Source of the DNA: Streptomyces coelicoflavus
GTDB taxonomy: Bacteria; Actinomycetota; Actinomycetes; Streptomycetales; Streptomycetaceae
Direction of reading: 5' to 3'
Assembly: GCF_003112555.1 (NCBI RefSeq)
Contig: NZ_BEWB01000018.1
Coordinates: forward strand, 62,001 to 126,000
DNA: 64,000 bases
Made by a program: the position numbers and the translations under genes. Below, one piece after another: positions 1 to 64,000 of this stretch. The number at the start of each line of letters is the position of its first letter. Positions within the stretch are counted from its first letter, which is position 1. Under the pieces are notes generated by a model that was given only the letters and a program-made list of their open reading frames with translations, was not told the DNA's origin and made no database searches.

Positions 1-1
1 C

Positions 2-427
2 ATCAAGGACCTCTCCAGCGGCGACGTGCTCGCCTGCCAGGCCTACTCCGGTGACGTGATCCAGCTCCAGGCGGACGACCCGGACATCGAGTTCGTCGTC
101 CCGGAGGAGGGTGCCGAACTGTGGGCCGAGTCCCTCATGATCCCCAACCTGGCCCGCCACAAGGCCAACGCCGAGCGGCTGATCGACCACTACTACCGGC
201 CCGAGGTCGCCGCCGAACTGGCCGCCTGGGTCAACTACGTCTGCCCGGTCCCCGCCGCCCAGGACGTCCTGGCGTCCTCCGGCGACGAGGAGACCGCCGC
301 CCTGGCCGAGGACCCGCTGATCTTCCCGGACGCGGCGATGCGCGGGCGGCTCGCCATCGCACGGGACATCTCGGCGGGGGAGCGGGCGGAATTCGCGAAG
401 CGGTGGAACGGGATCGTCGGTGTGTAG
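2..427 (+). CDS. Spermidine/putrescine-binding protein, C-terminal part (cut by window edge)
   Basis: This is the last 141 codons of a periplasmic-type polyamine-binding protein; the start lies outside the window. The fragment aligns residue by residue with the C-terminal third of the PotD protein encoded at 8068-9315. Shared blocks include DLS-GD, GDV-QL-AD-PDI, IPN-ARHK-NAERLID-YY, AAELAA and FVCP/YVCP. By family it would deliver a polyamine or similar cation to an ABC importer. It is not followed by permease genes, so either those lie upstream or it is an orphan receptor. Family assignment is secure from the paralogue; the ligand is inferred. Confidence 0.85.
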   Translation: MKDLSSGDVLACQAYSGDVIQLQADDPDIEFVVPEEGAELWAESLMIPNLARHKANAERLIDHYYRPEVAAELAAWVNYVCPVPAAQDVLASSGDEETAALAEDPLIFPDAAMRGRLAIARDISAGERAEFAKRWNGIVGV

Positions 428-439
428 CAGACTGATCAT

Positions 440-1021
440 GTGAAAAATTCATCGGGTGATGAGAGGGCAGTCGTCGGGGCGGCCGAAGGCGCCGTCGAGG
501 GCGCGGTCACGCTGGGGCTCCTGGCCGCCTGGGCCCTGCACGACCTCGAGGAACTGGCGACCCTGCCCGGCTGGTGGCGGCGCAACCTCCCCGCCCTGCG
601 CGAGCGGTACCCGGCCGTGCCGGAGACCGTGTGGCGGCGGGCCGGCTCGGTCGACGGGCGCGAGTTCGCGGTGGCGGTCGGCGCGATGGCCGCCGTGGTG
701 GCCTCCGCGTCCGTCGCGGGCCGGCTGACCGGCGGCCGCTCGGCCACCTACCAGACCGCGCTCAACGCCTTCGGCCTGCACGGCCTGGTCCACCTCGCCC
801 AGGCGGGGCTGGTGCGCGGCTACACACCCGGGGCGGCGACCTCGCCGCTGATCGTGGTCCCGTTCACCCTCTGGGCCCGCCGGCGCCTGCGCCGCGCCGG
901 CGTCCTGCGCACCACCCGCCCGCGCGACCTCGCCGTGGGGCTCGGCTTCGCGGGGGCGGCGACGGTCGGCGCGCACGCGGTGGCGCGGCGGCTGACGGGG
1001 CCGGGGCGGTGCGGAGGCTGA
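440..1021 (+). CDS. HXXEE domain-containing membrane protein
   Basis: A 193-residue protein with the short motif HDLEE near residue 34, which fits the HXXEE family named for such a motif. A second conserved-looking histidine block, FGLHGLVHLAQ, follows near residue 113. Hydrophobic stretches suggest four membrane segments. The biochemical role of the family is unknown to me. The gene starts with GTG 12 bases after the stop of the PotD-like gene, so the two may be cotranscribed. Its 3' end lies in a 24-base tandem repeat that supplies the stop codon (see the repeat at 990-1039). Confidence 0.7.
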   Translation: MKNSSGDERAVVGAAEGAVEGAVTLGLLAAWALHDLEELATLPGWWRRNLPALRERYPAVPETVWRRAGSVDGREFAVAVGAMAAVVASASVAGRLTGGRSATYQTALNAFGLHGLVHLAQAGLVRGYTPGAATSPLIVVPFTLWARRRLRRAGVLRTTRPRDLAVGLGFAGAATVGAHAVARRLTGPGRCGG

Positions 1022-1039
1022 CGGGGCCGGGGCGGTGCG
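990..1039. repeat. 24-bp direct repeat with 26-bp period over a stop codon
   Basis: The unit GGCTGACGGGGCCGGGGCGG plus TGCG occurs at 990-1013 and again at 1016-1039. Because the period is not a multiple of three, the second copy is read in a different frame and its TGA becomes the stop of the HXXEE gene. Confidence 0.85.
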
Positions 1040-1045
1040 CGGGGC

Positions 1046-2260
1046 CTACCGCACAGCGGCCGCGACGATCGCTTCGCCGACCGGCTTGTGCCCCTCCCCC
1101 TTGGCGTCCGTGGAGTTGACCGAGTAGACCAGCGTGCGCCTCAGATCACGGGTGCCGCCGATGAACGTGCCGTAGCCGTAGCGCGACCCGGACTTGGTCC
1201 AGAAGACCTGGCCGTCGACCTCCTGGTACTCCAGGCCGGCGCTCAGGGTCGCGCCCGTGACGCCCGCCGGAGTCGTGAACATCTCCTCCAGCTCGGGCTG
1301 CGGCACGATCCTCCCCCGGAACAGCTTCGTGAGCAGCTTCTCCAGGTCGGCGGTGGTGGAGATCATGTCGCCCGCCGCCCAGCGGTCGGCCTGGTTCCAT
1401 TCGGTCACGTCGACGAACGTCGTCGTGCCGTCCGGCCGCTCCACCTTCTGGTAGCCCCGGTTGTGCGGGCCCCGGATGCGGGGATCGGTGCCCGGGAAGG
1501 AGGTGTGGTGCATGCCGGCCGGGCGCAGGACGAGACGCGTGGCCACCGAGGCGTAGGAGCGTCCCGTGACCTTCTCGATCAGCAGGCCGAGGATCGTGTA
1601 GTTGATGTTCAGGTACTGCTGGCGTGTCCCCGGGGCGAACTCCTCCGGTCCCTCGGCGATCGCCGACGCCGCGACCTGCTGCGGGGTGAGGGTGTCGTAC
1701 CGGTGCGGGTACACGTCCGTGAAGGCGTCGCCGAAGCTGACGCCCGGCTTGATGCCGCTGGTGTGGTTCAGCAGGTGGCGCACGCTGATGGGCTGCCTGA
1801 ACTCCGGCGTGAACAGGTCGGGAAGGTAACCCTGGACCGGCGCGTCCAGGTCGATCTCGTCCCGCGCGGCGAGACGCAGGACGGTGGCAGCGGTGACCAC
1901 CTTCGTGATCGAGCCGGCTCGGAAGCGGGCATCGGGGTGTGCCGGCCGGCCACTGGCCAGGTCGCGCACCCCCGCGCTGCCGTGCCAGTCGCCGCCGGAC
2001 GTGCCGACCCGCACGAGGGCGGCGGTGGCGTACCGGTTCGGCAGCCCGTCGAGGGCGGCGCGCAGCGCTTTCTCGTTCGGCCCGCCCTGATCGCCCTGAT
2101 CCCCCTCGTCCCCCTGATCTCCTTGATCTCCTTGATCTCCTTGATCGGCGGAGTGGGCGGCCGTGGCGGGCGGCGCGGCGAAGGCCGGGGCCGCCAACGG
2201 GCCGGCGGCCAGGGCGAGGACGACCGAGGCGGCGAGAACGGAGTGGGTACGGGCACGCAT
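1046..2260 (-). CDS. Secreted serine hydrolase (beta-lactamase / D-Ala-D-Ala carboxypeptidase fold)
   Basis: This 404-residue protein begins with a Sec-type signal peptide ending near AAPAFA (about residue 28). After it comes a short linker of repeated Asp-Gln-Gly triplets (about residues 39-60). The body is a class-C beta-lactamase-like serine hydrolase: the nucleophile motif SITK in GSITKVVTAATVL, then LLNHTSGI, then the YLN motif in YLNINYTILG, and a late KSGSRYGYG block in the KTG position. Family members are DD-carboxypeptidases, esterases or beta-lactamase-like enzymes at the cell surface; the substrate cannot be told here. The start ATG at 2260 directly precedes a good signal sequence. 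The gene converges on the HXXEE gene. Confidence 0.85.
   Translation of the reverse strand: MRARTHSVLAASVVLALAAGPLAAPAFAAPPATAAHSADQGDQGDQGDQGDEGDQGDQGGPNEKALRAALDGLPNRYATAALVRVGTSGGDWHGSAGVRDLASGRPAHPDARFRAGSITKVVTAATVLRLAARDEIDLDAPVQGYLPDLFTPEFRQPISVRHLLNHTSGIKPGVSFGDAFTDVYPHRYDTLTPQQVAASAIAEGPEEFAPGTRQQYLNINYTILGLLIEKVTGRSYASVATRLVLRPAGMHHTSFPGTDPRIRGPHNRGYQKVERPDGTTTFVDVTEWNQADRWAAGDMISTTADLEKLLTKLFRGRIVPQPELEEMFTTPAGVTGATLSAGLEYQEVDGQVFWTKSGSRYGYGTFIGGTRDLRRTLVYSVNSTDAKGEGHKPVGEAIVAAAVR
2085..2147 (-). repeat. Seven 9-bp tandem repeats encoding Gly-Asp-Gln triplets
   Basis: Seven consecutive 9-base units (CCCTGATCG, CCTTGATCT and variants) lie inside the serine hydrolase gene. On the minus strand they encode a (Gly-Asp-Gln/Glu) run between signal peptide and catalytic domain. 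The run has the Gly-X-Y period of collagen-like segments, though without prolines. Confidence 0.85.
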
Positions 2261-2400
2261 CGACTGCTCCCGGGGTGAAGGCGGTTGCGGCGGAAGGATC
2301 GTTGATCATCCTTGTGCGCCGCGCCCCGTGCCGGATCGTCGCCGAGTAGGGTGCCCGCCCCGGAGCCGGGCTCGGGGAACGCCCCCAGCGGGAGCGAGAG

Positions 2401-2423
2401 CCGTAGGGGGCAACCCCCTACGG
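2401..2423 (-). terminator. Hairpin terminator overlapping the GDPD stop codon
   Basis: A perfect 10-bp inverted repeat, CCGTAGGGGG with a CAA loop and CCCCCTACGG, contains the stop codon of the GDPD gene (2418-2420). It has no T-run, as is common in actinobacteria. It would separate GDPD from the serine hydrolase downstream on the same strand. Confidence 0.7.
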
Positions 2424-3134
2424 GACCTCGGTGCCGGCCGTGTCGGCGTCCCGCAGCGCGCACAGCACGTCGATGCGGTTGGTCGTGAGGGAGTCGACGC
2501 CCAGGGCGCGCAGCCGGCGCATGGTGCGCCCGGTGTCCGGGGTCCAGGCGGACAGCAGGAGGCCGTCGGCGTGGACCCGCTCGGCCAGGTCCCGGTTCAC
2601 CAGCCCGAACCGGTAGTTGAGCCATCGAGGCCGGACCGCCGCGAGCAGCGCGGGCCGGGGCGGGGCGGCCGTCGTCCAGGTCAGGGCGATCTCGGCGGCG
2701 GGGTCGGCGGCCCGCACCGCGAGCATGGCGGCGGCGCCCGCCGTGTAGTACACCCGGTCCTGGGCCCCGCACTCGCGGACCACGTCCACGATGCGCCGTA
2801 CCGCCCGCTCGCCCGGCCCGCCCGGCAGGTCCAGCATCAGCCGGCTGTCCCCGGTCGCGGCCAGCGCCTCGGCCAGCGTCGGCACCCCGCCCGCCGTCAG
2901 CCCGCGCACCTCCTCGGCCGACAGGGAGCGCAGCGGCCGGTCCAGCTGCCACAGGCGCTTCAGCGTCTCGTCGTGCAACAGCACCGGCACGCCGTCCCGG
3001 GTGAGGCGGACGTCGGTCTCCACCGCGTCCGCGCCCCGGTCCAGGGCGGACCGCAGCGAGGCGACGGTGTTCTCGCGATGCCGGTAGGGGTCGCCGCGGT
3101 GGGCGACGGCGGTCAGGGCACGCGGGGTGTCCAT
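2418..3134 (-). CDS. Glycerophosphodiester phosphodiesterase family protein
   Basis: A 238-residue cytoplasmic GDPD-type TIM barrel that would split glycerophosphodiesters into an alcohol and glycerol 3-phosphate. Recognisable motifs are the N-terminal HRGDPYRHRENT (family HRG...EN, catalytic His and Glu), then AVETDVRLTRDG and VLLHDE (metal-binding Glu/Asp and second catalytic His). No signal peptide is visible, unlike the secreted GDPDs. It lies 30 bases downstream of the adenosine-deaminase-family gene on the same strand, so the two probably form an operon ended by the hairpin at 2401-2423. Confidence 0.88.
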   Translation of the reverse strand: MDTPRALTAVAHRGDPYRHRENTVASLRSALDRGADAVETDVRLTRDGVPVLLHDETLKRLWQLDRPLRSLSAEEVRGLTAGGVPTLAEALAATGDSRLMLDLPGGPGERAVRRIVDVVRECGAQDRVYYTAGAAAMLAVRAADPAAEIALTWTTAAPPRPALLAAVRPRWLNYRFGLVNRDLAERVHADGLLLSAWTPDTGRTMRRLRALGVDSLTTNRIDVLCALRDADTAGTEVP

Positions 3135-3164
3135 GGTGGGGGCAACTCTCGGTGGGCGCGGTTC

Positions 3165-4226
3165 TCAGGAGGCGAGCCAGGCGGCGGTGTACGTGTCGAT
3201 CTCGTCGGCGATGCGGGCCTTGCCCGGCGCGTCGAGGAAGGAGGCCTCGACCCCGTTCTTCGCGAGGTCGGCGAGGCCGCGCTCGTCGAGGCCGAGGAGC
3301 CGGGCGGCGACGGCGTACTCGTTGTTGAGGTCGGTGCCGAACATCGGCGGGTCGTCGGAGTTGACCGTCACCAGGACGCCGGCGCGCACGAACTCCTTGA
3401 TCGGGTGCTCGTCCAGGGTGCGCACCGCGCGGGTGGCGATGTTCGAGGTCGGGCACACCTCCAGCGGAATGCGCCGCTCGGCGAGGTGGGCGAGGAGCTT
3501 CGGGTCCCGGGCGGAACTGGTGCCGTGCCCGATGCGCTCGGCGTTCAGGTGGGTGAGGGCGTCCCACACCGTCTGCGGGCCGGTGGTCTCGCCCGCGTGC
3601 GGCACCGAGTGCAGGCCGGCGGCGATCGCGCGGTCGAAGTACGGCTTGAACTGCGGGCGGGCCACTCCGATCTCGGGTCCGCCGAGTCCGAAGGAGACCA
3701 GGCCCTCGGGGCGCAGCCGGTCGTCGGTGGCGAGCCGGGCCGTCTCCTCGGCGGACTCCAGGCCGGCCTCGCCCGGGATGTCGAAGCACCAGCGCAGCAC
3801 GGTCCCGAACTCCGCCTCGGCCGCCTTGCGGGCGTCCTCGATCGCGTCCATGAAGGCGGCCTCGTCGATGCCGCGCCGGGTGGAGGAGAACGGCGTGATG
3901 GTCAGCTCGGCGTACCGCACCTGCTGCCGGGCCATGTCCCGGGCCACCTCGAAGGTGAGCAGCCGGACGTCCTCCGGGGTGCGGATGAGGTCGACCACGG
4001 ACAGGTACACGTCGATGAAGTGCGCGAAGTCCGTGAAGGTGAAGTAGTCGACCAGGGCCTCGGGGTCGGTGGGGACCTTCGAGTCGGCGTGGCGCGCGGC
4101 CAGTTCGGAGACGATGCGCGGGGAGGCGGAGCCGACGTGGTGGACGTGCAGTTCGGCCTTCGGCAGTCCGGCGATGAAGGCGTGCAGGTCGCGCGGTACG
4201 TCGGGGTCGACGAGGTGCTCGGTCAT
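3165..4226 (-). CDS. Adenosine deaminase family protein, divergent substrate motif
   Basis: A 353-residue amidohydrolase of the adenosine/AMP deaminase family, which hydrolyses an exocyclic amino group on a purine using one zinc ion. Zinc and catalytic motifs are present: H27 and H29 in ELHVHHVGS, the HAGE block (SVPHAGET), IGHGTS, and the SDDP block (NSDDPPMF). The usual HxHLDG motif reads HVHHVG, so the Asp that contacts the ribose 5'-OH in classical adenosine deaminases is Val31. The true substrate may therefore differ from adenosine. The start at 4226 is chosen because it follows GGGGAGGAACCC; a longer upstream reading has no such support. Likely operon with GDPD. Confidence 0.82.
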   Translation of the reverse strand: MTEHLVDPDVPRDLHAFIAGLPKAELHVHHVGSASPRIVSELAARHADSKVPTDPEALVDYFTFTDFAHFIDVYLSVVDLIRTPEDVRLLTFEVARDMARQQVRYAELTITPFSSTRRGIDEAAFMDAIEDARKAAEAEFGTVLRWCFDIPGEAGLESAEETARLATDDRLRPEGLVSFGLGGPEIGVARPQFKPYFDRAIAAGLHSVPHAGETTGPQTVWDALTHLNAERIGHGTSSARDPKLLAHLAERRIPLEVCPTSNIATRAVRTLDEHPIKEFVRAGVLVTVNSDDPPMFGTDLNNEYAVAARLLGLDERGLADLAKNGVEASFLDAPGKARIADEIDTYTAAWLAS

Positions 4227-4381
4227 GGGTTCCTCCCCGGGGCGGCGTCCCGGGCCGCGCGGCGGCGGTGGGACGCGGGCGATCGGCTGATCGGTCGTTC
4301 GGGGATCATCGTAGGCCGGTCGCACGCCCGGCGGCCCGGGACCGTAGCATGGCGGGCACGAACGACCTGGGGGGACGAGGC

Positions 4382-5047
4382 ATGAGCGACGAGATACGAC
4401 CCGACGGGGACTCGGCCGGTGGCCGCGACCCCTGGGCGCCCCCGGAGAGCGGGCCCTCCCTCGAGAAGGGCGCCGGGCCCGGGCCGGCGCAGGAGCCGCC
4501 CCGGCCGCCCGCCTCCGACGCACCGCCGCCCTGGCAGCCGCCGCCGGGCGTGCACGACCAGGCCACGGTCACGTCGATGCCGGGCGCCGGTTACGCCACC
4601 CCCGACTCCGCCGTGCCGCCCCCGCCGGTCGCGCCCGACGGCGCCGGCGCCCCGGTCGGCTACGGCTACCCCGGGTACGGCCAGGGCTACGGCTGGCCCG
4701 GAATGCCGATGGCCCCGCAGAACGGCATGGGCACCGCGTCGATGGTGCTGGGCATCCTGGCCTGCGCCCTGTTCTGCATGTACGGCGTGGTCTCCCTGGT
4801 GCTCGGCGTCCTCGCCATCGTCTTCGGGGTCAAGGGCCGCCGGAAGGCGGAGCTCGGCCTGGCCAGCAACCACGGGCAGGCGCAGGCCGGGTTCGTCATG
4901 GGCATTATCGGCGTCGTCCTCGGCATCGCCGTGATCGTGCTGATCGCCGTCGGCATCACCGCCGCGATCAACGACGACTCGTACGACGACGACCCCTACT
5001 ACGGCTCCTCGCGCCCCGCGCCGGTCTCGGTGACCGCGGAAAGCTGA
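4382..5047 (+). CDS. DUF4190 domain-containing membrane protein
   Basis: A 221-residue protein. Roughly 110 N-terminal residues are disordered, rich in Pro, Gly, Ala and Tyr (for example GYGYPGYGQGYGWPGMP). The C-terminal half has two long hydrophobic segments flanking a basic loop (VKGRRKAELGLASNHGQAQ), which matches the DUF4190 layout. The tail is acidic and Tyr/Asp-rich (YDDDPYYGS). Function is unknown. The ATG at 4382 is preceded by GGGGGGACGAGGC, and a TAGCAT at about 4345 may be its -10 box. A shorter paralogue follows 58 bases downstream. Confidence 0.8.
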   Translation: MSDEIRPDGDSAGGRDPWAPPESGPSLEKGAGPGPAQEPPRPPASDAPPPWQPPPGVHDQATVTSMPGAGYATPDSAVPPPPVAPDGAGAPVGYGYPGYGQGYGWPGMPMAPQNGMGTASMVLGILACALFCMYGVVSLVLGVLAIVFGVKGRRKAELGLASNHGQAQAGFVMGIIGVVLGIAVIVLIAVGITAAINDDSYDDDPYYGSSRPAPVSVTAES

Positions 5048-5105
5048 TCTCCTCCCCGCGGCATTGCCTCTACGATGTCAAGCGCCAACGAGGGGAGAGC
5101 AGTTC

Positions 5106-5555
5106 ATGTCGTACTCCAACCCCGGACCCGGGGGATACGGGCCGCCGCAGCAGCCGGGTCAGCCGCCCGCCGGGGGCTACGCCTACCCGCAGTCCGCGCC
5201 CGGGTACGGCTACCCGAACCAGGGCGCGTCCTACCCGGCCGCCCCGCCCGTGGGCTACCCGCAGGGTCCCGGCTACGGCATGCCGATGCAGCCGAGCAAC
5301 GGCATGGGGACCACCGGACTGGTCCTCGGCATCATCGGCGTGGTGTGCAGCCTGACCTTCTTCCTCTGGTTCTTCGGCGTGATCCTCGGCATCCTCGGGA
5401 TCATCTTCGGCGCGATCGGCCGGGGGAAGGCCACCAGGGGCGAGGCCACCAACAAGGGGGCCGCGACCGCCGGTCTCGTGCTCGGCATCACCGCCACCGT
5501 GGTCCTGCCGCTGCTCGGCTTCCTCGCCTTCGCGAGCCTGATGAGCGTCGCCTGA
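5106..5555 (+). CDS. DUF4190 domain-containing membrane protein (paralogue)
   Basis: A 149-residue relative of the preceding gene: a Pro/Gly/Tyr-rich N-terminus (GGYAYPQSAPGYGYPNQGA), then NGMGTTGLVLGIIGVV and a second hydrophobic segment, with a short basic loop (GRGKATRGEATNKGA) between. Both proteins share the NGMGT junction and the two-segment DUF4190 core. The ATG at 5106 is chosen because GGGGAGAGC lies 5-12 bases upstream. TACGAT at 5071-5076 could be a -10 box. The role is unknown. A strong hairpin follows at 5581-5631. Confidence 0.8.
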   Translation: MSYSNPGPGGYGPPQQPGQPPAGGYAYPQSAPGYGYPNQGASYPAAPPVGYPQGPGYGMPMQPSNGMGTTGLVLGIIGVVCSLTFFLWFFGVILGILGIIFGAIGRGKATRGEATNKGAATAGLVLGITATVVLPLLGFLAFASLMSVA

Positions 5556-5580
5556 GCGTCGCCCGAGCCCGAGCCCGAGT

Positions 5581-5631
5581 CCGGACCCGCCCGGTGCCCC
5601 TCACGTCGTGACGGGGGCCGGGCGGGTCCGG
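5581..5631. terminator. Bidirectional hairpin terminator between convergent genes
   Basis: A perfect 14-bp inverted repeat (CCGGACCCGCCCGG at 5581-5594, complement at 5618-5631) with further C/G pairing inside lies between the convergent DUF4190 and NADAR genes. It can end transcription from both sides. Confidence 0.8.
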
Positions 5632-5647
5632 TCCTGTTCCTGCTCCG

Positions 5648-6304
5648 TTACCCGCCGGGCGTCTCTCTCAGCCGCTTCCGGGCCGCCATCAGCGCGAAGC
5701 CCAGCAGATTCGGCCCCCGCCAGCGCTCCGGATCGGTCGCCGCCTCGTCGTCCGCGGCCAGACCGATGCCCCACACCCGGTCCACCGGGCTCGCCTCCAC
5801 CAGCACCCTGTCGCCGGTGTGCAGCAGGAACGCCCGCAGCGCCGGGTCGGACGCGAACTTGTGGACGCTGCCCTCCACCACGATCCGGAAGCGCTCCCGC
5901 TCCCACACCGCCTCGTCGAAACCGCGCACGAGACGGCCCGCCTTCTTCGCCCCGGCGGGATGAACGGCCGCCAGCACCCGCCGCTCGGCCTCCTCGTCCC
6001 CGAAGAGCCGGGCCTTGCCCGCCATCATCCAGTGCTCGGCCGTCGCGTACTCCACCCCGGCCACCGTGAACGGCGACGGCCACCACTGGCTCAGACAGCT
6101 CGGCCCGAGCCTGCCGTCCGGGAGCGGCCGGTGCCCCCAGAAGCACAGGTACTCGATCCGCTCGCCCGCCCGGACCCGCGTGAGCAGGTCGTCTAGCCCG
6201 TCGACGCCTGCCGTGGCCGCCTCCGCGCTCCTGCCCGCCTCCGGAATCCGCTCCGCCCCCGTGATCTTCTCCATGCACGCGAGTGTGGCACGCGCCACTG
6301 ACAC
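5648..6304 (-). CDS. NADAR family protein (YbiA-like)
   Basis: A 218-residue protein of the NADAR (DUF1768) fold. Typical blocks are YLCFWGH, CLSQWWPSPFTVAGVEY, TAEHWMMAGKARLFGD and VWGIGLAADD followed by WRGPNLLGFALM. YbiA-type members cleave N-glycosidic bonds of damaged riboflavin intermediates, and other members act on ADP-ribosylated DNA; which applies here cannot be decided from the sequence. The GTG start at 6304 is preferred because AAAAGGG lies eight bases upstream. An ATG at 6274 (208 residues) is the alternative but lacks a ribosome-binding site. Confidence 0.85.
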   Translation of the reverse strand: MSVARATLACMEKITGAERIPEAGRSAEAATAGVDGLDDLLTRVRAGERIEYLCFWGHRPLPDGRLGPSCLSQWWPSPFTVAGVEYATAEHWMMAGKARLFGDEEAERRVLAAVHPAGAKKAGRLVRGFDEAVWERERFRIVVEGSVHKFASDPALRAFLLHTGDRVLVEASPVDRVWGIGLAADDEAATDPERWRGPNLLGFALMAARKRLRETPGG

Positions 6305-6346
6305 TCCGTCCGCCCTTTTCCGTGGCGACTCGACACCTGGTCGACA

Positions 6347-6390
6347 GATTCCGTCGCGTAACCAAATGGCAACAACGGAATCACTTGTTG
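6347..6390. promoter_or_regulatory. Overlapping inverted repeats before the polyamine operon
   Basis: GATTCCGT (6347-6354) is repeated inverted as ACGGAATC (6375-6382). A second pair, CAACAA (6370-6375) and TTGTTG (6385-6390), overlaps it. They lie about 90-130 bases before the dehydrogenase start. An operator role is inferred from position only. Confidence 0.4.
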
Positions 6391-6413
6391 GAGGCCTAGT
6401 GCTCTGTCAGGAT
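6385..6413 (+). promoter_or_regulatory. Possible promoter of the polyamine operon
   Basis: TTGTTG at 6385-6390 and CAGGAT at 6408-6413 are spaced by 17 bases and lie 64 bases before the first start codon of the operon. The match to the sigma-70-type consensus is moderate, so this is tentative. Confidence 0.35.
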
Positions 6414-6476
6414 CGGCACTCACATCGAGCCTGAGCCACGCCGGCCCCCGCCACGGGGAGACCGAGGAGAGCCGAC

Positions 6477-8012
6477 ATGCACAACCCGGGCAACGCCACC
6501 CCGGACCGATTCCCGGCCCAGGACCGCTTCGCGGACGGGGCCCAGTACATCGCGGGCCGTCTCACGAAGGGCACCTCCGGACGGACGCACACCGTCGTCG
6601 ACCCGGCGACCGGCGAGGACGTCCTGACCTACGAACTGGCCGGCCCCGACGACGTCGACGCGGCCGTCGCCGCCGCACGGGCGGCGTTCCCCGGCTGGTC
6701 CGGTGCCACCCCCGGCGAGCGCTCCGACGCCCTGCACCGGTTCGCCGCCGTCCTCGCCGAGCGCGCCGAGGACTTCGCCCGCGCGGAGTCCCTGCAGTGC
6801 GGCAAGCCGCTGAAGCTGTCCCGTGAGTTCGACGTGCCGGGCACGGTCGACAACGCGGCCTTCTTCGCCGGAGCCGCCCGGCAGCTCCAGGGGCAGTCGG
6901 CCGGGGAGTACTCCGGCGACCACACCTCGTACGTCCGCCGCGAGCCGATCGGCGTCGTCGGGTCGATCGCGCCCTGGAACTACCCGCTCCAGATGGCCGC
7001 CTGGAAGATCCTCCCGGCGATCGCCGCGGGCAACACCATCGTGCTGAAGCCCGCCGAGATCACCCCGCTGACCTCCCTGATGTTCGCCCAGGCCGCGACC
7101 GAGGCCGGCATCCCCGACGGCGTGATCAACATCGTCAGCGGCACCGGACGGGAGGCCGGCGAGCACCTCGTCGCCCACCCCGACGTCGCCATGACCTCCT
7201 TCACCGGGTCCACCGCCGTCGGCAAGCGCGTCGCCGAGGTCGCCACCTCGACCGTCAAGCGCCTCCACCTGGAGCTGGGCGGCAAGGCCCCCTTCCTCGT
7301 CTTCGACGACGCCGATCTGGACGCCGCCGTCCACGGCGCGGTCGCGGGCGCGCTCATCAACACCGGCCAGGACTGCACGGCCGCCACGCGCGCGTACGTG
7401 CAGCGCCCCCTCTACGAGGCGTTCGTCGAGAAGACCGCCGCCCTCATGGACACCGTCCGCGTCGGCGACCCCTTCGCCCCCGGCACCGACCTCGGCCCGC
7501 TGGTCAGCCACGTGCAGCGCGACCGCGTCGCCGCGTTCGTCGACCGGGCCCGCGCCTACGCGCGCGTGGTGACCGGCGGCGAGGCACCGCAGGGCGACCT
7601 CGAGGACGGCGCCTACTACCGGCCCACCCTGATCGCCGACGCCACCCAGGACAGCGAGGTCGTCCAGTCGGAGATCTTCGGCCCCGTCCTGGTCGTGCTG
7701 CCCTTCGACACCGACGACGAGGGCATCCGGCTGGCCAACGACACGCCGTACGGTCTCGCCGCCTCCGCCTGGAGCCGGGACGTGTACCGCGCGAACCGCG
7801 CCACCCGCGAGATCAAGGCGGGCTGCGTGTGGATCAACGACCACATCCCGATCATCAGCGAGATGCCGCACGGCGGGTACAAGGCGTCCGGCTTCGGCAA
7901 GGACATGTCCGCCTACTCCTTCGAGGAGTACACGCAGATCAAGCACGTCATGTTCGACAACACCGCGGTGGCGGCCAAGGACTGGCACCGCACCGTCTTC
8001 GGGGACCGGTAG
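6477..8012 (+). CDS. Aldehyde dehydrogenase, gamma-aminobutyraldehyde type
   Basis: A 511-residue NAD(P)+-dependent aldehyde dehydrogenase. Family landmarks are GSIAPWNYPLQMAAWKI, the FTGSTAVGK cofactor loop, the general base Glu266 in HLELGGKAPF and the nucleophile Cys300 in NTGQDCTAA. The GQDCTA context resembles gamma-aminobutyraldehyde dehydrogenases. It lies 55 bases before potD and is the first gene of a polyamine uptake and oxidation operon, so conversion of 4-aminobutanal (or its gamma-glutamyl form) to GABA is the likely reaction. ATG 6477 follows a purine-rich GGGGAGACCGAGGAGAG. Substrate specificity is inferred from context. Confidence 0.85.
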   Translation: MHNPGNATPDRFPAQDRFADGAQYIAGRLTKGTSGRTHTVVDPATGEDVLTYELAGPDDVDAAVAAARAAFPGWSGATPGERSDALHRFAAVLAERAEDFARAESLQCGKPLKLSREFDVPGTVDNAAFFAGAARQLQGQSAGEYSGDHTSYVRREPIGVVGSIAPWNYPLQMAAWKILPAIAAGNTIVLKPAEITPLTSLMFAQAATEAGIPDGVINIVSGTGREAGEHLVAHPDVAMTSFTGSTAVGKRVAEVATSTVKRLHLELGGKAPFLVFDDADLDAAVHGAVAGALINTGQDCTAATRAYVQRPLYEAFVEKTAALMDTVRVGDPFAPGTDLGPLVSHVQRDRVAAFVDRARAYARVVTGGEAPQGDLEDGAYYRPTLIADATQDSEVVQSEIFGPVLVVLPFDTDDEGIRLANDTPYGLAASAWSRDVYRANRATREIKAGCVWINDHIPIISEMPHGGYKASGFGKDMSAYSFEEYTQIKHVMFDNTAVAAKDWHRTVFGDR

Positions 8013-8067
8013 TCACGACGAGAGGCCGCCGACCACGGCCGACCCACCCGAAAGGGCAACCACGCGC

Positions 8068-9315
8068 ATGGAGCAGTACGAGCCAGACCGCCTGTCCCCG
8101 GCCCAAGTGGCCGCCGTGCGGCGCTCTCTCAGGAGCGGCAGGGCCGCCCTCACCCGCCGGTCGCTGCTGCGCGCCTCCACGGGCGGCGCGCTCGCGGCCG
8201 GCGGACTCGGCCTGCTGAGCGGCTGCGGCATCCCGGCGGCAGGCAAGACCGAGGGCGGCGTCTCCGCCGAGGACCACTCCAAGGAGGAGAAGCAGGTCCG
8301 CTTCTCCAACTGGACCGAGTACATGGACGTCGACGAGAGCGGCCGCCGGCACCCCACGCTGGAGGCGTTCACCAAACGCACCGGCGTCAAGGTCACGTAC
8401 ACCGAGGACATCAACGACAACAGCGAGTTCTTCGGCAAGATCCAGCCGCAGCTCGCCGCCGGCCAGGAGACCGGCCGCGACATCATCGTCCTCACCGACT
8501 GGCTGGCCGCCCGCCTGATCCGCCTCGGCTGGGTCCAGAAGCTGGACCCGGCCAACCTGCCGCACGCCTTCACCAACCTGTCGCCCCAGTTCCGCAACCC
8601 CGACTGGGACCCGGGCCGCGCCTACTCCTACCCCTGGCAGGGCATCTCGACCGTCATCGCCTACAACAAGAAGGCGCTGGACGGCATCGAGGTCGGGACG
8701 GTTTCCGACCTGCTCGACAACCCGAAGCTCAAGGGTCGGGTCGGCTTCCTCACCGAGATGCGCGACACCATGGGCATGACGCTCCTGGACATGGGCAAGG
8801 ACCCGGCGCGCTTCACCGACGACGACTACGACGCGGGGATCGCCCGGCTCCAGAAGGGCGTCGACCGCGGCCAGATACGCCGCTTCACCGGCAACGACTA
8901 CACGTCCGACCTCAGCAAGGGCGACTTCGCGGCCTGTCTGGCCTGGGCCGGTGACGTCGTCCAGCTCAAGGCCGACAACCCCGACATCGACTTCGTCATC
9001 CCGGACAGCGGCTACGTCACGTCCAGCGACAACATGCTGATCCCCAACAAGGCACGGCACAAAACCAACGCCGAACGGCTCATCGACTACTACTACGAGC
9101 CGGGCCCGGCCGCGGAACTCGCCGCCTACATCAACTTCGTCTGCCCCGTCGACGGCGTCAAGGACGACCTGGCCAAGATCGACGAGGACGCGGCGAACAA
9201 CCCGCTGATCATTCCCGACCAGGCCATGCAGGCCAAGTCGCACTCCTTCCGCTCCCTGAGTTCGAAGGAAGAGACCGCATACGAAGAGAAGTTCGCGAAG
9301 CTCACCGGGGCGTGA
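8068..9315 (+). CDS. potD: Polyamine ABC transporter substrate-binding lipoprotein
   Basis: A 415-residue PotD-family receptor that would capture putrescine or spermidine outside the membrane. The N-terminus has a twin-arginine motif (TRRSLLRA, residues 29-36), a hydrophobic stretch and a lipobox LLSGC with Cys53, so it is a Tat-exported lipoprotein. PotD-like blocks include FSNWTEYMDVDE and YPWQGISTVIAYNKKAL. Its GTGA overlap with potA and the unbroken potDABC order support an importer. The unusually long pre-sequence before the twin arginines is normal for Streptomyces homologues as far as I recall. Confidence 0.92.
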   Translation: MEQYEPDRLSPAQVAAVRRSLRSGRAALTRRSLLRASTGGALAAGGLGLLSGCGIPAAGKTEGGVSAEDHSKEEKQVRFSNWTEYMDVDESGRRHPTLEAFTKRTGVKVTYTEDINDNSEFFGKIQPQLAAGQETGRDIIVLTDWLAARLIRLGWVQKLDPANLPHAFTNLSPQFRNPDWDPGRAYSYPWQGISTVIAYNKKALDGIEVGTVSDLLDNPKLKGRVGFLTEMRDTMGMTLLDMGKDPARFTDDDYDAGIARLQKGVDRGQIRRFTGNDYTSDLSKGDFAACLAWAGDVVQLKADNPDIDFVIPDSGYVTSSDNMLIPNKARHKTNAERLIDYYYEPGPAAELAAYINFVCPVDGVKDDLAKIDEDAANNPLIIPDQAMQAKSHSFRSLSSKEETAYEEKFAKLTGA

Positions 9316-10511
9316 CGACGATGACGACCAACCAGACGAAGAACCAGACGACGAAGAACCAGACGGCCGCGAAGGACGGCGGCGGCGACGTCCGCCTCGC
9401 CGGCATCAGCAAGACCTACGGCTCCTTCACCGCCGTGCACCCGCTCGACCTGACCGTGCCCCAGGGCTCCTTCTTCGCCCTGCTCGGCGCCTCCGGCTGC
9501 GGCAAGACCACCACCCTGCGCATGATCGCCGGACTGGAGGAGCCGAGCGGCGGCACCGTCCACCTCGGCGACCAGGACGTGACCGCGCTGCCGCCCTACA
9601 AACGGCCGGTCAACACCGTCTTCCAGTCCTACGCCCTCTTCCCGCACCTGGACATCTACGAGAACGTCGCCTTCGGCCTGCGCCGGCGCGGCATCAAGAG
9701 CGTGAAGAAGCAGGTCGGCGAGATGCTCGACCTGGTCCAGCTCGGCGAGCAGGCGCGCAAGAAGCCGCACCAGCTCTCCGGCGGCCAGCAGCAGCGCGTC
9801 GCGGTCGCCCGCGCCCTGATCAACCACCCCCGGGTGCTGCTCCTCGACGAACCCCTCGGCGCCCTCGACCTCAAGCTGCGCCGCCAGATGCAGCTGGAGC
9901 TCAAGCGCATCCAGACCGAGGTCGGCATCACCTTCGTGCACGTCACCCACGACCAGGAGGAGGCCATGACGATGGCCGACCGGGTCGCCGTGATGAACGC
10001 GGGCCGCGTCGAGCAACTGGGCGCCCCCGCCGACCTGTACGAGAACCCGCGCACCACCTTCGTCGCCAACTTCCTCGGCACCTCCAACCTCATCGAGGCC
10101 GAGGTCGACACCCGCAGCGGCGACGACGTCGTCGTGAAGGCGGCCGGTGACAAGCTCGTCCTGCCGGGCGCCCGGTGTTCCGCCCCGGCGAAGGCGGGCG
10201 GCAAGGTCCTGGTCGGGGTCCGCCCCGAGAAGATCAGCCTCACCCACGCGAACGACGCGGGCGCCATCCCCGAGGGCCGCAACCGCATCACCGGCAGGAT
10301 CAGCAACACCAGTTTCATCGGCGTCTCCACCCAGTACGTCGTGGACTGCGCGGCCTGCCCCGAGTTCGAGGTCTACGCCCAGAACATCGACCGCGACGCC
10401 CGCCTCGCGCCCGGCGCCGAGGTCGTCCTGCACTGGAACCCGGCGCACACTTTCGGCCTCGACGCGGCCCAGGACATCGACGCCGGTGTCGCCGAGGGCG
10501 AGGCCGCCTGA
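9312..10511 (+). CDS. potA: Polyamine ABC transporter ATP-binding protein
   Basis: A 399-residue ABC ATPase that powers polyamine import. Walker A is GASGCGKTT (residues 59-67), the Q-loop lies in [14 protein letters not shown], the signature is LSGGQQQR, Walker B is [12 protein letters not shown], and the switch His is in [11 protein letters not shown]. The C-terminal 120 residues form the TOBE-type regulatory domain usual in PotA/MalK-type ATPases. The start GTG at 9312 overlaps the potD stop (GTGA); an ATG at 9321 is an alternative. The first 25 residues are a low-complexity Gln/Asn/Thr/Lys tail. Confidence 0.93.
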
Positions 10512-11440
10512 TGTCCACCCTCACCGAGGCGCCACCGCCGCTCACCCCGACCGCGCCGGAGCAGAAGCCCCCGCGCAAACGCGGCCGCTGGACGCCGTAC
10601 TGGCTGCTGCTGCCCGGCATCCTGTGGCTGGTCGTGTTCTTCGCGGCGCCGATGATCTACCAGGCCTCCACGTCCGTGCAGACGGGCTCGCTGGAGGAGG
10701 GCTACAAGGTCACCTGGCACTTCGCCACCTACTGGGACGCGCTGACCGAGTACTGGCCGCAGTTCCTGCGCTCGGTCGCCTACGCGGCCTCCGCGACCGT
10801 GCTGTGCCTGCTGCTCGGCTACCCCCTCGCGTACCTCATCGCCTTCCGCGCGGGACGCTGGCGCAACCTGATCATGATCCTGGTGATCGCGCCGTTCTTC
10901 ACCAGCTTCCTGATCCGCACCCTGGCCTGGAAGACCATCCTCGCCGACGGCGGCCCGGTGGTCGGCGTCCTGAACACGCTGCACGTCCTGGACGTGACCA
11001 GCTGGCTCGGCTGGACCGCGGGCGACCGCGTGCTGGCCACCCCGCTGGCGGTGGTCTGCGGTCTGACGTACAACTTCCTGCCCTTCATGATCCTGCCGCT
11101 CTACACGTCCCTGGAGCGCATCGACGGCCGGCTGCACGAGGCGGCGGGCGACCTGTACGCCAGGCCCTCCACCGTCTTCCGCAAGGTCACCTTCCCGCTC
11201 TCGATGCCCGGCGTCGTCTCCGGCACCCTGCTGACCTTCATCCCGGCCACCGGCGACTACGTCAACGCCTCGCTGCTGGGCTCGGCGGACACCGGAATGA
11301 TCGGCAACGTGATCCAGTCCCAGTTCCTCAGGGTGCTGGACTATCCGACGGCGGCCGCGCTCTCGTTCATCCTCATGGCCGCGATTCTGGCCATGGTCAC
11401 CTTCTACATCCGCAGGTCGGGGACGGAGGATCTGGTTTAA
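10511..11440 (+). CDS. potB: Polyamine ABC transporter permease
   Basis: A 309-residue inner-membrane permease of the PotB/CysTW type, with about six transmembrane segments after a Pro-rich cytoplasmic N-terminus. The EAA-type loop that docks on the ATPase reads EAAGDLYARPSTVFRKVTFP. The ATG at 10511 overlaps the potA stop codon by one base, which indicates translational coupling. The stop is followed directly by the next permease start, so potB and potC are made together as a heterodimer. Confidence 0.93.
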   Translation: MSTLTEAPPPLTPTAPEQKPPRKRGRWTPYWLLLPGILWLVVFFAAPMIYQASTSVQTGSLEEGYKVTWHFATYWDALTEYWPQFLRSVAYAASATVLCLLLGYPLAYLIAFRAGRWRNLIMILVIAPFFTSFLIRTLAWKTILADGGPVVGVLNTLHVLDVTSWLGWTAGDRVLATPLAVVCGLTYNFLPFMILPLYTSLERIDGRLHEAAGDLYARPSTVFRKVTFPLSMPGVVSGTLLTFIPATGDYVNASLLGSADTGMIGNVIQSQFLRVLDYPTAAALSFILMAAILAMVTFYIRRSGTEDLV

Positions 11441-12241
11441 ATGGCCTTCGTCAACTGGTTCAAGCGCCGTATGGTCGTGATCGCCGGGCTGCTGACGCTG
11501 GCGTATCTGCTGCTGCCCAACGTCGTCGTCACGGTGTTCTCGTTCAACAAGCCGAACGGGCGCTTCAATTACGAATGGCAGCAGTTCTCCACGGACGCCT
11601 GGAAGGACCCGTGCGGGGTCGCCGGGCTGTGCGGTTCCCTCTCGCTCAGCCTCCAGATCGCCCTCTGGGCGACGCTGGGCGCCACCGCGCTCGGCACCGC
11701 GATCGCCTTCGCGCTGGTCCGCTACCGCTTCCGCGCCCGGGGCGCGATCAACTCGCTGATCTTCCTGCCGATGGCGATGCCCGAGGTCGTGATGGCCGCC
11801 TCGCTGCTCACCCTTTTCCTCAACATGGGTGCTCAGCTGGGCTTCTGGACGATTCTGATCGCCCACATCATGTTCTGCCTCAGCTTCGTCGTGACGGCCG
11901 TCAAGGCGCGCGTGATGTCGATGGACCCGAGGCTGGAGCAGGCGGCCCAGGACCTGTACGCCGGCCCCTTCCAGACCTTCCTCCGGGTCACGCTGCCGAT
12001 CGCCGCCCCCGGTATCGCGGCCGGCGCGCTGCTCGCCTTCGCGCTGTCCTTCGACGATTTCATCATCACCAATTTCAACGCCGGTTCGACCGTCACCTTC
12101 CCCATGTTCGTGTGGGGATCGGCCCAGCGCGGAACGCCCGTTCAGATCAACGTCATCGGTACGGCCATGTTCGTCGTCGCCGTACTGTTCGTCCTGGCCT
12201 CCATGGTCGTCGGCAATCGCCGAAATCGCCGCAAGGCGTGA
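11441..12241 (+). CDS. potC: Polyamine ABC transporter permease
   Basis: A 266-residue PotC-type permease with six predicted membrane segments, beginning at the base after the potB stop. The EAA-like coupling loop reads EQAAQDLYAGPFQTFLRVTLP and is followed by AAPGIAAGALLAFALSFDDFIIT, a typical PotC sequence. It completes the importer with PotA, PotB and PotD. Forty-seven bases separate it from the flavoenzyme gene. Confidence 0.93.
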   Translation: MAFVNWFKRRMVVIAGLLTLAYLLLPNVVVTVFSFNKPNGRFNYEWQQFSTDAWKDPCGVAGLCGSLSLSLQIALWATLGATALGTAIAFALVRYRFRARGAINSLIFLPMAMPEVVMAASLLTLFLNMGAQLGFWTILIAHIMFCLSFVVTAVKARVMSMDPRLEQAAQDLYAGPFQTFLRVTLPIAAPGIAAGALLAFALSFDDFIITNFNAGSTVTFPMFVWGSAQRGTPVQINVIGTAMFVVAVLFVLASMVVGNRRNRRKA

Positions 12242-12288
12242 AGCACAACAGCGCAAGCGCACCATTGCATTCGTAGGGAGTTGAAATC

Positions 12289-13716
12289 ATGGCCCCTGGT
12301 GCCATGAGCCGCAGCAACGACTGGACGAAATCCCTTTCCGACGCCCAGCCGGTCCCGTACTGGCTGGACGACCCCGGCCGCCCCCGCCCCGAGGCCGCCC
12401 TCACCGGCGTCGAGACCTGCGACCTGCTGGTCGTCGGCGGCGGCTACAGCGGACTGTGGACCGCGCTGATCGCCAAGGAGCGCGACCCGGAGCGGGACGT
12501 GGTGCTGCTGGAGGGCCGCGAGGTGGGCTGGGCCGCCTCCGGCCGCAACGGCGGTTTCTGCGCCGCCTCCCTCACCCACGGACTGTCCAACGGCCTCACC
12601 CGCTGGCCGGACGAGATCCACAAGCTGGAGGAGCTGGGCGCCCGCAACCTCGACGCCATCGAGGAGGCGGTCGCCCGCCACGGCCTCGACTGCGACTTCG
12701 AACGCACCGGCGAGATCGACGTCGCCACCGAGCCCTACCAGGCCCGGGAACTGGCGGACTGGTACGAGGAGATCCGCGCCAAGGGCCTAGCCGAGGGCAT
12801 CGAGTACCTGGACGCCGAGGCCGTACGGGAGCAGGTCGACTCACCGACCTTCCGGGCCGGCCTGTGGGACCGGCGGGGCGTCGCGATGGTCAACCCCGCC
12901 AAGCTGGTCTGGGGCCTCAAGCGCGCCTGCCTCGAACTCGGCGTACGCGTCTACGAGCGCACCCCCGCGCTCACCCTCAGACCGCACGGCGCCGGCATGG
13001 CCGTACGCACCCCCTACGGCGGGGTCCGTGCCCGCACGGTCGCACTCGGCACCAACGTGTTCCCGAACCTGGTCCGCCGGGTGCGCTCGTACACCGTCCC
13101 GGTCTACGACTACGCCCTGATGACCGAGCCGCTCGGCGCGGAACAACTGGCCTCGATCGGGTGGAAGAACCGGCAGGGACTCGGCGACAGCGCCAACCAG
13201 TTCCACTACTTCCGCCTGTCGTCCGACAACCGCGTCCTGTGGGGCGGATACGACGCCGTCTACCCCTACGGCGGCCGGGTGCGCGCCGAGTACGACGACC
13301 GCCCCGAGACCTACGCCAAGCTCGCCGGGCACTTCTTCACCTGCTTCCCGCAACTGGAGGGCGTCCGCTTCACCCACGCCTGGGGCGGCGCCATCGACAC
13401 CTGCTCCCGCTTCTCCGCGTTCTTCGGCACCGCGCACCAGGGCAAGGTGGCGTACGCGGCCGGGTACACCGGCCTCGGTGTGGGCGCGACCCGGTTCGGC
13501 GCCGAGGTGATGCTCGACCTGCTGGCGGGGGAGCGCACCGAGCGGACCGCACTGGAGATGGTGCGCAGGAAGCCGATGCCGTTCCCGCCCGAGCCCTTCG
13601 CCTGGACCGGCATCGCCCTCACCAAGTGGTCGCTGGCCCGCGCGGACGACCGGGACGGCCGGCGCAACCTGTGGCTGCGCACGATGGACCGCCTGGGACT
13701 CGGCTTCGACAGCTGA
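12289..13716 (+). CDS. FAD-dependent oxidoreductase, gamma-glutamylputrescine-oxidase-like
   Basis: A 475-residue DAO-family flavoprotein. The dinucleotide-binding motif is VVGGGYSGLWTALIAKE near residue 45, followed by GREVGWAASGRNGGFC, where family members bind FAD. The C-terminal half carries GYDAVYPYGG and VAYAAGYTGLGVGATRFGAE. As last gene of an operon with an aminobutyraldehyde-type dehydrogenase and potDABC, it most likely oxidises putrescine or gamma-glutamylputrescine (PuuB-like) to the aldehyde used by the enzyme at 6477-8012. ATG 12289 is preceded by TAGGGAGTTGAAATC. The exact substrate is inferred. Confidence 0.82.
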   Translation: MAPGAMSRSNDWTKSLSDAQPVPYWLDDPGRPRPEAALTGVETCDLLVVGGGYSGLWTALIAKERDPERDVVLLEGREVGWAASGRNGGFCAASLTHGLSNGLTRWPDEIHKLEELGARNLDAIEEAVARHGLDCDFERTGEIDVATEPYQARELADWYEEIRAKGLAEGIEYLDAEAVREQVDSPTFRAGLWDRRGVAMVNPAKLVWGLKRACLELGVRVYERTPALTLRPHGAGMAVRTPYGGVRARTVALGTNVFPNLVRRVRSYTVPVYDYALMTEPLGAEQLASIGWKNRQGLGDSANQFHYFRLSSDNRVLWGGYDAVYPYGGRVRAEYDDRPETYAKLAGHFFTCFPQLEGVRFTHAWGGAIDTCSRFSAFFGTAHQGKVAYAAGYTGLGVGATRFGAEVMLDLLAGERTERTALEMVRRKPMPFPPEPFAWTGIALTKWSLARADDRDGRRNLWLRTMDRLGLGFDS

Positions 13717-13790
13717 GCCGCGCCGGCCGGCGAGCGGTGTGACCCGGTTCACCCCAACGAGCTGCGGCAACCCGCGTAATGCGGCCGGGA

Positions 13791-13845
13791 GACCTCCCTC
13801 TCCCTCGTGACGACGCACCCCGCGTCGACGAGTGAAAGGGAGGTT
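13791..13845 (+). promoter_or_regulatory. Long RNA hairpin covering the ribosome-binding site of the next gene
   Basis: ACCTCCCT (13792-13799) pairs perfectly with AGGGAGGT (13837-13844), which contains the Shine-Dalgarno sequence of the gene at 13850. Inside, CTCGT (13804-13808) pairs with ACGAG (13828-13832) and CGACGC (13811-13816) with GCGTCG (13822-13827) around an ACCCC loop. Two further pairs form between the outer arms, so the total is about 21 base pairs. Confidence 0.75.
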
Positions 13846-13849
13846 TCAC

Positions 13850-14317
13850 ATGCCTGGTGCGAAGACGGCGGTCGCGTGGCTGGCATCCGTCGCACCGGAT
13901 CCCGGGTCCTGCCGCCGGGACTGGGAGCGCGACCCCTCGGGCGTCGCGCTGCTGCCCGCCGGCAAGGCCTGGGACGTGCTCATCCTGCCGAGCAGACTCG
14001 GCTATCCCACCCTGGACGTGCTCTCCCGTGTCCTGGACCAGCCGGGACCGGTGCTCGCCGACTTCGGCGACGCGCGCACGGGCTTCTTCGTCCCGGCCGG
14101 CACGGCCGCCCGCTGGGTCGGCACCGGCATCAGGACCGCCGGGCTCGGCACCTGGATCGTGGTGCCGTACCCCGGCCGGCTGTCCTCCGGGGGCACCCGC
14201 TGGCTGATCCCGCCGGACGGGACCGGCACCCTCACCGACCCCTCGCTGCTGGAGCTGGCGATGCACGAGGCGGCGGCGGCCCTCGCGGTGGAGGAGAGCG
14301 GGGGCGGCGGGGGGTGA
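13850..14317 (+). CDS. Hypothetical protein
   Basis: A 155-residue soluble protein I cannot assign with confidence. It contains GVALLPAGKAWDVLILP, then VLADFGDARTGFFVPAGTA, WIVVPYPGR and RWLIPPDGTGTLTDP. These loosely resemble small Streptomyces proteins annotated as DNA primase/polymerase-like, but no catalytic motif was recognised. It ends in a poly-Gly tail. The ATG at 13850 is chosen because AAAGGGAGG lies just upstream; that site is enclosed in a strong hairpin (13791-13845), so translation may be conditional. The chitinase promoter follows downstream. Confidence 0.6.
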   Translation: MPGAKTAVAWLASVAPDPGSCRRDWERDPSGVALLPAGKAWDVLILPSRLGYPTLDVLSRVLDQPGPVLADFGDARTGFFVPAGTAARWVGTGIRTAGLGTWIVVPYPGRLSSGGTRWLIPPDGTGTLTDPSLLELAMHEAAAALAVEESGGGGG

Positions 14318-14330
14318 GTTGCGCGAGGGG

Positions 14331-14359
14331 TTGACAACGTAATTGGTCTGGACCAAATT
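14331..14359 (+). promoter_or_regulatory. Chitinase promoter with DasR-type operator (dre)
   Basis: TTGACA at 14331-14336 is a consensus -35 box. Downstream, TTGGTCTGGACCAA (14343-14356) is a palindrome close to the DasR-responsive element consensus ACTGGTCTAGACCACT and lies within the -35/-10 spacer. DasR is the N-acetylglucosamine-responsive repressor of chitin utilisation in Streptomyces. The -10 box (CAAATT at 14354-14359) is weak. Confidence 0.75.
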
Positions 14360-14404
14360 GGGCGCGCTCCACCCTCCCCATCTCCCCCATGTCCGGAGGC
14401 ACTT

Positions 14405-16237
14405 GTGGAACGCGCACGTGCGGAACACGCCAGACCCCTCGCCCGTCGCCCCCTCGTCACCCTGCTCACGGCCGCGGCCCTCGCCGCGTCCGGCCTGACC
14501 GCGCTCACGTCGGCCGCCCGTGCGGCCGACGCGGACCTCGCCCGCAACGGCGGCTTCGAGTCCGCGCTCGACGGCTGGACCTGCACCGCGGGCACGACCG
14601 TGACCTCGCCCGTGCACAGCGGCACGGCGGCCCTGAAAGCCACCCCGGCGGGCGCCGACAACGCCCGCTGCTCGCAGACGGTGTCCGTCGAACCGGACTC
14701 CCAGTACACGCTCTCGGGATACGTCCGGGGCACCTACGTCTACCTCGGCGCGAGCGGCACCGGCACCACCGACGTCTCCACCTGGGCCCAGTCCGCCCCC
14801 GACTGGCAGCAGCTGACCACCACGTTCCGCACCGGCCCGTCCACCAGCAAGGTCACGATCTACACCCATGGCTGGTACGGCACCGGCGCCTACCACGCCG
14901 ACGACATCTCCCTCATCGGACCCGGCGGCGGGACGCAGCAGCCCCCGGCGGTCCCGGGCGGCCTGAAGACCGGCTCCGTGACCTCCTCCAGCGTCGCCCT
15001 GTCCTGGTCACCGGTGCCGGGCGCGACGGGCTACGCCGTCTACCGCGACGGCGCCAGGGCCGGCACGGTCACCGGCACCTCCACCACGGTGTCCGGCCTG
15101 AGCCCCTCGACGGCGTACTCGTTCCAGGTCGCCGCGGTCAACGACGCGGGCGAGTCGGCGCGCTCCGCCACGGTCACCGCGACCACCGCCCAGCGCCCGG
15201 ACGACGGCGGCGGCTCCTCCGACCTCCCGGCCCACGCCCTGGTCGGCTACCTCCACGCCAGCTTCGCCAACGGCTCCGGCTACACCCGCATGGCCGACGT
15301 GCCCGACAGCTGGGACGTCATCGACCTGGCCTTCGGCGAGCCCACCTCGGTCACCTCCGGCGACATCCGCTTCGAGCGCTGCCCGGTCGCCGAGTGCCCG
15401 AACGTGGAGAGCGACGCCGAGTTCAAGGCCGCGATCAAGGCCAAGCAGGCGGCCGGCAAGAAGGTGCTCATCTCCATCGGCGGCCAGAACGGCCAGGTGC
15501 AGCTCACCACCACCGCCGCCCGCGACAAGTTCGTCTCCTCCGTCTCCGCGATCATCGACGAGTACGGCCTGGACGGTCTCGACATCGACTTCGAGGGCCA
15601 CTCCCTGTCCCTGAACGCCGACGACACGGACTTCAAGAACCCGAAGACCCCCGTCATCGTCAACCTCATCTCGGCCGTGAAGACCCTCAAGGCCAAGTAC
15701 GGTGACGGCTTCGTGCTGACCATGGCGCCCGAGACCTTCTTCGTCCAGCTCGGCTACCAGTACTACGGCACCGGCAAGTGGGGCGGCCAGGACCCGCGGG
15801 CCGGGGCCTACCTGCCGGTCATCCACGCCCTGCGCGACGACCTGACCCTGCTGCACGTCCAGGACTACAACTCGGGCCCCATCATGGGCCTCGACAACCA
15901 GTACCACTCCATGGGCGGCGCCGACTTCCACATCGCCATGACCGACATGCTGCTCACCGGCTTCCCGGTCGCGGGCGACGCGAACAACGTCTTCCCGCCG
16001 CTGCGCCCGGACCAGGTCGCGATCGGTATGCCCGCCTCCACCCAGGCGGGCAACGGCCACGTCTCCTCGGCCGAGGTCAACAAGGCGCTCAACTGCCTGA
16101 CCAGGAAGACCGACTGCGGCTCGTACGCCACCCACGGCACCTGGCCGGACCTGCGCGGCCTGATGACGTGGTCGATCAACTGGGACCGCTACGCGAACTG
16201 GGAGTTCCAGAAGAACTTCGACGCCTACTTCGGCTGA
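14405..16237 (+). CDS. Secreted GH18 chitinase with carbohydrate-binding and FnIII domains
   Basis: A 610-residue extracellular chitinase that would hydrolyse beta-1,4-GlcNAc chains with retention. Domain order: signal peptide (about 1-38, ending ARAA), a jelly-roll carbohydrate-binding module (about 40-175), a fibronectin type III domain (about 185-265, starting PGGLKTGSVTSSSVALSW), a short Asp/Gly/Ser linker, and a GH18 catalytic domain (about 275-610). The family motif DGLDIDFE spans residues 390-397, with Glu397 the proton donor. Other GH18 landmarks are MAPETFF and LMTWSINWDRY. The GTG start follows TCCGGAGG, and the promoter carries a dre-like operator. Its 3' end overlaps the PAP2 gene. 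Confidence 0.92.
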   Translation: MERARAEHARPLARRPLVTLLTAAALAASGLTALTSAARAADADLARNGGFESALDGWTCTAGTTVTSPVHSGTAALKATPAGADNARCSQTVSVEPDSQYTLSGYVRGTYVYLGASGTGTTDVSTWAQSAPDWQQLTTTFRTGPSTSKVTIYTHGWYGTGAYHADDISLIGPGGGTQQPPAVPGGLKTGSVTSSSVALSWSPVPGATGYAVYRDGARAGTVTGTSTTVSGLSPSTAYSFQVAAVNDAGESARSATVTATTAQRPDDGGGSSDLPAHALVGYLHASFANGSGYTRMADVPDSWDVIDLAFGEPTSVTSGDIRFERCPVAECPNVESDAEFKAAIKAKQAAGKKVLISIGGQNGQVQLTTTAARDKFVSSVSAIIDEYGLDGLDIDFEGHSLSLNADDTDFKNPKTPVIVNLISAVKTLKAKYGDGFVLTMAPETFFVQLGYQYYGTGKWGGQDPRAGAYLPVIHALRDDLTLLHVQDYNSGPIMGLDNQYHSMGGADFHIAMTDMLLTGFPVAGDANNVFPPLRPDQVAIGMPASTQAGNGHVSSAEVNKALNCLTRKTDCGSYATHGTWPDLRGLMTWSINWDRYANWEFQKNFDAYFG

Positions 16238-16883
16238 CGCCGGGCGGGGTCCGGCCGCCGGGCGTGGTCCGGCGGACCACCAGCCGGACCCCGGCCAGCA
16301 GCACCACCCCCAGGCACCAGCTGGCCACCACGTCCAGCGGCCAGTGGTAGCCCCTGCGCACCAGCCCGTAGGAGGTGCCGAGCACCAGCACGGCGCACAG
16401 CACGACCAGCCCCCGGCGCACGGCCGGCGTGCGCAGCCGCCCGAGCAGCAGCAGCGTCGCCGCGCCGTACGCGACGAGGGCCGTGGCGGTGTGGCCGGAG
16501 GGGTAGTAACCGACCGCCGGCGGCACCGCCGGGGTGCCCGGGCGGTCGGTCCACTCCTTCAGCGGCGCGACCAGCGCGGGCACCAGCATCATCGCCACCG
16601 CCCCCGCGAGGGGCGGCAGCCACCAGCGGTCCGCACCCTCGGCCCGCCCCCGCCACGCCGTGTACGCCAGCGCCACGACGAGAACGGGCACGGCCACCGG
16701 CACGTTGCCCAGGTCGGACAGCAGCTCGGAGAACCGGTCGGGGTGGACGAGCGCCCCGCTCAGCCGCTCGTCCACCCCGACCAGCGGGCCGTCGGCGAGG
16801 ACCTGCCAGGTGATCAGCGCGAAGAGGAGCAGGGCAAGCCCGACGAGGGCGGGCAGTGCGCGAGGAGGGGCGGAGTCCGGCAT
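16176..16883 (-). CDS. PAP2-superfamily membrane phosphatase
   Basis: A 235-residue integral membrane protein with about six hydrophobic segments and the three signature blocks of type-2 phosphatidic acid phosphatases: KEWTDRPG (KxxxxxxRP-like), YPSGHTATA with the catalytic-site His, and RRGYHWPLDV with the nucleophilic His. Family members dephosphorylate phosphatidate, undecaprenyl pyrophosphate or similar lipids at the outer face of the membrane. ATG 16883 is preferred over longer upstream readings, which would run into the divergent gene's promoter. The last 62 bases overlap the chitinase 3' end on the other strand. Confidence 0.88.
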   Translation of the reverse strand: MPDSAPPRALPALVGLALLLFALITWQVLADGPLVGVDERLSGALVHPDRFSELLSDLGNVPVAVPVLVVALAYTAWRGRAEGADRWWLPPLAGAVAMMLVPALVAPLKEWTDRPGTPAVPPAVGYYPSGHTATALVAYGAATLLLLGRLRTPAVRRGLVVLCAVLVLGTSYGLVRRGYHWPLDVVASWCLGVVLLAGVRLVVRRTTPGGRTPPGVSRSRRRSSSGTPSSRSGPS

Positions 16884-16927
16884 GACGCCCAGCTTCGCAG
16901 GCCCGGCCTCGCGTAGGCTCACCGCCC

Positions 16928-17758
16928 GTGACGAGCATACGAACGGCACGGGACGGCCGGTGGGGAGAAACCTTCGCCCGGCTGAAGGCGATGGTCAGGG
17001 AGGGCCGGTACGAAGAGGTCGAGGCCGAGGCGAGGGCCCTGGCCGCGCTCCCGAGACGACCCTGGCGCAGGCGTCCGCCGCACTGGGAGGCGAGGGTGCT
17101 GGCCACCGGAACGGCCGTCATGCACGGCCGGGTGGCCGAGGCGCTGGACGAGCTGGACACGCTGATCGCGGAACTGGAGCCGGTCGGCCTCAACTCGCGG
17201 ATGCTGCTGCTGATCGCCCGCAGCAGCCGCGTGGCCGCCCTGTCCGGCCTGCGGCGATACGCGGAGGCGGAGACCGAGGCGAACGGCATCCTGCGCGAGC
17301 TGAACCAGATCGCCCACCGCGCCCCGGTCTCGGCGCTGGAGATCAACACCCTCGGACACCTGTCCGCCGTGCTGAACGGGCTGGACCGCCACGAGGAGGC
17401 GGAGGCCGTCGCGCGCGGCAACCTGACCCGGGCGAACGGGTCCGCCGTCGCCGTCCAGCACACCACGCTGGCACGCGCCCTGAACGGACAGGGCCGCCAC
17501 GAGGAGGCGCTGGCCGAGGTACGCCAGGACGGAGTTCCGCAGCCGCCCCGCTACGCCGCCGGCTACCTGGACCTGGTCACCGCCGAGGCCCTGAACGGCC
17601 TGGGACGCCGCGAAGAGGCGGCGACGAGCGCACGCCGTGCGCTGGCCGACTGCGAACGGGAGCTGCACCCGGACCACCCGCGCATCCCTGAGGCCCGGGA
17701 CCTGCTGGCCCGCGTCACGGGGGAGAACACGGGGGAGAAGAGGGGTCCGGGGGAGTGA
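16928..17758 (+). CDS. Tetratricopeptide-like helical repeat protein
   Basis: A 276-residue, all-helical, soluble protein with TPR-like helix pairs: REGRYEEVEAEARALAAL, LRRYAEAETEANGILREL, LDRHEEAEAVARGNL, GQGRHEEALAEVR and GLGRREEAATSARRALA. Each has the small/large residue spacing of TPR units, with about five or six repeats. Such proteins are usually scaffolds or sensor-linked adaptors; no enzymatic domain is visible. The GTG start lies 44 bases from the divergent PAP2 start, so both are read from a short shared promoter region. A strong terminator follows immediately. Confidence 0.7.
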   Translation: MTSIRTARDGRWGETFARLKAMVREGRYEEVEAEARALAALPRRPWRRRPPHWEARVLATGTAVMHGRVAEALDELDTLIAELEPVGLNSRMLLLIARSSRVAALSGLRRYAEAETEANGILRELNQIAHRAPVSALEINTLGHLSAVLNGLDRHEEAEAVARGNLTRANGSAVAVQHTTLARALNGQGRHEEALAEVRQDGVPQPPRYAAGYLDLVTAEALNGLGRREEAATSARRALADCERELHPDHPRIPEARDLLARVTGENTGEKRGPGE

Positions 17759-17761
17759 ACA

Positions 17762-17803
17762 CCGAAGGGCCGGCACAAGGGGGGGAGTGTGTCGGCCCTT
17801 CGG
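17762..17803 (+). terminator. Terminator after the repeat-protein gene
   Basis: CCGAAGGGCCG (17762-17772) pairs with CGGCCCTTCGG (17793-17803), and GCAC/GTGT adds up to four more pairs inside. It starts three bases after the stop codon at 17758. Confidence 0.8.
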
Positions 17804-17974
17804 CGAACCACCGTCCCGAGTGCCGAGGCGGCCGTCCTGACCGGAACGCCGCGCGCCCCGGGGGGTTTGGGGCGGGCGACCGTCCGATCGGTGAGGAAGC
17901 CGGAACCCGTGGGCTCCGGTTGTGTGCGCGAGGCACGAACCAGGTCGAAGCCGGGGAAGCCCCGTCCTGATGAT

Positions 17975-17998
17975 CCGCCCACAGTCCCCTGTGGGCGG
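17975..17998. terminator. Perfect 10-bp hairpin
   Basis: CCGCCCACAG (17975-17984), loop TCCC, then CTGTGGGCGG (17989-17998). It lies midway in the gap between convergent genes and may act in either direction. Confidence 0.6.
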
Positions 17999-18140
17999 GT
18001 GTATCTCTCATCTGCGTAGAACCTACGGCAGGGGGTGCGCTCAGGACAGGGCCCTCGGCGTCCTGCCATCCACCTCGCACACGTTCTTCACACGCTCTGC
18101 CGGTCGTTGCGCCAGGCGTGCGAAGCGCAGCTCAGATGCG

Positions 18141-18184
18141 CGTTCGGGCGCTCGCGCACGTGCTCGTGCGCAACCGCCCGAACG
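18141..18184 (-). terminator. Two-tier hairpin terminator after gabT
   Basis: CGTTCGGGCG (18141-18150) pairs with CGCCCGAACG (18175-18184). Inside a 3/3 internal loop, GCGCACG (18154-18160) pairs with CGTGCGC (18165-18171) around a TGCT loop. The 17-bp structure begins just past the gabT stop. Confidence 0.8.
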
Positions 18185-18191
18185 GCCTCGC

Positions 18192-19526
18192 TCAGAGGCC
18201 GGCGAAGGCCTGCTCGATGATGTCGAGGCCCTCGTTCAGCAGGTCGTCGCCGATCACCAGCGGGGGCAGGAAGCGCAGCACGTTGCCGTAGGTGCCGCAG
18301 GTCAGGACCAGCAGGCCCTCGGCGTGGCAGGCCTTGGCGAGCGCGGCGGTCGCCGCCGGGTTCGGCTCCTTGGTGCCGCGGTCCCCGACCAGCTCGATCG
18401 CGATCATCGCGCCGCGGCCCCGGACGTCGCCGATGACGTCGAACTTCTCCGCCATGGCGGACAGGCGGGACTTCATGACCGCCTCGATGTGCTTCGCCCG
18501 GGCGTTGAGGTCCAGCTCCTTCATCGTCTCGATGGCCCCGAGCGCGCCGGCACACGCCACCGGGTTGCCGCCGTAGGTGCCGCCCAGGCCGCCGGAGTGC
18601 GCGGCGTCCATGATCTCGGCGCGGCCGGTGACGGCGGACAGCGGCAGACCGCCCGCGATGCCCTTCGCCGTCGTGATCAGGTCCGGGACGATGCCCTCGT
18701 CCTCGCAGGCGAACCACTGGCCGGTGCGGCAGAAGCCGGACTGGATCTCGTCCGCGACGAAGACGATGCCGTTGTCCGAGGCGAACTCGCGGATCGCCGG
18801 CAGGAAGCCCTTGGCCGGCTCGATGAAGCCGCCCTCACCGAGCACCGGCTCGATGATGATCGCGGCCACGTTCTCGGCGCCGACCTGCTTGGTGATCTGG
18901 TCGATCGCCTGGGCCGCGGCCTCCGGACCGGCGTTCTCGGCACCGGTGGGCCAGCGGTAGCCGTAGGCGACCGGCACGCGGTACACCTCGGGCGCGAACG
19001 GGCCGAAGCCGTGCTTGTACGGCATGTTCTTCGCCGTCAGCGCCATCGTCAGGTTGGTCCGGCCGTGGTACCCGTGGTCGAAGACCACCACGGCCTGCCG
19101 CTTGGTGTACGCACGGGCGATCTTGACGGCGTTCTCGACGGCCTCGGCACCGCTGTTGAACAGCGCCGACTTCTTGGCGTGGTCGCCCGGCGTGAGCTCG
19201 GCCAGCGCCTCGGCGACGGCGACGTAACCCTCGTACGGCGTGACCATGAAACAGGTGTGGGTGAAGTCGGCGAGCTGCGCGGACGCCTTGCGCACGACGG
19301 CCTCGGCGGAGGCGCCGACGGAGGTCACCGCGATGCCGGAACCGAAGTCGATCAGGCGGTTGCCGTCGACGTCCTCGATGACACCGCCGCCGGCGCGGGC
19401 GACGAAGACGGGCAGCGTGGAGCCCACACCCTGCGCCACCACGGCCGTACGGCGGGCCTGAAGCTCCTGCGACTTCGGGCCGGGGATGGCGGTGACGACG
19501 CGGCGCTCCTGCGGAACTGCGGTCAT
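18192..19526 (-). CDS. gabT: 4-aminobutyrate--2-oxoglutarate transaminase
   Basis: A 444-residue class III, PLP-dependent aminotransferase that moves the amino group of GABA to 2-oxoglutarate, giving succinic semialdehyde and glutamate. Hallmarks are LFNSGAEAVENAVKIAR, HGYHGRT, the VADEIQSGFCRTG block with the Asp that contacts the pyridine ring, and TTAKGIAGG, whose Lys forms the Schiff base. Neighbouring polyamine and aldehyde dehydrogenase genes support GABA as substrate. ATG 19526 is chosen because AGGAG lies 7-11 bases upstream. The gene has its own terminator and is transcribed away from the membrane ATPase gene. Confidence 0.9.
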   Translation of the reverse strand: MTAVPQERRVVTAIPGPKSQELQARRTAVVAQGVGSTLPVFVARAGGGVIEDVDGNRLIDFGSGIAVTSVGASAEAVVRKASAQLADFTHTCFMVTPYEGYVAVAEALAELTPGDHAKKSALFNSGAEAVENAVKIARAYTKRQAVVVFDHGYHGRTNLTMALTAKNMPYKHGFGPFAPEVYRVPVAYGYRWPTGAENAGPEAAAQAIDQITKQVGAENVAAIIIEPVLGEGGFIEPAKGFLPAIREFASDNGIVFVADEIQSGFCRTGQWFACEDEGIVPDLITTAKGIAGGLPLSAVTGRAEIMDAAHSGGLGGTYGGNPVACAGALGAIETMKELDLNARAKHIEAVMKSRLSAMAEKFDVIGDVRGRGAMIAIELVGDRGTKEPNPAATAALAKACHAEGLLVLTCGTYGNVLRFLPPLVIGDDLLNEGLDIIEQAFAGL

Positions 19527-19617
19527 GGGGGGCTCCTGGGGTCGTGCGGGCAATCGCTTGACTTCTTTTCTCGCAGGCTAGGACCGGTGCTGTGGGGTGG
19601 GCATGCTCCATGTGGGC

Positions 19618-19640
19618 GTTGTCCGTACGGCCGGTTGTCC
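19618..19640. promoter_or_regulatory. Direct repeat upstream of gabT
   Basis: GTTGTCC occurs at 19618-19624 and 19634-19640, with a 16-base period, in the divergent region between gabT and the membrane ATPase gene. It may be a regulator site for gabT; this rests on position alone. Confidence 0.3.
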
Positions 19641-19779
19641 GACATGGACAGGTGGCAGGAACGGCGACATATGGACACGTCCGCGCGGGCCCGGCCGCGT
19701 AAGCGGTGAACTCCCCTTGGGAGGGCGTTAGATTGGCTCGCTGATGGTGGACGGAGCGGCAGGTCAGGGGGCAAGGGCG

Positions 19780-22248
19780 ATGGACGGCGACGGGACGCGG
19801 GACGCACGGGGCACGCACGCGAATCCGGTGCCGCGCCCGGCGGGGCCGCCCGAGACGCCACCGGGGCCGCCGGGGGCGTTCGCCGGGCCGCCCCGGGTAC
19901 CCGCGGAGGCACCCGCGGTGCCGCCACGACCGGCGACGGCGCCGCACGCGCCCCCCGTGCCCGAGCAGGCCCCCCGGCCCGTGTCCGCCGTCGCCGCCTG
20001 GCTCGACGAGGAGAGGCCGCCCGCCCGCCCCGGGATCTGGCGGTTCGGCTACCGGCCGCCCGAGGAGACCCCGGAGCGGGTCGCCCCGGTGACGGTCGTC
20101 GGCATGCTGGTCCCCCTCCTCCTGGCGATGCTCGTGTGGTCGCTGTGGCAGCGCGGTGTCACCTCGTACCAGTACGCCCTCCTGCGCCTGTTCACCCCGG
20201 ACGACTGGTGGTGGGGCGGCACGCTCGCGTCGCCCAAGGTCTTCGAGGGGCAGGAGGTGGCCTCCCCGGGCGCGGAAGCCCTGGTGATCTACGAGGGCCT
20301 CGCCTTCGCCGCGCTCGTCGCCCTGGTGGCCGTGCTCGGCAGCTGGCGCGCCGTCGTCAGCCACTACGTGACCCGCAGGCCCCAGCCCGCCCGCGCCCTG
20401 ATCGCGGCCCTGCTCGCCCTCGCCGTCCTCAGCCTCGTCTTCCCCGACGCCTTCCCGGCCGTCGGATGGTCCCCGGTGCCGGTTGTTGACCCGCTGCTCT
20501 CCCTCACCGTGCTGGTCTCCGACGGCTACGGCCTGATGGCGTCCCGCCTGTACACCGACACGCTGTACGCGGTCGTCACCCTCCTCGTGGTGTGGCCGTT
20601 CGCCCGCCTGGGCGGCTGGCTGCCGTACGCGCGGACACTGCTCGCCGCCCGCCGGGCCGCCCCCGCCCCCGGCGTCCCGGCCGCACGCCCCCGCTCCCAG
20701 TGGCCCGCCCTGCGCGACGTCGGCCAGCACGAGGCCGCCGACCTGCTCACCGGCGAGGTCGCCCGCGGCGGCGTGAACGACGTCGACTGCGCCCGCGTCG
20801 AGAACGCCTTCTCCGCCGCTCGGCGCGGCGCCACGCTGGACGCGTTCCGCGACACCGTGCTGCGTCTGGGCGGCGCGGCCTGGGCCCACTCGTCCGGTGC
20901 CCGGGACCTGCTACGCCGGACCGCCCGGCACGACCTGCTGGCCGGACAGGTGCGGATCGGCCGCTGGACGGCCGCCCAGCAGACCCCGCTGCCGTACCGG
21001 GACGCCGGGGCGGCACTCGGCCCGGAGGTGCTCGGCACCTCGCTGCTGGCGGTCGGACCTCCCGGGTCCGGCAAGACCCGCGCCCTCGTCGAGCCGGTGA
21101 CCGAGGCACTCGCGCTGCAGGCGCTCACCGGGGCCTGCGCCGTCGTGGCGGTGTCCGCCCCCGGGACCCCGGTGTGCGAGGACGACGCCTTCGACGTGAT
21201 CGTCCGGATCGGCGACCCCGCCTCGGTGCACGACCTGGACCCCTACGCCGAGTCGGACGACCCGGACGACGCGGCCGCGATCCTCGCCGAAGCCCTGGTG
21301 GGCGACCTCGACACGGTCGGAGCGCAGGGCGCCGTCACCGCGCTGGCGCAGCTCCTTGGCCCGTTCCGGGCGGTCCACGGGCGGTTCCCCTCCCTGCCCG
21401 AGCTGCACGCGCTGCTGGCCGGCGAGGAGACGGCGCTGGCCCGGCTGGGGGAGGCGCTCGCGGCGAGCGGGAACGACGTCATGCGCCGTGAGCTCGACGC
21501 GCGTGTCCGGCAGACCGGCGCGCCGGGCGACGCGGGCCGGGCCCTGGCCGACCGGCTGGCCCTGCTGAACCGGCCGGCGTTCGCCGACTTCTTCGGCGGC
21601 CGCGGCCCGGCCCGGCCGTTCTCCCTGCGCGCGGTCGCCCACCACCCGCTGCGGGTCCGGATCGACGTCCCCGAGCGAGGACACGACGAGGCCGCGCGGG
21701 TGATCACCCGGCTGGTCCTCGCGCAGTTCCACGCCGTCGTCAGGCAGGGCCGGCGCGAGCACTTCGCCTGCCTGGTCCTGGACGACGCGACGGGCGCGGT
21801 CACCCCGGAGTCCGTGCGCCGCATCCAGCGACTGCGCTCGCAGAACGCGGGCGTGCTGCTCGCCCTGCGGACCGTCGGCGACGTCCCGGAGGCGCTGCAC
21901 GGCCCGCTGTACGGTGCCGTGGGCTGCCGCATGGCCTTCTGCGGCGTCTCCACCTGGGACGGCGGCCGGTTCGCGCAGGCCTGGGGCACCGAGTGGGTGG
22001 AGACGACGGAGGTCGCCAAGCACACGGTCTTCGCCGACCAGCCGATGACGCGCTTCATCCACGCGGTGCGCAAGCTGGTGACAGGCAGGGCGGTGACCAC
22101 GGACGCGGTGACCGTCCGGCAGGTCGAGCGGGAACGCTGGTCGGCCTCCGAGCTGGCGCACGCCGTGCCGGCCGGGCACGCCGTGCTGTCGCTGACCAGC
22201 GTCGAGGGGGAGTACGCGCCGCCGCTGCTGGTGGACCTGCGCGGGTGA
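19780..22248 (+). CDS. TraG/VirD4-like membrane ATPase, function unknown
   Basis: An 822-residue protein. The first ~70 residues are a disordered Pro/Ala-rich tail. Four hydrophobic segments follow between about residues 105 and 295 (such as VTVVGMLVPLLLAMLVWSLW). A P-loop ATPase domain begins near residue 420, with Walker A GPPGSGKT at 426-433 and a likely Walker B at FACLVLDDATG. The order of N-terminal membrane anchor, then large cytosolic ATPase, with LRSQNAGVLLALRT (a sensor-like block), resembles TraG/VirD4 coupling ATPases. No relaxase, integrase or conjugation gene is nearby. ATG 19780 is preferred over 19744 because AGGGGGCAAGGG lies just upstream. Confidence 0.65.
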   Translation: MDGDGTRDARGTHANPVPRPAGPPETPPGPPGAFAGPPRVPAEAPAVPPRPATAPHAPPVPEQAPRPVSAVAAWLDEERPPARPGIWRFGYRPPEETPERVAPVTVVGMLVPLLLAMLVWSLWQRGVTSYQYALLRLFTPDDWWWGGTLASPKVFEGQEVASPGAEALVIYEGLAFAALVALVAVLGSWRAVVSHYVTRRPQPARALIAALLALAVLSLVFPDAFPAVGWSPVPVVDPLLSLTVLVSDGYGLMASRLYTDTLYAVVTLLVVWPFARLGGWLPYARTLLAARRAAPAPGVPAARPRSQWPALRDVGQHEAADLLTGEVARGGVNDVDCARVENAFSAARRGATLDAFRDTVLRLGGAAWAHSSGARDLLRRTARHDLLAGQVRIGRWTAAQQTPLPYRDAGAALGPEVLGTSLLAVGPPGSGKTRALVEPVTEALALQALTGACAVVAVSAPGTPVCEDDAFDVIVRIGDPASVHDLDPYAESDDPDDAAAILAEALVGDLDTVGAQGAVTALAQLLGPFRAVHGRFPSLPELHALLAGEETALARLGEALAASGNDVMRRELDARVRQTGAPGDAGRALADRLALLNRPAFADFFGGRGPARPFSLRAVAHHPLRVRIDVPERGHDEAARVITRLVLAQFHAVVRQGRREHFACLVLDDATGAVTPESVRRIQRLRSQNAGVLLALRTVGDVPEALHGPLYGAVGCRMAFCGVSTWDGGRFAQAWGTEWVETTEVAKHTVFADQPMTRFIHAVRKLVTGRAVTTDAVTVRQVERERWSASELAHAVPAGHAVLSLTSVEGEYAPPLLVDLRG

Positions 22249-22410
22249 GGTGTACGGGGCCCGGGGACCGTACAGTGAGGCAGAATCGACACAGGCCGTT
22301 CATACGCGGCGGCCAAAGGATCACAGAGGCTCCACACCCGACCCCGCGACCGGACCCGCCCCCGCGACCAGCCTCGCGCCCCTGACGCAGACCCGAAGGC
22401 CAAGGCACCC

Positions 22411-24060
22411 ATGCCCCCGACGCTCGCCTCGCTCGTCCACCACTCGGCGCTCAAGCTGACCGTGCGCGCCGGCGAGGACCGCCTCGACGTGCCGGTGCGC
22501 TGGGCCCACGTCAGCGAACTCGCCGACCCCGTGCCCTACATGGAGGGCGGGGAGCTGCTGCTGATCACCGCCCTCAAGCTCGACGCCGAGGACCCCGAGG
22601 TGATGCGCCGGTACGTGAAGCGGCTGGCGGGTGCGGGCGTGGTGGGCCTCGGGTTCGCCGTCGGGGTCAACTACGACGACATCCCCCCGGCCCTGGTGGA
22701 AGCGGCCCGGGAGGAAGGACTCCCGCTCCTGGAGGTGCCGCGCCGCACCCCCTTCCTCGCCATCAGCAAGGCCGTCTCCGCCGCCATCGCCGCCGACCAG
22801 TACCGCGCGGTCACCGCCGGATTCGCCGCCCAGCGCGAGCTGACCCGGCGGACCCTGGCCGACGGCCCGGAGGGCCTGCTGGCCGCGCTCGCCGCCCAGG
22901 TCGACGGCTGGGCGGCGCTGTACGACGCCTCCGGCGCCGTCGTCGCCACCGCGCCGGAGTGGGCGGGCCGCAGGGCGGCTCGGCTCACCGCGGACGTGCA
23001 GCGGCTGCGCGAGCGCCCCGCGCCGGCCTCGTCGGTGGTCGGCGGGACCGGGAACTCCGAGCACCCCGAGAACGCCGACCGCGTCGAGCTGCACTCCCTG
23101 GGTACCTCCCGCCGCCCCCGCTCCGCGCTCGCCGTCGGCACGGCCGCCGCCCTCGGCACCGCCGAGCGGTACGCCGTCCACTCCGCCATCGCCCTGCTGA
23201 CCCTCACCACGGAACGCTCCCGCTCCCTGCACGAGGCGGGGCTCCGCATCGACGCGGCCGTACTGCGCATGCTGCTGGCCGGCGAGCCCGACCACGCTCG
23301 CACAGTCGCCGGGAGCCTGTACGGCGGCCTGCTGGACGCGCCGTTCCGGATCGTCGTCGCCGAGTCGGCCGCGGCGAGGTCCAGGGCCGCCGGCACCGCC
23401 CAGGCCGCCGGAGACACGGGCGGCGACACCGGCGGCGACCCCCTCGGCACCCTCACGGAGATCGTGGAGTCCGCGGCGGCCCGCTCCGGCGAGGCGGTGC
23501 TGGCCGTCCCCGAGGGCGAACGCCTGGTGGTGCTGGCCACCGACGGGGGCGCGGCCGTCGCCGCCTGCGTCGAGTACGCGTCGGCACTCGAGGCCGCCCG
23601 CCCGGCGTCCGAGTCCCGCTCGGGCGGCGACGACGAGAGCCTGGTCGTCGGCCTCTCGGCACCGTCCGGGCCGATCGCCGCGTCCGCCGCCTACAAACAG
23701 GCCGAACAGGCCCTGTCGGTGGCCCGCCGGCGCGGCCGGGTCTGCGTGGAGCACGAACACCTCGCGGCCGGCTCCGTGCTGCCGCTCCTCGCCGACGACG
23801 CGGTCCGCGCCTTCGCCGACGGCCTCCTGCGGGCGCTGCGCGACCACGACGCCACCGGCCGGGGCGACCTGGTGGCCTCCCTGCGCGCCTGGCTCTCCCG
23901 CCACGGCCAGTGGGACGCGGCCGCCGCCGACCTTGGCGTCCACCGCCACACCCTGCGCTACCGCATGCGCCGGGTGGAGGAGATCCTCGGCCGCTCCCTG
24001 GACGACCCGGACGTACGCATGGAGCTCTGGCTGGCCCTGAAGGCCACGGCCACCGACTGA
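22411..24060 (+). CDS. PucR-family transcriptional regulator
   Basis: A 549-residue regulator. The N-terminal PucR domain (about 1-125) includes WAHVSELADPVPYMEGGELLLIT. A central GGDEF-like/GAF-type region contains two Ala/Gly-rich insertions, and the C-terminus has the PucR helix-turn-helix (about 490-545): WDAAAADLGVHRHTLRYRMRRVEEILG. PucR proteins control purine, GABA or amine catabolism. It sits 141 bases before an aldehyde dehydrogenase and close to gabT, so GABA/polyamine control is the natural guess. A possible -10 box TACAGT lies at 22271-22276. Confidence 0.9.
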   Translation: MPPTLASLVHHSALKLTVRAGEDRLDVPVRWAHVSELADPVPYMEGGELLLITALKLDAEDPEVMRRYVKRLAGAGVVGLGFAVGVNYDDIPPALVEAAREEGLPLLEVPRRTPFLAISKAVSAAIAADQYRAVTAGFAAQRELTRRTLADGPEGLLAALAAQVDGWAALYDASGAVVATAPEWAGRRAARLTADVQRLRERPAPASSVVGGTGNSEHPENADRVELHSLGTSRRPRSALAVGTAAALGTAERYAVHSAIALLTLTTERSRSLHEAGLRIDAAVLRMLLAGEPDHARTVAGSLYGGLLDAPFRIVVAESAAARSRAAGTAQAAGDTGGDTGGDPLGTLTEIVESAAARSGEAVLAVPEGERLVVLATDGGAAVAACVEYASALEAARPASESRSGGDDESLVVGLSAPSGPIAASAAYKQAEQALSVARRRGRVCVEHEHLAAGSVLPLLADDAVRAFADGLLRALRDHDATGRGDLVASLRAWLSRHGQWDAAAADLGVHRHTLRYRMRRVEEILGRSLDDPDVRMELWLALKATATD

Positions 24061-24201
24061 GGTCCCACCTGGCCACCACGTCGAACACCTCACCCCCACC
24101 ACTACACCCCGGACAAACGGCAACCGCCCCGCCCCGCCCTACCGTGGACCCCGCACGGCGCACACACCACCACCCCCAACGCGGAAGGGCCGGGACCCGA
24201 C

Positions 24202-25647
24202 ATGACTTCCACCCACGCCTTCTGGCTCGCCGGCCGCCAGGCCACCGGCGAGTCCGACTTCGACGTCACGTCCCCCTGGGACGGCACCACCGTCGGCACG
24301 GTGAGCCTCCCCACCGACGCCCAGGTCGAGGAGGCCGTGGCCGCCGCGTACGCCGTACGGGACGAGTTCGCCGCCACCCCCGCCCACATCCGCGCCGCCG
24401 CCCTCGACCACGTCAGCCGCCGTCTGGCCGAGCGCACCGAGGAGATCGCCCGCCTGATCTCCGCCGAGAACGGCAAGCCGGTCAAGTGGGCCCGCGGCGA
24501 GGTCGGCCGCGCCGTCTCGGTGTTCCGCTTCGCCGCGGAGGAAGCCCGCCGCTTCAACGGCGGCGAGGCCCAGCGCCTCGACACCGACGCCGGCGGTCAG
24601 GGCCGCCTCGCCCTCACCCGCCGCTTCCCGAAGGGCGTCGTGCTCGGCATCGCGCCGTTCAACTTCCCGCTCAACCTCTGCGCCCACAAGATCGCCCCTG
24701 CGATCGCCGCCGGCGCCCCCCTCATCCTGAAGCCGGCCCCCGCCACCCCCCTCTCCGGCCTGATCCTCGGCGAACTCCTCGCCGAGACCGACCTGCCCGC
24801 GGGCTCCTGGAGCATCCTCCCGGTCCCCAACGACCGCATGCCCGCCCTCGTCCAGGACGAGCGCCTCCCGGTCATCTCCTTCACCGGCTCGGAGACCGTC
24901 GGCTACGCGATCATGGACTCGGTCCCCCGCAAGCACTGCACCCTCGAACTGGGCGGCAACGGCGCGGCCGTCGTCCTCGCCGACTGGGCGAGCGACGAGG
25001 ACCTGGACCGGGCCGCGGCGCGCATCGCGACCTTCTCCAACTACCAGGGCGGCCAGTCCTGCATCTCCGTGCAGCGCGTGATCGCCGACGCCGCCGTCTA
25101 CGACCGCCTGCTGCCCCGCATCGTCGCCGCCGTCGAGGCCCAGGTCACGGGCGACCCGAACGACGACGCCACGGACGTCGGCCCGCTGGTCAGCGAGGCC
25201 GCCGCGGAGCGCGTGGAGTCCTGGGTCGAGGAGGCCGTCACCGCGGGCGCGAAGCTCCTCACCGGCGGCAAGCGCGATGGTGCCTCCTACGCCCCGACCG
25301 TCCTCACCGACCTGCCCGCCGACACCACCCTCGCCCACGAGGAGGTCTTCGGCCCCGTCCTGAGCGTGCAGAAGGTGACCGGCGAGGCCGAGGCGTTCGC
25401 CGCCGTCAACGACTCCAAGTACGGCCTCCAGGCAGGCGTGTTCACCCACGACCTCCAGGCCGCCTTCCGCGCCCACCGCGCCCTCGAGGTCGGCGGCGTC
25501 GTCGTCGGCGACGTCCCCTCCTACCGCGCCGACCAGATGCCGTACGGCGGCGCCAAGCAGTCCGGCGTGGGCCGCGAGGGTGTGCGGTACGCGATGGACG
25601 ACTACACCTACGAGCGCGTACTGGTCCTCACCGGCCTCGCGCTCTGA
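24202..25647 (+). CDS. Aldehyde dehydrogenase, probable succinic-semialdehyde type
   Basis: A 481-residue NAD(P)+-dependent aldehyde dehydrogenase. Landmarks are LGIAPFNFPLNLCAHK, FTGSETVGYAIM, the base Glu249 in TLELGGNGAAVVL and the nucleophile Cys287 in GGQSCISVQR. It is only distantly related to the dehydrogenase at 6477-8012, whose active site reads GQDCTAA. Placed after a PucR regulator and near gabT, it could oxidise succinic semialdehyde to succinate and finish GABA breakdown. The SCISVQR context is also found in methylmalonate- or glyceraldehyde-type enzymes, so the substrate is uncertain. ATG 24202 follows GCGGAAGGG. Confidence 0.8.
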   Translation: MTSTHAFWLAGRQATGESDFDVTSPWDGTTVGTVSLPTDAQVEEAVAAAYAVRDEFAATPAHIRAAALDHVSRRLAERTEEIARLISAENGKPVKWARGEVGRAVSVFRFAAEEARRFNGGEAQRLDTDAGGQGRLALTRRFPKGVVLGIAPFNFPLNLCAHKIAPAIAAGAPLILKPAPATPLSGLILGELLAETDLPAGSWSILPVPNDRMPALVQDERLPVISFTGSETVGYAIMDSVPRKHCTLELGGNGAAVVLADWASDEDLDRAAARIATFSNYQGGQSCISVQRVIADAAVYDRLLPRIVAAVEAQVTGDPNDDATDVGPLVSEAAAERVESWVEEAVTAGAKLLTGGKRDGASYAPTVLTDLPADTTLAHEEVFGPVLSVQKVTGEAEAFAAVNDSKYGLQAGVFTHDLQAAFRAHRALEVGGVVVGDVPSYRADQMPYGGAKQSGVGREGVRYAMDDYTYERVLVLTGLAL

Positions 25648-25737
25648 CGCCCGGCCCCGGGGACGGCGCGCAGGCGCCGGGGGCGGTCGGCCGCGCCGCG
25701 GGCCGGTTCGACCGCCCCGCGGCGCGGGGGGTCTCTG

Positions 25738-25780
25738 CCGGTCCCGCGGTGCGGCCGTTCAGTCCGGTCCCGCGGTGCGG
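25738..25780. repeat. 17-bp direct repeat at a gene end
   Basis: CCGGTCCCGCGGTGCGG occurs at 25738-25754 and 25764-25780. The pair spans the stop codon of the glycosyltransferase gene, so the second copy codes for its last residues. Confidence 0.8.
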
Positions 25781-26952
25781 GCGGTTTCGTCCGCCCCCAC
25801 TGTGCGGCAGCCCGCCGTCCGACCCGACAGCAGGTCCCGCAGCGTCGCGTACGACCGGTCCCACGACCACGCGGTCCGCACCCATTGGCGGCCGCCGTCG
25901 CCCATGGCGCGGGCGAGCCTGGGGTCGCGCAGGAGCCTGATCAGCCGGTCCGCCGTCGCCGCGACCGAACGGCCGTCGACGACGTACCCCGTCTCGCCCT
26001 CGCGCACCGTGTCCGGGGCGCCGCCCGAGTCGCCCGCGACGACCGGCAGCCCGGACGCGGCGGCCTCGAGGTACACGATCCCCAGGCCCTCCACCTCCAG
26101 ACCGGCCCTGCGGGTGCGGCAGGGCATCGCGAAGACGTCGGCCGCCGCGTAGAAGGACGGCAGCGCGTGGTGGGGATGGCCGCCGGCGAAGAAGACCGAG
26201 TCCATGACGCCCTCGCGCAGGGCCAGTTGCCGCAGCCCGGACAGGTAGGGGCCGTCGCCGGCCAGCAGCAGTACGGCGTCCGGGACCGCCCTGCGCACCC
26301 AGGGCAGCGCCCTGACCAGAGTGTCCTGGCCCTTGCGCGGGACCAGTCTGGCCGCGCACAGGATCACGGGGCGGTGGCCCAGACCCCACCTCGTCCTGAC
26401 CGGGGCGCCGTCGACGGCCGGGTGGAAGGCCCCGGTGTCCACGCCGGGGACCAGGCGGGCGGTCCGGGCACCGGGGGCGAGGGCCGCCTCGATCGGGCCC
26501 CGGGTGCTGTCGCCCAGCCAGGTCAGCGTGTCCACCTCGGTGCCGACGCGCCGCAGCAGGCACCGGGCGCCCGGGGTGCGGGCCCATCCCACCTCGTGGC
26601 CGTGGGTGGTGGCGACGGCTGTGCGGATCCCCGCCGTGCGGCGCAGCCGTCCCGCCATCAGCGCGAGGGGCGCCGCCGCGCCGAACCACACCCGGTCGCA
26701 GCCGTACCGGCGGGCCACCGCCGCGGCGTGGGCGGTGGCGCGGGGCGTCGGCAGGAGGGTGCGGGCCGGGTGCCGGACCACCGGGTACGGGACGGGCTCG
26801 CCGGGCTGGGCCGCGGGGGTGGGGGAGCCGGTGAGGACGACCACCCCGTCGGGCGGGAAGCGGTCGGCCAGTTCCCGGACGAAGGTCTCGATCCCGCCCT
26901 GCCGGGGCGGGAAGTCGTTGGTGACGATCAGCGTGCGGGCGGCGCTCGTCAT
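25759..26952 (-). CDS. GT4-family glycosyltransferase
   Basis: A 397-residue GT-B enzyme. The N-terminal half opens with LIVTNDFPPRQGGIETFV, the Gly-rich acceptor-side loop typical of PimB/PimA-like mannosyltransferases. The C-terminal half has CAARLVPRKGQDTLVRAL and LLLAGDGPYL, then VEGLGIVYLEAAASGLPVVAG, the EX7E donor-sugar motif. It would transfer a hexose, plausibly mannose from GDP-mannose, to a lipid or glycan. The start at 26952 overlaps the upstream membrane-protein stop (ATGA) and is preceded by GAGAGGA, so the two genes are coupled. The exact donor and acceptor are unknown. Confidence 0.85.
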   Translation of the reverse strand: MTSAARTLIVTNDFPPRQGGIETFVRELADRFPPDGVVVLTGSPTPAAQPGEPVPYPVVRHPARTLLPTPRATAHAAAVARRYGCDRVWFGAAAPLALMAGRLRRTAGIRTAVATTHGHEVGWARTPGARCLLRRVGTEVDTLTWLGDSTRGPIEAALAPGARTARLVPGVDTGAFHPAVDGAPVRTRWGLGHRPVILCAARLVPRKGQDTLVRALPWVRRAVPDAVLLLAGDGPYLSGLRQLALREGVMDSVFFAGGHPHHALPSFYAAADVFAMPCRTRRAGLEVEGLGIVYLEAAASGLPVVAGDSGGAPDTVREGETGYVVDGRSVAATADRLIRLLRDPRLARAMGDGGRQWVRTAWSWDRSYATLRDLLSGRTAGCRTVGADETARTAGPD

Positions 26953-28079
26953 GCGGGGGTCCTCTCGAGGGAACGGTCGGTGGCCAAGGGGGCGCGGTGC
27001 GGCGGACGGTGTGCCAGTGCGGCCAGGACCAGCGGGCAGACCAGGTAGCCGAAGCGCGTCGCCGGCATCAGGACCGTCGCCAGGCCCAGGCCGAGCGCGA
27101 GCCGTCCGGCCGCCGCCCGCAGCGTCCGCGGAGGGCGCACCGCGAGCGAGACACCGATCAGCAGTGCGCCGGCCGTGAGGAGCGCGAGAGCGATCACCGT
27201 GCCGCCGGGGACGTGTGCCGCGAGCAGGTGACCGGGCAGCGGGCTGCCGGCGGGCGAGGCGGTGGCCGTGAGCCCGAACGGGAAGGCGACGACGTTGCGG
27301 AAGAAGCCGGTGGGATCGGTGAGTGCGAAGGGCAGGACCACCGCCGCCCCCGTGCCCAGGCCCACGCCCGCGCACCGCGCCGCGCAACGGCCGCCCTGCC
27401 GTACGGCGATCAGGGCCAGGGCCACCGGCAGCGCGGGCCAGGCGGTCCACTTGAGGGCCGCTGCGGCACCGAGCGCGAGACCGGCCCCACCCGGCCGGCC
27501 CCGCCCCGCCAGTGCGAGGCCGAGGCACATCAGGCCGGCCACCGGCAGGTCCACGCCGCCCACCGCGAGGGGCAGCGCGACCAGCGGGCAGGCGAGCAGC
27601 GGACCGACGCGGCACGGCCGGGCCGCGGCGAGGGACACGACGAACGTGCCGCCCAGCCACCAGCGGGGATCTCCCGGCAGGACGCCGAAGAGCGCCATCC
27701 CCGGCAGATAGGGATTGAAGTCGGCCACGGCCGAGGGAGCCGTGAGGTACGGGCTTCCACCGGCGAGCAGCAGCCGCCCCGACCGCTCGACCACGGCGAC
27801 CTCCGACTGCCCGAGCCCCGCCGCCACCAGGACGACGAGCGGGACCACGACGGCCCCCGCCACCGCGACAGCGCGAGCCGCCCGGCGCGCAGCGGAGCCC
27901 GAGGACAGGAACGCCGCGAGCGCGTACCCCGCCCCGGCCGACCATCCCCACATCCGGTGCGGCACCGGGCCCGAGACCAGCGCGAAGCCCGTCGCCGCCA
28001 CCGCGCACCCGGCCCACGCGTACCGTTCGACGTGCCGCCCGGCGTACCCGGCGACCCGTTCCCCAAAGGTCTTCCCCAT
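26949..28079 (-). CDS. DUF2029/GT87-type polytopic membrane glycosyltransferase
   Basis: A 376-residue membrane protein with roughly ten hydrophobic segments. The blocks GGSPYLTAPSAVADFNPYLPGM, ALGAAAALKWTAWPALP and LMPATRFGYLVCPLVLAAL fit the DUF2029/GT87 family of polyprenyl-phosphate-dependent mannosyltransferases, which work from the outer side of the membrane. It is coupled by a 4-base overlap to the cytosolic GT4 enzyme, suggesting a two-step glycolipid or glycan elongation. No clear ribosome-binding site precedes the ATG at 28079. It is divergent from the sensor kinase gene. Confidence 0.75.
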   Translation of the reverse strand: MGKTFGERVAGYAGRHVERYAWAGCAVAATGFALVSGPVPHRMWGWSAGAGYALAAFLSSGSAARRAARAVAVAGAVVVPLVVLVAAGLGQSEVAVVERSGRLLLAGGSPYLTAPSAVADFNPYLPGMALFGVLPGDPRWWLGGTFVVSLAAARPCRVGPLLACPLVALPLAVGGVDLPVAGLMCLGLALAGRGRPGGAGLALGAAAALKWTAWPALPVALALIAVRQGGRCAARCAGVGLGTGAAVVLPFALTDPTGFFRNVVAFPFGLTATASPAGSPLPGHLLAAHVPGGTVIALALLTAGALLIGVSLAVRPPRTLRAAAGRLALGLGLATVLMPATRFGYLVCPLVLAALAHRPPHRAPLATDRSLERTPA

Positions 28080-28221
28080 GTCCGTCGACGCTAGGAATCC
28101 GCAGGTCCCAGGGCGTCAACCGAGGCTCCGCAGCCGGAAGTCAACCCGTGGTACGACATCCGGTCCCGGACTCCACCCGGGCGGTGACGCGCGCCCCTGC
28201 CCCGGCCGGGATCATGGAGGA

Positions 28222-29451
28222 ATGAGTACGTCGCCCCAACAGCGCCTGCGCGACTGGATCGCGGCGCCCGCCTACCCCTGGATCACCGGCGGTGCCGTGA
28301 CGGTGGGCGCGGTCGTGGAGCTGATCGCCGTTCCGGGCGGCGTCACGACCACGGTCGGAGTGCTGGTGTCCGCGGCCTCGCTGATGTGGCGGCGCTCCTT
28401 CCCGCCCGTCGCGATGCTCACCGTCGCGGCGGGGCTGATCGCCTTCGCCGGGGACGTCAACCTGTACGTGTCGATCATGGTGAGCGGGCTGACCGGCTGC
28501 TACTCGCTGGGCCGCAACCGGGTGCTGCACCCGGCCCTCACCGTCGCGGGCGGCGCGCTCGGCGCGGTGTGCGTCAACCTGGTGCACATCAACACCTGGT
28601 CGCGGATGGACCTGCCGGTGCCCGCGCTGTGGGAGAAGGGATCGCTCAGCCTGTTCGCCGAGTCGTTCCTGCTGACCGTGGTCGTCTTCGGAGCGGTGAT
28701 GATGGGTGACGCGGTCCGCTCCCGGGAGGAGACACGCACCGAACGGAGCCTGGCGCAGGCCAAGTTGATCGCCATGGAGCGGCAGCAGGCCGCCGAGGCG
28801 GAACGCGCCGCGATCGCCCGCGAACTGCACGACATCGTCTCCCACTCGGTGTCGATGATCGCCGTACAGGCCGAGAGCGCCACGTACACCACGCCCGGAC
28901 TCACGCCGGAGGCGCGTGACGGCTTCCAGCAGATCGCCGGCACCGCCCGCTCCTCGATGGCCGAACTGCGCCGCCTGCTCGGCGTCCTGCGCACGCCCCC
29001 GGGCGACACCGGCCCGGCCGCTCTCACCGCGCCGCAGCCGACCCTGGACCATCTGGCCGAACTGGTCGAGCAGCACCGGGCCGTGGGCGGCCCGGCCGAG
29101 CTGCGGATCACCGGGGAGCGGGTGGCGCTGCCCGCCGCGTGGGAGCTGTCCGCCTACCGGATCGCCCAGGAGGCGCTGACCAACGCCCGCAAGCACGCCC
29201 CCGGCGCCCGTACCGTGGTCGAGGTCGACTACGGCGCCGGCCGGCTGCTCACCCTCCGCGTCCGCGACGACGGTCCGGGCACCGGTCCCGGCTCGGATCC
29301 CGGTTCCGGTCCGGACTCCGTCGCCGGTACGGGGCACGGGCTGACCGGCATGCGGGAGCGGGCCGCCCTGGTCGGGGGGCGGCTCACGGCGGGGGCGGGC
29401 CCGGACGGCGGCTTCCTGGTGGAGGCGGAGCTGCCTTGGGGGAGCGGATGA
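28222..29451 (+). CDS. NarL-type sensor histidine kinase
   Basis: A 409-residue membrane sensor kinase. About five hydrophobic segments occupy residues 20-165. A coiled linker then leads to the HisKA_3 dimerisation domain with the phospho-acceptor His203 in ARELHDIVSHSVSMI. The HATPase domain has the N-box NARKHA, DDGPG and GHGLTGMRERA. An insert rich in Gly/Pro/Ser/Asp (about 352-366) sits between the G-boxes. It phosphorylates the regulator encoded next, whose start overlaps its stop. The ATG at 28222 follows GGAGG with very short spacing. The signal is unknown. Confidence 0.9.
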   Translation: MSTSPQQRLRDWIAAPAYPWITGGAVTVGAVVELIAVPGGVTTTVGVLVSAASLMWRRSFPPVAMLTVAAGLIAFAGDVNLYVSIMVSGLTGCYSLGRNRVLHPALTVAGGALGAVCVNLVHINTWSRMDLPVPALWEKGSLSLFAESFLLTVVVFGAVMMGDAVRSREETRTERSLAQAKLIAMERQQAAEAERAAIARELHDIVSHSVSMIAVQAESATYTTPGLTPEARDGFQQIAGTARSSMAELRRLLGVLRTPPGDTGPAALTAPQPTLDHLAELVEQHRAVGGPAELRITGERVALPAAWELSAYRIAQEALTNARKHAPGARTVVEVDYGAGRLLTLRVRDDGPGTGPGSDPGSGPDSVAGTGHGLTGMRERAALVGGRLTAGAGPDGGFLVEAELPWGSG

Positions 29452-29471
29452 GCAGGGGGGAGCGGATGAGC
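29438..29471 (+). repeat. Tandem duplication of a ribosome-binding site plus start codon
   Basis: GGGGGAGCGGATGAGC occurs at 29438-29453 and 29456-29471 with an 18-base period. Each copy holds a Shine-Dalgarno-like GGGGGAG and an in-frame ATG (29448 and 29466), so the response regulator has two equivalent starts. Confidence 0.9.
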
Positions 29472-30176
29472 GCCGGGGAGCGAGCGGGGAAGCCGCACGT
29501 GATCAGGGCACTGGTCGCCGACGACCAGGCGGTCGTCCGCACCGGGTTCGTGAACCTCCTCGCCACCCAGGAGGACATCGAGGTCGTCGCCGAGGCGGAG
29601 GACGGGGTGCGGGCGGTGCTGGCGGCCCGGGAGACCCGGCCCGACCTCGCGCTCCTCGACATCCGGATGCCGCACAAGAACGGGATCGAGGCGGCCCGCG
29701 AGATCCTGGCCGCGTCCGGGGGTGCGACCAAGGTCCTGATGCTGACCACCTTCGGGCTCGACGAGTACGTGTACGACGCGCTCGCGGCCGGAGCGGGCGG
29801 CTTCCTGCTCAAGGACGCCACCTTCCCCGAACTGCTGCACGCGGTACGGGTGGTGGCGAGCGGCAACGCCCTGCTGTCGCCCGAGATCACCAAGCGGCTG
29901 ATCGCCGAGTTCGTGCACGCGCGCGGCTCACGGCTGCCCGTCCCCGCGGCCGGTGACCTCACGGCCCGGGAGACGGAGGTGCTGACCCTGATCGCGCGGG
30001 GCCTGTCCAACACGGAGATCGCGGAGCGGCTCACCATCACCGACCACACCGTGAAGACCCACATCAACCGGCTCTTCGCCAAGCTGGAACTGCGCGACCG
30101 GGCCCAGGCGGTGATCGTCGCCTACGAACTGGGCCTGGTCAGAGCGGGTCGCGAGTCGGGGGTCCGGTACCGGTAG
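29448..30176 (+). CDS. NarL/LuxR-family response regulator
   Basis: A 242-residue DNA-binding response regulator. The receiver domain starts at IRALVADDQAVVRTGF, has the phospho-acceptor Asp71 in LALLDIRMP, the switch Thr in LMLTTFG, and the Lys in FLLKDA. The LuxR-type helix-turn-helix domain (about 170-235) reads LTARETEVLTLIARGLSNTEIAERL. It pairs with the kinase upstream through an ATGA overlap. ATG 29466 would serve equally well because the start region is duplicated. The stop lies inside a 15-bp terminator hairpin. Confidence 0.93.
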   Translation: MSRGERMSAGERAGKPHVIRALVADDQAVVRTGFVNLLATQEDIEVVAEAEDGVRAVLAARETRPDLALLDIRMPHKNGIEAAREILAASGGATKVLMLTTFGLDEYVYDALAAGAGGFLLKDATFPELLHAVRVVASGNALLSPEITKRLIAEFVHARGSRLPVPAAGDLTARETEVLTLIARGLSNTEIAERLTITDHTVKTHINRLFAKLELRDRAQAVIVAYELGLVRAGRESGVRYR

Positions 30177-30201
30177 CCCTTGGCCACCGGTACCGGACCC
30201 C
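30159..30201. terminator. 15-bp bidirectional terminator overlapping a stop codon
   Basis: GGTCCGGTACCGG (30161-30173) and CCGGTACCGGACC (30187-30199) form a perfect stem, extended by two more G-C pairs to 30159/30201. The loop contains the response regulator stop codon. It lies between convergent genes. Confidence 0.85.
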
Positions 30202-30228
30202 GTCCCCGTGCCGGACCTCCCCGGACCC

Positions 30229-33075
30229 TCAACCGGAGAAGCCGACGTGCGCGAGCCGCAGTGAGCCGCGCAGCCTGATGCGGAGGTCGTGGACGCCCTC
30301 GGCGACGAGGGGGCCGTCCAGCTCCACGTAGTCGTACGGCCCCGCGGTCGGCGCGGCCGGGGACAGCGCCGTCGTCCACGGGCCCCCGTCCAGGGCCGCC
30401 TCGACCGTGCCGCCGCCCGCGACCGACACGGTCACCCGCGTCACGCCGGTGCCGAAGTCACAGGCTCGGTAGAGCAGTTCGCCCGATCCTCCGGCCGCCG
30501 GCGTCACCGCGTCGCCGGTGACCTTCGTCCGGTCGACGAGCTCCGTGCCGCTCTGCTCGTCGAAGTCGGCCGCCTCCAGACCGCGTTCACGGACCGGGCG
30601 CGGTGCGGCGGGTTCGCCGTCGACGGCGACGGTCGCGGACAGGCGCACGTCCTCGCTGGAGGCGCCCACCAGCAGGTCGTACGGGCCCGGCTCCACCCGC
30701 CACCGGCCGTGCGCCACGTCCCAGAACGCCAGGGCGGACAGCGGGACCTCGAAGGACACCCGGGTCGACGCGCCCGGGGCCAGGGCGAACCGGCGGTGGG
30801 CCAGCAGTTCGCGGCGCGGGCGCGGCACCGACGGCTCGGCGGCACGGACGTAGAGCTGGGCCACCTCGTCGGCGGCCACCTCCCCGGTGTTGGTGACCGT
30901 GAAGGACACCGACACTGACCCGTTCTCGATCCCCGCCGCCAGGTCCGCGTACCCGAAGGACGCGTAGGACAGGCCGTGCCCGAAGGGGAACAGGGGCGTC
31001 CCCTCGAAGTACAGGTAGGTCTGGCGGCCGCCGATCACGTCGTAGTCGAGCAGACCGGGCAGGTCGGCGTCGGCCGCGTACCAGGTCTGCGGGAGCCGGC
31101 CCGCCGGGGAGACGTCCCCGGCGAGGACCCGGGCCAGCGCGGTGCCGGCCGCCTGGCCGCCGTGCGCCGTCCACAGCACCGCCGGGAGCGTCTCGGCGTC
31201 GACCGCGTACGGGTAGGCGGACACCAGCGCGAGCACCGTCGCCGGGTTGGCGGCGCGGGCCGCGCGCAGCAGCCGTTCCTGGTGGCCGGGGAGGCGCAGC
31301 GTCGTACGGTCCTCGGTCTCGCGGCCGTTGATGTGCGGGTCGTTGCCCGCGACCACCACGACCACGTCCGCCCCGGCCGCCGCCCGCGCCACCGCGTCCT
31401 CGCCTCGCTCGGCGACCGTCAGCCCGAAGACCTCGGCGTCCGCGTCGTCAGCGGCAACCTTCACCCCGTCGGCGGCGACCTGGACGGGACGACCCGTTCC
31501 CGTGTGCCTCAGGAGGTGACCGTTCGCGTGCGGTTCCAGCCGGAAGGTCTCCTGCACGACCCAGCCCCCGGGCTGGTCGGCGGAGGCGCGGACGAAGCCG
31601 TCCTCGGCGACGGACAGGTAGCGTCCGTCGGGCGCGCGCAGGGTGAGCACGCCCTCGCCCCAGTCGACGAGCGCCAGTTCGGTGCCGGTGGCGTCGGTGG
31701 TCAGGGGCGGCAGGTCGGTGCGGCCGGCGAGCAGGGCCGGGTCGAGGGCGCCCTCCGTGCCACGCGCCTCGGCGGGGGCCTCGTCCGACGGCGGGACGTG
31801 CAGGAACCTGCCGTCGGCCGTGCGCAGCACGACCCGGTCCACGCCCTCGGCGAAGCTCACGCGGTCGGCGCCGAACCGCTCGTACAGGCCCTCGAGCGGG
31901 GTCGAGCGGTGGAGGAGCGTACCGCTGTACCAGTCGAGCTTGCACTCGTCCGCGAGCAGTCCGACGACGGCGACGCGCGTGCCGGGGGTCAGGGGCAGGA
32001 CGCCGTCGTTCTTGAGCAGGACCACCGCCTGCTCGGCCGCCTCCCGGGCGAGCGCCCGGTGTTCCGGCGAGTCGAAGTCCCGTTCGCTGTCCGCCGTCAC
32101 GGCGTACGGGTCGTGCTCGGCGTCGAACTCGCCGAGCCGGAAACGGACCGACAGCTGCCGCCGCACGGCCGCGTCCACGTCCGCCTCCGTCAGCAGGCCC
32201 TGCTCCAGCGCGCCCCGGACCCGCGCGACGATCCTCGAGGAGTCCGTGCCGTGGTCGGTGAAGCTGTCCACCCCGGCCCGCAGTGCGGCGGCGGTCGCCT
32301 CCTCGTGGGTGTCGAAGTAGTGCTCCGAGTCGACCAGGTTGGAGGGCGCGCCCGCGTCCGAGCAGACCAGGAGGTCCTCCTCCGTCCAGGTGCGCAGGTG
32401 CCCGCCGAGGTGGGGGGAGAGGTGGTTGGGACGGCCGTTGACCAGGTTGTAGGCCGGCATCACCCCGGCCACCGCGCCCGCCTCGACCGTTTCGCGGAAG
32501 GCCCGCAGGTCGTACTCGTTCAGGACGCGCGGCCGGACGGAGGACGAGGAGGTGTCCCGGGCGGTCTCGTTGTTGTGCGCGAGCCAGTGCTTGAGGACGG
32601 GCGCGGTGCGCCAGTACGCCGGGTGGTCGCCGCGCAGTCCCCGGGTGTAGGCGGTGGCGACGGCGGACGTCAGCTTGGGGTCCTCGGAGTAGCCCTCCTC
32701 GTTGCGGCCCCACAGGGGGTGGCGCAGCAGGTTCACGGTGGGGGACCAGACGTTGAGGCCGACGCGTCCGTCCCGTGCGCGCATCACCCGGGCCTCCTTG
32801 GACACCGCTTCGCCGACCCGGCGCACGAGGTCCTCGTTCCAGGTGGCGCCCAGCCCCACGGCCTGCGGGAACACGGTCGCCGGCCCCATCCAGGCGACAC
32901 CGTGCAGCGCCTCCTGGCCGGTGCGGAAGGCGGCGATGCCGAGACGTTCGACCGCGGGCGCGAACTGGTGCAGGAAGGCGGTCTTCTCGTCGAGCGTGAG
33001 CCGCGACATCAGATCGTCGACGCGCTTCGCGAACGGCAGGTGCGGATCACGGAACGGCGGCGTGGGTGCGGTCAC
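30229..33075 (-). CDS. GH3 glycoside hydrolase with inserted beta-rich domain and C-terminal CBM-like domain
   Basis: A 948-residue cytoplasmic-looking GH3 enzyme (no signal peptide), which would release beta-linked glucose or xylose from oligosaccharide ends. The N-terminal TIM-barrel includes LGATWNEDLVRRVGEAVSKE and the nucleophile Asp near residue 240 in LLVCSDAGAP. The second domain (ARDSEAEQAVVLLKNDG-like region onward) is split by about 150 residues of beta-rich repeats (DGRFLHV, DGRYLSV), then resumes at DVVVVVAGNDPHINGRETEDR. A fibronectin-III-like domain and a CBM6-like beta-sandwich (about 810-948) follow. GTG 33075 is chosen because the operator and promoter lie immediately upstream. 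Confidence 0.85.
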   Translation of the reverse strand: MTAPTPPFRDPHLPFAKRVDDLMSRLTLDEKTAFLHQFAPAVERLGIAAFRTGQEALHGVAWMGPATVFPQAVGLGATWNEDLVRRVGEAVSKEARVMRARDGRVGLNVWSPTVNLLRHPLWGRNEEGYSEDPKLTSAVATAYTRGLRGDHPAYWRTAPVLKHWLAHNNETARDTSSSSVRPRVLNEYDLRAFRETVEAGAVAGVMPAYNLVNGRPNHLSPHLGGHLRTWTEEDLLVCSDAGAPSNLVDSEHYFDTHEEATAAALRAGVDSFTDHGTDSSRIVARVRGALEQGLLTEADVDAAVRRQLSVRFRLGEFDAEHDPYAVTADSERDFDSPEHRALAREAAEQAVVLLKNDGVLPLTPGTRVAVVGLLADECKLDWYSGTLLHRSTPLEGLYERFGADRVSFAEGVDRVVLRTADGRFLHVPPSDEAPAEARGTEGALDPALLAGRTDLPPLTTDATGTELALVDWGEGVLTLRAPDGRYLSVAEDGFVRASADQPGGWVVQETFRLEPHANGHLLRHTGTGRPVQVAADGVKVAADDADAEVFGLTVAERGEDAVARAAAGADVVVVVAGNDPHINGRETEDRTTLRLPGHQERLLRAARAANPATVLALVSAYPYAVDAETLPAVLWTAHGGQAAGTALARVLAGDVSPAGRLPQTWYAADADLPGLLDYDVIGGRQTYLYFEGTPLFPFGHGLSYASFGYADLAAGIENGSVSVSFTVTNTGEVAADEVAQLYVRAAEPSVPRPRRELLAHRRFALAPGASTRVSFEVPLSALAFWDVAHGRWRVEPGPYDLLVGASSEDVRLSATVAVDGEPAAPRPVRERGLEAADFDEQSGTELVDRTKVTGDAVTPAAGGSGELLYRACDFGTGVTRVTVSVAGGGTVEAALDGGPWTTALSPAAPTAGPYDYVELDGPLVAEGVHDLRIRLRGSLRLAHVGFSG

Positions 33076-33109
33076 GTGGAGGTCCCCTTGCGATGGAGCG
33101 GGTAGGACG

Positions 33110-33123
33110 TCGAAGCGCTTCGA
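33110..33123 (-). promoter_or_regulatory. LacI-type operator of the GH3 gene
   Basis: The perfect 14-base palindrome TCGAAGCGCTTCGA lies 35 bases before the GH3 start. It overlaps the first base of the proposed -10 box. The central GCGC is typical of LacI/GalR operators. Confidence 0.8.
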
Positions 33124-33152
33124 TGCTCTGTGCAGCCCAGGGTGGGTGTCAA
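33123..33152 (-). promoter_or_regulatory. Promoter of the GH3 gene
   Basis: Read on the minus strand, TTGACA (33152-33147) is a perfect -35 box, and GAGCAT (33128-33123) is a -10 box after 18 bases. Transcription would start within or next to the operator. Confidence 0.55.
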
Positions 33153-33260
33153 GAGACCGCGACGGATCGCGACCGAGCCCGCCCGGCATTGCAACGTGGA
33201 GAGGAGGAGTTCCGTCAAGTCCCCTGCGGGCAGTGCCGGTCAGGAATCTTGGGACGGCTC

Positions 33261-33289
33261 TTGTGCCCCCCGAGGGGTTAACTTAACCT
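33261..33289 (+). promoter_or_regulatory. Promoter of the sugar transporter operon
   Basis: TTGTGC (33261-33266) and TAACCT (33284-33289) are 17 bases apart. The start point would fall near 33296, just before the operator at 33300-33313. Confidence 0.5.
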
Positions 33290-33299
33290 CGCTGCAACA

Positions 33300-33313
33300 T
33301 CGAAGCGCTTCGA
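33300..33313 (+). promoter_or_regulatory. LacI-type operator of the transporter operon
   Basis: The palindrome TCGAAGCGCTTCGA occurs again, identical over 14 bases to the copy at 33110-33123. It lies just past the predicted transcription start, where a bound repressor would block initiation. Confidence 0.8.
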
Positions 33314-33404
33314 CGCGAACTGGTCCCAGTTCTCTCAAGACACCGACCCGACGGCCCCCGTCGGGTGTCCCGGTGCGCCACGAAGGCACGAAGGGTTGAC
33401 GCAA

Positions 33405-35090
33405 ATGACGCCGAACGCCGCCTCCGGTCCCAGCCGGAGAAGTTTCCTCGCCTCCACCGCGGTCGCCACCGCAGCGGTGGCGGGAGGAGTGCCGCTGCTC
33501 TCCGCCTGCGGCGGATCCGACGGAGGCTCGCGCGACGGCACCACGTCGAAGAAGGACGCCAAGAAGATCCTCCCGGCGTACGTGGCGAGCAACGTGGTCA
33601 CCCCCGACATCCCCAGCAAGAACGGTTCGGCGGTCGGCTTCACCGGCAAGCTCGACCTGGCGGGCCTGAAGTCCTCGGTGCCGAAGAAGCTCGGCAAGGG
33701 CGGCGAGGTCACCGTCATGTCGCCGTTCTGGGGGTCCCCGCCCAAGGAGGACAACGCCTACTACACGTCGATGAACGACCTCATCGGCGTCGACGTGGTC
33801 TGGCAGAACCAGGACGGCAACACCTACGACCAGAAGCTCGGCGCCGTCCTCGCCTCCAGCGAGGTGCCCGACGTGGTGGTCGTGCCCGGCTGGAACATGA
33901 CCGGAAAGATCCCGAGCGCCATCATCGGCAAGTTCGCCGACCTGGGCCCCTACCTCTCCGGCGACGCGGTCAAGGAGTACCCGAACCTCGCCGCGATCCC
34001 CACCGACGCCTGGCAGCGGTCCATCTTCGGCGGCAAGCTGCGCGGCCTGCCCATGCCGTCCTCGTACGTCACCGGCATCGTCCCGTTCTACCGCCAGGAC
34101 GTCTTCGAGAAGGAGGGCTACGAAATCCCCCGCTCGTGCGACGAGTTCATGGCGCTGGCCAAGGACGCCACCAACGCCAGGGCCAAGCGCTGGGCCTGCC
34201 TGGACATGAAGTGGACCGCCTTCAACGCCTTCGGTGTGCTCTCCGGCAACGAGAAGTCGCTCGGCTGGAACGAGACCGACGGCAAGCTGATCTACCGCAT
34301 CGAGACCGAGGAGTACCTCGAGGCACTGGAGTGGACGCGCAAGCTGTTCGCCGCCGGCGTCGTCCACCCCGACGCCAAGCTCGGCAAGTCCAACGCCGCC
34401 GACCCCGGCCCCAAGTTCGCCGCCGGTGAGTTCCTGATCTACAACCAGGACATGTCGCAGTGGTGGAGCCGCACCGCCGAACAGGCCACGCAGAACCCGG
34501 AGTTCCGTATCTGGGGCATGGACCTCTTCGGTCACGACGGCGGCGCCCCGACCCTGTGGGCGCAGAACCCGGCGAGCATCTTCGCCTTCGTCAACAAGAA
34601 GGCGTCCGAGGCCGTGATCCGAGACGTGCTGGCCGTCGCCAACGTCACCGCCGCGCCGTACGGGACCAAGGAGTACATGGCCACCAACTACGGCGTGGAA
34701 GGCACCCACTACACCGTCAAGGACGGCGTGCCCACCAAGACGGACCAGGGCAACATCGACGTGATGAACGCCTACGTGATGGTGGCGAGCCCCGCCGCGA
34801 CCATCGCCCACCCCGACTTCCCCGAGGTGGCCAAGGGGCAGGTCGAGTGGCAGCAGCGCATGGGCGCCGTCACCAAGAAGCCCTCGTTCTACGGCATGCA
34901 GATCACCGAGCCGGCCCGCTACACCAACCTCTCCAACGACTTCGAGCAGCTTGAGGACGACATCGTCCGCGGCCGCAAGAAGATCGCCGACATGCAGCAG
35001 GCCGTCTCCGACTGGAAGAGCAAGGGCGGGGACAAGCTCCGCGACTGGTACCGGAAGATCCTCGACGAGAACGGTTCCGCGGCCGGCTGA
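33405..35090 (+). CDS. Oligosaccharide-binding ABC transporter lipoprotein (LplA-like)
   Basis: A 561-residue extracellular solute-binding protein. The N-terminus has a twin-arginine motif (SRRSFLAS) and a lipobox LLSAC with Cys35, so it is a Tat-exported lipoprotein. Its length, well above the 400-450 residues of monosaccharide or disaccharide receptors, and blocks such as VTVMSPFWGSPPKEDN and GQNPASIFAF-like AQNPASIFAF fit the LplA family of oligosaccharide receptors. It opens an operon with two permeases and two glycosidases under a LacI operator. ATG 33405 is used; an in-frame TTG at 33396 is possible. No ATPase gene is nearby, so a shared MsiK-type ATPase is likely. Confidence 0.88.
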   Translation: MTPNAASGPSRRSFLASTAVATAAVAGGVPLLSACGGSDGGSRDGTTSKKDAKKILPAYVASNVVTPDIPSKNGSAVGFTGKLDLAGLKSSVPKKLGKGGEVTVMSPFWGSPPKEDNAYYTSMNDLIGVDVVWQNQDGNTYDQKLGAVLASSEVPDVVVVPGWNMTGKIPSAIIGKFADLGPYLSGDAVKEYPNLAAIPTDAWQRSIFGGKLRGLPMPSSYVTGIVPFYRQDVFEKEGYEIPRSCDEFMALAKDATNARAKRWACLDMKWTAFNAFGVLSGNEKSLGWNETDGKLIYRIETEEYLEALEWTRKLFAAGVVHPDAKLGKSNAADPGPKFAAGEFLIYNQDMSQWWSRTAEQATQNPEFRIWGMDLFGHDGGAPTLWAQNPASIFAFVNKKASEAVIRDVLAVANVTAAPYGTKEYMATNYGVEGTHYTVKDGVPTKTDQGNIDVMNAYVMVASPAATIAHPDFPEVAKGQVEWQQRMGAVTKKPSFYGMQITEPARYTNLSNDFEQLEDDIVRGRKKIADMQQAVSDWKSKGGDKLRDWYRKILDENGSAAG

Positions 35091-35116
35091 CCAGGTACGA
35101 GGCAAGGAGAACCGCC

Positions 35117-36154
35117 GTGTCGCACAGCACGGTGCCTCGGACCGACACCGAGGCCGAAGAAGTCAAGAAGAAGCTCCCGGAGGCGCACGGCGGCGACAAG
35201 GGGGCCCCGGACAAACCGGCCACCGGGAAGCTGAGCCTGCGGCTGAGGTTCCGGCGCGACCGCGTCCTGCTGCTGATGACGCTGCCGGCCGTCGTGCTGC
35301 TCCTGGTCTTCAACTACGTGCCGATCCTCGGCAACGTCGTCGCCTTCCAGGAGTACGACCCCTACCTCAGCGACAACGGCGTCGTCTCCATCCTGCACAG
35401 CCCGTGGGTGGGCCTGGAGAACTTCCAGCGGATCTTCGAGGACTCCGCCTTCTGGAACGCGGTCCGGAACACCCTCGTCCTCTTCGTCCTCCAGCTCCTG
35501 CTGTACTTCCCCATCCCGATCCTGCTCGCGCTGCTCATCAACAGCGTGGTCAGGCCCCGGGTCCGGGCGATCTCGCAGGCCATCCTCTACCTGCCGCACT
35601 TCTTCTCGTGGGTGCTGGTCGTCGCCGTCTTCCAGCAGCTCCTCGGCGGCGCCGGGCTCCTCTCCCAGCTGCTGCGGCAGCACGGGTACGACGGGCTCGA
35701 CATCATGACCGACCCCGACACCTTCAAGTTCCTGATCACCGCGCAGAGCGTGTGGAAGGACGCCGGCTGGGGGATCATCGTCTTCCTCGCCGCCCTCGCC
35801 TCGGTCAGCCCCGACCTGTACGAGGCGGCCGCGATGGACGGCGCGAACCGCTGGCGCCGCATGTGGCACGTCACCCTGCCCGCACTGCGCCCGGTCGTCG
35901 CCCTGCTCCTGGTGCTCCGCGTCGGCGACGCCCTCACCGTCGGATTCGAACAGATCCTCCTGCAACGCGGCGCCGTGGGGCCGGGCGCCGCGGAGGTCCT
36001 GGACACCTTCGTGTGGTGGAACGGCGTACGCAACCAGGACTTCGGCTACGCGGCCGCCGCCGGCCTCGTCAAGGGCGTCATCAGTCTCGGCCTCGTCCTC
36101 GCGGCCAACAAGGTGGCCCACCTCATGGGCGAGCAGGGGGTGTACAAGAAGTGA
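35117..36154 (+). CDS. Sugar ABC transporter permease (LplB-like)
   Basis: A 345-residue permease. A charged cytoplasmic N-terminus of about 50 residues precedes six transmembrane segments starting at RVLLLMTLPAVVLLLVFNYVP. The ATPase-docking loop reads EAAAMDGANRWRRMWHVTLP, the EAA motif of carbohydrate (CUT1) importers. The block NVVAFQEYDPY is typical of LplB-type permeases for complex glycans. The GTG at 35117 follows GGCAAGGAGAACCGCC. Its stop overlaps the next permease start (GTGA). Confidence 0.9.
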   Translation: MSHSTVPRTDTEAEEVKKKLPEAHGGDKGAPDKPATGKLSLRLRFRRDRVLLLMTLPAVVLLLVFNYVPILGNVVAFQEYDPYLSDNGVVSILHSPWVGLENFQRIFEDSAFWNAVRNTLVLFVLQLLLYFPIPILLALLINSVVRPRVRAISQAILYLPHFFSWVLVVAVFQQLLGGAGLLSQLLRQHGYDGLDIMTDPDTFKFLITAQSVWKDAGWGIIVFLAALASVSPDLYEAAAMDGANRWRRMWHVTLPALRPVVALLLVLRVGDALTVGFEQILLQRGAVGPGAAEVLDTFVWWNGVRNQDFGYAAAAGLVKGVISLGLVLAANKVAHLMGEQGVYKK

Positions 36155-37125
36155 CCGCCGTACCCGAAGCGACCTCCGTCCGAGAGGCGACGACCTCCGC
36201 GGGCGACCGGCCGGCGCGCCCACCCCGCCGGTGGGCGGCCCCGCCCCGCCCCGTGTGGGAGGAGAGGCCCAGCCGCGCCGGACTCGCCGGCAAGGGGCTC
36301 GTCCTGCTCCTGGCCTGCCTGGGCATCCTGTTCCCGCTGTGGATCGTGATCGTCACCAGCCTGTCCACCCGCAAGTCCATCGACGAGGCCGGCGGCCTGG
36401 TGATGATCCCCAAGGACATCACCTTCGTCGCCTACCAGGAACTGCTCAGCGGCGGCCAGGTCACCCGCGCCGCGCTCGTCAGCGTGGGCATCACCCTCGT
36501 CGGCACCCTGTTCTCCATGGCGGTGTCCGTGCTGTGCGCCTACGGGCTCTCCCGCAGCGGCTCCCTCGCCCACCGCTGGATCCTCATGGTGCTGCTCGCC
36601 ACCATGTTCTTCAGCGCCGGTCTCATCCCCACCTACCTGCTGGTGCAGTCCCTGGGCCTCACCGACAGCTACCTCGCGCTGATCCTGCCGAGCGCCATCA
36701 GCGTCTTCAACATCCTGGTGCTGCGCGGCTTCTTCATGGGCATCTCCCAGGAACTGATCGACAGCGCCCGCATCGACGGCGCCGGCGACCTGCGCATCCT
36801 GTGGCAGATCGTGCTGCCGCTGTCCCGCGCGGTGGTCGCGGTGATCACGCTGTTCTACGCCGTCGGCTACTGGAGTGCCTGGTTCAACGCCTCCCTCTAC
36901 CTGAACGACCAGGACATGCTGCCGCTCCAGAACGTCATGATCCAGCTGGTGCAGAAGCAGGAGGCGCCGGTCGGCCTCGGCCAGGCGATCAAGACCGGTG
37001 AACTCTCCGGCCTAGCCGTGCAGATGGCCGTGATGGTCATGGCCCTGCTGCCGGTCGCCGTCCTGTCGCCCTTCGTCCAGCGCCACTTCAAGAAGGGCAT
37101 GCTCACCGGGGCGGTGAAGGGCTGA
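36151..37125 (+). CDS. Sugar ABC transporter permease (LplC/YtcP-like)
   Basis: A 324-residue CUT1 permease partner with six membrane segments after a Pro/Arg-rich N-terminus of about 50 residues. The docking loop reads DSARIDGAGDLRILWQIVLP. The block MFFSAGLIPTYLLVQSLGL is typical of the LplC group. The start GTG at 36151 overlaps the preceding stop and the stop overlaps the GH42 start, so the whole cassette is translationally coupled. Confidence 0.9.
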   Translation: MTAVPEATSVREATTSAGDRPARPPRRWAAPPRPVWEERPSRAGLAGKGLVLLLACLGILFPLWIVIVTSLSTRKSIDEAGGLVMIPKDITFVAYQELLSGGQVTRAALVSVGITLVGTLFSMAVSVLCAYGLSRSGSLAHRWILMVLLATMFFSAGLIPTYLLVQSLGLTDSYLALILPSAISVFNILVLRGFFMGISQELIDSARIDGAGDLRILWQIVLPLSRAVVAVITLFYAVGYWSAWFNASLYLNDQDMLPLQNVMIQLVQKQEAPVGLGQAIKTGELSGLAVQMAVMVMALLPVAVLSPFVQRHFKKGMLTGAVKG

Positions 37126-39095
37126 TGCCGCACCTGTCCGACGCCACCCTGGGCCGCATCCTCTACGGCGGCGACTACAACCCCGAGCAGTGGCCCGAGG
37201 AGACCTGGCCCGAGGACGTCCGCCTGATGAAGGCCGCCGGCGTCAACTCCGTCACCCTCGGCGTCTTCTCCTGGTCGAAGCTCGAACCGCGCCCCGACGT
37301 CCACGACTTCGCCTGGCTCGACCGGCTCATGGACCTGATGCACACCCACGGCATCGGCGTCGTCCTCGCCACCCCCACCGCCTCACCCCCGCCCTGGCTG
37401 GGGCACCTGCACCCCGACACGCTGCCCCGCGACGAGGACGGCCGCACCGAGTGGTGGGGCGGCCGGCAGCACTTCTCGCACTCCAGCACCGTCTACCGCC
37501 GCCACGCCGCCGCCATCACCGAGGCCCTGGCCGCGCGCTACGGGCAGCACCCCGCCCTCACCATGTGGCACATCAACAACGAGTACTGCACCTACGACCA
37601 CGGCGACGAGGCCGCCGCCCGCTTCCGCCGCTGGCTCGAGGACCGCTACGGCACCCTCGACGCCCTCAACACCGCCTGGGGCACCGCCTTCTGGAGCCAG
37701 GGCTACGGCGACTGGGCGGAGATCCTGCCGGCCCGCCGCACCCACTACCTCAAGAACCCGGCGCAGGTCCTCGACTTCCGGCGCTTCACCTCCGACATGC
37801 TCCTGGAGTGCTACACCGCCGAGCGCGACATCGTCCGCCGCCACAGCCCCCACCTCCCGGTCACCACCAACTTCATGCCGCTGTGGGCGGGACAGGACGC
37901 CTGGCGCTGGGCCGAGGAGGAGGACGTCGTCTCCGTCGACCTCTACCCCGACCCGCGCGACCCGTCCGGCGCCCAGCACGGCGCCCTCGTCCAGGACATG
38001 ACCCGCTCCCAGGCACGCGGCCCGTGGATGCTCATGGAACAGGCGGCCGGACCCGTCAACTGGCGCGGAGTGAACCACCCCAAGCCGCGCGGTCTCCACC
38101 GCCTCTGGTCGCTCCAGGCCGTGGCCCGCGGCGCCGACGCCGTCTGCCACTTCCAGTGGCGGCAGTCCCGGCAGGGCGCCGAGAAGTTCCACTCCGGGAT
38201 GGTCTCCCACGCCGGCGAGCAGGGACGCACGTACCAGGAGGTGCGGCGGCTCGGCGCCGACCTGGCCCGGATCGCCCCGCACGTCACCGGCGCCGCGGTC
38301 ACCGCCGACGTCGCCGTCCTGCACGACTGGCACTCCTGGTGGGCCGGCGACCAGGAGGCCCGGCCCTCCCGCGAGGCCGACTACCCGGACGTCCTCGGCG
38401 CCTGGCACCGCGCGCTCTGGCGGGCCGGAATCACCACCGACTTCGCCCACCCCGGCCACGACCTGACCCGCTACCGGCTCGTCGTCGTCCCGCAGCTCTA
38501 CCTCCTCACCGACGCCGCCGTCGACAACCTCCTCGCGTACGTGCGCGGCGGCGGCACCCTCGTCTGCGGCTTCCTGACCGGCGTCGCCGACCAGGACGAC
38601 CGGGTACGGCCCGGCGCCATGGACGCCCGGCTGCGCGGCCTGTTCGGCATCCGCACCCTCCACGAGTGGTGGCCGCTGGAGCCGGGCGGCAGCGCCGAGT
38701 GCGAGGGCGGCCTGCGCGGCACCCTGTGGTCCGAGGAACTGGAGCCCGACGGCTCCGCCGACGAGACCGTGCCGTACAAGGGCGGCGAACTCGACGGACT
38801 GCCGGCCGTACTGCGCAAGGGCCGCGCCTGGTACGTCTCCACGCTCCCCGAGCCGGACGCGCTGCGCGCCCTGCTGGCCCGCGTCGCCGCCGGCGCGGAC
38901 GTCCGTCCGGTGCTCGACGGGCTTCCGGACGGCGTCGAGGCGGTCCGGCGAGGAGACCTGTTGTTCCTGCTCAACCACGGCCGCGAACCGGTCACCGTCG
39001 ACCTCCCCGGCACCCACCACGACCTGCTGACGGAGACGACGGCGACCGACCGGATCACCCTCGGCCGCTACGCCGTGGCGGTGCTGAAGCCATGA
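37125..39095 (+). CDS. GH42 beta-galactosidase
   Basis: A 656-residue GH42 enzyme without signal peptide, so it works on imported oligosaccharide. The opening GGDYNPEQWPEETWPEDVRLMK is a family hallmark. The acid/base Glu153 lies in MWHINNEY and the nucleophile Glu305 in WMLMEQAAGPVNWR. A trimerisation (flavodoxin-like) domain of about residues 385-590 and a small beta domain follow. It releases beta-linked galactose with retention. It is coupled by one-base and four-base overlaps to the genes before and after. Confidence 0.93.
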   Translation: MPHLSDATLGRILYGGDYNPEQWPEETWPEDVRLMKAAGVNSVTLGVFSWSKLEPRPDVHDFAWLDRLMDLMHTHGIGVVLATPTASPPPWLGHLHPDTLPRDEDGRTEWWGGRQHFSHSSTVYRRHAAAITEALAARYGQHPALTMWHINNEYCTYDHGDEAAARFRRWLEDRYGTLDALNTAWGTAFWSQGYGDWAEILPARRTHYLKNPAQVLDFRRFTSDMLLECYTAERDIVRRHSPHLPVTTNFMPLWAGQDAWRWAEEEDVVSVDLYPDPRDPSGAQHGALVQDMTRSQARGPWMLMEQAAGPVNWRGVNHPKPRGLHRLWSLQAVARGADAVCHFQWRQSRQGAEKFHSGMVSHAGEQGRTYQEVRRLGADLARIAPHVTGAAVTADVAVLHDWHSWWAGDQEARPSREADYPDVLGAWHRALWRAGITTDFAHPGHDLTRYRLVVVPQLYLLTDAAVDNLLAYVRGGGTLVCGFLTGVADQDDRVRPGAMDARLRGLFGIRTLHEWWPLEPGGSAECEGGLRGTLWSEELEPDGSADETVPYKGGELDGLPAVLRKGRAWYVSTLPEPDALRALLARVAAGADVRPVLDGLPDGVEAVRRGDLLFLLNHGREPVTVDLPGTHHDLLTETTATDRITLGRYAVAVLKP

Positions 39096-41320
39096 GCGCC
39101 ACGCCCGTCCACGGCACCTGGGAGCCCGCGCCCGCCGCCCGCTGGGAGGACGCCTTCCTCAGCGGCAACGGCCACCACGGCGCCCTCGTGCACGGCGACC
39201 CGCACGCCGACCGGGTGATCGTCACCCACCACACCCTCGTCCGTCCGGACGGAGACGACGCCCACCGCCGCCCGCCCAACCTCGCCGCCGAACTCCCCGC
39301 CCTCCAGGACCGCCTGCTGGCCGGAGACCCGACGGCAGCCGAGGACTTCACCGACGGCCGCCCGCTGCAATGGGTACGCCCCTTCCACCCGGCCTTCCAG
39401 CTCCGCCTGAACAGACCGACCCCCGACGGTACGGACGCCCCCTACCGCCGCGCCGTCGACTTCACCACCGGCGAGACGACCGCCACCCGCGCCGGCTGGG
39501 CCAGCCGCGTCTTCGTCTCCCGCGCCGACGACGTGATCGTCCAGCACGTCAGCGACCCGCACCTCACCCTCGACCTGTCCCTCGACCCCCGCCTCCCCGG
39601 CGCCCCCGCCGGACTCGGCATCGGCCACGGCGCCGTCCTCACCCCCGAGGGCGCCCTGCTCACCCTGCGCGCCCGCTACCCCGGCAGCGACCTCGCGTAC
39701 ACCGGCGTCACCCTCGTCGCCGTCACCGGCGGCACCACGAGGCTCACGCCGCCCGGCGTCCTCGTCGAGGGCGCCACCGAGGTGCTGCTGCTGACCCGGG
39801 TGCACCGCCACACCGGCGAGCTGGACACGGTCGCCGAGAGCCGCGCCCTGCGCGACCTGCTGCGCGAAGCCCGGTACGCGGCGCCGCACCTGGCCTCCTA
39901 CGACGCCCTCCTCGCCCGGCACCTGACCCACCACCGCACCGCCTACGAACGCGTCACCCTCGACCTCGCCGCCGACCCCGCCGAACGCGCCCTGCCGGGC
40001 TCCGACCTGCTCACCAGGCCGCACAGCGCGGCCCTCCTCGAACGGCTCTTCGCCGCCGGCCGCTACCACCTGCTGTCGGCGAGCGGCCTGCTCCCGCCCC
40101 GCCTCACCGGCCTGTGGACCGGCGACTGGAACACCGCCTGGTCCGGGGCCTTCACCACCAACGCCAACCTCAACCTCCAGACCGCCTCCGCCGCGGCCGC
40201 CGCCCTGCCCGAGGTCACCGAGGCCCACGCCGCGCTGGTCCACCGGCAACTGCCCGACTGGCGGGACAACGCCCGCGCGATCTTCGGCACCCGGGGCGCG
40301 GTCGCGCCCTCGCACACCGACGGCGAGAGCGGCCACACGTACCACTTCAGCCGCGAGTACCCCCTGCACCTGTGGACCGCGGGCGCCGACTGGCTGCTCA
40401 AGCCGCTCGTCGACCACGACGAGACCTACGGCACGCGCGACCCCCGCACCACCCTCGCACTCTCCGAAGTCGCCGCCTTCTACGAGGACTTCCTCACCCG
40501 CACCGACGACGACGGACACCTGGTCGTCGTCCCGTCCTACTCACCCGAGAACCGCCCCGCGAACGCGAGCTGGGGCACCCTCGACGCGGCCATGGACCTC
40601 TCCGCCGCCCGGCACGCCCTGCTCATCGCCGCCGACCGCCACCCCGACCGCGCCGACCGCCTGCGCGCCCTCGCCGGCCGCCTCCCCGCGCACCGGATCA
40701 ACGCCGACGGCGCCCTCGCGGAGTGGGCGTGGCCCGGGCTGGCGGACACCTACGACCACCGCCACCTCAGCCACCTCTACGGGGTCTGGCCGCTGGAGGA
40801 GATCAACCCGTACGACACCCCCGAGCAGGCCGAGGCCGCCCACCGCGCCCTCGAACTGCGCGGCGCCGAGAACGACTCCGCCCACGGCCACCTCCACCAC
40901 GCCCTCGTCGCGGCCAGGCTCCGTGACGGCGACCGGGTCGCCCACGCGCTCGGCCGGGTCCTCGACGGCGACTACTTCCACGCCTCCCTGATGAGCGCGC
41001 ACTACCCCCACCGCGACGTCTACAACGCGGACGCCGCCCACACCCTGCCCGCCGTGCTCATCGAGATGCTCGTGCAGTCCACCCCCGGCCGGCTGGTCCT
41101 GCTGCCCGCCCTCCCCGCCTCCTGCCGCCAGGGCCAACTCAGGGGCATACGCACCCGGTTCGGCGCCTCGGTCGACCTCGCCTGGACACCGGACGGCACC
41201 GCGACGGCCGTCCTGCGCCCGGACCGCACCCACCGCATCGAACTCCGGACCCCCTCCGGAGCCGAACCGCTCGACCTCGTCGCCGGTCAGGACCGCGTCA
41301 TCACGGTCGAGGCACGGTAG
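39092..41320 (+). CDS. GH95-family glycoside hydrolase (alpha-L-fucosidase/galactosidase type)
   Basis: A 742-residue protein of the GH95 layout: an N-terminal beta domain beginning WEPAPAARWEDAFLSGNGHHGALVHG, a helical linker, an (alpha/alpha)6 barrel with LTGLWTGDWNTAWSGAFTTNANLNLQ and the aromatic/His-rich RHLSHLYGVWPLEEIN, and a C-terminal beta domain. GH95 enzymes are inverting alpha-1,2-L-fucosidases or alpha-L-galactosidases. No signal peptide is seen. With the GH42 enzyme it would trim a fucosylated or related galactoside inside the cell. The ATGA overlap with GH42 fixes the start. Confidence 0.82.
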   Translation: MSATPVHGTWEPAPAARWEDAFLSGNGHHGALVHGDPHADRVIVTHHTLVRPDGDDAHRRPPNLAAELPALQDRLLAGDPTAAEDFTDGRPLQWVRPFHPAFQLRLNRPTPDGTDAPYRRAVDFTTGETTATRAGWASRVFVSRADDVIVQHVSDPHLTLDLSLDPRLPGAPAGLGIGHGAVLTPEGALLTLRARYPGSDLAYTGVTLVAVTGGTTRLTPPGVLVEGATEVLLLTRVHRHTGELDTVAESRALRDLLREARYAAPHLASYDALLARHLTHHRTAYERVTLDLAADPAERALPGSDLLTRPHSAALLERLFAAGRYHLLSASGLLPPRLTGLWTGDWNTAWSGAFTTNANLNLQTASAAAAALPEVTEAHAALVHRQLPDWRDNARAIFGTRGAVAPSHTDGESGHTYHFSREYPLHLWTAGADWLLKPLVDHDETYGTRDPRTTLALSEVAAFYEDFLTRTDDDGHLVVVPSYSPENRPANASWGTLDAAMDLSAARHALLIAADRHPDRADRLRALAGRLPAHRINADGALAEWAWPGLADTYDHRHLSHLYGVWPLEEINPYDTPEQAEAAHRALELRGAENDSAHGHLHHALVAARLRDGDRVAHALGRVLDGDYFHASLMSAHYPHRDVYNADAAHTLPAVLIEMLVQSTPGRLVLLPALPASCRQGQLRGIRTRFGASVDLAWTPDGTATAVLRPDRTHRIELRTPSGAEPLDLVAGQDRVITVEAR

Positions 41321-41331
41321 TACCGGCGCAC

Positions 41332-41388
41332 GCTCCGCCCCCGCTCGGCGTCGGCATCCACGAAGGCGTGACGCGCCAGGGCGGGAGC
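41332..41388. terminator. Possible terminator between GH95 and lacI genes
   Basis: GCTCCGCCC (41332-41340) can pair with GGGCGGGAGC (41379-41388) with one bulged base and a 38-base loop. It lies between the converging GH95 and LacI genes. Confidence 0.4.
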
Positions 41389-41397
41389 CGGGCGACC

Positions 41398-42411
41398 CTA
41401 CGACCGGACGGGCGCCGGACCCGAACTGGCCCGGACGGTCAGCTCCGGTGCGAGCAGCACGACCTCGTCGCTACCGCGCCCGTCGAGCTTGGCCACCAGC
41501 TGCTCCACGGCCCGCCGGCCCATCTCCTGCGCGGGCAGCGCCACCGAGGTGAGCCGCACCGAGGCCTGGGTGGCGACCTGCTCGGGGCAGACCGCGACCA
41601 CCGACACGTCCTCCGGCACCGCCCGCCCCTGCTGGCGCAGCAGGGCGAGCAGCGGTTCCACCGCCGACTCGTTCTGGACGACGAACCCCGTGGTGTCGGG
41701 GCGCTCGTCGAAGACGCGGGCCAGCGTCGCGGCCATCGCGTCGTACCCGCCCTCGCAGGGCCGGTGCAGCAGCCGCAGTCCCAGCTCGCGCGCGCGGGTG
41801 CGCAGGCCGTCGAGGGTGCGCTCGGCGAAACCGGTGTGCCGTTCGTACACGGCGGCGGCCTCACCGATGACGGCGATGTCCCGGTGCCCCAGCTGCGCCA
41901 GATGCTCCACGCACAGCGCGCCGGTCGCCCGGAAGTCCAAGTCGACGCAGGTGAGGCCTTCGGTGCTGGCGGGGAGTCCGATCAGTACGGACGGCTGGTG
42001 GGTGTCGCGGAGGAGGGGGAGCCGCTCGTCGTCGAGTTCGACGTCCATGAGGATCATCGCGTCGGCGAGTCCGCTGCCGGTGACGCGGCGCACCGCGTCG
42101 GGGCCCTCCTCGCCGGTGAGCAGCAGGATGTCGTACCCGTGGGTGCGCGCGCCGGCCGCGACCGCGATGGCGATCTCCATCATCACCGGCACGTACATGT
42201 CGGTGCGCAGCGGGATCATGAGGGCGATGATGTTCGACCTGCTGCTGGCCAGTGCGCGGGCGCCGGCGTTCGGGTGGTAGCCGAGCTTCCGGATGCTCTC
42301 CTCGACCCGCTGCCGGGTGGTGGTGGAGATGGACCGCTTGCCGCTGAGGACATAGCTCACCGTGCTGGCCGAGACTCCGGCGTGCTGGGCGACCTCGGCG
42401 AGGGTGACCAT
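41398..42411 (-). CDS. LacI-family transcriptional repressor of the sugar island
   Basis: A 337-residue LacI/GalR regulator. The N-terminal helix-turn-helix reads VTLAEVAQHAGVSASTVSYVLSG, followed by the hinge NAGARALASSRSNIIALMIP and a periplasmic-binding-protein-like effector domain. It should bind the GAAGCGCTTC palindromes found before its own gene and before the GH3 and transporter genes, released by an island sugar. ATG 42411 is chosen because GGAGAG lies four bases upstream; a TTG at 42423 would start too close to the operator. Homologues of this type repress in the absence of substrate. Confidence 0.92.
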   Translation of the reverse strand: MVTLAEVAQHAGVSASTVSYVLSGKRSISTTTRQRVEESIRKLGYHPNAGARALASSRSNIIALMIPLRTDMYVPVMMEIAIAVAAGARTHGYDILLLTGEEGPDAVRRVTGSGLADAMILMDVELDDERLPLLRDTHQPSVLIGLPASTEGLTCVDLDFRATGALCVEHLAQLGHRDIAVIGEAAAVYERHTGFAERTLDGLRTRARELGLRLLHRPCEGGYDAMAATLARVFDERPDTTGFVVQNESAVEPLLALLRQQGRAVPEDVSVVAVCPEQVATQASVRLTSVALPAQEMGRRAVEQLVAKLDGRGSDEVVLLAPELTVRASSGPAPVRS

Positions 42412-42429
42412 CCAGCTCTCCAAATTGTG

Positions 42430-42442
42430 TGAAGCGCTTCGA
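42430..42442 (-). promoter_or_regulatory. LacI-type operator before lacI (proximal)
   Basis: TGAAGCGCTTCGA differs from the full palindrome by one base (TGTGAAGCGCTTC). It lies 19 bases before the lacI start, fitting autorepression. Confidence 0.75.
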
Positions 42443-42517
42443 CAGCGCGCGGGACAGATAGGGGTGGGCGAGGGTGGTTCGACAGTAGCCGCAGTGAGGA
42501 TGGGTGTCCATAGGCTG

Positions 42518-42531
42518 TCGAAGCGCTTCGA
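42518..42531 (-). promoter_or_regulatory. LacI-type operator before lacI (distal)
   Basis: A perfect TCGAAGCGCTTCGA, extended to GTCGAAGCGCTTCGAC, lies 107 bases before lacI. It is the fourth copy of the motif in the window. Confidence 0.8.
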
Positions 42532-42739
42532 CGGCTTTGTTCGCCGCGATGGCCGACCGCCTTCTCCACCGCTTCCTCAGCCGCGTTCCTCTCTCCCGCT
42601 CTCCCCACGCAGTATCGGCCGAACGGCCGCACGAAGGGTGGCCGGGTCGCCCGGGATCGGGTACATACGAACGGGTAGCACCGACTAGTAACGTACGTCC
42701 GCAAGTTCGCGCAGGACGAATCGCGGCGAGGTGAGCCCC

Positions 42740-44704
42740 ATGTCCGCACCACCCACCCCCTCCTCCCGACCCACCGTCACCGAACGTGAAGCCCGACAGG
42801 TCGCGGAGGCGGCCCGGGAACAGGACTGGCGCAAGCCCAGTTTCGCCAAGGAACTCTTCCTCGGCCGCTTCCGCCTCGACCTCCTCCACCCCCACCCGGT
42901 CCCGGCCGAAGAGGACGTCCAGCGGGGCGAGGAGTTCCTCACCAAACTGCGCGACTTCTGCGAGACGAAGATCGACGGCGCGGTGATCGAGCGCGACGCG
43001 CGGATCCCCGACGACGTGATCACCGGGCTGAAGGAGCTGGGCGCCTTCGGCATGAAGATCGACACCAAGTACGGCGGCCTCGGCCTGACCCAGGTCTACT
43101 ACAACAAGTCCCTCGCCCTGGTCGGCTCCGCGAACCCCGCGATCGGCGCACTGCTCTCCGCCCACCAGTCGATCGGCGTGCCGCAGCCGCTGAAGATGTT
43201 CGGCACCCAGGAGCAGAAGGCCACGTTCCTGCCGCGCTGCGCCCGCACCGACATCTCGGCCTTCCTGCTGACCGAGCCGGACGTCGGCTCCGACCCGGCC
43301 CGGCTGGCCACCACCGCCGTCCGGGACGGCGACGACTACGTCCTCGACGGTGTGAAGCTGTGGACCACCAACGGCGTCGTCGCCGACCTGCTCGTGGTCA
43401 TGGCCCGCGTCCCGAAGCCCGAGGGCGGCAAGGACGCGGCGGGCGGCAAGGGGGGCATCACCGCGTTCGTGGTCGAGGCCGCCTCCGAGGGCGTCACGGT
43501 GGAGAACCGCAACGCCTTCATGGGCCTGCGCGGCCTGGAGAACGGCGTCACCCGCTTCCACCGGGTCCGCGTCCCGGCGGCGAACCGCATCGGCCCCGAG
43601 GGTGCGGGCCTGAAGATCGCCCTGACCACCCTCAACACCGGCCGCCTCTCCCTCCCCGCGATGTGCGTCGGGGCCGGCAAGTGGTGCCTGAAGATCGCCC
43701 GCGAGTGGTCGGCGGTGCGCGAGCAGTGGGGCAAGCCGGTCGCGCTGCACGAGGCGGTCGGCTCCAAGATCTCCTTCATCGCGGCGACCACCTTCGCCCT
43801 CGAAGCCGTCCTGGACCTCTCCTCCCAGATGGCCGACGAGGACCGCAACGACATCCGCATCGAGGCCGCCCTCGCCAAGCTCTACGGCTCCGAGATGGCC
43901 TGCCTGATGGCCGACGAACTGGTCCAGATCCGCGGCGGCCGGGGCTTCGAGACCGCGGCCTCACTCGAAGCCCGCGGCGAGCGCGCGGTCCCCGCCGAGC
44001 AACTCCTGCGGGACCTGCGCATCAACCGCATCTTCGAGGGTTCCACCGAGATCATGCACCTGCTGATCGCGCGCGAGGCGGTCGACGCCCACCTCTCGGT
44101 CGCCGGCGACCTGATCGACCCCGACAAGACCCTCTCCGACAAGGCGCGGGCGGGCGCGCAGGCCGGCGTCTTCTACGCCAAGTGGCTGCCGAAACTCGTC
44201 GCGGGTCCCGGCCAACTCCCGCGCTCGTACGCCGACTTCCACCCCTCCGGTCACCCCGACCTCTCCGGTCACCTGCGTTACGTCGAACGCACCGCCCGCA
44301 AGCTAGCCCGCTCCACCTTCTACGCCATGTCGCGCTGGCAGGGCCGGATGGAGACCAAGCAGGGCTTCCTGGGCCGGATCGTCGACATCGGCGCGGAGCT
44401 GTTCGCGATGAGCGCCGCCTGCGTCCGCGCCGAGCACCTGCGCACCAAGGGCGAGCACGGCCGCGAGGCCTACCAGCTCGCCGACGCCTTCTGCCGCCAG
44501 TCCCGCATCCGCGTCGAGGAACTCTTCGGCCGCCTGTGGAGCAACACCGACGACCTCGACCGCAAGGTCGTCAAGGGCGTGCTGGGCGGCGCGTACGAGT
44601 GGCTGGAACAGGGCGTCGTCGACCCGTCGGGCGACGGGCCGTGGATCGCGGAGGCGGCCCCGGGCCCGTCCGGCCGGGAGAACGTCCGCCGCGCCATCGG
44701 CTGA
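42740..44704 (+). CDS. Large acyl-CoA dehydrogenase with C-terminal extension
   Basis: A 654-residue FAD-dependent acyl-CoA dehydrogenase that would introduce a 2,3-double bond in an acyl-CoA thioester. The N-terminal and middle domains carry YGGLGLTQVYYNKSLAL, LTEPDVGSDPARLATTA and WTTNG. The C-terminal helical domain has VQIRGGRGFE and RINRIFEGSTEIMHLLIAREA. About 200 extra residues follow, as in the large VLCAD/ACAD9-type enzymes. It has no beta-oxidation neighbours here. ATG 42740 is chosen because GAGGTG lies just upstream. The acyl chain length is not predictable. Confidence 0.88.
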   Translation: MSAPPTPSSRPTVTEREARQVAEAAREQDWRKPSFAKELFLGRFRLDLLHPHPVPAEEDVQRGEEFLTKLRDFCETKIDGAVIERDARIPDDVITGLKELGAFGMKIDTKYGGLGLTQVYYNKSLALVGSANPAIGALLSAHQSIGVPQPLKMFGTQEQKATFLPRCARTDISAFLLTEPDVGSDPARLATTAVRDGDDYVLDGVKLWTTNGVVADLLVVMARVPKPEGGKDAAGGKGGITAFVVEAASEGVTVENRNAFMGLRGLENGVTRFHRVRVPAANRIGPEGAGLKIALTTLNTGRLSLPAMCVGAGKWCLKIAREWSAVREQWGKPVALHEAVGSKISFIAATTFALEAVLDLSSQMADEDRNDIRIEAALAKLYGSEMACLMADELVQIRGGRGFETAASLEARGERAVPAEQLLRDLRINRIFEGSTEIMHLLIAREAVDAHLSVAGDLIDPDKTLSDKARAGAQAGVFYAKWLPKLVAGPGQLPRSYADFHPSGHPDLSGHLRYVERTARKLARSTFYAMSRWQGRMETKQGFLGRIVDIGAELFAMSAACVRAEHLRTKGEHGREAYQLADAFCRQSRIRVEELFGRLWSNTDDLDRKVVKGVLGGAYEWLEQGVVDPSGDGPWIAEAAPGPSGRENVRRAIG

Positions 44705-44735
44705 CCCGGGGCCCCGCCCCGAAGGCAGGACCGGA

Positions 44736-44768
44736 GCAGGCCCCCGGCGACTCGCGTCGGGCGCCTGC
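44736..44768 (+). terminator. Hairpin after the acyl-CoA dehydrogenase gene
   Basis: GCAGGC (44736-44741) pairs with GCCTGC (44763-44768), and CCCG with CGGG inside after one mismatch. It begins 32 bases after the stop. Confidence 0.5.
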
Positions 44769-44892
44769 CGCACCGGACCGTCCCGGCGGGAGGGGCGCGG
44801 CCGACCGGCCCGGCCACCCCTCGTACGGCCCGCGACACCCGGCCGAGGGACGCGCTGTCCTCCCGGAGGGCCGTTGCGGACACAATGGGGGG

Positions 44893-46149
44893 ATGAGCGA
44901 CAGTCCAGCCCCACTCGCCGACCCCCACCTCGTCTACGACCCGGTGGCGGGCGACGGCCCGAAGGACGTGGTGGTCCTCGGGTCCACCGGGTCGATCGGG
45001 ACCCAGGCCATCGACCTCGTGCTGCGCAACCCGGACCGCTTCCGGGTCACCGCCCTGTCCGCCAACGGCAGCCGGGTCGCCCTCCTCGCCGAGCAGGCGT
45101 ACCGGCTGAGGGCGCGGACCGTCGCCGTCGCCCGCGAGGACGTCGTACCGGCGCTGCGGGAGGCGCTCACCGCCCAGTACGGGACGGGCGAGCCGCTCCC
45201 CGAGATCCTCGCCGGACCGGACGCGGCCACCCAGCTCGCCGCCTCCGACTGCCACACCGTGCTCAACGGCATCACCGGCTCCATCGGACTCGCGCCGACC
45301 CTCGCCGCCCTGGAGGCGGGCCGCACCCTCGCGCTGGCCAACAAGGAGTCGCTCATCGTCGGCGGCCCGCTGGTCAAGGCGCTGGCCAAGCCGGGCCAGA
45401 TCATCCCGGTCGACTCCGAGCACGCCGCCCTCTTCCAGGCGCTGGCCGCCGGCACCCGCGCCGACGTGCGCAAGCTGGTCGTCACTGCCTCCGGCGGCCC
45501 GTTCCGGGGCCGTACCAGGGACCAGCTGGCGGCCGTCACCGTCGAGGACGCGCTCGCCCACCCCACCTGGGCCATGGGCCCGGTGATCACGATCAACTCC
45601 GCGACCCTGGTCAACAAGGGCCTGGAGGTGATCGAGGCCCACCTGCTCTACGACATTCCCTTCGACCGCATTGAGGTGGTCGTGCACCCGCAGTCGTATG
45701 TCCACTCGATGGTTGAGTACACGGACGGATCGACCCTGGCCCACGCCACGCCCCCCGACATGGGCGGGCCCATCGCCGTGGGCCTCGGCTGGCCCGAACG
45801 CGTCCCCGACGCCGCGCCCGCCTTCGACTGGAGCAAGGCCTCGACCTGGGAGTTCTTCCCGCTCGACAACGAGGCCTTCCCCTCCGTCGACCTGGCCCGG
45901 CACGTCGGACAGCTCGCGGGCACGGCCCCGGCGGTGTTCAATGCCGCCAACGAGGAGTGTGTCGAGGCGTTCCGCTCCGGCGCACTGCCGTTTCTCGGGA
46001 TCATGGAGACCGTCACGCGGGTGGTCGAGGAGCACGGCACCCCCCGTACGGGAACCTCGCTCACCGTCGCGGACGTCCTCGAAGCGGAGACCTGGGCACG
46101 CGCCCGGGCCCGGCAACTGGCGGCACAGACGGCGGAGGCCCGTGCATGA
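44893..46149 (+). CDS. dxr: 1-deoxy-D-xylulose-5-phosphate reductoisomerase
   Basis: A 418-residue enzyme of the MEP isoprenoid pathway that converts DXP to MEP with NADPH. The NADPH site is [15 protein letters not shown], followed by [11 protein letters not shown], the metal/substrate block [12 protein letters not shown] and TASGGPFRG, with the flexible-loop [19 protein letters not shown] 44893 follows a run of G with no normal spacing for a Shine-Dalgarno sequence; CACAAT at 44881-44886 could be a -10 box of a leaderless transcript. The gene is coupled to rseP by an ATGA overlap. Confidence 0.95.
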
Positions 46150-47450
46150 CGACCCTGATGTTCATCCTCGGCATAGTCCTCTTCGCCGTCGGCCTGCTCT
46201 TCTCCATCGCCTGGCACGAGCTGGGCCACCTGTCCACGGCCAAGATGTTCGGCATCCGGGTGCCGCAGTACATGGTGGGCTTCGGACCGACGCTCTTCTC
46301 CAGGAAGAAGGGCGACACCGAGTACGGGGTCAAGGCCATCCCGTTCGGCGGCTACATCCGCATGATCGGCATGTTCCCGCCCGGCCCCGACGGCCGCATG
46401 GAGGCACGCTCCACCTCGCCCTGGCGCGGGATGATAGAGGACGCCCGGTCGGCCGCCTTCGAGGAACTGCAGCCCGGTGACGAGAAGCGCCTCTTCTACA
46501 CGCGCAAGCCGTGGAAGCGCGTCATCGTCATGTTCGCCGGCCCGTTCATGAACCTGATCCTCGCCGTGGTGCTCTTCCTCACGGTGCTGATGGGCTTCGG
46601 CATCTCGCAGCAGACCACCACCGTCAGCTCGGTCTCCCAGTGCGTCATCTCGCAGAGCGAGAACCGCGACGACTGCACCAAGGCCGACCCGGCCTCCCCG
46701 GCCGCGGCGGCGGGCCTCAGGGCCGGCGACAAGATCCTCGCCTTCGACGGCGTACGGACCGACGACTGGGACAGGCTGTCCGACCTGATCCGCGCCAACC
46801 CCGGCGAGGACGTACCGGTCGTCGTCGAGCGCAAGGGCGAGGAGATCACCCTCCACGCGACCATCGCCACCAACAAGGTCGCCAAGAAGGACTCCAACGG
46901 TCAGATCGTCCAGGGCGAGTACGTCACCGCGGGCTTCCTCGGCTTCAGCTCCGCCACCGGCGTGGTGAAACAGGACTTCGGCCAGTCCGTGACCTGGATG
47001 GGCGACCGGATCGGCGACGCCGTCGACAACCTCGCCGCCCTGCCCGCCAAGATCCCCGCCCTGTGGGACGCGGCCTTCGGCGACGGGCCCCGCGAGGCCG
47101 ACTCCCCGATGGGCGTCGTCGGCGCGGCCCGCGTCGGCGGCGAGATCGCCACCCTCGACATCCCGCCCACCCAGCAGCTCGCCATGTTCGTGATGCTGGT
47201 GGCCGGCTTCAACCTCTCCCTGTTCCTCTTCAACATGCTCCCGCTGCTGCCGCTCGACGGCGGCCACATCGCGGGCGCCCTGTGGGAGTCGCTGCGCCGC
47301 GGCGCAGCGAAGGTGCTGCGCAGGCCCGACCCTGGGCCCTTCGACGTGGCGAAGCTGATGCCGGTGGCCTACGTGGTGGCGGGCGTCTTCGTCTGCTTCA
47401 CGCTGCTCGTGCTGGTGGCGGACGTCGTCAACCCGGTGCGCATCACCTGA
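46146..47450 (+). CDS. rseP: RseP-type site-2 zinc metalloprotease
   Basis: A 434-residue intramembrane protease of the M50 family. The zinc motif HELGH spans residues 24-28 in the first transmembrane segment, and the third zinc ligand is in the [10 protein letters not shown] block near the end. A PDZ domain lies between (about 190-280), with [22 protein letters not shown]. Relatives cut anti-sigma factors within the membrane. The order dxr-rseP-ispG is common in actinobacteria. The gene overlaps dxr by four bases and is followed by a terminator. Confidence 0.93.
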
Positions 47451-47515
47451 CGCCCGGACGGCCACCGCGCGCGGGACCGATCACCCGATGCGGTGACCGT
47501 CCGACGATCCGACGA

Positions 47516-47556
47516 GAAGCCCGATCCGGAGAGCATGTCCCTCCGGGCCGGGCTTC
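47516..47556 (+). terminator. Terminator after rseP
   Basis: GAAGCCCG (47516-47523) pairs with CGGGCTTC (47549-47556), and CCGGAG with CTCCGG inside. It lies 65 bases after the rseP stop. Confidence 0.75.
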
Positions 47557-47704
47557 AGTCGCCTCACCCGGCAGATGGACGCCAAAGGGTGCATCTCCCG
47601 TACGCCGCGTGCCCGGCGTTCATGTCGGTGCCGTAATCTCGAAGGCCGGAGCCCGCCGCTGAACGGGACCGGACCTTGATCCACGACTTGGGGTTGCACA
47701 GCAG

Positions 47705-48862
47705 ATGACTGCGATTTCTCTCGGCATGCCGGACGTTCCGACCAGGCTCGCGGAGCGCCGCAAGAGCCGGCAGATCCAGGTCGGGCCCGTGGCGGTGGGC
47801 GGCGACGCCCCCGTGTCGGTCCAGTCCATGACCACGACCCGCACCTCCGACATCGGCGCCACCCTCCAGCAGATCGCCGAGCTGACGGCGTCCGGCTGCC
47901 AGATCGTCCGCGTGGCCTGCCCCACCCAGGACGACGCCGACGCGCTGCCCGTCATCGCGAAGAAGTCGCAGATCCCGGTGATCGCGGACATCCACTTCCA
48001 GCCCAAGTACGTCTTCGCCGCGATCGAGGCCGGCTGCGCCGCGGTCCGGGTGAACCCGGGCAACATCAAGCAGTTCGACGACAAGGTCAAGGAGATCGCC
48101 AAGGCGGCCAAGGACCACGGCACGCCCATCCGCATCGGCGTGAACGCGGGCTCCCTCGACCGCCGCCTGCTCCAGAAGTACGGCAAGGCGACCCCCGAGG
48201 CCCTGGCCGAGTCCGCCCTGTGGGAAGCCTCGCTCTTCGAGGAGCACGACTTCCGCGACATCAAGATCTCGGTCAAGCACAACGACCCGGTCGTCATGGT
48301 CGAGGCCTACCGCCAGCTCGCCGCCCAGTGCGACTACCCGCTGCACCTCGGCGTCACCGAGGCGGGCCCGGCCTTCCAGGGCACCATCAAGTCGGCGGTC
48401 GCCTTCGGCGCACTGCTCTCCCAGGGCATCGGCGACACCATCCGGGTCTCCCTCTCCGCCCCGCCGGTCGAGGAGATCAAGGTCGGCATCCAGATCCTGG
48501 AGTCGCTGAACCTGCGCCAGCGCGGCCTGGAGATCGTCTCCTGCCCGTCCTGCGGCCGCGCCCAGGTCGACGTGTACAAGCTGGCCGAGGAGGTCACCGC
48601 CGGCCTGGAGGGCATGGAGGTCCCCCTCCGCGTCGCCGTCATGGGCTGCGTCGTCAACGGTCCCGGCGAGGCCCGCGAGGCCGACCTCGGCGTCGCCTCC
48701 GGCAACGGCAAGGGCCAGATCTTCGTCAAGGGCGAGGTCATCAAGACCGTCCCCGAGTCCAAGATCGTGGAGACCCTCATCGACGAGGCCATGAAGATCG
48801 CCGAGCAGATGGAGAAGGACGGCGTGATCTCCGGCGAGCCCTCGGTCTCCGTCGCGGGCTGA
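47705..48862 (+). CDS. ispG: 4-hydroxy-3-methylbut-2-enyl-diphosphate synthase
   Basis: A 385-residue iron-sulfur enzyme of the MEP pathway (GcpE), which makes HMBPP from methylerythritol cyclodiphosphate. The N-terminal TIM-barrel has [12 protein letters not shown] and [13 protein letters not shown], and the C-terminal cluster domain has SCPSCGRAQ and [12 protein letters not shown], which supply the [4Fe-4S] cysteines. A TAATCT at about 47634 may be a -10 box, so ispG probably has its own promoter behind the rseP terminator. A 13-bp terminator follows. Confidence 0.95.
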
Positions 48863-48874
48863 TCCGCCCGATCC

Positions 48875-48903
48875 TGCCGCGTCGCCCTGGGGGCGGCGCG
48901 GCA
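48875..48903 (+). terminator. Terminator after ispG
   Basis: TGCCGCGTCGCCC and GGGCGGCGCGGCA form a continuous 13-bp stem (one G-U pair) around a TGG loop, 12 bases after the stop. Confidence 0.85.
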
Positions 48904-48959
48904 TATGCACGACAGGTACAGTGCGGAGACCAGCTGATCTCAGGGTGAGGCCGCCGCAC

Positions 48960-49808
48960 GTGTTGACGCAGACCACCTCCCGCGTGCTCGAACCGAGCGA
49001 CCTGGAGGCCGCGCTCGCCGTCCTGGACCGCGAGCCGGTCGCCAACGCCTTCGTGACCGCACGCGTGCAGGTCGCCGGTCTCGACCCGTGGCGCCTGGGC
49101 GGCGAGATGTGGGGCTGGTACGAGCACGGCATGCTGACCTCGCTGTGCTACGCGGGCGCCAACCTCGTCCCCATCTGCGCCACCCCCCGCGCCGTCCGCG
49201 CCTTCGCCGACCGCGCCCGCCGGGCCGGCCGCCGCTGCTCCTCGATCGTCGGCCCCGCCGGCCCGACCGCCCAGCTGTGGCGGCTGCTGGAACCCGGCTG
49301 GGGCCCGGCCCGCGAGGTCCGCACCCGCCAGCCCCTCATGGTCACCGACCGGCTCCCCGACGACATCGCCCCGGACCCCTACGTCCGCCGCGTCCGCAAG
49401 GACGAGATGGAGCGGATCATGCCGGCCTGTGTGGCGATGTTCACCGAGGAGGTCGGCATCTCCCCGATGGCCGGCGACGGCGGCCTGCTCTACCAGGCCC
49501 GGGTCGCCGAACTCGTCGGCTCCGGCCGCTCCTTCGCCCGCTTCGACGCCGACGGCAAGGTCGTCTTCAAGGCCGAGATCGGCGCCGCCACCGACCGCGC
49601 CTGCCAGATCCAGGGCGTGTGGGTGCACCCCGAGTACCGCGGCAAGGGCCTGGCGGCCCCCGGCATGGCGGCGGTCCTGCGCTACGCCCTCGCGGACACC
49701 GCCCCGGTGGCGAGCCTCTACGTCAACGACTTCAACACGGCGGCCCGACGGACGTACCTCCGGGTGGGGTTCCAGGAGGTCGGCGCCTTCATGAGCGTCC
49801 TGTTCTGA
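48960..49808 (+). CDS. GNAT-family acetyltransferase with N-terminal DUF4081 domain
   Basis: A 282-residue protein. The N-terminal half (about 1-125), including EPSDLEAALAVLDREPVANAFVTARV, resembles the DUF4081 domain that precedes some actinobacterial GNATs. The C-terminal half is a GNAT domain with the acetyl-CoA-binding block GVWVHPEYRGKGLAAPGM and VNDFNTAARRTYLRVGF. The acceptor is unknown. GTG 48960 is used, preceded by GGGTGAGG at about 12 bases; TTG 48963 is an alternative. It follows ispG in the same direction but after a terminator. Confidence 0.8.
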   Translation: MLTQTTSRVLEPSDLEAALAVLDREPVANAFVTARVQVAGLDPWRLGGEMWGWYEHGMLTSLCYAGANLVPICATPRAVRAFADRARRAGRRCSSIVGPAGPTAQLWRLLEPGWGPAREVRTRQPLMVTDRLPDDIAPDPYVRRVRKDEMERIMPACVAMFTEEVGISPMAGDGGLLYQARVAELVGSGRSFARFDADGKVVFKAEIGAATDRACQIQGVWVHPEYRGKGLAAPGMAAVLRYALADTAPVASLYVNDFNTAARRTYLRVGFQEVGAFMSVLF

Positions 49809-49871
49809 ACCCGGCCCAGACGGCGGCCCGCTCCCCGACGACAACCGGAACGCCCCTGTAGGCTCCCCGCC

Positions 49872-50417
49872 ATGGACCTCGTGATCGGCCCACTGGACCT
49901 CTCCGCGCACGTGGACGAGGCGCTGGCCGTCCAAGCCGCCGCGTTCGGCCTCGGCCCCGACGAGGTGGCCGTCCGCCGCCAGATCGTCCTGCGCCACATG
50001 ACCTACGCGGGCGCCAGGGCCCTCGGCGCCACCGTCGAGGGCCGCCTCGTCGGCTTCGTCTACGGCATGCCCAACGACCGCGCCCACTGGTGGTCCACGG
50101 TCGTCGAGCCCTACCTCCGAGACCGGGGCACCGACGCCTGGCTGGACGACTCCTTCGTCATCACGGAGCTCCACGTCCACCCGGCGCACCAGAACCGCGG
50201 CGCGGGCCGCGCCCTGATCACCACGATCACCGACGCCGCCGCCCAGCCCCGCTCCATCCTCTCCGCGATCGACCGGGACAGCCCCGCCCGCGGCCTCTAC
50301 CACTCCCTCGGCTACCAGGACCTCGCCCGTCAGGTCCTCTTCCCGAGCGCCCCCAAGCCGTACGCGGTGATGGGCGCCACGCTCCCGCTGCGCAGGCGGT
50401 CACCGGCCGGTCGATAA
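49872..50417 (+). CDS. GNAT-family acetyltransferase
   Basis: A 181-residue acetyltransferase. The acetyl-CoA loop is in ITELHVHPAHQNRGAGRALI and the late segment reads SPARGLYHSLGYQDLARQVL, typical of small GNATs. The substrate is unknown. It lies 63 bases after the first GNAT gene and 73 bases before proS, so the three may form one transcript. Confidence 0.85.
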   Translation: MDLVIGPLDLSAHVDEALAVQAAAFGLGPDEVAVRRQIVLRHMTYAGARALGATVEGRLVGFVYGMPNDRAHWWSTVVEPYLRDRGTDAWLDDSFVITELHVHPAHQNRGAGRALITTITDAAAQPRSILSAIDRDSPARGLYHSLGYQDLARQVLFPSAPKPYAVMGATLPLRRRSPAGR

Positions 50418-50490
50418 CCGATTTCCACCGCACCGGACCACCCGGCTAACCTCCTAGCACCACCCTTACGCAGCAGGAGACACGAGAACC

Positions 50491-52194
50491 ATGGCCAACG
50501 CACCGGTCCAGCGCATGTCGAAGTTGATGGCGAAGACGCTGCGCGACGACCCGGCGGACGCCGAGGTCCTCAGCCACAAGCTGCTGGTCCGCGCCGGCTA
50601 CGTGCGCCGCACCGCCGCCGGCCTGTGGAGCTGGCTGCCGCTGGGCAAGAAGGTCCTCGGCAACATCGAGCGCATCGTCCGCGAGGAGATGGACGCCATC
50701 GGCGCCCAGGAGGTCCAGCTCCCCGCCCTGCTGCCGCGCGAGCCGTACGAGGCGACGGGCCGCTGGGACGAGTACGGCCCCGAACTCTTCCGCCTTCAGG
50801 ACCGCAAGGGCGGCGACTACCTCCTCGGCCCCACCCACGAGGAGATCTTCACCCTCCTCGTCAAGGACCAGGCGTCCTCCTACAAGGACCTGCCGGTCAT
50901 CCTCTACCAGATCCAGAACAAGTACCGCGACGAGGCCCGCCCCCGGGCCGGCATCCTGCGCGGCCGCGAGTTCCTCATGAAGGACTCCTACTCCTTCGAC
51001 GTCGCCGACGAGGGCCTCGCCGAGTCCTACGCCCTGCACCGCGCCGCCTACCAGCGCATCTTCGAGCGCCTGGGCCTCGACTACCGCATCGTCGCGGCCA
51101 CCGCCGGCGCCATGGGCGGCTCCAAGTCGGAGGAGTTCCTGGCCCCCGCGGAGGCCGGCGAGGACACCTTCGCGGACTGCCCGAACTGCGACTACGCCGC
51201 CAACACCGAGGCGATCACCCACGCCCTCACCCCGGTGGACGCGACCGGCGTCCCGGCCGCCGAGGACATCCCCACCCCCGACACCCCCACGATCGAGACC
51301 CTGGCCGCCTCTCTCGGCGTACCGGCCTCGGCCACCCTCAAGAACCTCCTCGTCAAGGTGGACGGCGAGATCGTCGCCGTGGGCGTCCCCGGCGACCGCG
51401 AGGTCGACACGGACAAGGTCGAGGCGCACTTCGCCCCGGCCGCCGTCGAGCTGGTCACCGCCGAGGACTTCGTCGGCCGCCCCGACCTGGTCCGCGGCTA
51501 CGTCGGCCCGCAGGGACTGGGCGAGAAGGTCACGTACATCGCCGACCCCCGCGTCGCGCCGGGCACCGCGTGGATCACGGGCGCCAACAAGGCCGACACC
51601 CACGCCAAGAACGTCGTGGCGGGCCGCGACTTCGAGGTCGACGCCTACGTCGACGTGGTCGTGGTCCGCGAGGGCGACCCCTGCCCGAAGTGCGGCACGG
51701 GCCTGAAGCTGGACCGCGCCATCGAGATCGGCCACATCTTCCAGCTGGGGCGCAAGTACGCGGACGCCCTCAAGCTCGACGTCCTCGGCCAGAACGGCAA
51801 GCCGGCCCGCGTCACCATGGGCTCCTACGGCATCGGCGTCTCCCGCGCGGTGGCGGCGCTCGCCGAGCAGCACGCCGACGACAAGGGCCTCGTCTGGTCC
51901 AAGGAGGTCGCCCCGGCCGACGTCCACGTCGTCGCCGCGGGCAAGGCGCTGCAGACCGAGCTGGCCCTGGAGGTCTCCGACAAGCTGGCCGCGGCCGGCG
52001 TCCGCGTCCTGGTGGACGACCGCGCGGGGGTCTCTCCCGGCGTGAAGTTCACCGACGCGGAACTCATCGGCGTCCCCCAGATCCTGGTGGCCGGCCGCCG
52101 CTCCGCAGAGGGCGTCGTCGAACTGAAGGACCGCCGCACGGGCGAACGCGAGGAAGTGACGGTCGAGGAGGCCATCACCCGCCTCACCAACTGA
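50491..52194 (+). CDS. proS: Prolyl-tRNA synthetase
   Basis: A 567-residue class II aminoacyl-tRNA synthetase that charges tRNA-Pro. Motif 2 is in [21 protein letters not shown] and motif 3 in [18 protein letters not shown]. An insertion domain of about residues 225-390 ([15 protein letters not shown] region) is the Ala-Pro editing domain of the bacterial type. The C-terminal anticodon-binding domain starts near [12 protein letters not shown]. The ATG follows GCAGGAGACACGAGAACC. A hairpin terminator follows 7 bases after the stop. Confidence 0.95.
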
Positions 52195-52200
52195 CCGGCA

Positions 52201-52236
52201 CCGCGTTCCCCCGGGCGCGGGCCCGGGGTGACGCGG
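52201..52236 (+). terminator. Terminator after proS
   Basis: CCGCGT (52201-52206) pairs with ACGCGG (52231-52236), and CCCCGGG (52209-52215) pairs with CCCGGGG (52222-52228) inside. The 13-bp structure begins seven bases after the proS stop. Confidence 0.75.
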
Positions 52237-52545
52237 CCCGGCGGGGTGCCGCCGCGCCCACCCACGACTGCCCGCAGCGGCGGGGCAGCGTGGCGACTGC
52301 ACGCGCACCGGCGAGGGCGAGAGAGCCGCACACGGCGGGGCGGGGCACCCAGGTGAGGCGGCCGGCAGGCGCGTACGGCGAGCAGGGACGTGTCGGGGGG
52401 TGTCCGCCCGCAGCGGATGGCGCGTCAACGCCCCGCGCCTCTTCAAGCAACCGATTCCGCGCCGTTCCGAGGACGGACACCCCCCGGCGCGGCCCGACCC
52501 CCGGACAACGCACCGCGCTACGCGCACCCCCACAACCCGCGCAGG

Positions 52546-52703
52546 CGCCGCAGGCACCCGCGCCACCGCCGCAGGCACCCGCGCCACCGCCGCAGGCACC
52601 GGCCCCACCGCCGCAGGCACCCGCGCAGGCCGCCGCAGGCATCCCGCGCCACCGTCGGAGACATCTCGCGCCACCGTCGGAGACATCTCGCGCCACCGTC
52701 GGA
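52546..52703. repeat. Two adjoining tandem-repeat families
   Basis: From 52546, four units of 21 bases (CGCCGCAGGCACCCGCGCCA plus C, last ones variant) run to about 52629. From 52645, the 22-base unit CGCGCCACCGTCGGAGACAT plus CT occurs at 52645-52666, 52667-52688 and partly at 52689-52703. No repeat carries a conserved hairpin like a CRISPR array, and there are no unique spacers. Confidence 0.85.
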
Positions 52704-52710
52704 GGCCCCG

Positions 52711-53610
52711 TCACAACCAGCCCGCGAACTCCAGCAACAGCTCCGCGTCCTGCTCTCGCCCCACCCGCCGGGCCCGCACCCCCGACTCCACCGCCCGGAA
52801 CAGCGTCCAGCCGCGCAGCCGCTCCTGATCGACCTCCAGCGACTCCGCGAGCCGCTTGATCCGCCGCCGCGTGGTCGACGCCCCCGACGGCTGGGCGATC
52901 AGATCCTCCACCCGGTCCCGCACCAGCCGCGCCAGATCGAACGCGCTCTCCCCGACCACCGGATCGGGCCCCACCGCCAGCCACGGCATCCGGTCCCCGG
53001 CGAGCACCTTGCTCTGCCGGAACGTGCCGTGCAGCAGCCGCTCCTCCGGCGGCTCGGCCAGCAACTCCTCGCGAGCCGCGAGCGCCGCGTCGACCAGCGG
53101 CGCAACCTCCGCGTCGGCCGCCGCGCCCGCCCGCATGGCCGCCGCCTGGCGCCCGGTCCGCTGGGCCACGGTCTCGAAGGAATGAGAGGCGGGCGGCTCC
53201 ACCCACAGCCGCCGCAACGTCCCCGCCGCCTCCAGCAACGCCTTCGCCTCCGGCAACGACCGCACCGACACGTCCGGATGCAGCCGCTCGAGCAGCAGCA
53301 CGCCCTCCTCGTCGGCCGCCTCGCGCACCTGCACGGCGCCCAGCCCGCCCCAGTGCGCGAGCGCGGCCCGCTCACTCTCCGGACGCGCCCGGGGAGGGGC
53401 GAGCTTCAGCACCGCAGGCGCCCCCTCGGCCCCGCGCACCAGCACCACCAGGCTGCTGCGCCCGCCGGGCACCTGCACCCGCTCAACGGTCAGCCCCCGC
53501 ACCGCCACGGCCCGCTCCGCCGCTTCGGGCAGCTTCGCCAACCAGCTGTCACCGTCCGGCGCCGTCTCGCCGAGCGCCCTGATCAAACGCCGCGGCGGTT
53601 CGAATGCCAT
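52711..53610 (-). CDS. Aminoglycoside-phosphotransferase-fold pseudokinase
   Basis: A 299-residue protein with the APH/choline-kinase fold. The N-lobe keeps the ATP-anchoring Lys69 in PAVLKLAPP. The catalytic loop, normally HGDLHPGN, reads HGTFRQSK (residues 194-201), so the catalytic Asp is Thr196 and the metal-binding Asn is Lys201. The metal-binding IDP block reads VGPDP (213-217), with Gly214 for Asp. All three residues needed for phosphotransfer are therefore replaced, while the fold around them is kept. It is probably a non-catalytic scaffold or nucleotide sensor. It is upstream of the DUF4439 gene in the gene order, on the same strand. Confidence 0.75.
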   Translation of the reverse strand: MAFEPPRRLIRALGETAPDGDSWLAKLPEAAERAVAVRGLTVERVQVPGGRSSLVVLVRGAEGAPAVLKLAPPRARPESERAALAHWGGLGAVQVREAADEEGVLLLERLHPDVSVRSLPEAKALLEAAGTLRRLWVEPPASHSFETVAQRTGRQAAAMRAGAAADAEVAPLVDAALAAREELLAEPPEERLLHGTFRQSKVLAGDRMPWLAVGPDPVVGESAFDLARLVRDRVEDLIAQPSGASTTRRRIKRLAESLEVDQERLRGWTLFRAVESGVRARRVGREQDAELLLEFAGWL

Positions 53611-53649
53611 GCGCGAGCCGTTCCCTTCCCGTACGGAAAGCCGTACGCG

Positions 53650-54171
53650 TTACGCAGTCGGTGAAGCCGTCGCCGACGGGGCCGCCGGCCCCGTCGCCGT
53701 GTCGGAGGCATCCGGAGCGGGACCCCGCCCGGTCGGCGTGCCGGCCCGCTCGGCGAGCCCAGGGAAGGCTACGCTCCCGCCCCGCCAGCGCGCCGCGCGG
53801 ACCGCGGCCTCCCGCAGCGCACCGGCCGCCGTGGCCCGCAGGTCGCCCTCGGCCGCCCGCACCAGGTCGGAGTAGACCCCGGCCACCCGGTCCTCCAGCC
53901 GGGCCGCCAGCCGTACCGCCGCCGCCGAGTCCGGCACCGAGAACGGCAGCGCGTACCCGGCCGCCGCGGCGACCGGCTCACCGCCCAGGCCCCGGACGTC
54001 ACGCGCCAGCGCGTCCCGCCGCGCCCGGTGCGCGTCGTACGCCGCCCGTGCCTCGGTGCGCCGTTCCTCACCGATCCGCCCGCCGACGACCCCGTAGCCG
54101 TACACCGCCGCGTGCTCCGCCGCCAGCGCCGCCTGGACCGCGTCCAGCCGCCCGTCCTCCGCCTTGCTCAC
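53650..54171 (-). CDS. DUF4439 ferritin-like protein
   Basis: A 173-residue, largely helical protein with the four-helix look of the ferritin-like DUF4439 family: QAALAAEHAAVYGYGVVG in helix 1, a long second helix, LEDRVAGVYSDLVRAAEGDLRA in helix 3. Its tail (about 150-173) is Ala/Thr/Ser/Pro-rich and disordered. Some Glu and His residues are kept in helix 1, but a full di-iron ligand set was not found. The ATG at 54171 overlaps the lipoprotein stop (ATGA). Function is unknown. Confidence 0.75.
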   Translation of the reverse strand: MSKAEDGRLDAVQAALAAEHAAVYGYGVVGGRIGEERRTEARAAYDAHRARRDALARDVRGLGGEPVAAAAGYALPFSVPDSAAAVRLAARLEDRVAGVYSDLVRAAEGDLRATAAGALREAAVRAARWRGGSVAFPGLAERAGTPTGRGPAPDASDTATGPAAPSATASPTA

Positions 54172-54752
54172 CCGTCACCCTCCGTCAGCAGAAACACGTG
54201 GGCCGCCCCGGCCGCCGCGACCGAGGCCAGCAGCCGCGCCGTCTCACCCGGCACGTCGAGCAGCGCCCCGGCCCGCCGGTCGGCCAGCTTCCGCTCGGCG
54301 TCGGCGAGCATGCCCAGGGCGCCCTTCTCGTCCGCGGGCACGGCACCGGCGTCACGGGCCGCCGGACCGGCGGCCCGAGCGGAGACCGAGGGCGAGACCG
54401 AAGCAGACGCGGCCGGCGACGCTGCCGACGACGCGGCAGACGACGCCCCGGGCGAGGCCACCCGCTCACCACCGAACGCCTCCGCGTGCCGTACGACCTC
54501 CTCCCGCAGCGGCCCCAGCCGCTCCGCCAGCCCCGGATGGGCCGCGATCACCGCCGCGTACCGCCCGGCCAGGGCCTCGCTGTCCCGGGCCGCACGCGCG
54601 CGTGCCCGGTCGGCGGCCGACGGGCCGGTCCCGGAGGCGTCGGAGTCCGACCCCCCGGTACAACCGACGAGAAGGGCGGCCCCGGCGGCCGACGCGAGCA
54701 GGCTCCTTCTGCGCGGCCCCCGGAGCGGGCGCGGCGATGGGGGAAGCGACAC
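54168..54752 (-). CDS. Putative Tat-exported lipoprotein
   Basis: A 194-residue protein starting at a GTG (54752), with a twin-arginine-like RRRSLLASAAGAALLVGC that ends in a lipobox Cys. The mature part is helical and Ala-rich, with a low-complexity Ala/Ser/Pro stretch in the middle. The block LADAERKLADRRAGALLDVPG may be the second half of a ferritin-like bundle. It overlaps DUF4439 by four bases and is probably its partner. The start is chosen by GAGGACG upstream; a longer version from 54887 is less likely. Confidence 0.7.
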   Translation of the reverse strand: MSLPPSPRPLRGPRRRSLLASAAGAALLVGCTGGSDSDASGTGPSAADRARARAARDSEALAGRYAAVIAAHPGLAERLGPLREEVVRHAEAFGGERVASPGASSAASSAASPAASASVSPSVSARAAGPAARDAGAVPADEKGALGMLADAERKLADRRAGALLDVPGETARLLASVAAAGAAHVFLLTEGDG

Positions 54753-55008
54753 GGCAGACGTCCTCGACAGGCTCGTACGGAAGCGGAGGCAAAGCGACGG
54801 CAGAGCGGCGGGCGACGCGTCGGGAACCCGCGGTGCGGCCTGCGGCCCGCCCGTGATCACGGTACCCGTGCCCCGCCCGGGCACCACTCATCGGCAGCAC
54901 CACGCCCCCGAACCCGACCCCCCGAACCCGACCCGCGAACTCGACCCGCCCTCCGATCCGGCCCACCGGACGGGGTGGACGGCAACACCCCCCGCGACCG
55001 GATACCCT

Positions 55009-55037
55009 TTGACCAGACACGCGCACCGTCCCACAAC
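55009..55037 (+). promoter_or_regulatory. Possible promoter of the rimP-nusA-infB operon
   Basis: TTGACC (55009-55014) and CACAAC (55032-55037) are spaced by 17 bases, 27 bases before the rimP ATG. The -10 box is weak. Confidence 0.35.
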
Positions 55038-55064
55038 AGCACACGCGGCCGAGGAGTCACCCGG

Positions 55065-55610
55065 ATGAGCACCACCCAGAGCGAGAGGCTGCGAGAGCTG
55101 CTGGAGCCGCTCGTCGCCTCCCAGGGACTGGACCTCGAAGAGATCGCGGTGGACTCGGTCGGCCGCAGGCGTGTACTGAGCGTGGTCGTCGACTCCGAAA
55201 CCGGAGCGGACCTGGACCGCATCGCCGATGTGAGCCGCGTGCTCTCGGCGAAGCTCGACGAGACCGACGCGATGGGCGAGGGCGAGTACACCCTCGAGGT
55301 CGGCACCCCGGGCGCGGAGCGCTCGCTCACCCAGCACCGCCACTACGTGCGCGCCACGGACCGCCTGGTCCGGTTCCAGCTGCACGAGGGCGGCGAGCTG
55401 GTCGCCCGCATCCTCGCCGTGGACGAGGACGGACTCGACCTCGAAGTACCAGGAGTGAAGGGCCGCAGGCCCACCACCCGCAGACTGCCCTTCGGCGACA
55501 TCGACAAGGCACGCGTCCAGGTCGAGTTCAACCGCAAGGACACCAAGAGCACCGAGAACACCGAGCACACCGACAACACCGACAACAAGACGGAAGAGGA
55601 GGAGGCGTAG
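55065..55610 (+). CDS. rimP: Ribosome maturation factor RimP
   Basis: A 181-residue 30S-subunit assembly factor. It starts [19 protein letters not shown] and has the conserved [12 protein letters not shown] block and the N- and C-terminal domains of RimP. The last 25 residues are a low-complexity Asn/Thr/Asp/Glu tail ([19 protein letters not shown]). It opens the operon rimP-nusA-ylxR-infB. ATG 55065 follows GAGGAG. Two bases separate it from nusA. Confidence 0.95.
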
Positions 55611-55612
55611 CC

Positions 55613-56635
55613 GTGGACATCGACATGAGCGCCCTGCGGGGCTTGGTACGGGAGAAGGAGATCTCCTTCGACCTGCTGGTCGAAGCGATCGAGTCGGCCC
55701 TCCTCATCGCCTACCACCGCACCGAGGGAAGCCGCCGGCACGCGCGCGTGGAGCTCGACCGGAACACCGGACACGTGACCGTGTGGGCGAAGGAGGACCC
55801 CGACGACCTCGAGGAGGGCCAGGCGGCCCGCGAGTTCGACGACACCCCGTCCGACTTCGGCCGTATCGCCGCCACCACCGCCAAGCAGGTCATCCTGCAG
55901 CGGCTGCGCGACGCCGAGGACGACGCGACGCTCGGCGAGTACGCCGGACGTGAGGGCGACATCGTCACCGGCGTGGTCCAGCAGGGCCGCGACCCGAAGA
56001 ACGTGCTGGTCGACATCGGCAAGCTGGAGGCCATCCTGCCGGTGCAGGAGCAGGTGCCCGGCGAGACCTACCCGCACGGCACGCGGCTGCGGTCGTACGT
56101 CGTCCGCGTGGCCAAGGGCGTGCGCGGCCCGTCCGTGACGCTGTCCCGCACGCACCCCAACCTGGTGAAGAAGCTGTTCGCCCTCGAGGTGCCGGAGATC
56201 GCCGACGGGTCCGTCGAGATCTCCGCGATCGCCCGCGAGGCCGGCCACCGCACCAAGATCGCCGTACGCTCCACCCGCTCGGGCCTGAACGCCAAGGGTG
56301 CCTGCATCGGCCCCATGGGCGGCCGGGTGCGCAACGTGATGGGCGAGCTGAACGGCGAGAAGATCGACATCGTCGACTGGTCGGACGACCCGGCCGAGAT
56401 GGTGGCGAACGCGCTCTCCCCGGCCCGCGTCTCCAAGGTGGAGGTCGTGGACCTCGCGGCCCGCTCCGCGCGCGTGATCGTGCCCGACTACCAGCTGTCG
56501 CTGGCCATCGGCAAGGAGGGCCAGAACGCCCGGCTCGCGGCCCGGCTGACCGGCTGGCGGATCGACATCCGCCCGGACACCGAGCAGCCGGACGACCAGC
56601 GTGACGACCGGCGTGACGACCGGCCGTCCGACTAG
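55613..56635 (+). CDS. nusA: Transcription termination/antitermination factor NusA
   Basis: A 340-residue NusA. It has the N-terminal RNA-polymerase-binding domain (about 1-110), an S1 domain (about 115-180, [13 protein letters not shown]), and two KH domains (about 190-330, including [14 protein letters not shown] and [19 protein letters not shown]). It lacks the acidic C-terminal repeats of the E. coli protein, as other actinobacterial NusA proteins do. The tail is a repeated Asp/Arg/Gln run ([14 protein letters not shown]). It acts on RNA polymerase pausing and termination. Hairpins between nusA and ylxR may be its own targets. Confidence 0.95.
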
Positions 56636-56652
56636 CCGGGGAATAGATCCAA

Positions 56653-56718
56653 GCCGCACGCCGCTGAGATCACGACAGCTTTGCGTGCGGCACGTGTTCG
56701 ATTCTTGCCCCGAAGGGG
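56653..56718 (+). terminator. Intercistronic hairpins between nusA and ylxR
   Basis: GCCGCACGC (56653-56661) pairs with GCGTGCGGC (56683-56691) over a 21-base loop. CCCCGAAGGGG (56708-56718) forms a second small hairpin. They lie inside an operon, so they may attenuate rather than stop transcription. Confidence 0.6.
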
Positions 56719-56748
56719 TGAGGTCGGTCCGGGGAGGTAGACTTAGCA

Positions 56749-57054
56749 GTGTCTGGCCGGACACGTACCCGAACATGCCCCGAGCGCACCTGCGTGGGGT
56801 GCCGGGAGCGAGCGGTCAAGAGCGAGCTGCTGCGCACCGTCGCGGACGAGGGTCATTGCACCCCTGATCCACGCGGTACGCTGCCCGGCCGGGGTGCGTA
56901 CGTACATCCCGTCCCGGTCTGTGTCGACCAGGCAGTGCGCCGCAAGGCGTTCCCGCGGGCGCTCCGCGTCCCGGGTCCGCTCGACGTAAAGGCGTTGCGC
57001 CACTACGTCGAGCAGGCACAAGGTTGCGACAAGGCTGCTGACAGCAGCGTGTGA
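56749..57054 (+). CDS. ylxR: YlxR family RNA-binding protein
   Basis: A 101-residue basic protein with the YlxR motif RTCVGCRERAVKSELLR and the block DPRGTLPGRGAYVHP. YlxR homologues are now described as modulators of RNase P (RnpM) and bind RNA. It lies between nusA and infB as usual. GTG 56749 is preceded by GGGGAGG at 11 bases; TAGACT at 56738-56743 could also be a -10 box. Confidence 0.88.
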   Translation: MSGRTRTRTCPERTCVGCRERAVKSELLRTVADEGHCTPDPRGTLPGRGAYVHPVPVCVDQAVRRKAFPRALRVPGPLDVKALRHYVEQAQGCDKAADSSV

Positions 57055-57075
57055 GCAACATGGTAAGGAAGACAT

Positions 57076-57097
57076 GCCGCGCGAGACCCCGCGCGGC
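57076..57097 (+). promoter_or_regulatory. Hairpin between ylxR and infB
   Basis: GCCGCGCG (57076-57083) pairs with CGCGCGGC (57090-57097) around a six-base loop. A second 7-bp hairpin, GGTCCGG/CCGGACC, lies at 57182-57202 just before the infB ribosome-binding site. Confidence 0.6.
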
Positions 57098-57134
57098 TTG
57101 GTACCTCGCGAGTCGAAAGCAGGTCGAGATTGCG

Positions 57135-57177
57135 ATGAGCACTCGATGAGTACGCGATGAGTACGCCCATGAACTAG
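57135..57177 (+). CDS. Three coupled mini-ORFs before infB
   Basis: ATG AGC ACT CGA TGA begins at 57135 and encodes MSTR. Its stop overlaps a second ATG at 57146 (MSTR again), whose stop overlaps a third ATG at 57157 (MSTPMN), ending at 57177. The three arise from an 11-base tandem repeat, CGATGAGTACG, and each junction is an ATGA. The last stop is 38 bases before infB. Coding status is unproven. Confidence 0.4.
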
Positions 57178-57215
57178 CGACGGTCCGGACGCAACCCGGA
57201 CCTCAGAGGAGCGAA

Positions 57216-60293
<3,078 letters not shown>

Positions 60294-60320
60294 GTACCGC
60301 GACTTCCGGGAGTGACCGGT

Positions 60321-60364
60321 CCGGGGCCGGTCGGCGGAGCACAATATCCGTCGATCGGCCCCGG
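60321..60364 (+). terminator. Hairpin after infB
   Basis: CCGGGGCCG (60321-60329) pairs with CGGCCCCGG (60356-60364), extended inward by four pairs. It lies 28 bases after the infB stop, within the operon. Confidence 0.65.
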
Positions 60365-60445
60365 CCGTTCGTTGTACGGTTCAGATGATCCCGCCCGTTC
60401 GCGGCGGGGCCATCGATCCCGGACCGGCGGGTGAACCGGTTTCAC

Positions 60446-60739
60446 ATGTATGTGGGGACGCTGTCCTTCGACCTCCTCCTCGGCGACGTACATTCGCTGA
60501 AGGAGAAGCGCTCCGTCGTCCGCCCGATCGTCGCCGAACTCCAGCGGAAGTACGCGGTGAGCGCGGCGGAGGTGGAGCACATGAACCTCCATCGCCGGGC
60601 CGTCGTCGGCCTGGCCCTGGTGTCCGGCGACGCGGGCCACCTCAGCGACGTGCTCGACCGGTGCGAACGGCTGGTGGCCGGCCGCCCCGAGGTGGAACTG
60701 CTGTCGGTGAGGCGGCGCTTCCACGGCGACGACGACTGA
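60446..60739 (+). CDS. ylxP: YlxP (DUF503) family protein
   Basis: A 97-residue protein of the DUF503 family. It begins MYVGTLSFDLLLGD and has VHSLKEKRSVVRPIVAELQ, then a second half with VSAAEVEHMNLHRRAVVGLALVSGD. The family sits next to rbfA in many bacteria; in some studies it takes part in ribosome assembly. ATG 60446 is preferred because the conserved sequence begins there; a GTG at 60431 is possible. Its own promoter may lie after the infB hairpin. Confidence 0.85.
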   Translation: MYVGTLSFDLLLGDVHSLKEKRSVVRPIVAELQRKYAVSAAEVEHMNLHRRAVVGLALVSGDAGHLSDVLDRCERLVAGRPEVELLSVRRRFHGDDD

Positions 60740-60765
60740 CCAGACCGGGCAGAAGACCGGATCGA

Positions 60766-60803
60766 CCGGATCGGGCAAGAGAAGCCGGATCGGGCAAGAG
60801 AAG
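60766..60803 (+). repeat. 19-bp tandem repeat before rbfA
   Basis: CCGGATCGGGCAAGAGAAG occurs at 60766-60784 and 60785-60803, directly adjacent. A degenerate third copy lies just upstream. It occupies the gap between ylxP and the rbfA ribosome-binding site. Confidence 0.9.
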
Positions 60804-60823
60804 AAAGAACGGGAGACGGACCA

Positions 60824-61288
60824 GTGGCCGACAACGCGCGGGCGAAAAGGCTGGCGGACCTCATCCGAGAGGTGGTGGCCCAGAAGCTGCAGCGCGGGAT
60901 CAAGGACCCGCGGCTCGGCTCGCACGTCACCATCACGGACACGCGGGTCACCGGTGACCTGCGGGAGGCGACCGTCTTCTACACGGTCTACGGGGACGAG
61001 GAGGAGCGCAAGGCCGCCTCCGCCGGCCTGGAGAGCGCCAAGGGCATCCTGCGCTCCGAGGTCGGCAAGGCCGCGGGCGTGAAGTTCACGCCGACCCTGA
61101 CCTTCGTCATGGACGCCCTGCCGGACACCGCCCGCAACATCGAGGACCTCCTCGACCGGGCGCGGCAGTCCGACGAGAAGGTGCGCGAGGCGTCCGCGGG
61201 CGCCGCGTACGCGGGCGAGGCGGACCCGTACCGCAAGCCGGGCGAGGACGACACCGAGGCCGACGAGACGGACGACACCGCTAAATGA
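60824..61288 (+). CDS. rbfA: Ribosome-binding factor A
   Basis: A 154-residue KH-like protein that helps 16S rRNA 5'-end maturation in cold or growth transitions. It begins KRLADLIREVVAQKLQRGIKDPRLG and contains VTITDTRVTGDLREATVFYTVYG and VKFTPTLTFVMDALP. The last 35 residues are an acidic low-complexity tail. GTG 60824 follows CGGGAGACGGACC. Its stop overlaps the truB start. Confidence 0.95.
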   Translation: MADNARAKRLADLIREVVAQKLQRGIKDPRLGSHVTITDTRVTGDLREATVFYTVYGDEEERKAASAGLESAKGILRSEVGKAAGVKFTPTLTFVMDALPDTARNIEDLLDRARQSDEKVREASAGAAYAGEADPYRKPGEDDTEADETDDTAK

Positions 61289-62190
61289 GCGAGAAGCACA
61301 CCACGCCCGACGGCCTTGTCATCGTCGACAAGCCGTCGGGCTTCACTTCGCACGACGTCGTCGCCAAGATGCGGGGCATCGCCCGCACCCGGCGCGTCGG
61401 GCACGCCGGCACGCTCGACCCGATGGCGACGGGCGTCCTGGTCCTCGGGGTGGAGCGGGCGACCAAGCTCCTCGGGCACCTCGCCCTCACCGAGAAGGAG
61501 TACCTGGGCACCATCAGGCTCGGGCAGACGACGCTCACCGACGACGCCGAGGGCGAGATCACGGGGTCGCGAGACGCCTCGAAGGTCACCCGGGAGGCGA
61601 TCGACGCCGGCGTCGCCGAGCTGAGCGGCGCCATCATGCAGGTGCCGTCCAAGGTCAGCGCCATCAAGATCAAGGGCGTGCGCTCCTACAAGCGGGCGCG
61701 CGAGGGCGAGGAGTTCGAGATCCCCGCCCGCCCCGTCACCGTCTCCTCCTTCGCGGTGTACGACGTCCGGGACGCCGTCGCCGACGACGGCACCCCGGTG
61801 CTCGACCTGGTGGTCTCGGTGACCTGCTCCTCCGGCACCTACATCCGGGCCCTCGCCCGCGACCTGGGCGCCGGTCTCGGCGTCGGCGGGCACCTCACGG
61901 CGCTGCGCCGCACCCGCGTCGGCCCGTACAAGCTGGACAGCGCCCGGACGCTGGACCAGCTCCAGCAGGACCTCACCGTCATGCCCGTCGCGGACGCGGC
62001 CGGTGCGGCCTTCCCCCGCTGGGACGTCGACACCAAGCGGGCCCGGCTGCTCACCAACGGCGTACGGCTGGAGATGCCCGAGCAGTACGCGGGCGCCGGT
62101 GCCGTCGCCGTCTTCGATCCCGACGGGCGCCTCCTCGCGCTCGTGGAGGAGCACAAGGGCAAGGCGAAGAGCCTGGCCGTCTTCGGCTGA
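61285..62190 (+). CDS. truB: tRNA pseudouridine-55 synthase
   Basis: A 301-residue pseudouridine synthase that modifies U55 in the T-arm of tRNA. The catalytic Asp is in RVGHAGTLDPMATGVLVL, with VDKPSGFTSHDVV at the start and SCSSGTYIRALARDLG in the second half. A PUA-like C-terminal domain is shorter than in the long forms. The ATGA overlap with rbfA fixes the start. A 13-bp terminator follows, closing the operon. Confidence 0.95.
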   Translation: MSEKHTTPDGLVIVDKPSGFTSHDVVAKMRGIARTRRVGHAGTLDPMATGVLVLGVERATKLLGHLALTEKEYLGTIRLGQTTLTDDAEGEITGSRDASKVTREAIDAGVAELSGAIMQVPSKVSAIKIKGVRSYKRAREGEEFEIPARPVTVSSFAVYDVRDAVADDGTPVLDLVVSVTCSSGTYIRALARDLGAGLGVGGHLTALRRTRVGPYKLDSARTLDQLQQDLTVMPVADAAGAAFPRWDVDTKRARLLTNGVRLEMPEQYAGAGAVAVFDPDGRLLALVEEHKGKAKSLAVFG

Positions 62191-62212
62191 ACCGACGGAC
62201 AGTCAGGTCCGC

Positions 62213-62258
62213 CCGTGGAGCGGCGATCACGGGGACTACCACTGCCGCCGCTCCACGG
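62213..62258 (+). terminator. Operon terminator after truB
   Basis: CCGTGGAGCGGCG (62213-62225) and CGCCGCTCCACGG (62246-62258) form a perfect 13-bp stem with a 20-base loop, 22 bases after the truB stop. Confidence 0.85.
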
Positions 62259-62445
62259 TCCCCCCTCGGTTCCCCCACCCTCTAGGGTCTATCCAGCCCA
62301 CCCCTTCTGTTCACCCGTCCGGGCAGGCGCTCGGAGTGAACCGGGGGAGTGGAAGGGGGCGCGTTCGTCAGGGGATCTGTCCCGCTGATCATCACGCGCC
62401 TACCGTCGAGCACACAGCAGGGGTGTACGGCGGGGAGGTTCGACG

Positions 62446-64000
62446 ATGGCGTCGCGGAACCGGTCCCGGGAGGCGACGGGCGGCACGGCGGGGGAGCGGC
62501 CCGGGGACGGCTCCCGGGAGGCGCGAGGCGGCTTGCCGGCCGTCCGGGAGGCCGACGCAACGGGACAGCCGCCCGATGCCGCCCTGATCCGCGTCCACGA
62601 CCTCGCCGGCCGCCCCCGGGGCACCGGATTCGTCGCCGACCACCACGGCACGGTGCTCACCAGCCACGAAGCCGTCGACGGCCTGTCCCGGCTGGTCCTG
62701 AGCACCGCCGGGGACCGCCGCCGCGTGGTGGCCGCCGCCGACGTGACCCCGCTGCCCGCCCTCGGCCTGGCCCTCGTCCGCACCGAGGGCCTCGGCGTCG
62801 ACCCGCTGCCCCTGACCGCGCGGGACCGCGTCGAGGCCGGGACCTACGTCCGCATCGCCGCGGGCGGCTGGCGCGAGGCCCGGGTCCTGGGCTCCACCGA
62901 CGTCACCTACACGGCCACCGACCGCTTCCACCTCCTCGGCGACGCCCTGGAGCTGGCCGTCGGCACGTCCGGGCGGGACGCCCTGCGCCTCGGCGGCGGC
63001 GCGGCCGGCGGACCCGTCCTCGACGTGACGACCGGCGCCGTGCTCGGCGTCGTCGGCACCGCCCTCAGCTCCGGCCACAGCGACGTCGGCTTCGCCGTAC
63101 CGCTGCGCCGCGCGGCCACCGGCCCGCTCGCCGCCCTCCTCGCCGAGAACGCGGCGACGGTCCCGGCGTACGGCGCCGACCTCAACCTGGCCGGGGTGCT
63201 CGCCCTCACGGCGACATCGGTCACGGAGGGGAACCCCGCCGCCGGCCCGGTCGGCGGAGCGGACGCGGCGCAACCGGTGCGACGCGCGGCGACGGCCGCC
63301 GCGTTCGCCGCCTTCGCCGCGAGCCCCGCCCGCGTCCTCGGCCTGGTCGGCGCGCCGGGCAGCGGCCGTACGACCGAGCTGGCGGCCCTCGCCGCCCGCC
63401 GTTCCCGGGGCCGGGAAGCGGCGCCCACGCTGTGGCTGCGAGGGGCCGATCTGCACGACGACGACATGTCGCTGGCCGACGCGGCCCGCCGGACGCTGGC
63501 CAGGGCGGCCCGCATCGTGGCCGCCTCGGCCCCCTCCCGCCCCGCCGGCCTCGGCGACATCACCCCGGAACGTCTCGCCCACCTGGCCCGCACCGCCGGA
63601 CGGCCCCTCCTAGTCCTCCTCGACGGCCCCGAGGAGATGCCGCCCGTCCTGGCCCACCGCCTCCCCGAGTGGACCGAGGGCACGGCCGGCTGGCTGCGGG
63701 AGACGGGAGCACGGCTCGTGGTGGCCTGCCGCGCCGAGTACTGGGAGCACGCGGGGGCGGAGTTCCCCAGGGAGCTGCTGTACGGGCCGGACACCGGGCG
63801 AGCGGGATTCGTCGCGGCCGGTGCCGGTGCCGGTGCCGGTGCCGGTGCCGACCGACGAGTGGCGGGGGCGGCGGGGGAGGGGTGGCTGTCCGGGTCGGCC
63901 GGGGGCGCGCGGGGGCTTCCGGAGCTCCGGGGGCCCCGGAAGCCGGCGTCCGACGCGGACCGCGCCGTGCCGCCGCGCGGCGCGGCCGACAGGGCACCGT
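62446..64000 (+). CDS. Trypsin-like pseudoprotease fused to a P-loop NTPase (3' end outside window)
   Basis: The reading frame is open for 518 codons to the window end. After a 40-residue tail, a trypsin-like domain (about 45-215) keeps the catalytic His74 in VLTSHEAV. The Asp position in the usual DLAL block is Gly107 (LGLALV), and the serine motif GDSGGP reads GAAGGP with Ala187, so proteolysis is unlikely. A P-loop domain follows with Walker A GAPGSGRTT (302-310), Arg308 replacing the Lys, and Walker B LLVLLDGPEEM (388-398). An Ala-Gly repeat comes near residue 462. The order protease-like domain then STAND/AAA-type NTPase resembles large signalling NTPases that end in WD40 or TPR repeats. 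ATG 62446 follows GGGGAGG. Confidence 0.75.
   Translation, partial: MASRNRSREATGGTAGERPGDGSREARGGLPAVREADATGQPPDAALIRVHDLAGRPRGTGFVADHHGTVLTSHEAVDGLSRLVLSTAGDRRRVVAAADVTPLPALGLALVRTEGLGVDPLPLTARDRVEAGTYVRIAAGGWREARVLGSTDVTYTATDRFHLLGDALELAVGTSGRDALRLGGGAAGGPVLDVTTGAVLGVVGTALSSGHSDVGFAVPLRRAATGPLAALLAENAATVPAYGADLNLAGVLALTATSVTEGNPAAGPVGGADAAQPVRRAATAAAFAAFAASPARVLGLVGAPGSGRTTELAALAARRSRGREAAPTLWLRGADLHDDDMSLADAARRTLARAARIVAASAPSRPAGLGDITPERLAHLARTAGRPLLVLLDGPEEMPPVLAHRLPEWTEGTAGWLRETGARLVVACRAEYWEHAGAEFPRELLYGPDTGRAGFVAAGAGAGAGAGADRRVAGAAGEGWLSGSAGGARGLPELRGPRKPASDADRAVPPRGAADRAP

Follow-up and report, generated by a model that had tools for sequence, protein, structure and literature searches.

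The closest described counterparts of the protein reported here combine a trypsin-like domain with an NTPase of the STAND or a related type. Avs1b (AVAST type 1) carries an N-terminal trypsin-like domain fused to a STAND-family defence protein; as described in PMC12799240, its protease is active and a nuclease gene adjoins it. In LypA, from the CARD-NLR-like system of Caulobacter, an ATPase domain whose Walker motifs are non-canonical comes after a trypsin-like domain; according to PMC13236601, this ATPase domain is devoid of the Walker residues and may still bind ATP, while LypA as a whole depends on its catalytic Ser, contains a CARD and acts with LypB and LypC. The MoxR-vWA ternary systems contain an inactive STAND domain (iSTAND), and the trypsin domains that serve them as effectors are described as nearly all inactive (PMC7159879). 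For the NACHT domains of NLRs, PMC7583971 lists the motifs Walker A GxxxxGK(S/T), Walker B with extra acidic residues, a Sensor 1 Arg, an HD1 Pro and a winged-helix FxHxxxQEhxA; the same source relates that CED-4 was found with ATP bound and not hydrolysed, and that there may be pseudoenzymes among the NLRs.

The gene studied here begins near the end of the window, a stretch of 64,000 nucleotides of Streptomyces coelicoflavus DNA (G000:C18:62001-126000 of the parent contig; Table 1). Its frame starts with an ATG at 62446 and is still open at 64000; on the parent contig it closes after 1391 aa (L009 2447-6622). The original prediction, which advised extending the sequence past the window end, had covered the first 518 of these residues. 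Profile searches and structure models together give the full domain order: a trypsin domain of the HtrA type comes first, a NACHT-like NTPase and a winged helix follow, and a long alpha-solenoid makes up the C-terminal part. Upstream, NCBIfam names infB, rbfA and truB, the last in the position first proposed for it; downstream it names ribF, and past ribF an ABC transporter ATPase on the other strand. Promoter and terminator scans gave 0 sites. The S. coelicolor orthologue is presumably SCO5710; a literature search with this number matched nothing, and among the matches listed for related topics none concerns this gene.

Table 1. Positions in the window of the gene, its domains and key residues, and its neighbours (L009 coordinates where stated); residue counts are over distinct loci.
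Feature	Position	Strand	Basis
Trypsin-NACHT-like-solenoid protein gene	62446..64000, on past the window to the equivalent of 66621	+	1391 aa
HtrA/trypsin-like domain, aa 46-225, triad H74/G107/A187, predicted inactive	62581..63120	+	Pfam Trypsin_2; phmmer to HhoA; Foldseek to Deg1, Rv3671c, DegS
His74, kept	62665..62667	+	codon cac; H 189, L 3, R 1, G 1 of 194
Gly107 at the Asp position	62764..62766	+	codon ggc; G 114, D 65, N 13, A 2 of 194
Ala187 at the Ser position	63004..63006	+	codon gcc; A 148, S 24, other 21 (T 9, V 4, I 3, C 2, P 2, R 1) of 193
NACHT-like NTPase core, aa 285-440	63298..63765	+	sub-threshold Pfam NACHT/nSTAND in relatives; NLR fold match
Walker A GAPGSGRT, Arg for Lys	63349..63372	+	Arg308 codon cgt, 63367-63369; R308 in 197/197
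Walker B acidic run DGPEE, aa 393-397	63622..63636	+	D393 195/195, E396 195/195, E397 193/195
Low-complexity Ala/Pro/Gly insert, aa 445 to about 705, tandemly repeated, variable	63778..64000 (start; most past the window)	+	
truB, upstream neighbour at the conserved locus	61285..62190	+	TIGR00431 TruB, 215 bits
ribF, next gene after the trypsin-NACHT-like gene	L009 6665-7744		NCBIfam

The window protein thus shares its general architecture with Avs1b and LypA, and with the iSTAND systems a probably inactive STAND domain, but it differs from each of them. Unlike Avs1b, it has an apparently dead triad, and its gene is flanked by truB and ribF; unlike LypA, it possesses neither Ser nor Asp and has kept its Walker B motif; unlike the iSTAND proteins, it has truB and ribF as direct neighbours, a retained Walker B and a fixed chromosomal locus.

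The N-terminal domain matches Pfam Trypsin_2 (E 6.2e-10, 40.4 bits against a cut-off of 27.6) and the P-loop lies within the NACHT-like domain, so that the trypsin-STAND fusion originally proposed is borne out; the same profile is matched by 39 of the 40 members of A3 (E 0.1). Matches to HtrA models of NCBIfam were weak, all far below their cut-offs, and the lowest E (1.4e-4) belonged to a phosphonate-lyase ATPase model on the P-loop. With phmmer, the loop GGAAGGPVLD pairs with the nucleophile loop of HhoA and Ala187 falls opposite its Ser. This ungapped alignment is one residue off at position 107, and the Asp site was assigned from the family alignment, in which Gly107 occupies the position where 65 of the 194 relatives carry Asp within D-L-A-L-V. 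The four residues on which the original prediction was built, a retained His74, Gly107 for Asp, Ala187 for Ser and Arg308 for the Walker A Lys, can all be read from the codons. In fold the domain resembles the HtrA, DegS and Deg1 proteases (Foldseek, weak model), but it differs from them in having no Ser or Asp, no PDZ domain in the Pfam scan and, judged by eye, no evident signal peptide. The loss of both residues supports the view that the protease of the window protein is inactive.

Residues were scored at 198 distinct loci, each from another genome or record, after identical sequences and the unrelated L002-L008 had been dropped; the counts include frame-shortened relatives. Ser is absent from position 187 in 169 of 193 loci and Arg308 is constant, a family-wide conservation that rules out chance, annotation error or a sequencing slip behind the residue changes. 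The triad as a whole, however, is a mosaic. All three of His, Asp and Ser occur at five of the 198 loci (L149 of S. griseoruber, L232, L235, L243 and L295), the motif windows of which align cleanly, and the combination H/G/S is found at 19; therefore some relatives may cut, and the protease may be active in these five. The positions that were to be scored in homologues behaved differently: 308 is fixed, whereas Asp survives at 107 in a third or so of the loci and Ser at 187 in 24 of 193. Homologues with an intact Ser or Asp, which the original prediction had regarded, at shifted positions, as evidence against itself, do exist among a few relatives, at the same positions and none shifted, and the window protein stays without both residues. 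One subclade has lost the whole trypsin-like domain and persists, so that in this group the domain is dispensable. Given the mosaic, a fixed family-wide loss of all triad residues is ruled out; the triad appears to have been eroded unevenly, protease loss being lineage-specific.

At truB-ribF loci of one genus (L271, L272, L273 and L274) the gene encodes an NTPase-solenoid protein of 936–993 aa without the trypsin-like domain.

As for the NTPase, Pfam NACHT does not match the window protein, and other P-loop families do so only below threshold; the best relative for this profile (L271; E 4.3e-5) reaches 23.9 bits against a cut-off of 26.7, and nSTAND matches are weak too. At E 0.1, ten A3 members match nSTAND_NTPase5 and three match NACHT. 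When the motifs of PMC7583971 are considered, all of them appear recognisable in the window protein except the Walker A Lys. The canonical GxxxxGK[S/T] is not matched, Lys being replaced by Arg in every scored locus: 197 of the 197 distinct loci that have a residue there carry Arg308. A pattern that itself contained GRTT had been used to retrieve 77 of the 198 loci, and the set retrieved without it has Arg in 120 of 120. The Walker B pattern (hhhhD, a small residue and more acidic residues) is matched by LLDGPEE. Sensor 1 corresponds to R429 in a Cys-Arg pair and is less constant than Arg308, relatives having R in 169, G in 18, L in 6 and S in 1 of 194 loci; with the Arg missing in 25 of 194, the nucleotide pocket is incomplete in some relatives. 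The Pro of an HPL motif, which we read as the HD1 Pro, is invariant in 40 rows. The winged helix has FAHEELADW (FxHxxx-Ala-Asp-Trp), with His in 38 of 39 rows but Ala-Asp where the published motif has Gln-Glu; the divergent relative L264 has Tyr for this His.

Because Arg308 is invariant, Walker B is kept and the Sensor 1 Arg, the HD1 Pro and the winged-helix His are largely kept, the Walker A Arg is best read as a fixed feature of the family and not as decay. The original claim that both catalytic centres have been lost thus stands for the protease, which is without Ser and Asp, and does not stand in the same form for the NTPase, where the Arg is an invariant family feature in a mostly kept pocket. 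Arginine in particular has been used to replace the Walker A Lys in laboratory mutants. Changing this Lys is the usual laboratory means to kill a STAND protein, and Walker A mutants of NLRs are treated in PMC7583971. A switch that only binds nucleotide would be plausible by analogy with CED-4 and LypA, cases that are no proof for this protein.

Structure models place the NTPase close to the NLRs. The AlphaFold2 model of the relative L143 (1138 aa, the first of the 40 A3 rows) has a mean pLDDT of 77.8 and consists of a strand-rich N-terminus, the NTPase, a winged helix near residues 544–598 and helical repeats at 625–1132. Residues 95–122 and 126–219 have pLDDT below 50, so that the second half of the trypsin domain is poorly modelled, and the Ser loop too is modelled at low confidence; no helical bundle of the kind a CARD would form is modelled ahead of the trypsin domain, where the residues are likewise of low confidence. 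Foldseek ranks NLRP9 first for this model (E 1.4e-7), although the TM-score over the whole length is low (0.20–0.25); the next matches are mostly helical-repeat proteins, e.g. CAND1 and importins. With VIA-align, residues 216–733 of L143 superimpose over about 400 residues on NLRP3 (Z 18.2, rmsd 4.7, 399 aligned), NLRC4 (Z 18.1, rmsd 5.4, 404 aligned) and NOD2 (Z 17.5, rmsd 4.4, 383 aligned). Lower rows include Apaf-1 (Z 15.0), 8bob (14.4; a maltose-system chain, presumably MalT) and Avs4 (12.9, rmsd 13.5), and AAA+ proteasome subunits lie near Z 11, below the NLR rows. The model of the window part alone (aa 1–461) is weak (mean pLDDT 59.9); its Foldseek matches are Deg1 (E 1.7e-10), Rv3671c (4.1e-10) and DegS (7.2e-10). 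Apart from the Walker A Arg and the sub-threshold Pfam score, the protein differs from the NACHT NLRs in its trypsin-like N-terminus and in its HEAT/ARM-like solenoid (Foldseek), which stands in place of LRRs.

Taken with the residues, this architecture leads us to picture the window protein as an NLR-architecture STAND protein, fixed in Streptomycetaceae, that would bind nucleotide, be impaired in hydrolysis and serve as a non-proteolytic scaffold, a reading to which we give about even chances of being right. The N-terminal HtrA-type domain would not cut and would have been retained for binding a peptide or partner; the NACHT-like switch would bind nucleotide, with Arg in place of the Walker A Lys allowing poor or no hydrolysis; and the C-terminal alpha-solenoid would hold a ligand or partner. 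Partner binding or nucleotide occupancy would then change the assembly state without proteolysis. Sensor or scaffold, as first suggested, is thus the best reading of the window protein. Points against it are the relatives that may cut, the subclade that persists without the domain, the pocket incomplete in some relatives and the low confidence at which the Ser loop and the second half of the trypsin domain are modelled. With Arg fixed in every scored member and most of the pocket kept, the family provides a test made by nature of whether a switch of the NLR type depends on hydrolysis. Its members, ranging from H/D/S through H/G/S and H/G/A to no protease domain at all, also offer a ready means of studying when a STAND effector turns into a pseudoenzyme, and why.

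The Arg P-loop is not singular to the window protein, a notion ruled out by four other proteins of its own genome. Codon patterns retrieved 62 GxPGxGRT and 28 GxPGxGKT sites from this genome, and control patterns 23 and 3 sites. Judged by eye from frame length, third-position GC and context, the GxPGxGRT sites lying in long GC3-rich frames with a P-loop-like context are those of this gene and of L332, L337, L385 and L405, and of the 28 GxPGxGKT sites, all but L362 of which were judged, 26 look like true P-loops and L365 does not. Arg P-loops are therefore a minority form in this genome, unusual rather than singular. In other proteins, Arg P-loops may still be functional, which counts against the hydrolysis-impaired reading. 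The four further cases in this genome lend something to the idea that the protein is still an active enzyme, as do the five complete triads and the 19 H/G/S loci; on this view ATP would be hydrolysed at the Arg P-loop, and the protease would either rely on a different nucleophile or work in the Ser-bearing relatives. We regard this as improbable: the window protein has neither Ser nor Asp, relatives have Thr, Val, Ile, Cys, Pro and Arg as well at position 187, and we know of no serine-protease centre that consists of a lone His.

We then consider the distribution of the gene. With the first 460 residues as query, 30 of 61 relatives matched, all within the 37 genomes of the same genus (own included). 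Alignment A2 matched 261 of 297 sampled Streptomycetaceae genomes, spread over 10 of 17 genera; at least four of the matches (G032, G079, G103 and G297) are weak, generic and not to the orthologue. Across the class 36 of 296 genomes matched, the ten outside the family weakly (best E 4.2e-7), and an NTPase-solenoid query matched 11 of 148, with one weak match outside the genus. No relative was found at E 1e-3 among 72,556 plasmid and 50,697 phage records.

The locus is constant. An upstream truB is present in all 30 first-set loci, in 79 of the 80 named ones and, among the orthologues from other genera, in 17 of 18. The order truB, gene, ribF is complete in 29 of the 30 first-set loci (L068 ends inside the gene), in 74 of the 80 named loci (of the other six, five break off within the gene and one, L116, starts at a contig end) and in 17 of the 18 orthologues of other genera, a count from which L275 and L276 were excluded as non-orthologous. 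Five of the 37 same-genus genomes (G008, G010, G028, G031 and G036) do not have the gene, their truB and ribF matches lying 118–558 bases apart, and in two others (G017 and G032) the contig breaks at the locus. In the outgroup genomes G037, G038, G040, G044 and G053 the gene is absent too, with 209–1791 bases between truB and ribF. These patterns lead us to infer that the truB-ribF pair is older than the gene, which seems to have been inserted there in the lineage of Streptomycetaceae and to have been lost again in places. In L262 (G096) ribF lies downstream and no truB match is seen upstream within the sequence examined, possibly a local rearrangement.

A tree of 93 rows, obtained by a short search with SH-aLRT support only and drawn with a midpoint root, recovers g27, g16, g20, g26 and g29 each as one group; g1 needs two changes, other genera (g20 and others) being nested within it. 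The protease-less rows L246, L247, L248 and L250 form one clade. With the window-gene row not counted, Ser at 187 requires at least five changes and Asp at 107 at least 12; the former may reflect either repeated loss or a one-base return from Ala. The constant synteny and the grouping in the tree fit vertical descent and rule out a recent acquisition; the trypsin-NACHT-like gene is thus a vertically inherited gene of Streptomycetaceae, and the suggestion that it is a conserved gene of the truB locus was correct.

Selection was estimated from eight close pairs, all of which share the window gene as partner and are not independent. dN/dS is 0.10–0.29 for the protease domain, which, where measured, is under purifying selection comparable to that on truB (0.17–0.35). 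The values are 0.21–0.48 for the NTPase, 0.19–0.31 for the C-terminal part, 0.38–1.43 for the N-terminal leader (aa 1–45) and 0.37–0.73, on an unsure alignment, for the insert. The commonest residue has a mean share over 40 rows of 0.84 (protease domain), 0.83 (NTPase) and 0.81 (solenoid). Low dN/dS together with high residue share indicates that the folded parts are maintained, the leader and the insert being loose; the latter varies in length among relatives. A decaying gene kept by drift would account for this looseness, for the absences in which truB runs straight on to ribF, for the shortened frames of some relatives and for the eroding triad, but it is very unlikely in view of the low dN/dS of the folded domains, the long frames of most fully read relatives and the invariance of Arg308, D393 and E396.

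Inside the insert, between the NTPase core and the C-terminal part, tandem repeats with periods of 6, 30 and 36 bases were located at L009 3818-4403. Short frames (536–937 aa) occur in the orthologues L049, L060, L110, L121, L125, L260, L262, L270 and L277, and could stem from true interruptions, from sequencing errors where the repeats are very GC-rich or, in L277, from a stretch of unread bases.

The same evidence bears on whether the protein is a chromosomal anti-phage NLR of the Avs, bNACHT or CARD-NLR type, the solenoid of which would sense a phage protein, with the inactive protease domain either recruiting an active protease or blocking one. In architecture the protein resembles Avs1b and LypA, where trypsin is joined to an NTPase of the STAND or a related type, and inactive trypsin domains are described as the usual occupants of the effector position in MoxR-vWA conflict systems (PMC7159879). 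Against this stand the single fixed locus between housekeeping genes at the loci examined, its vertical descent, the truB gene instead of a nuclease gene directly upstream, and the lack of plasmid and phage relatives; PADLOC matched 0 families on the window protein, and dN/dS of the C-terminal part gives no sign of an arms race in the eight pairs. We therefore consider an anti-phage NLR unlikely; such a role is possible but not indicated. More tentatively than the non-proteolytic scaffold itself, but with somewhat better prospects than a defence function, we suggest that an NLR-type immune architecture was domesticated at truB-ribF as a vertically inherited core regulator, a double pseudoenzyme with an Arg-P-loop NACHT that may hold nucleotide and not turn it over and a pseudoprotease that may read a peptide. 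Were this true, bacterial NLR function would exist without catalysis. The family also shows that in multicellular bacteria an NLR-like gene can be part of the chromosomal core.

The two non-orthologues excluded above are of other kinds. L276 resembles L332 and is a STAND-TPR protein by Pfam. L275 (2551-5553), from a related genus, encodes another kind of trypsin-STAND protein: its P-loop is of the Lys type (GGAGKT), its GLSGSPVLD loop contains Ser and its repeats are TPR-like. It is possibly an intact relative of the trypsin-STAND architecture.
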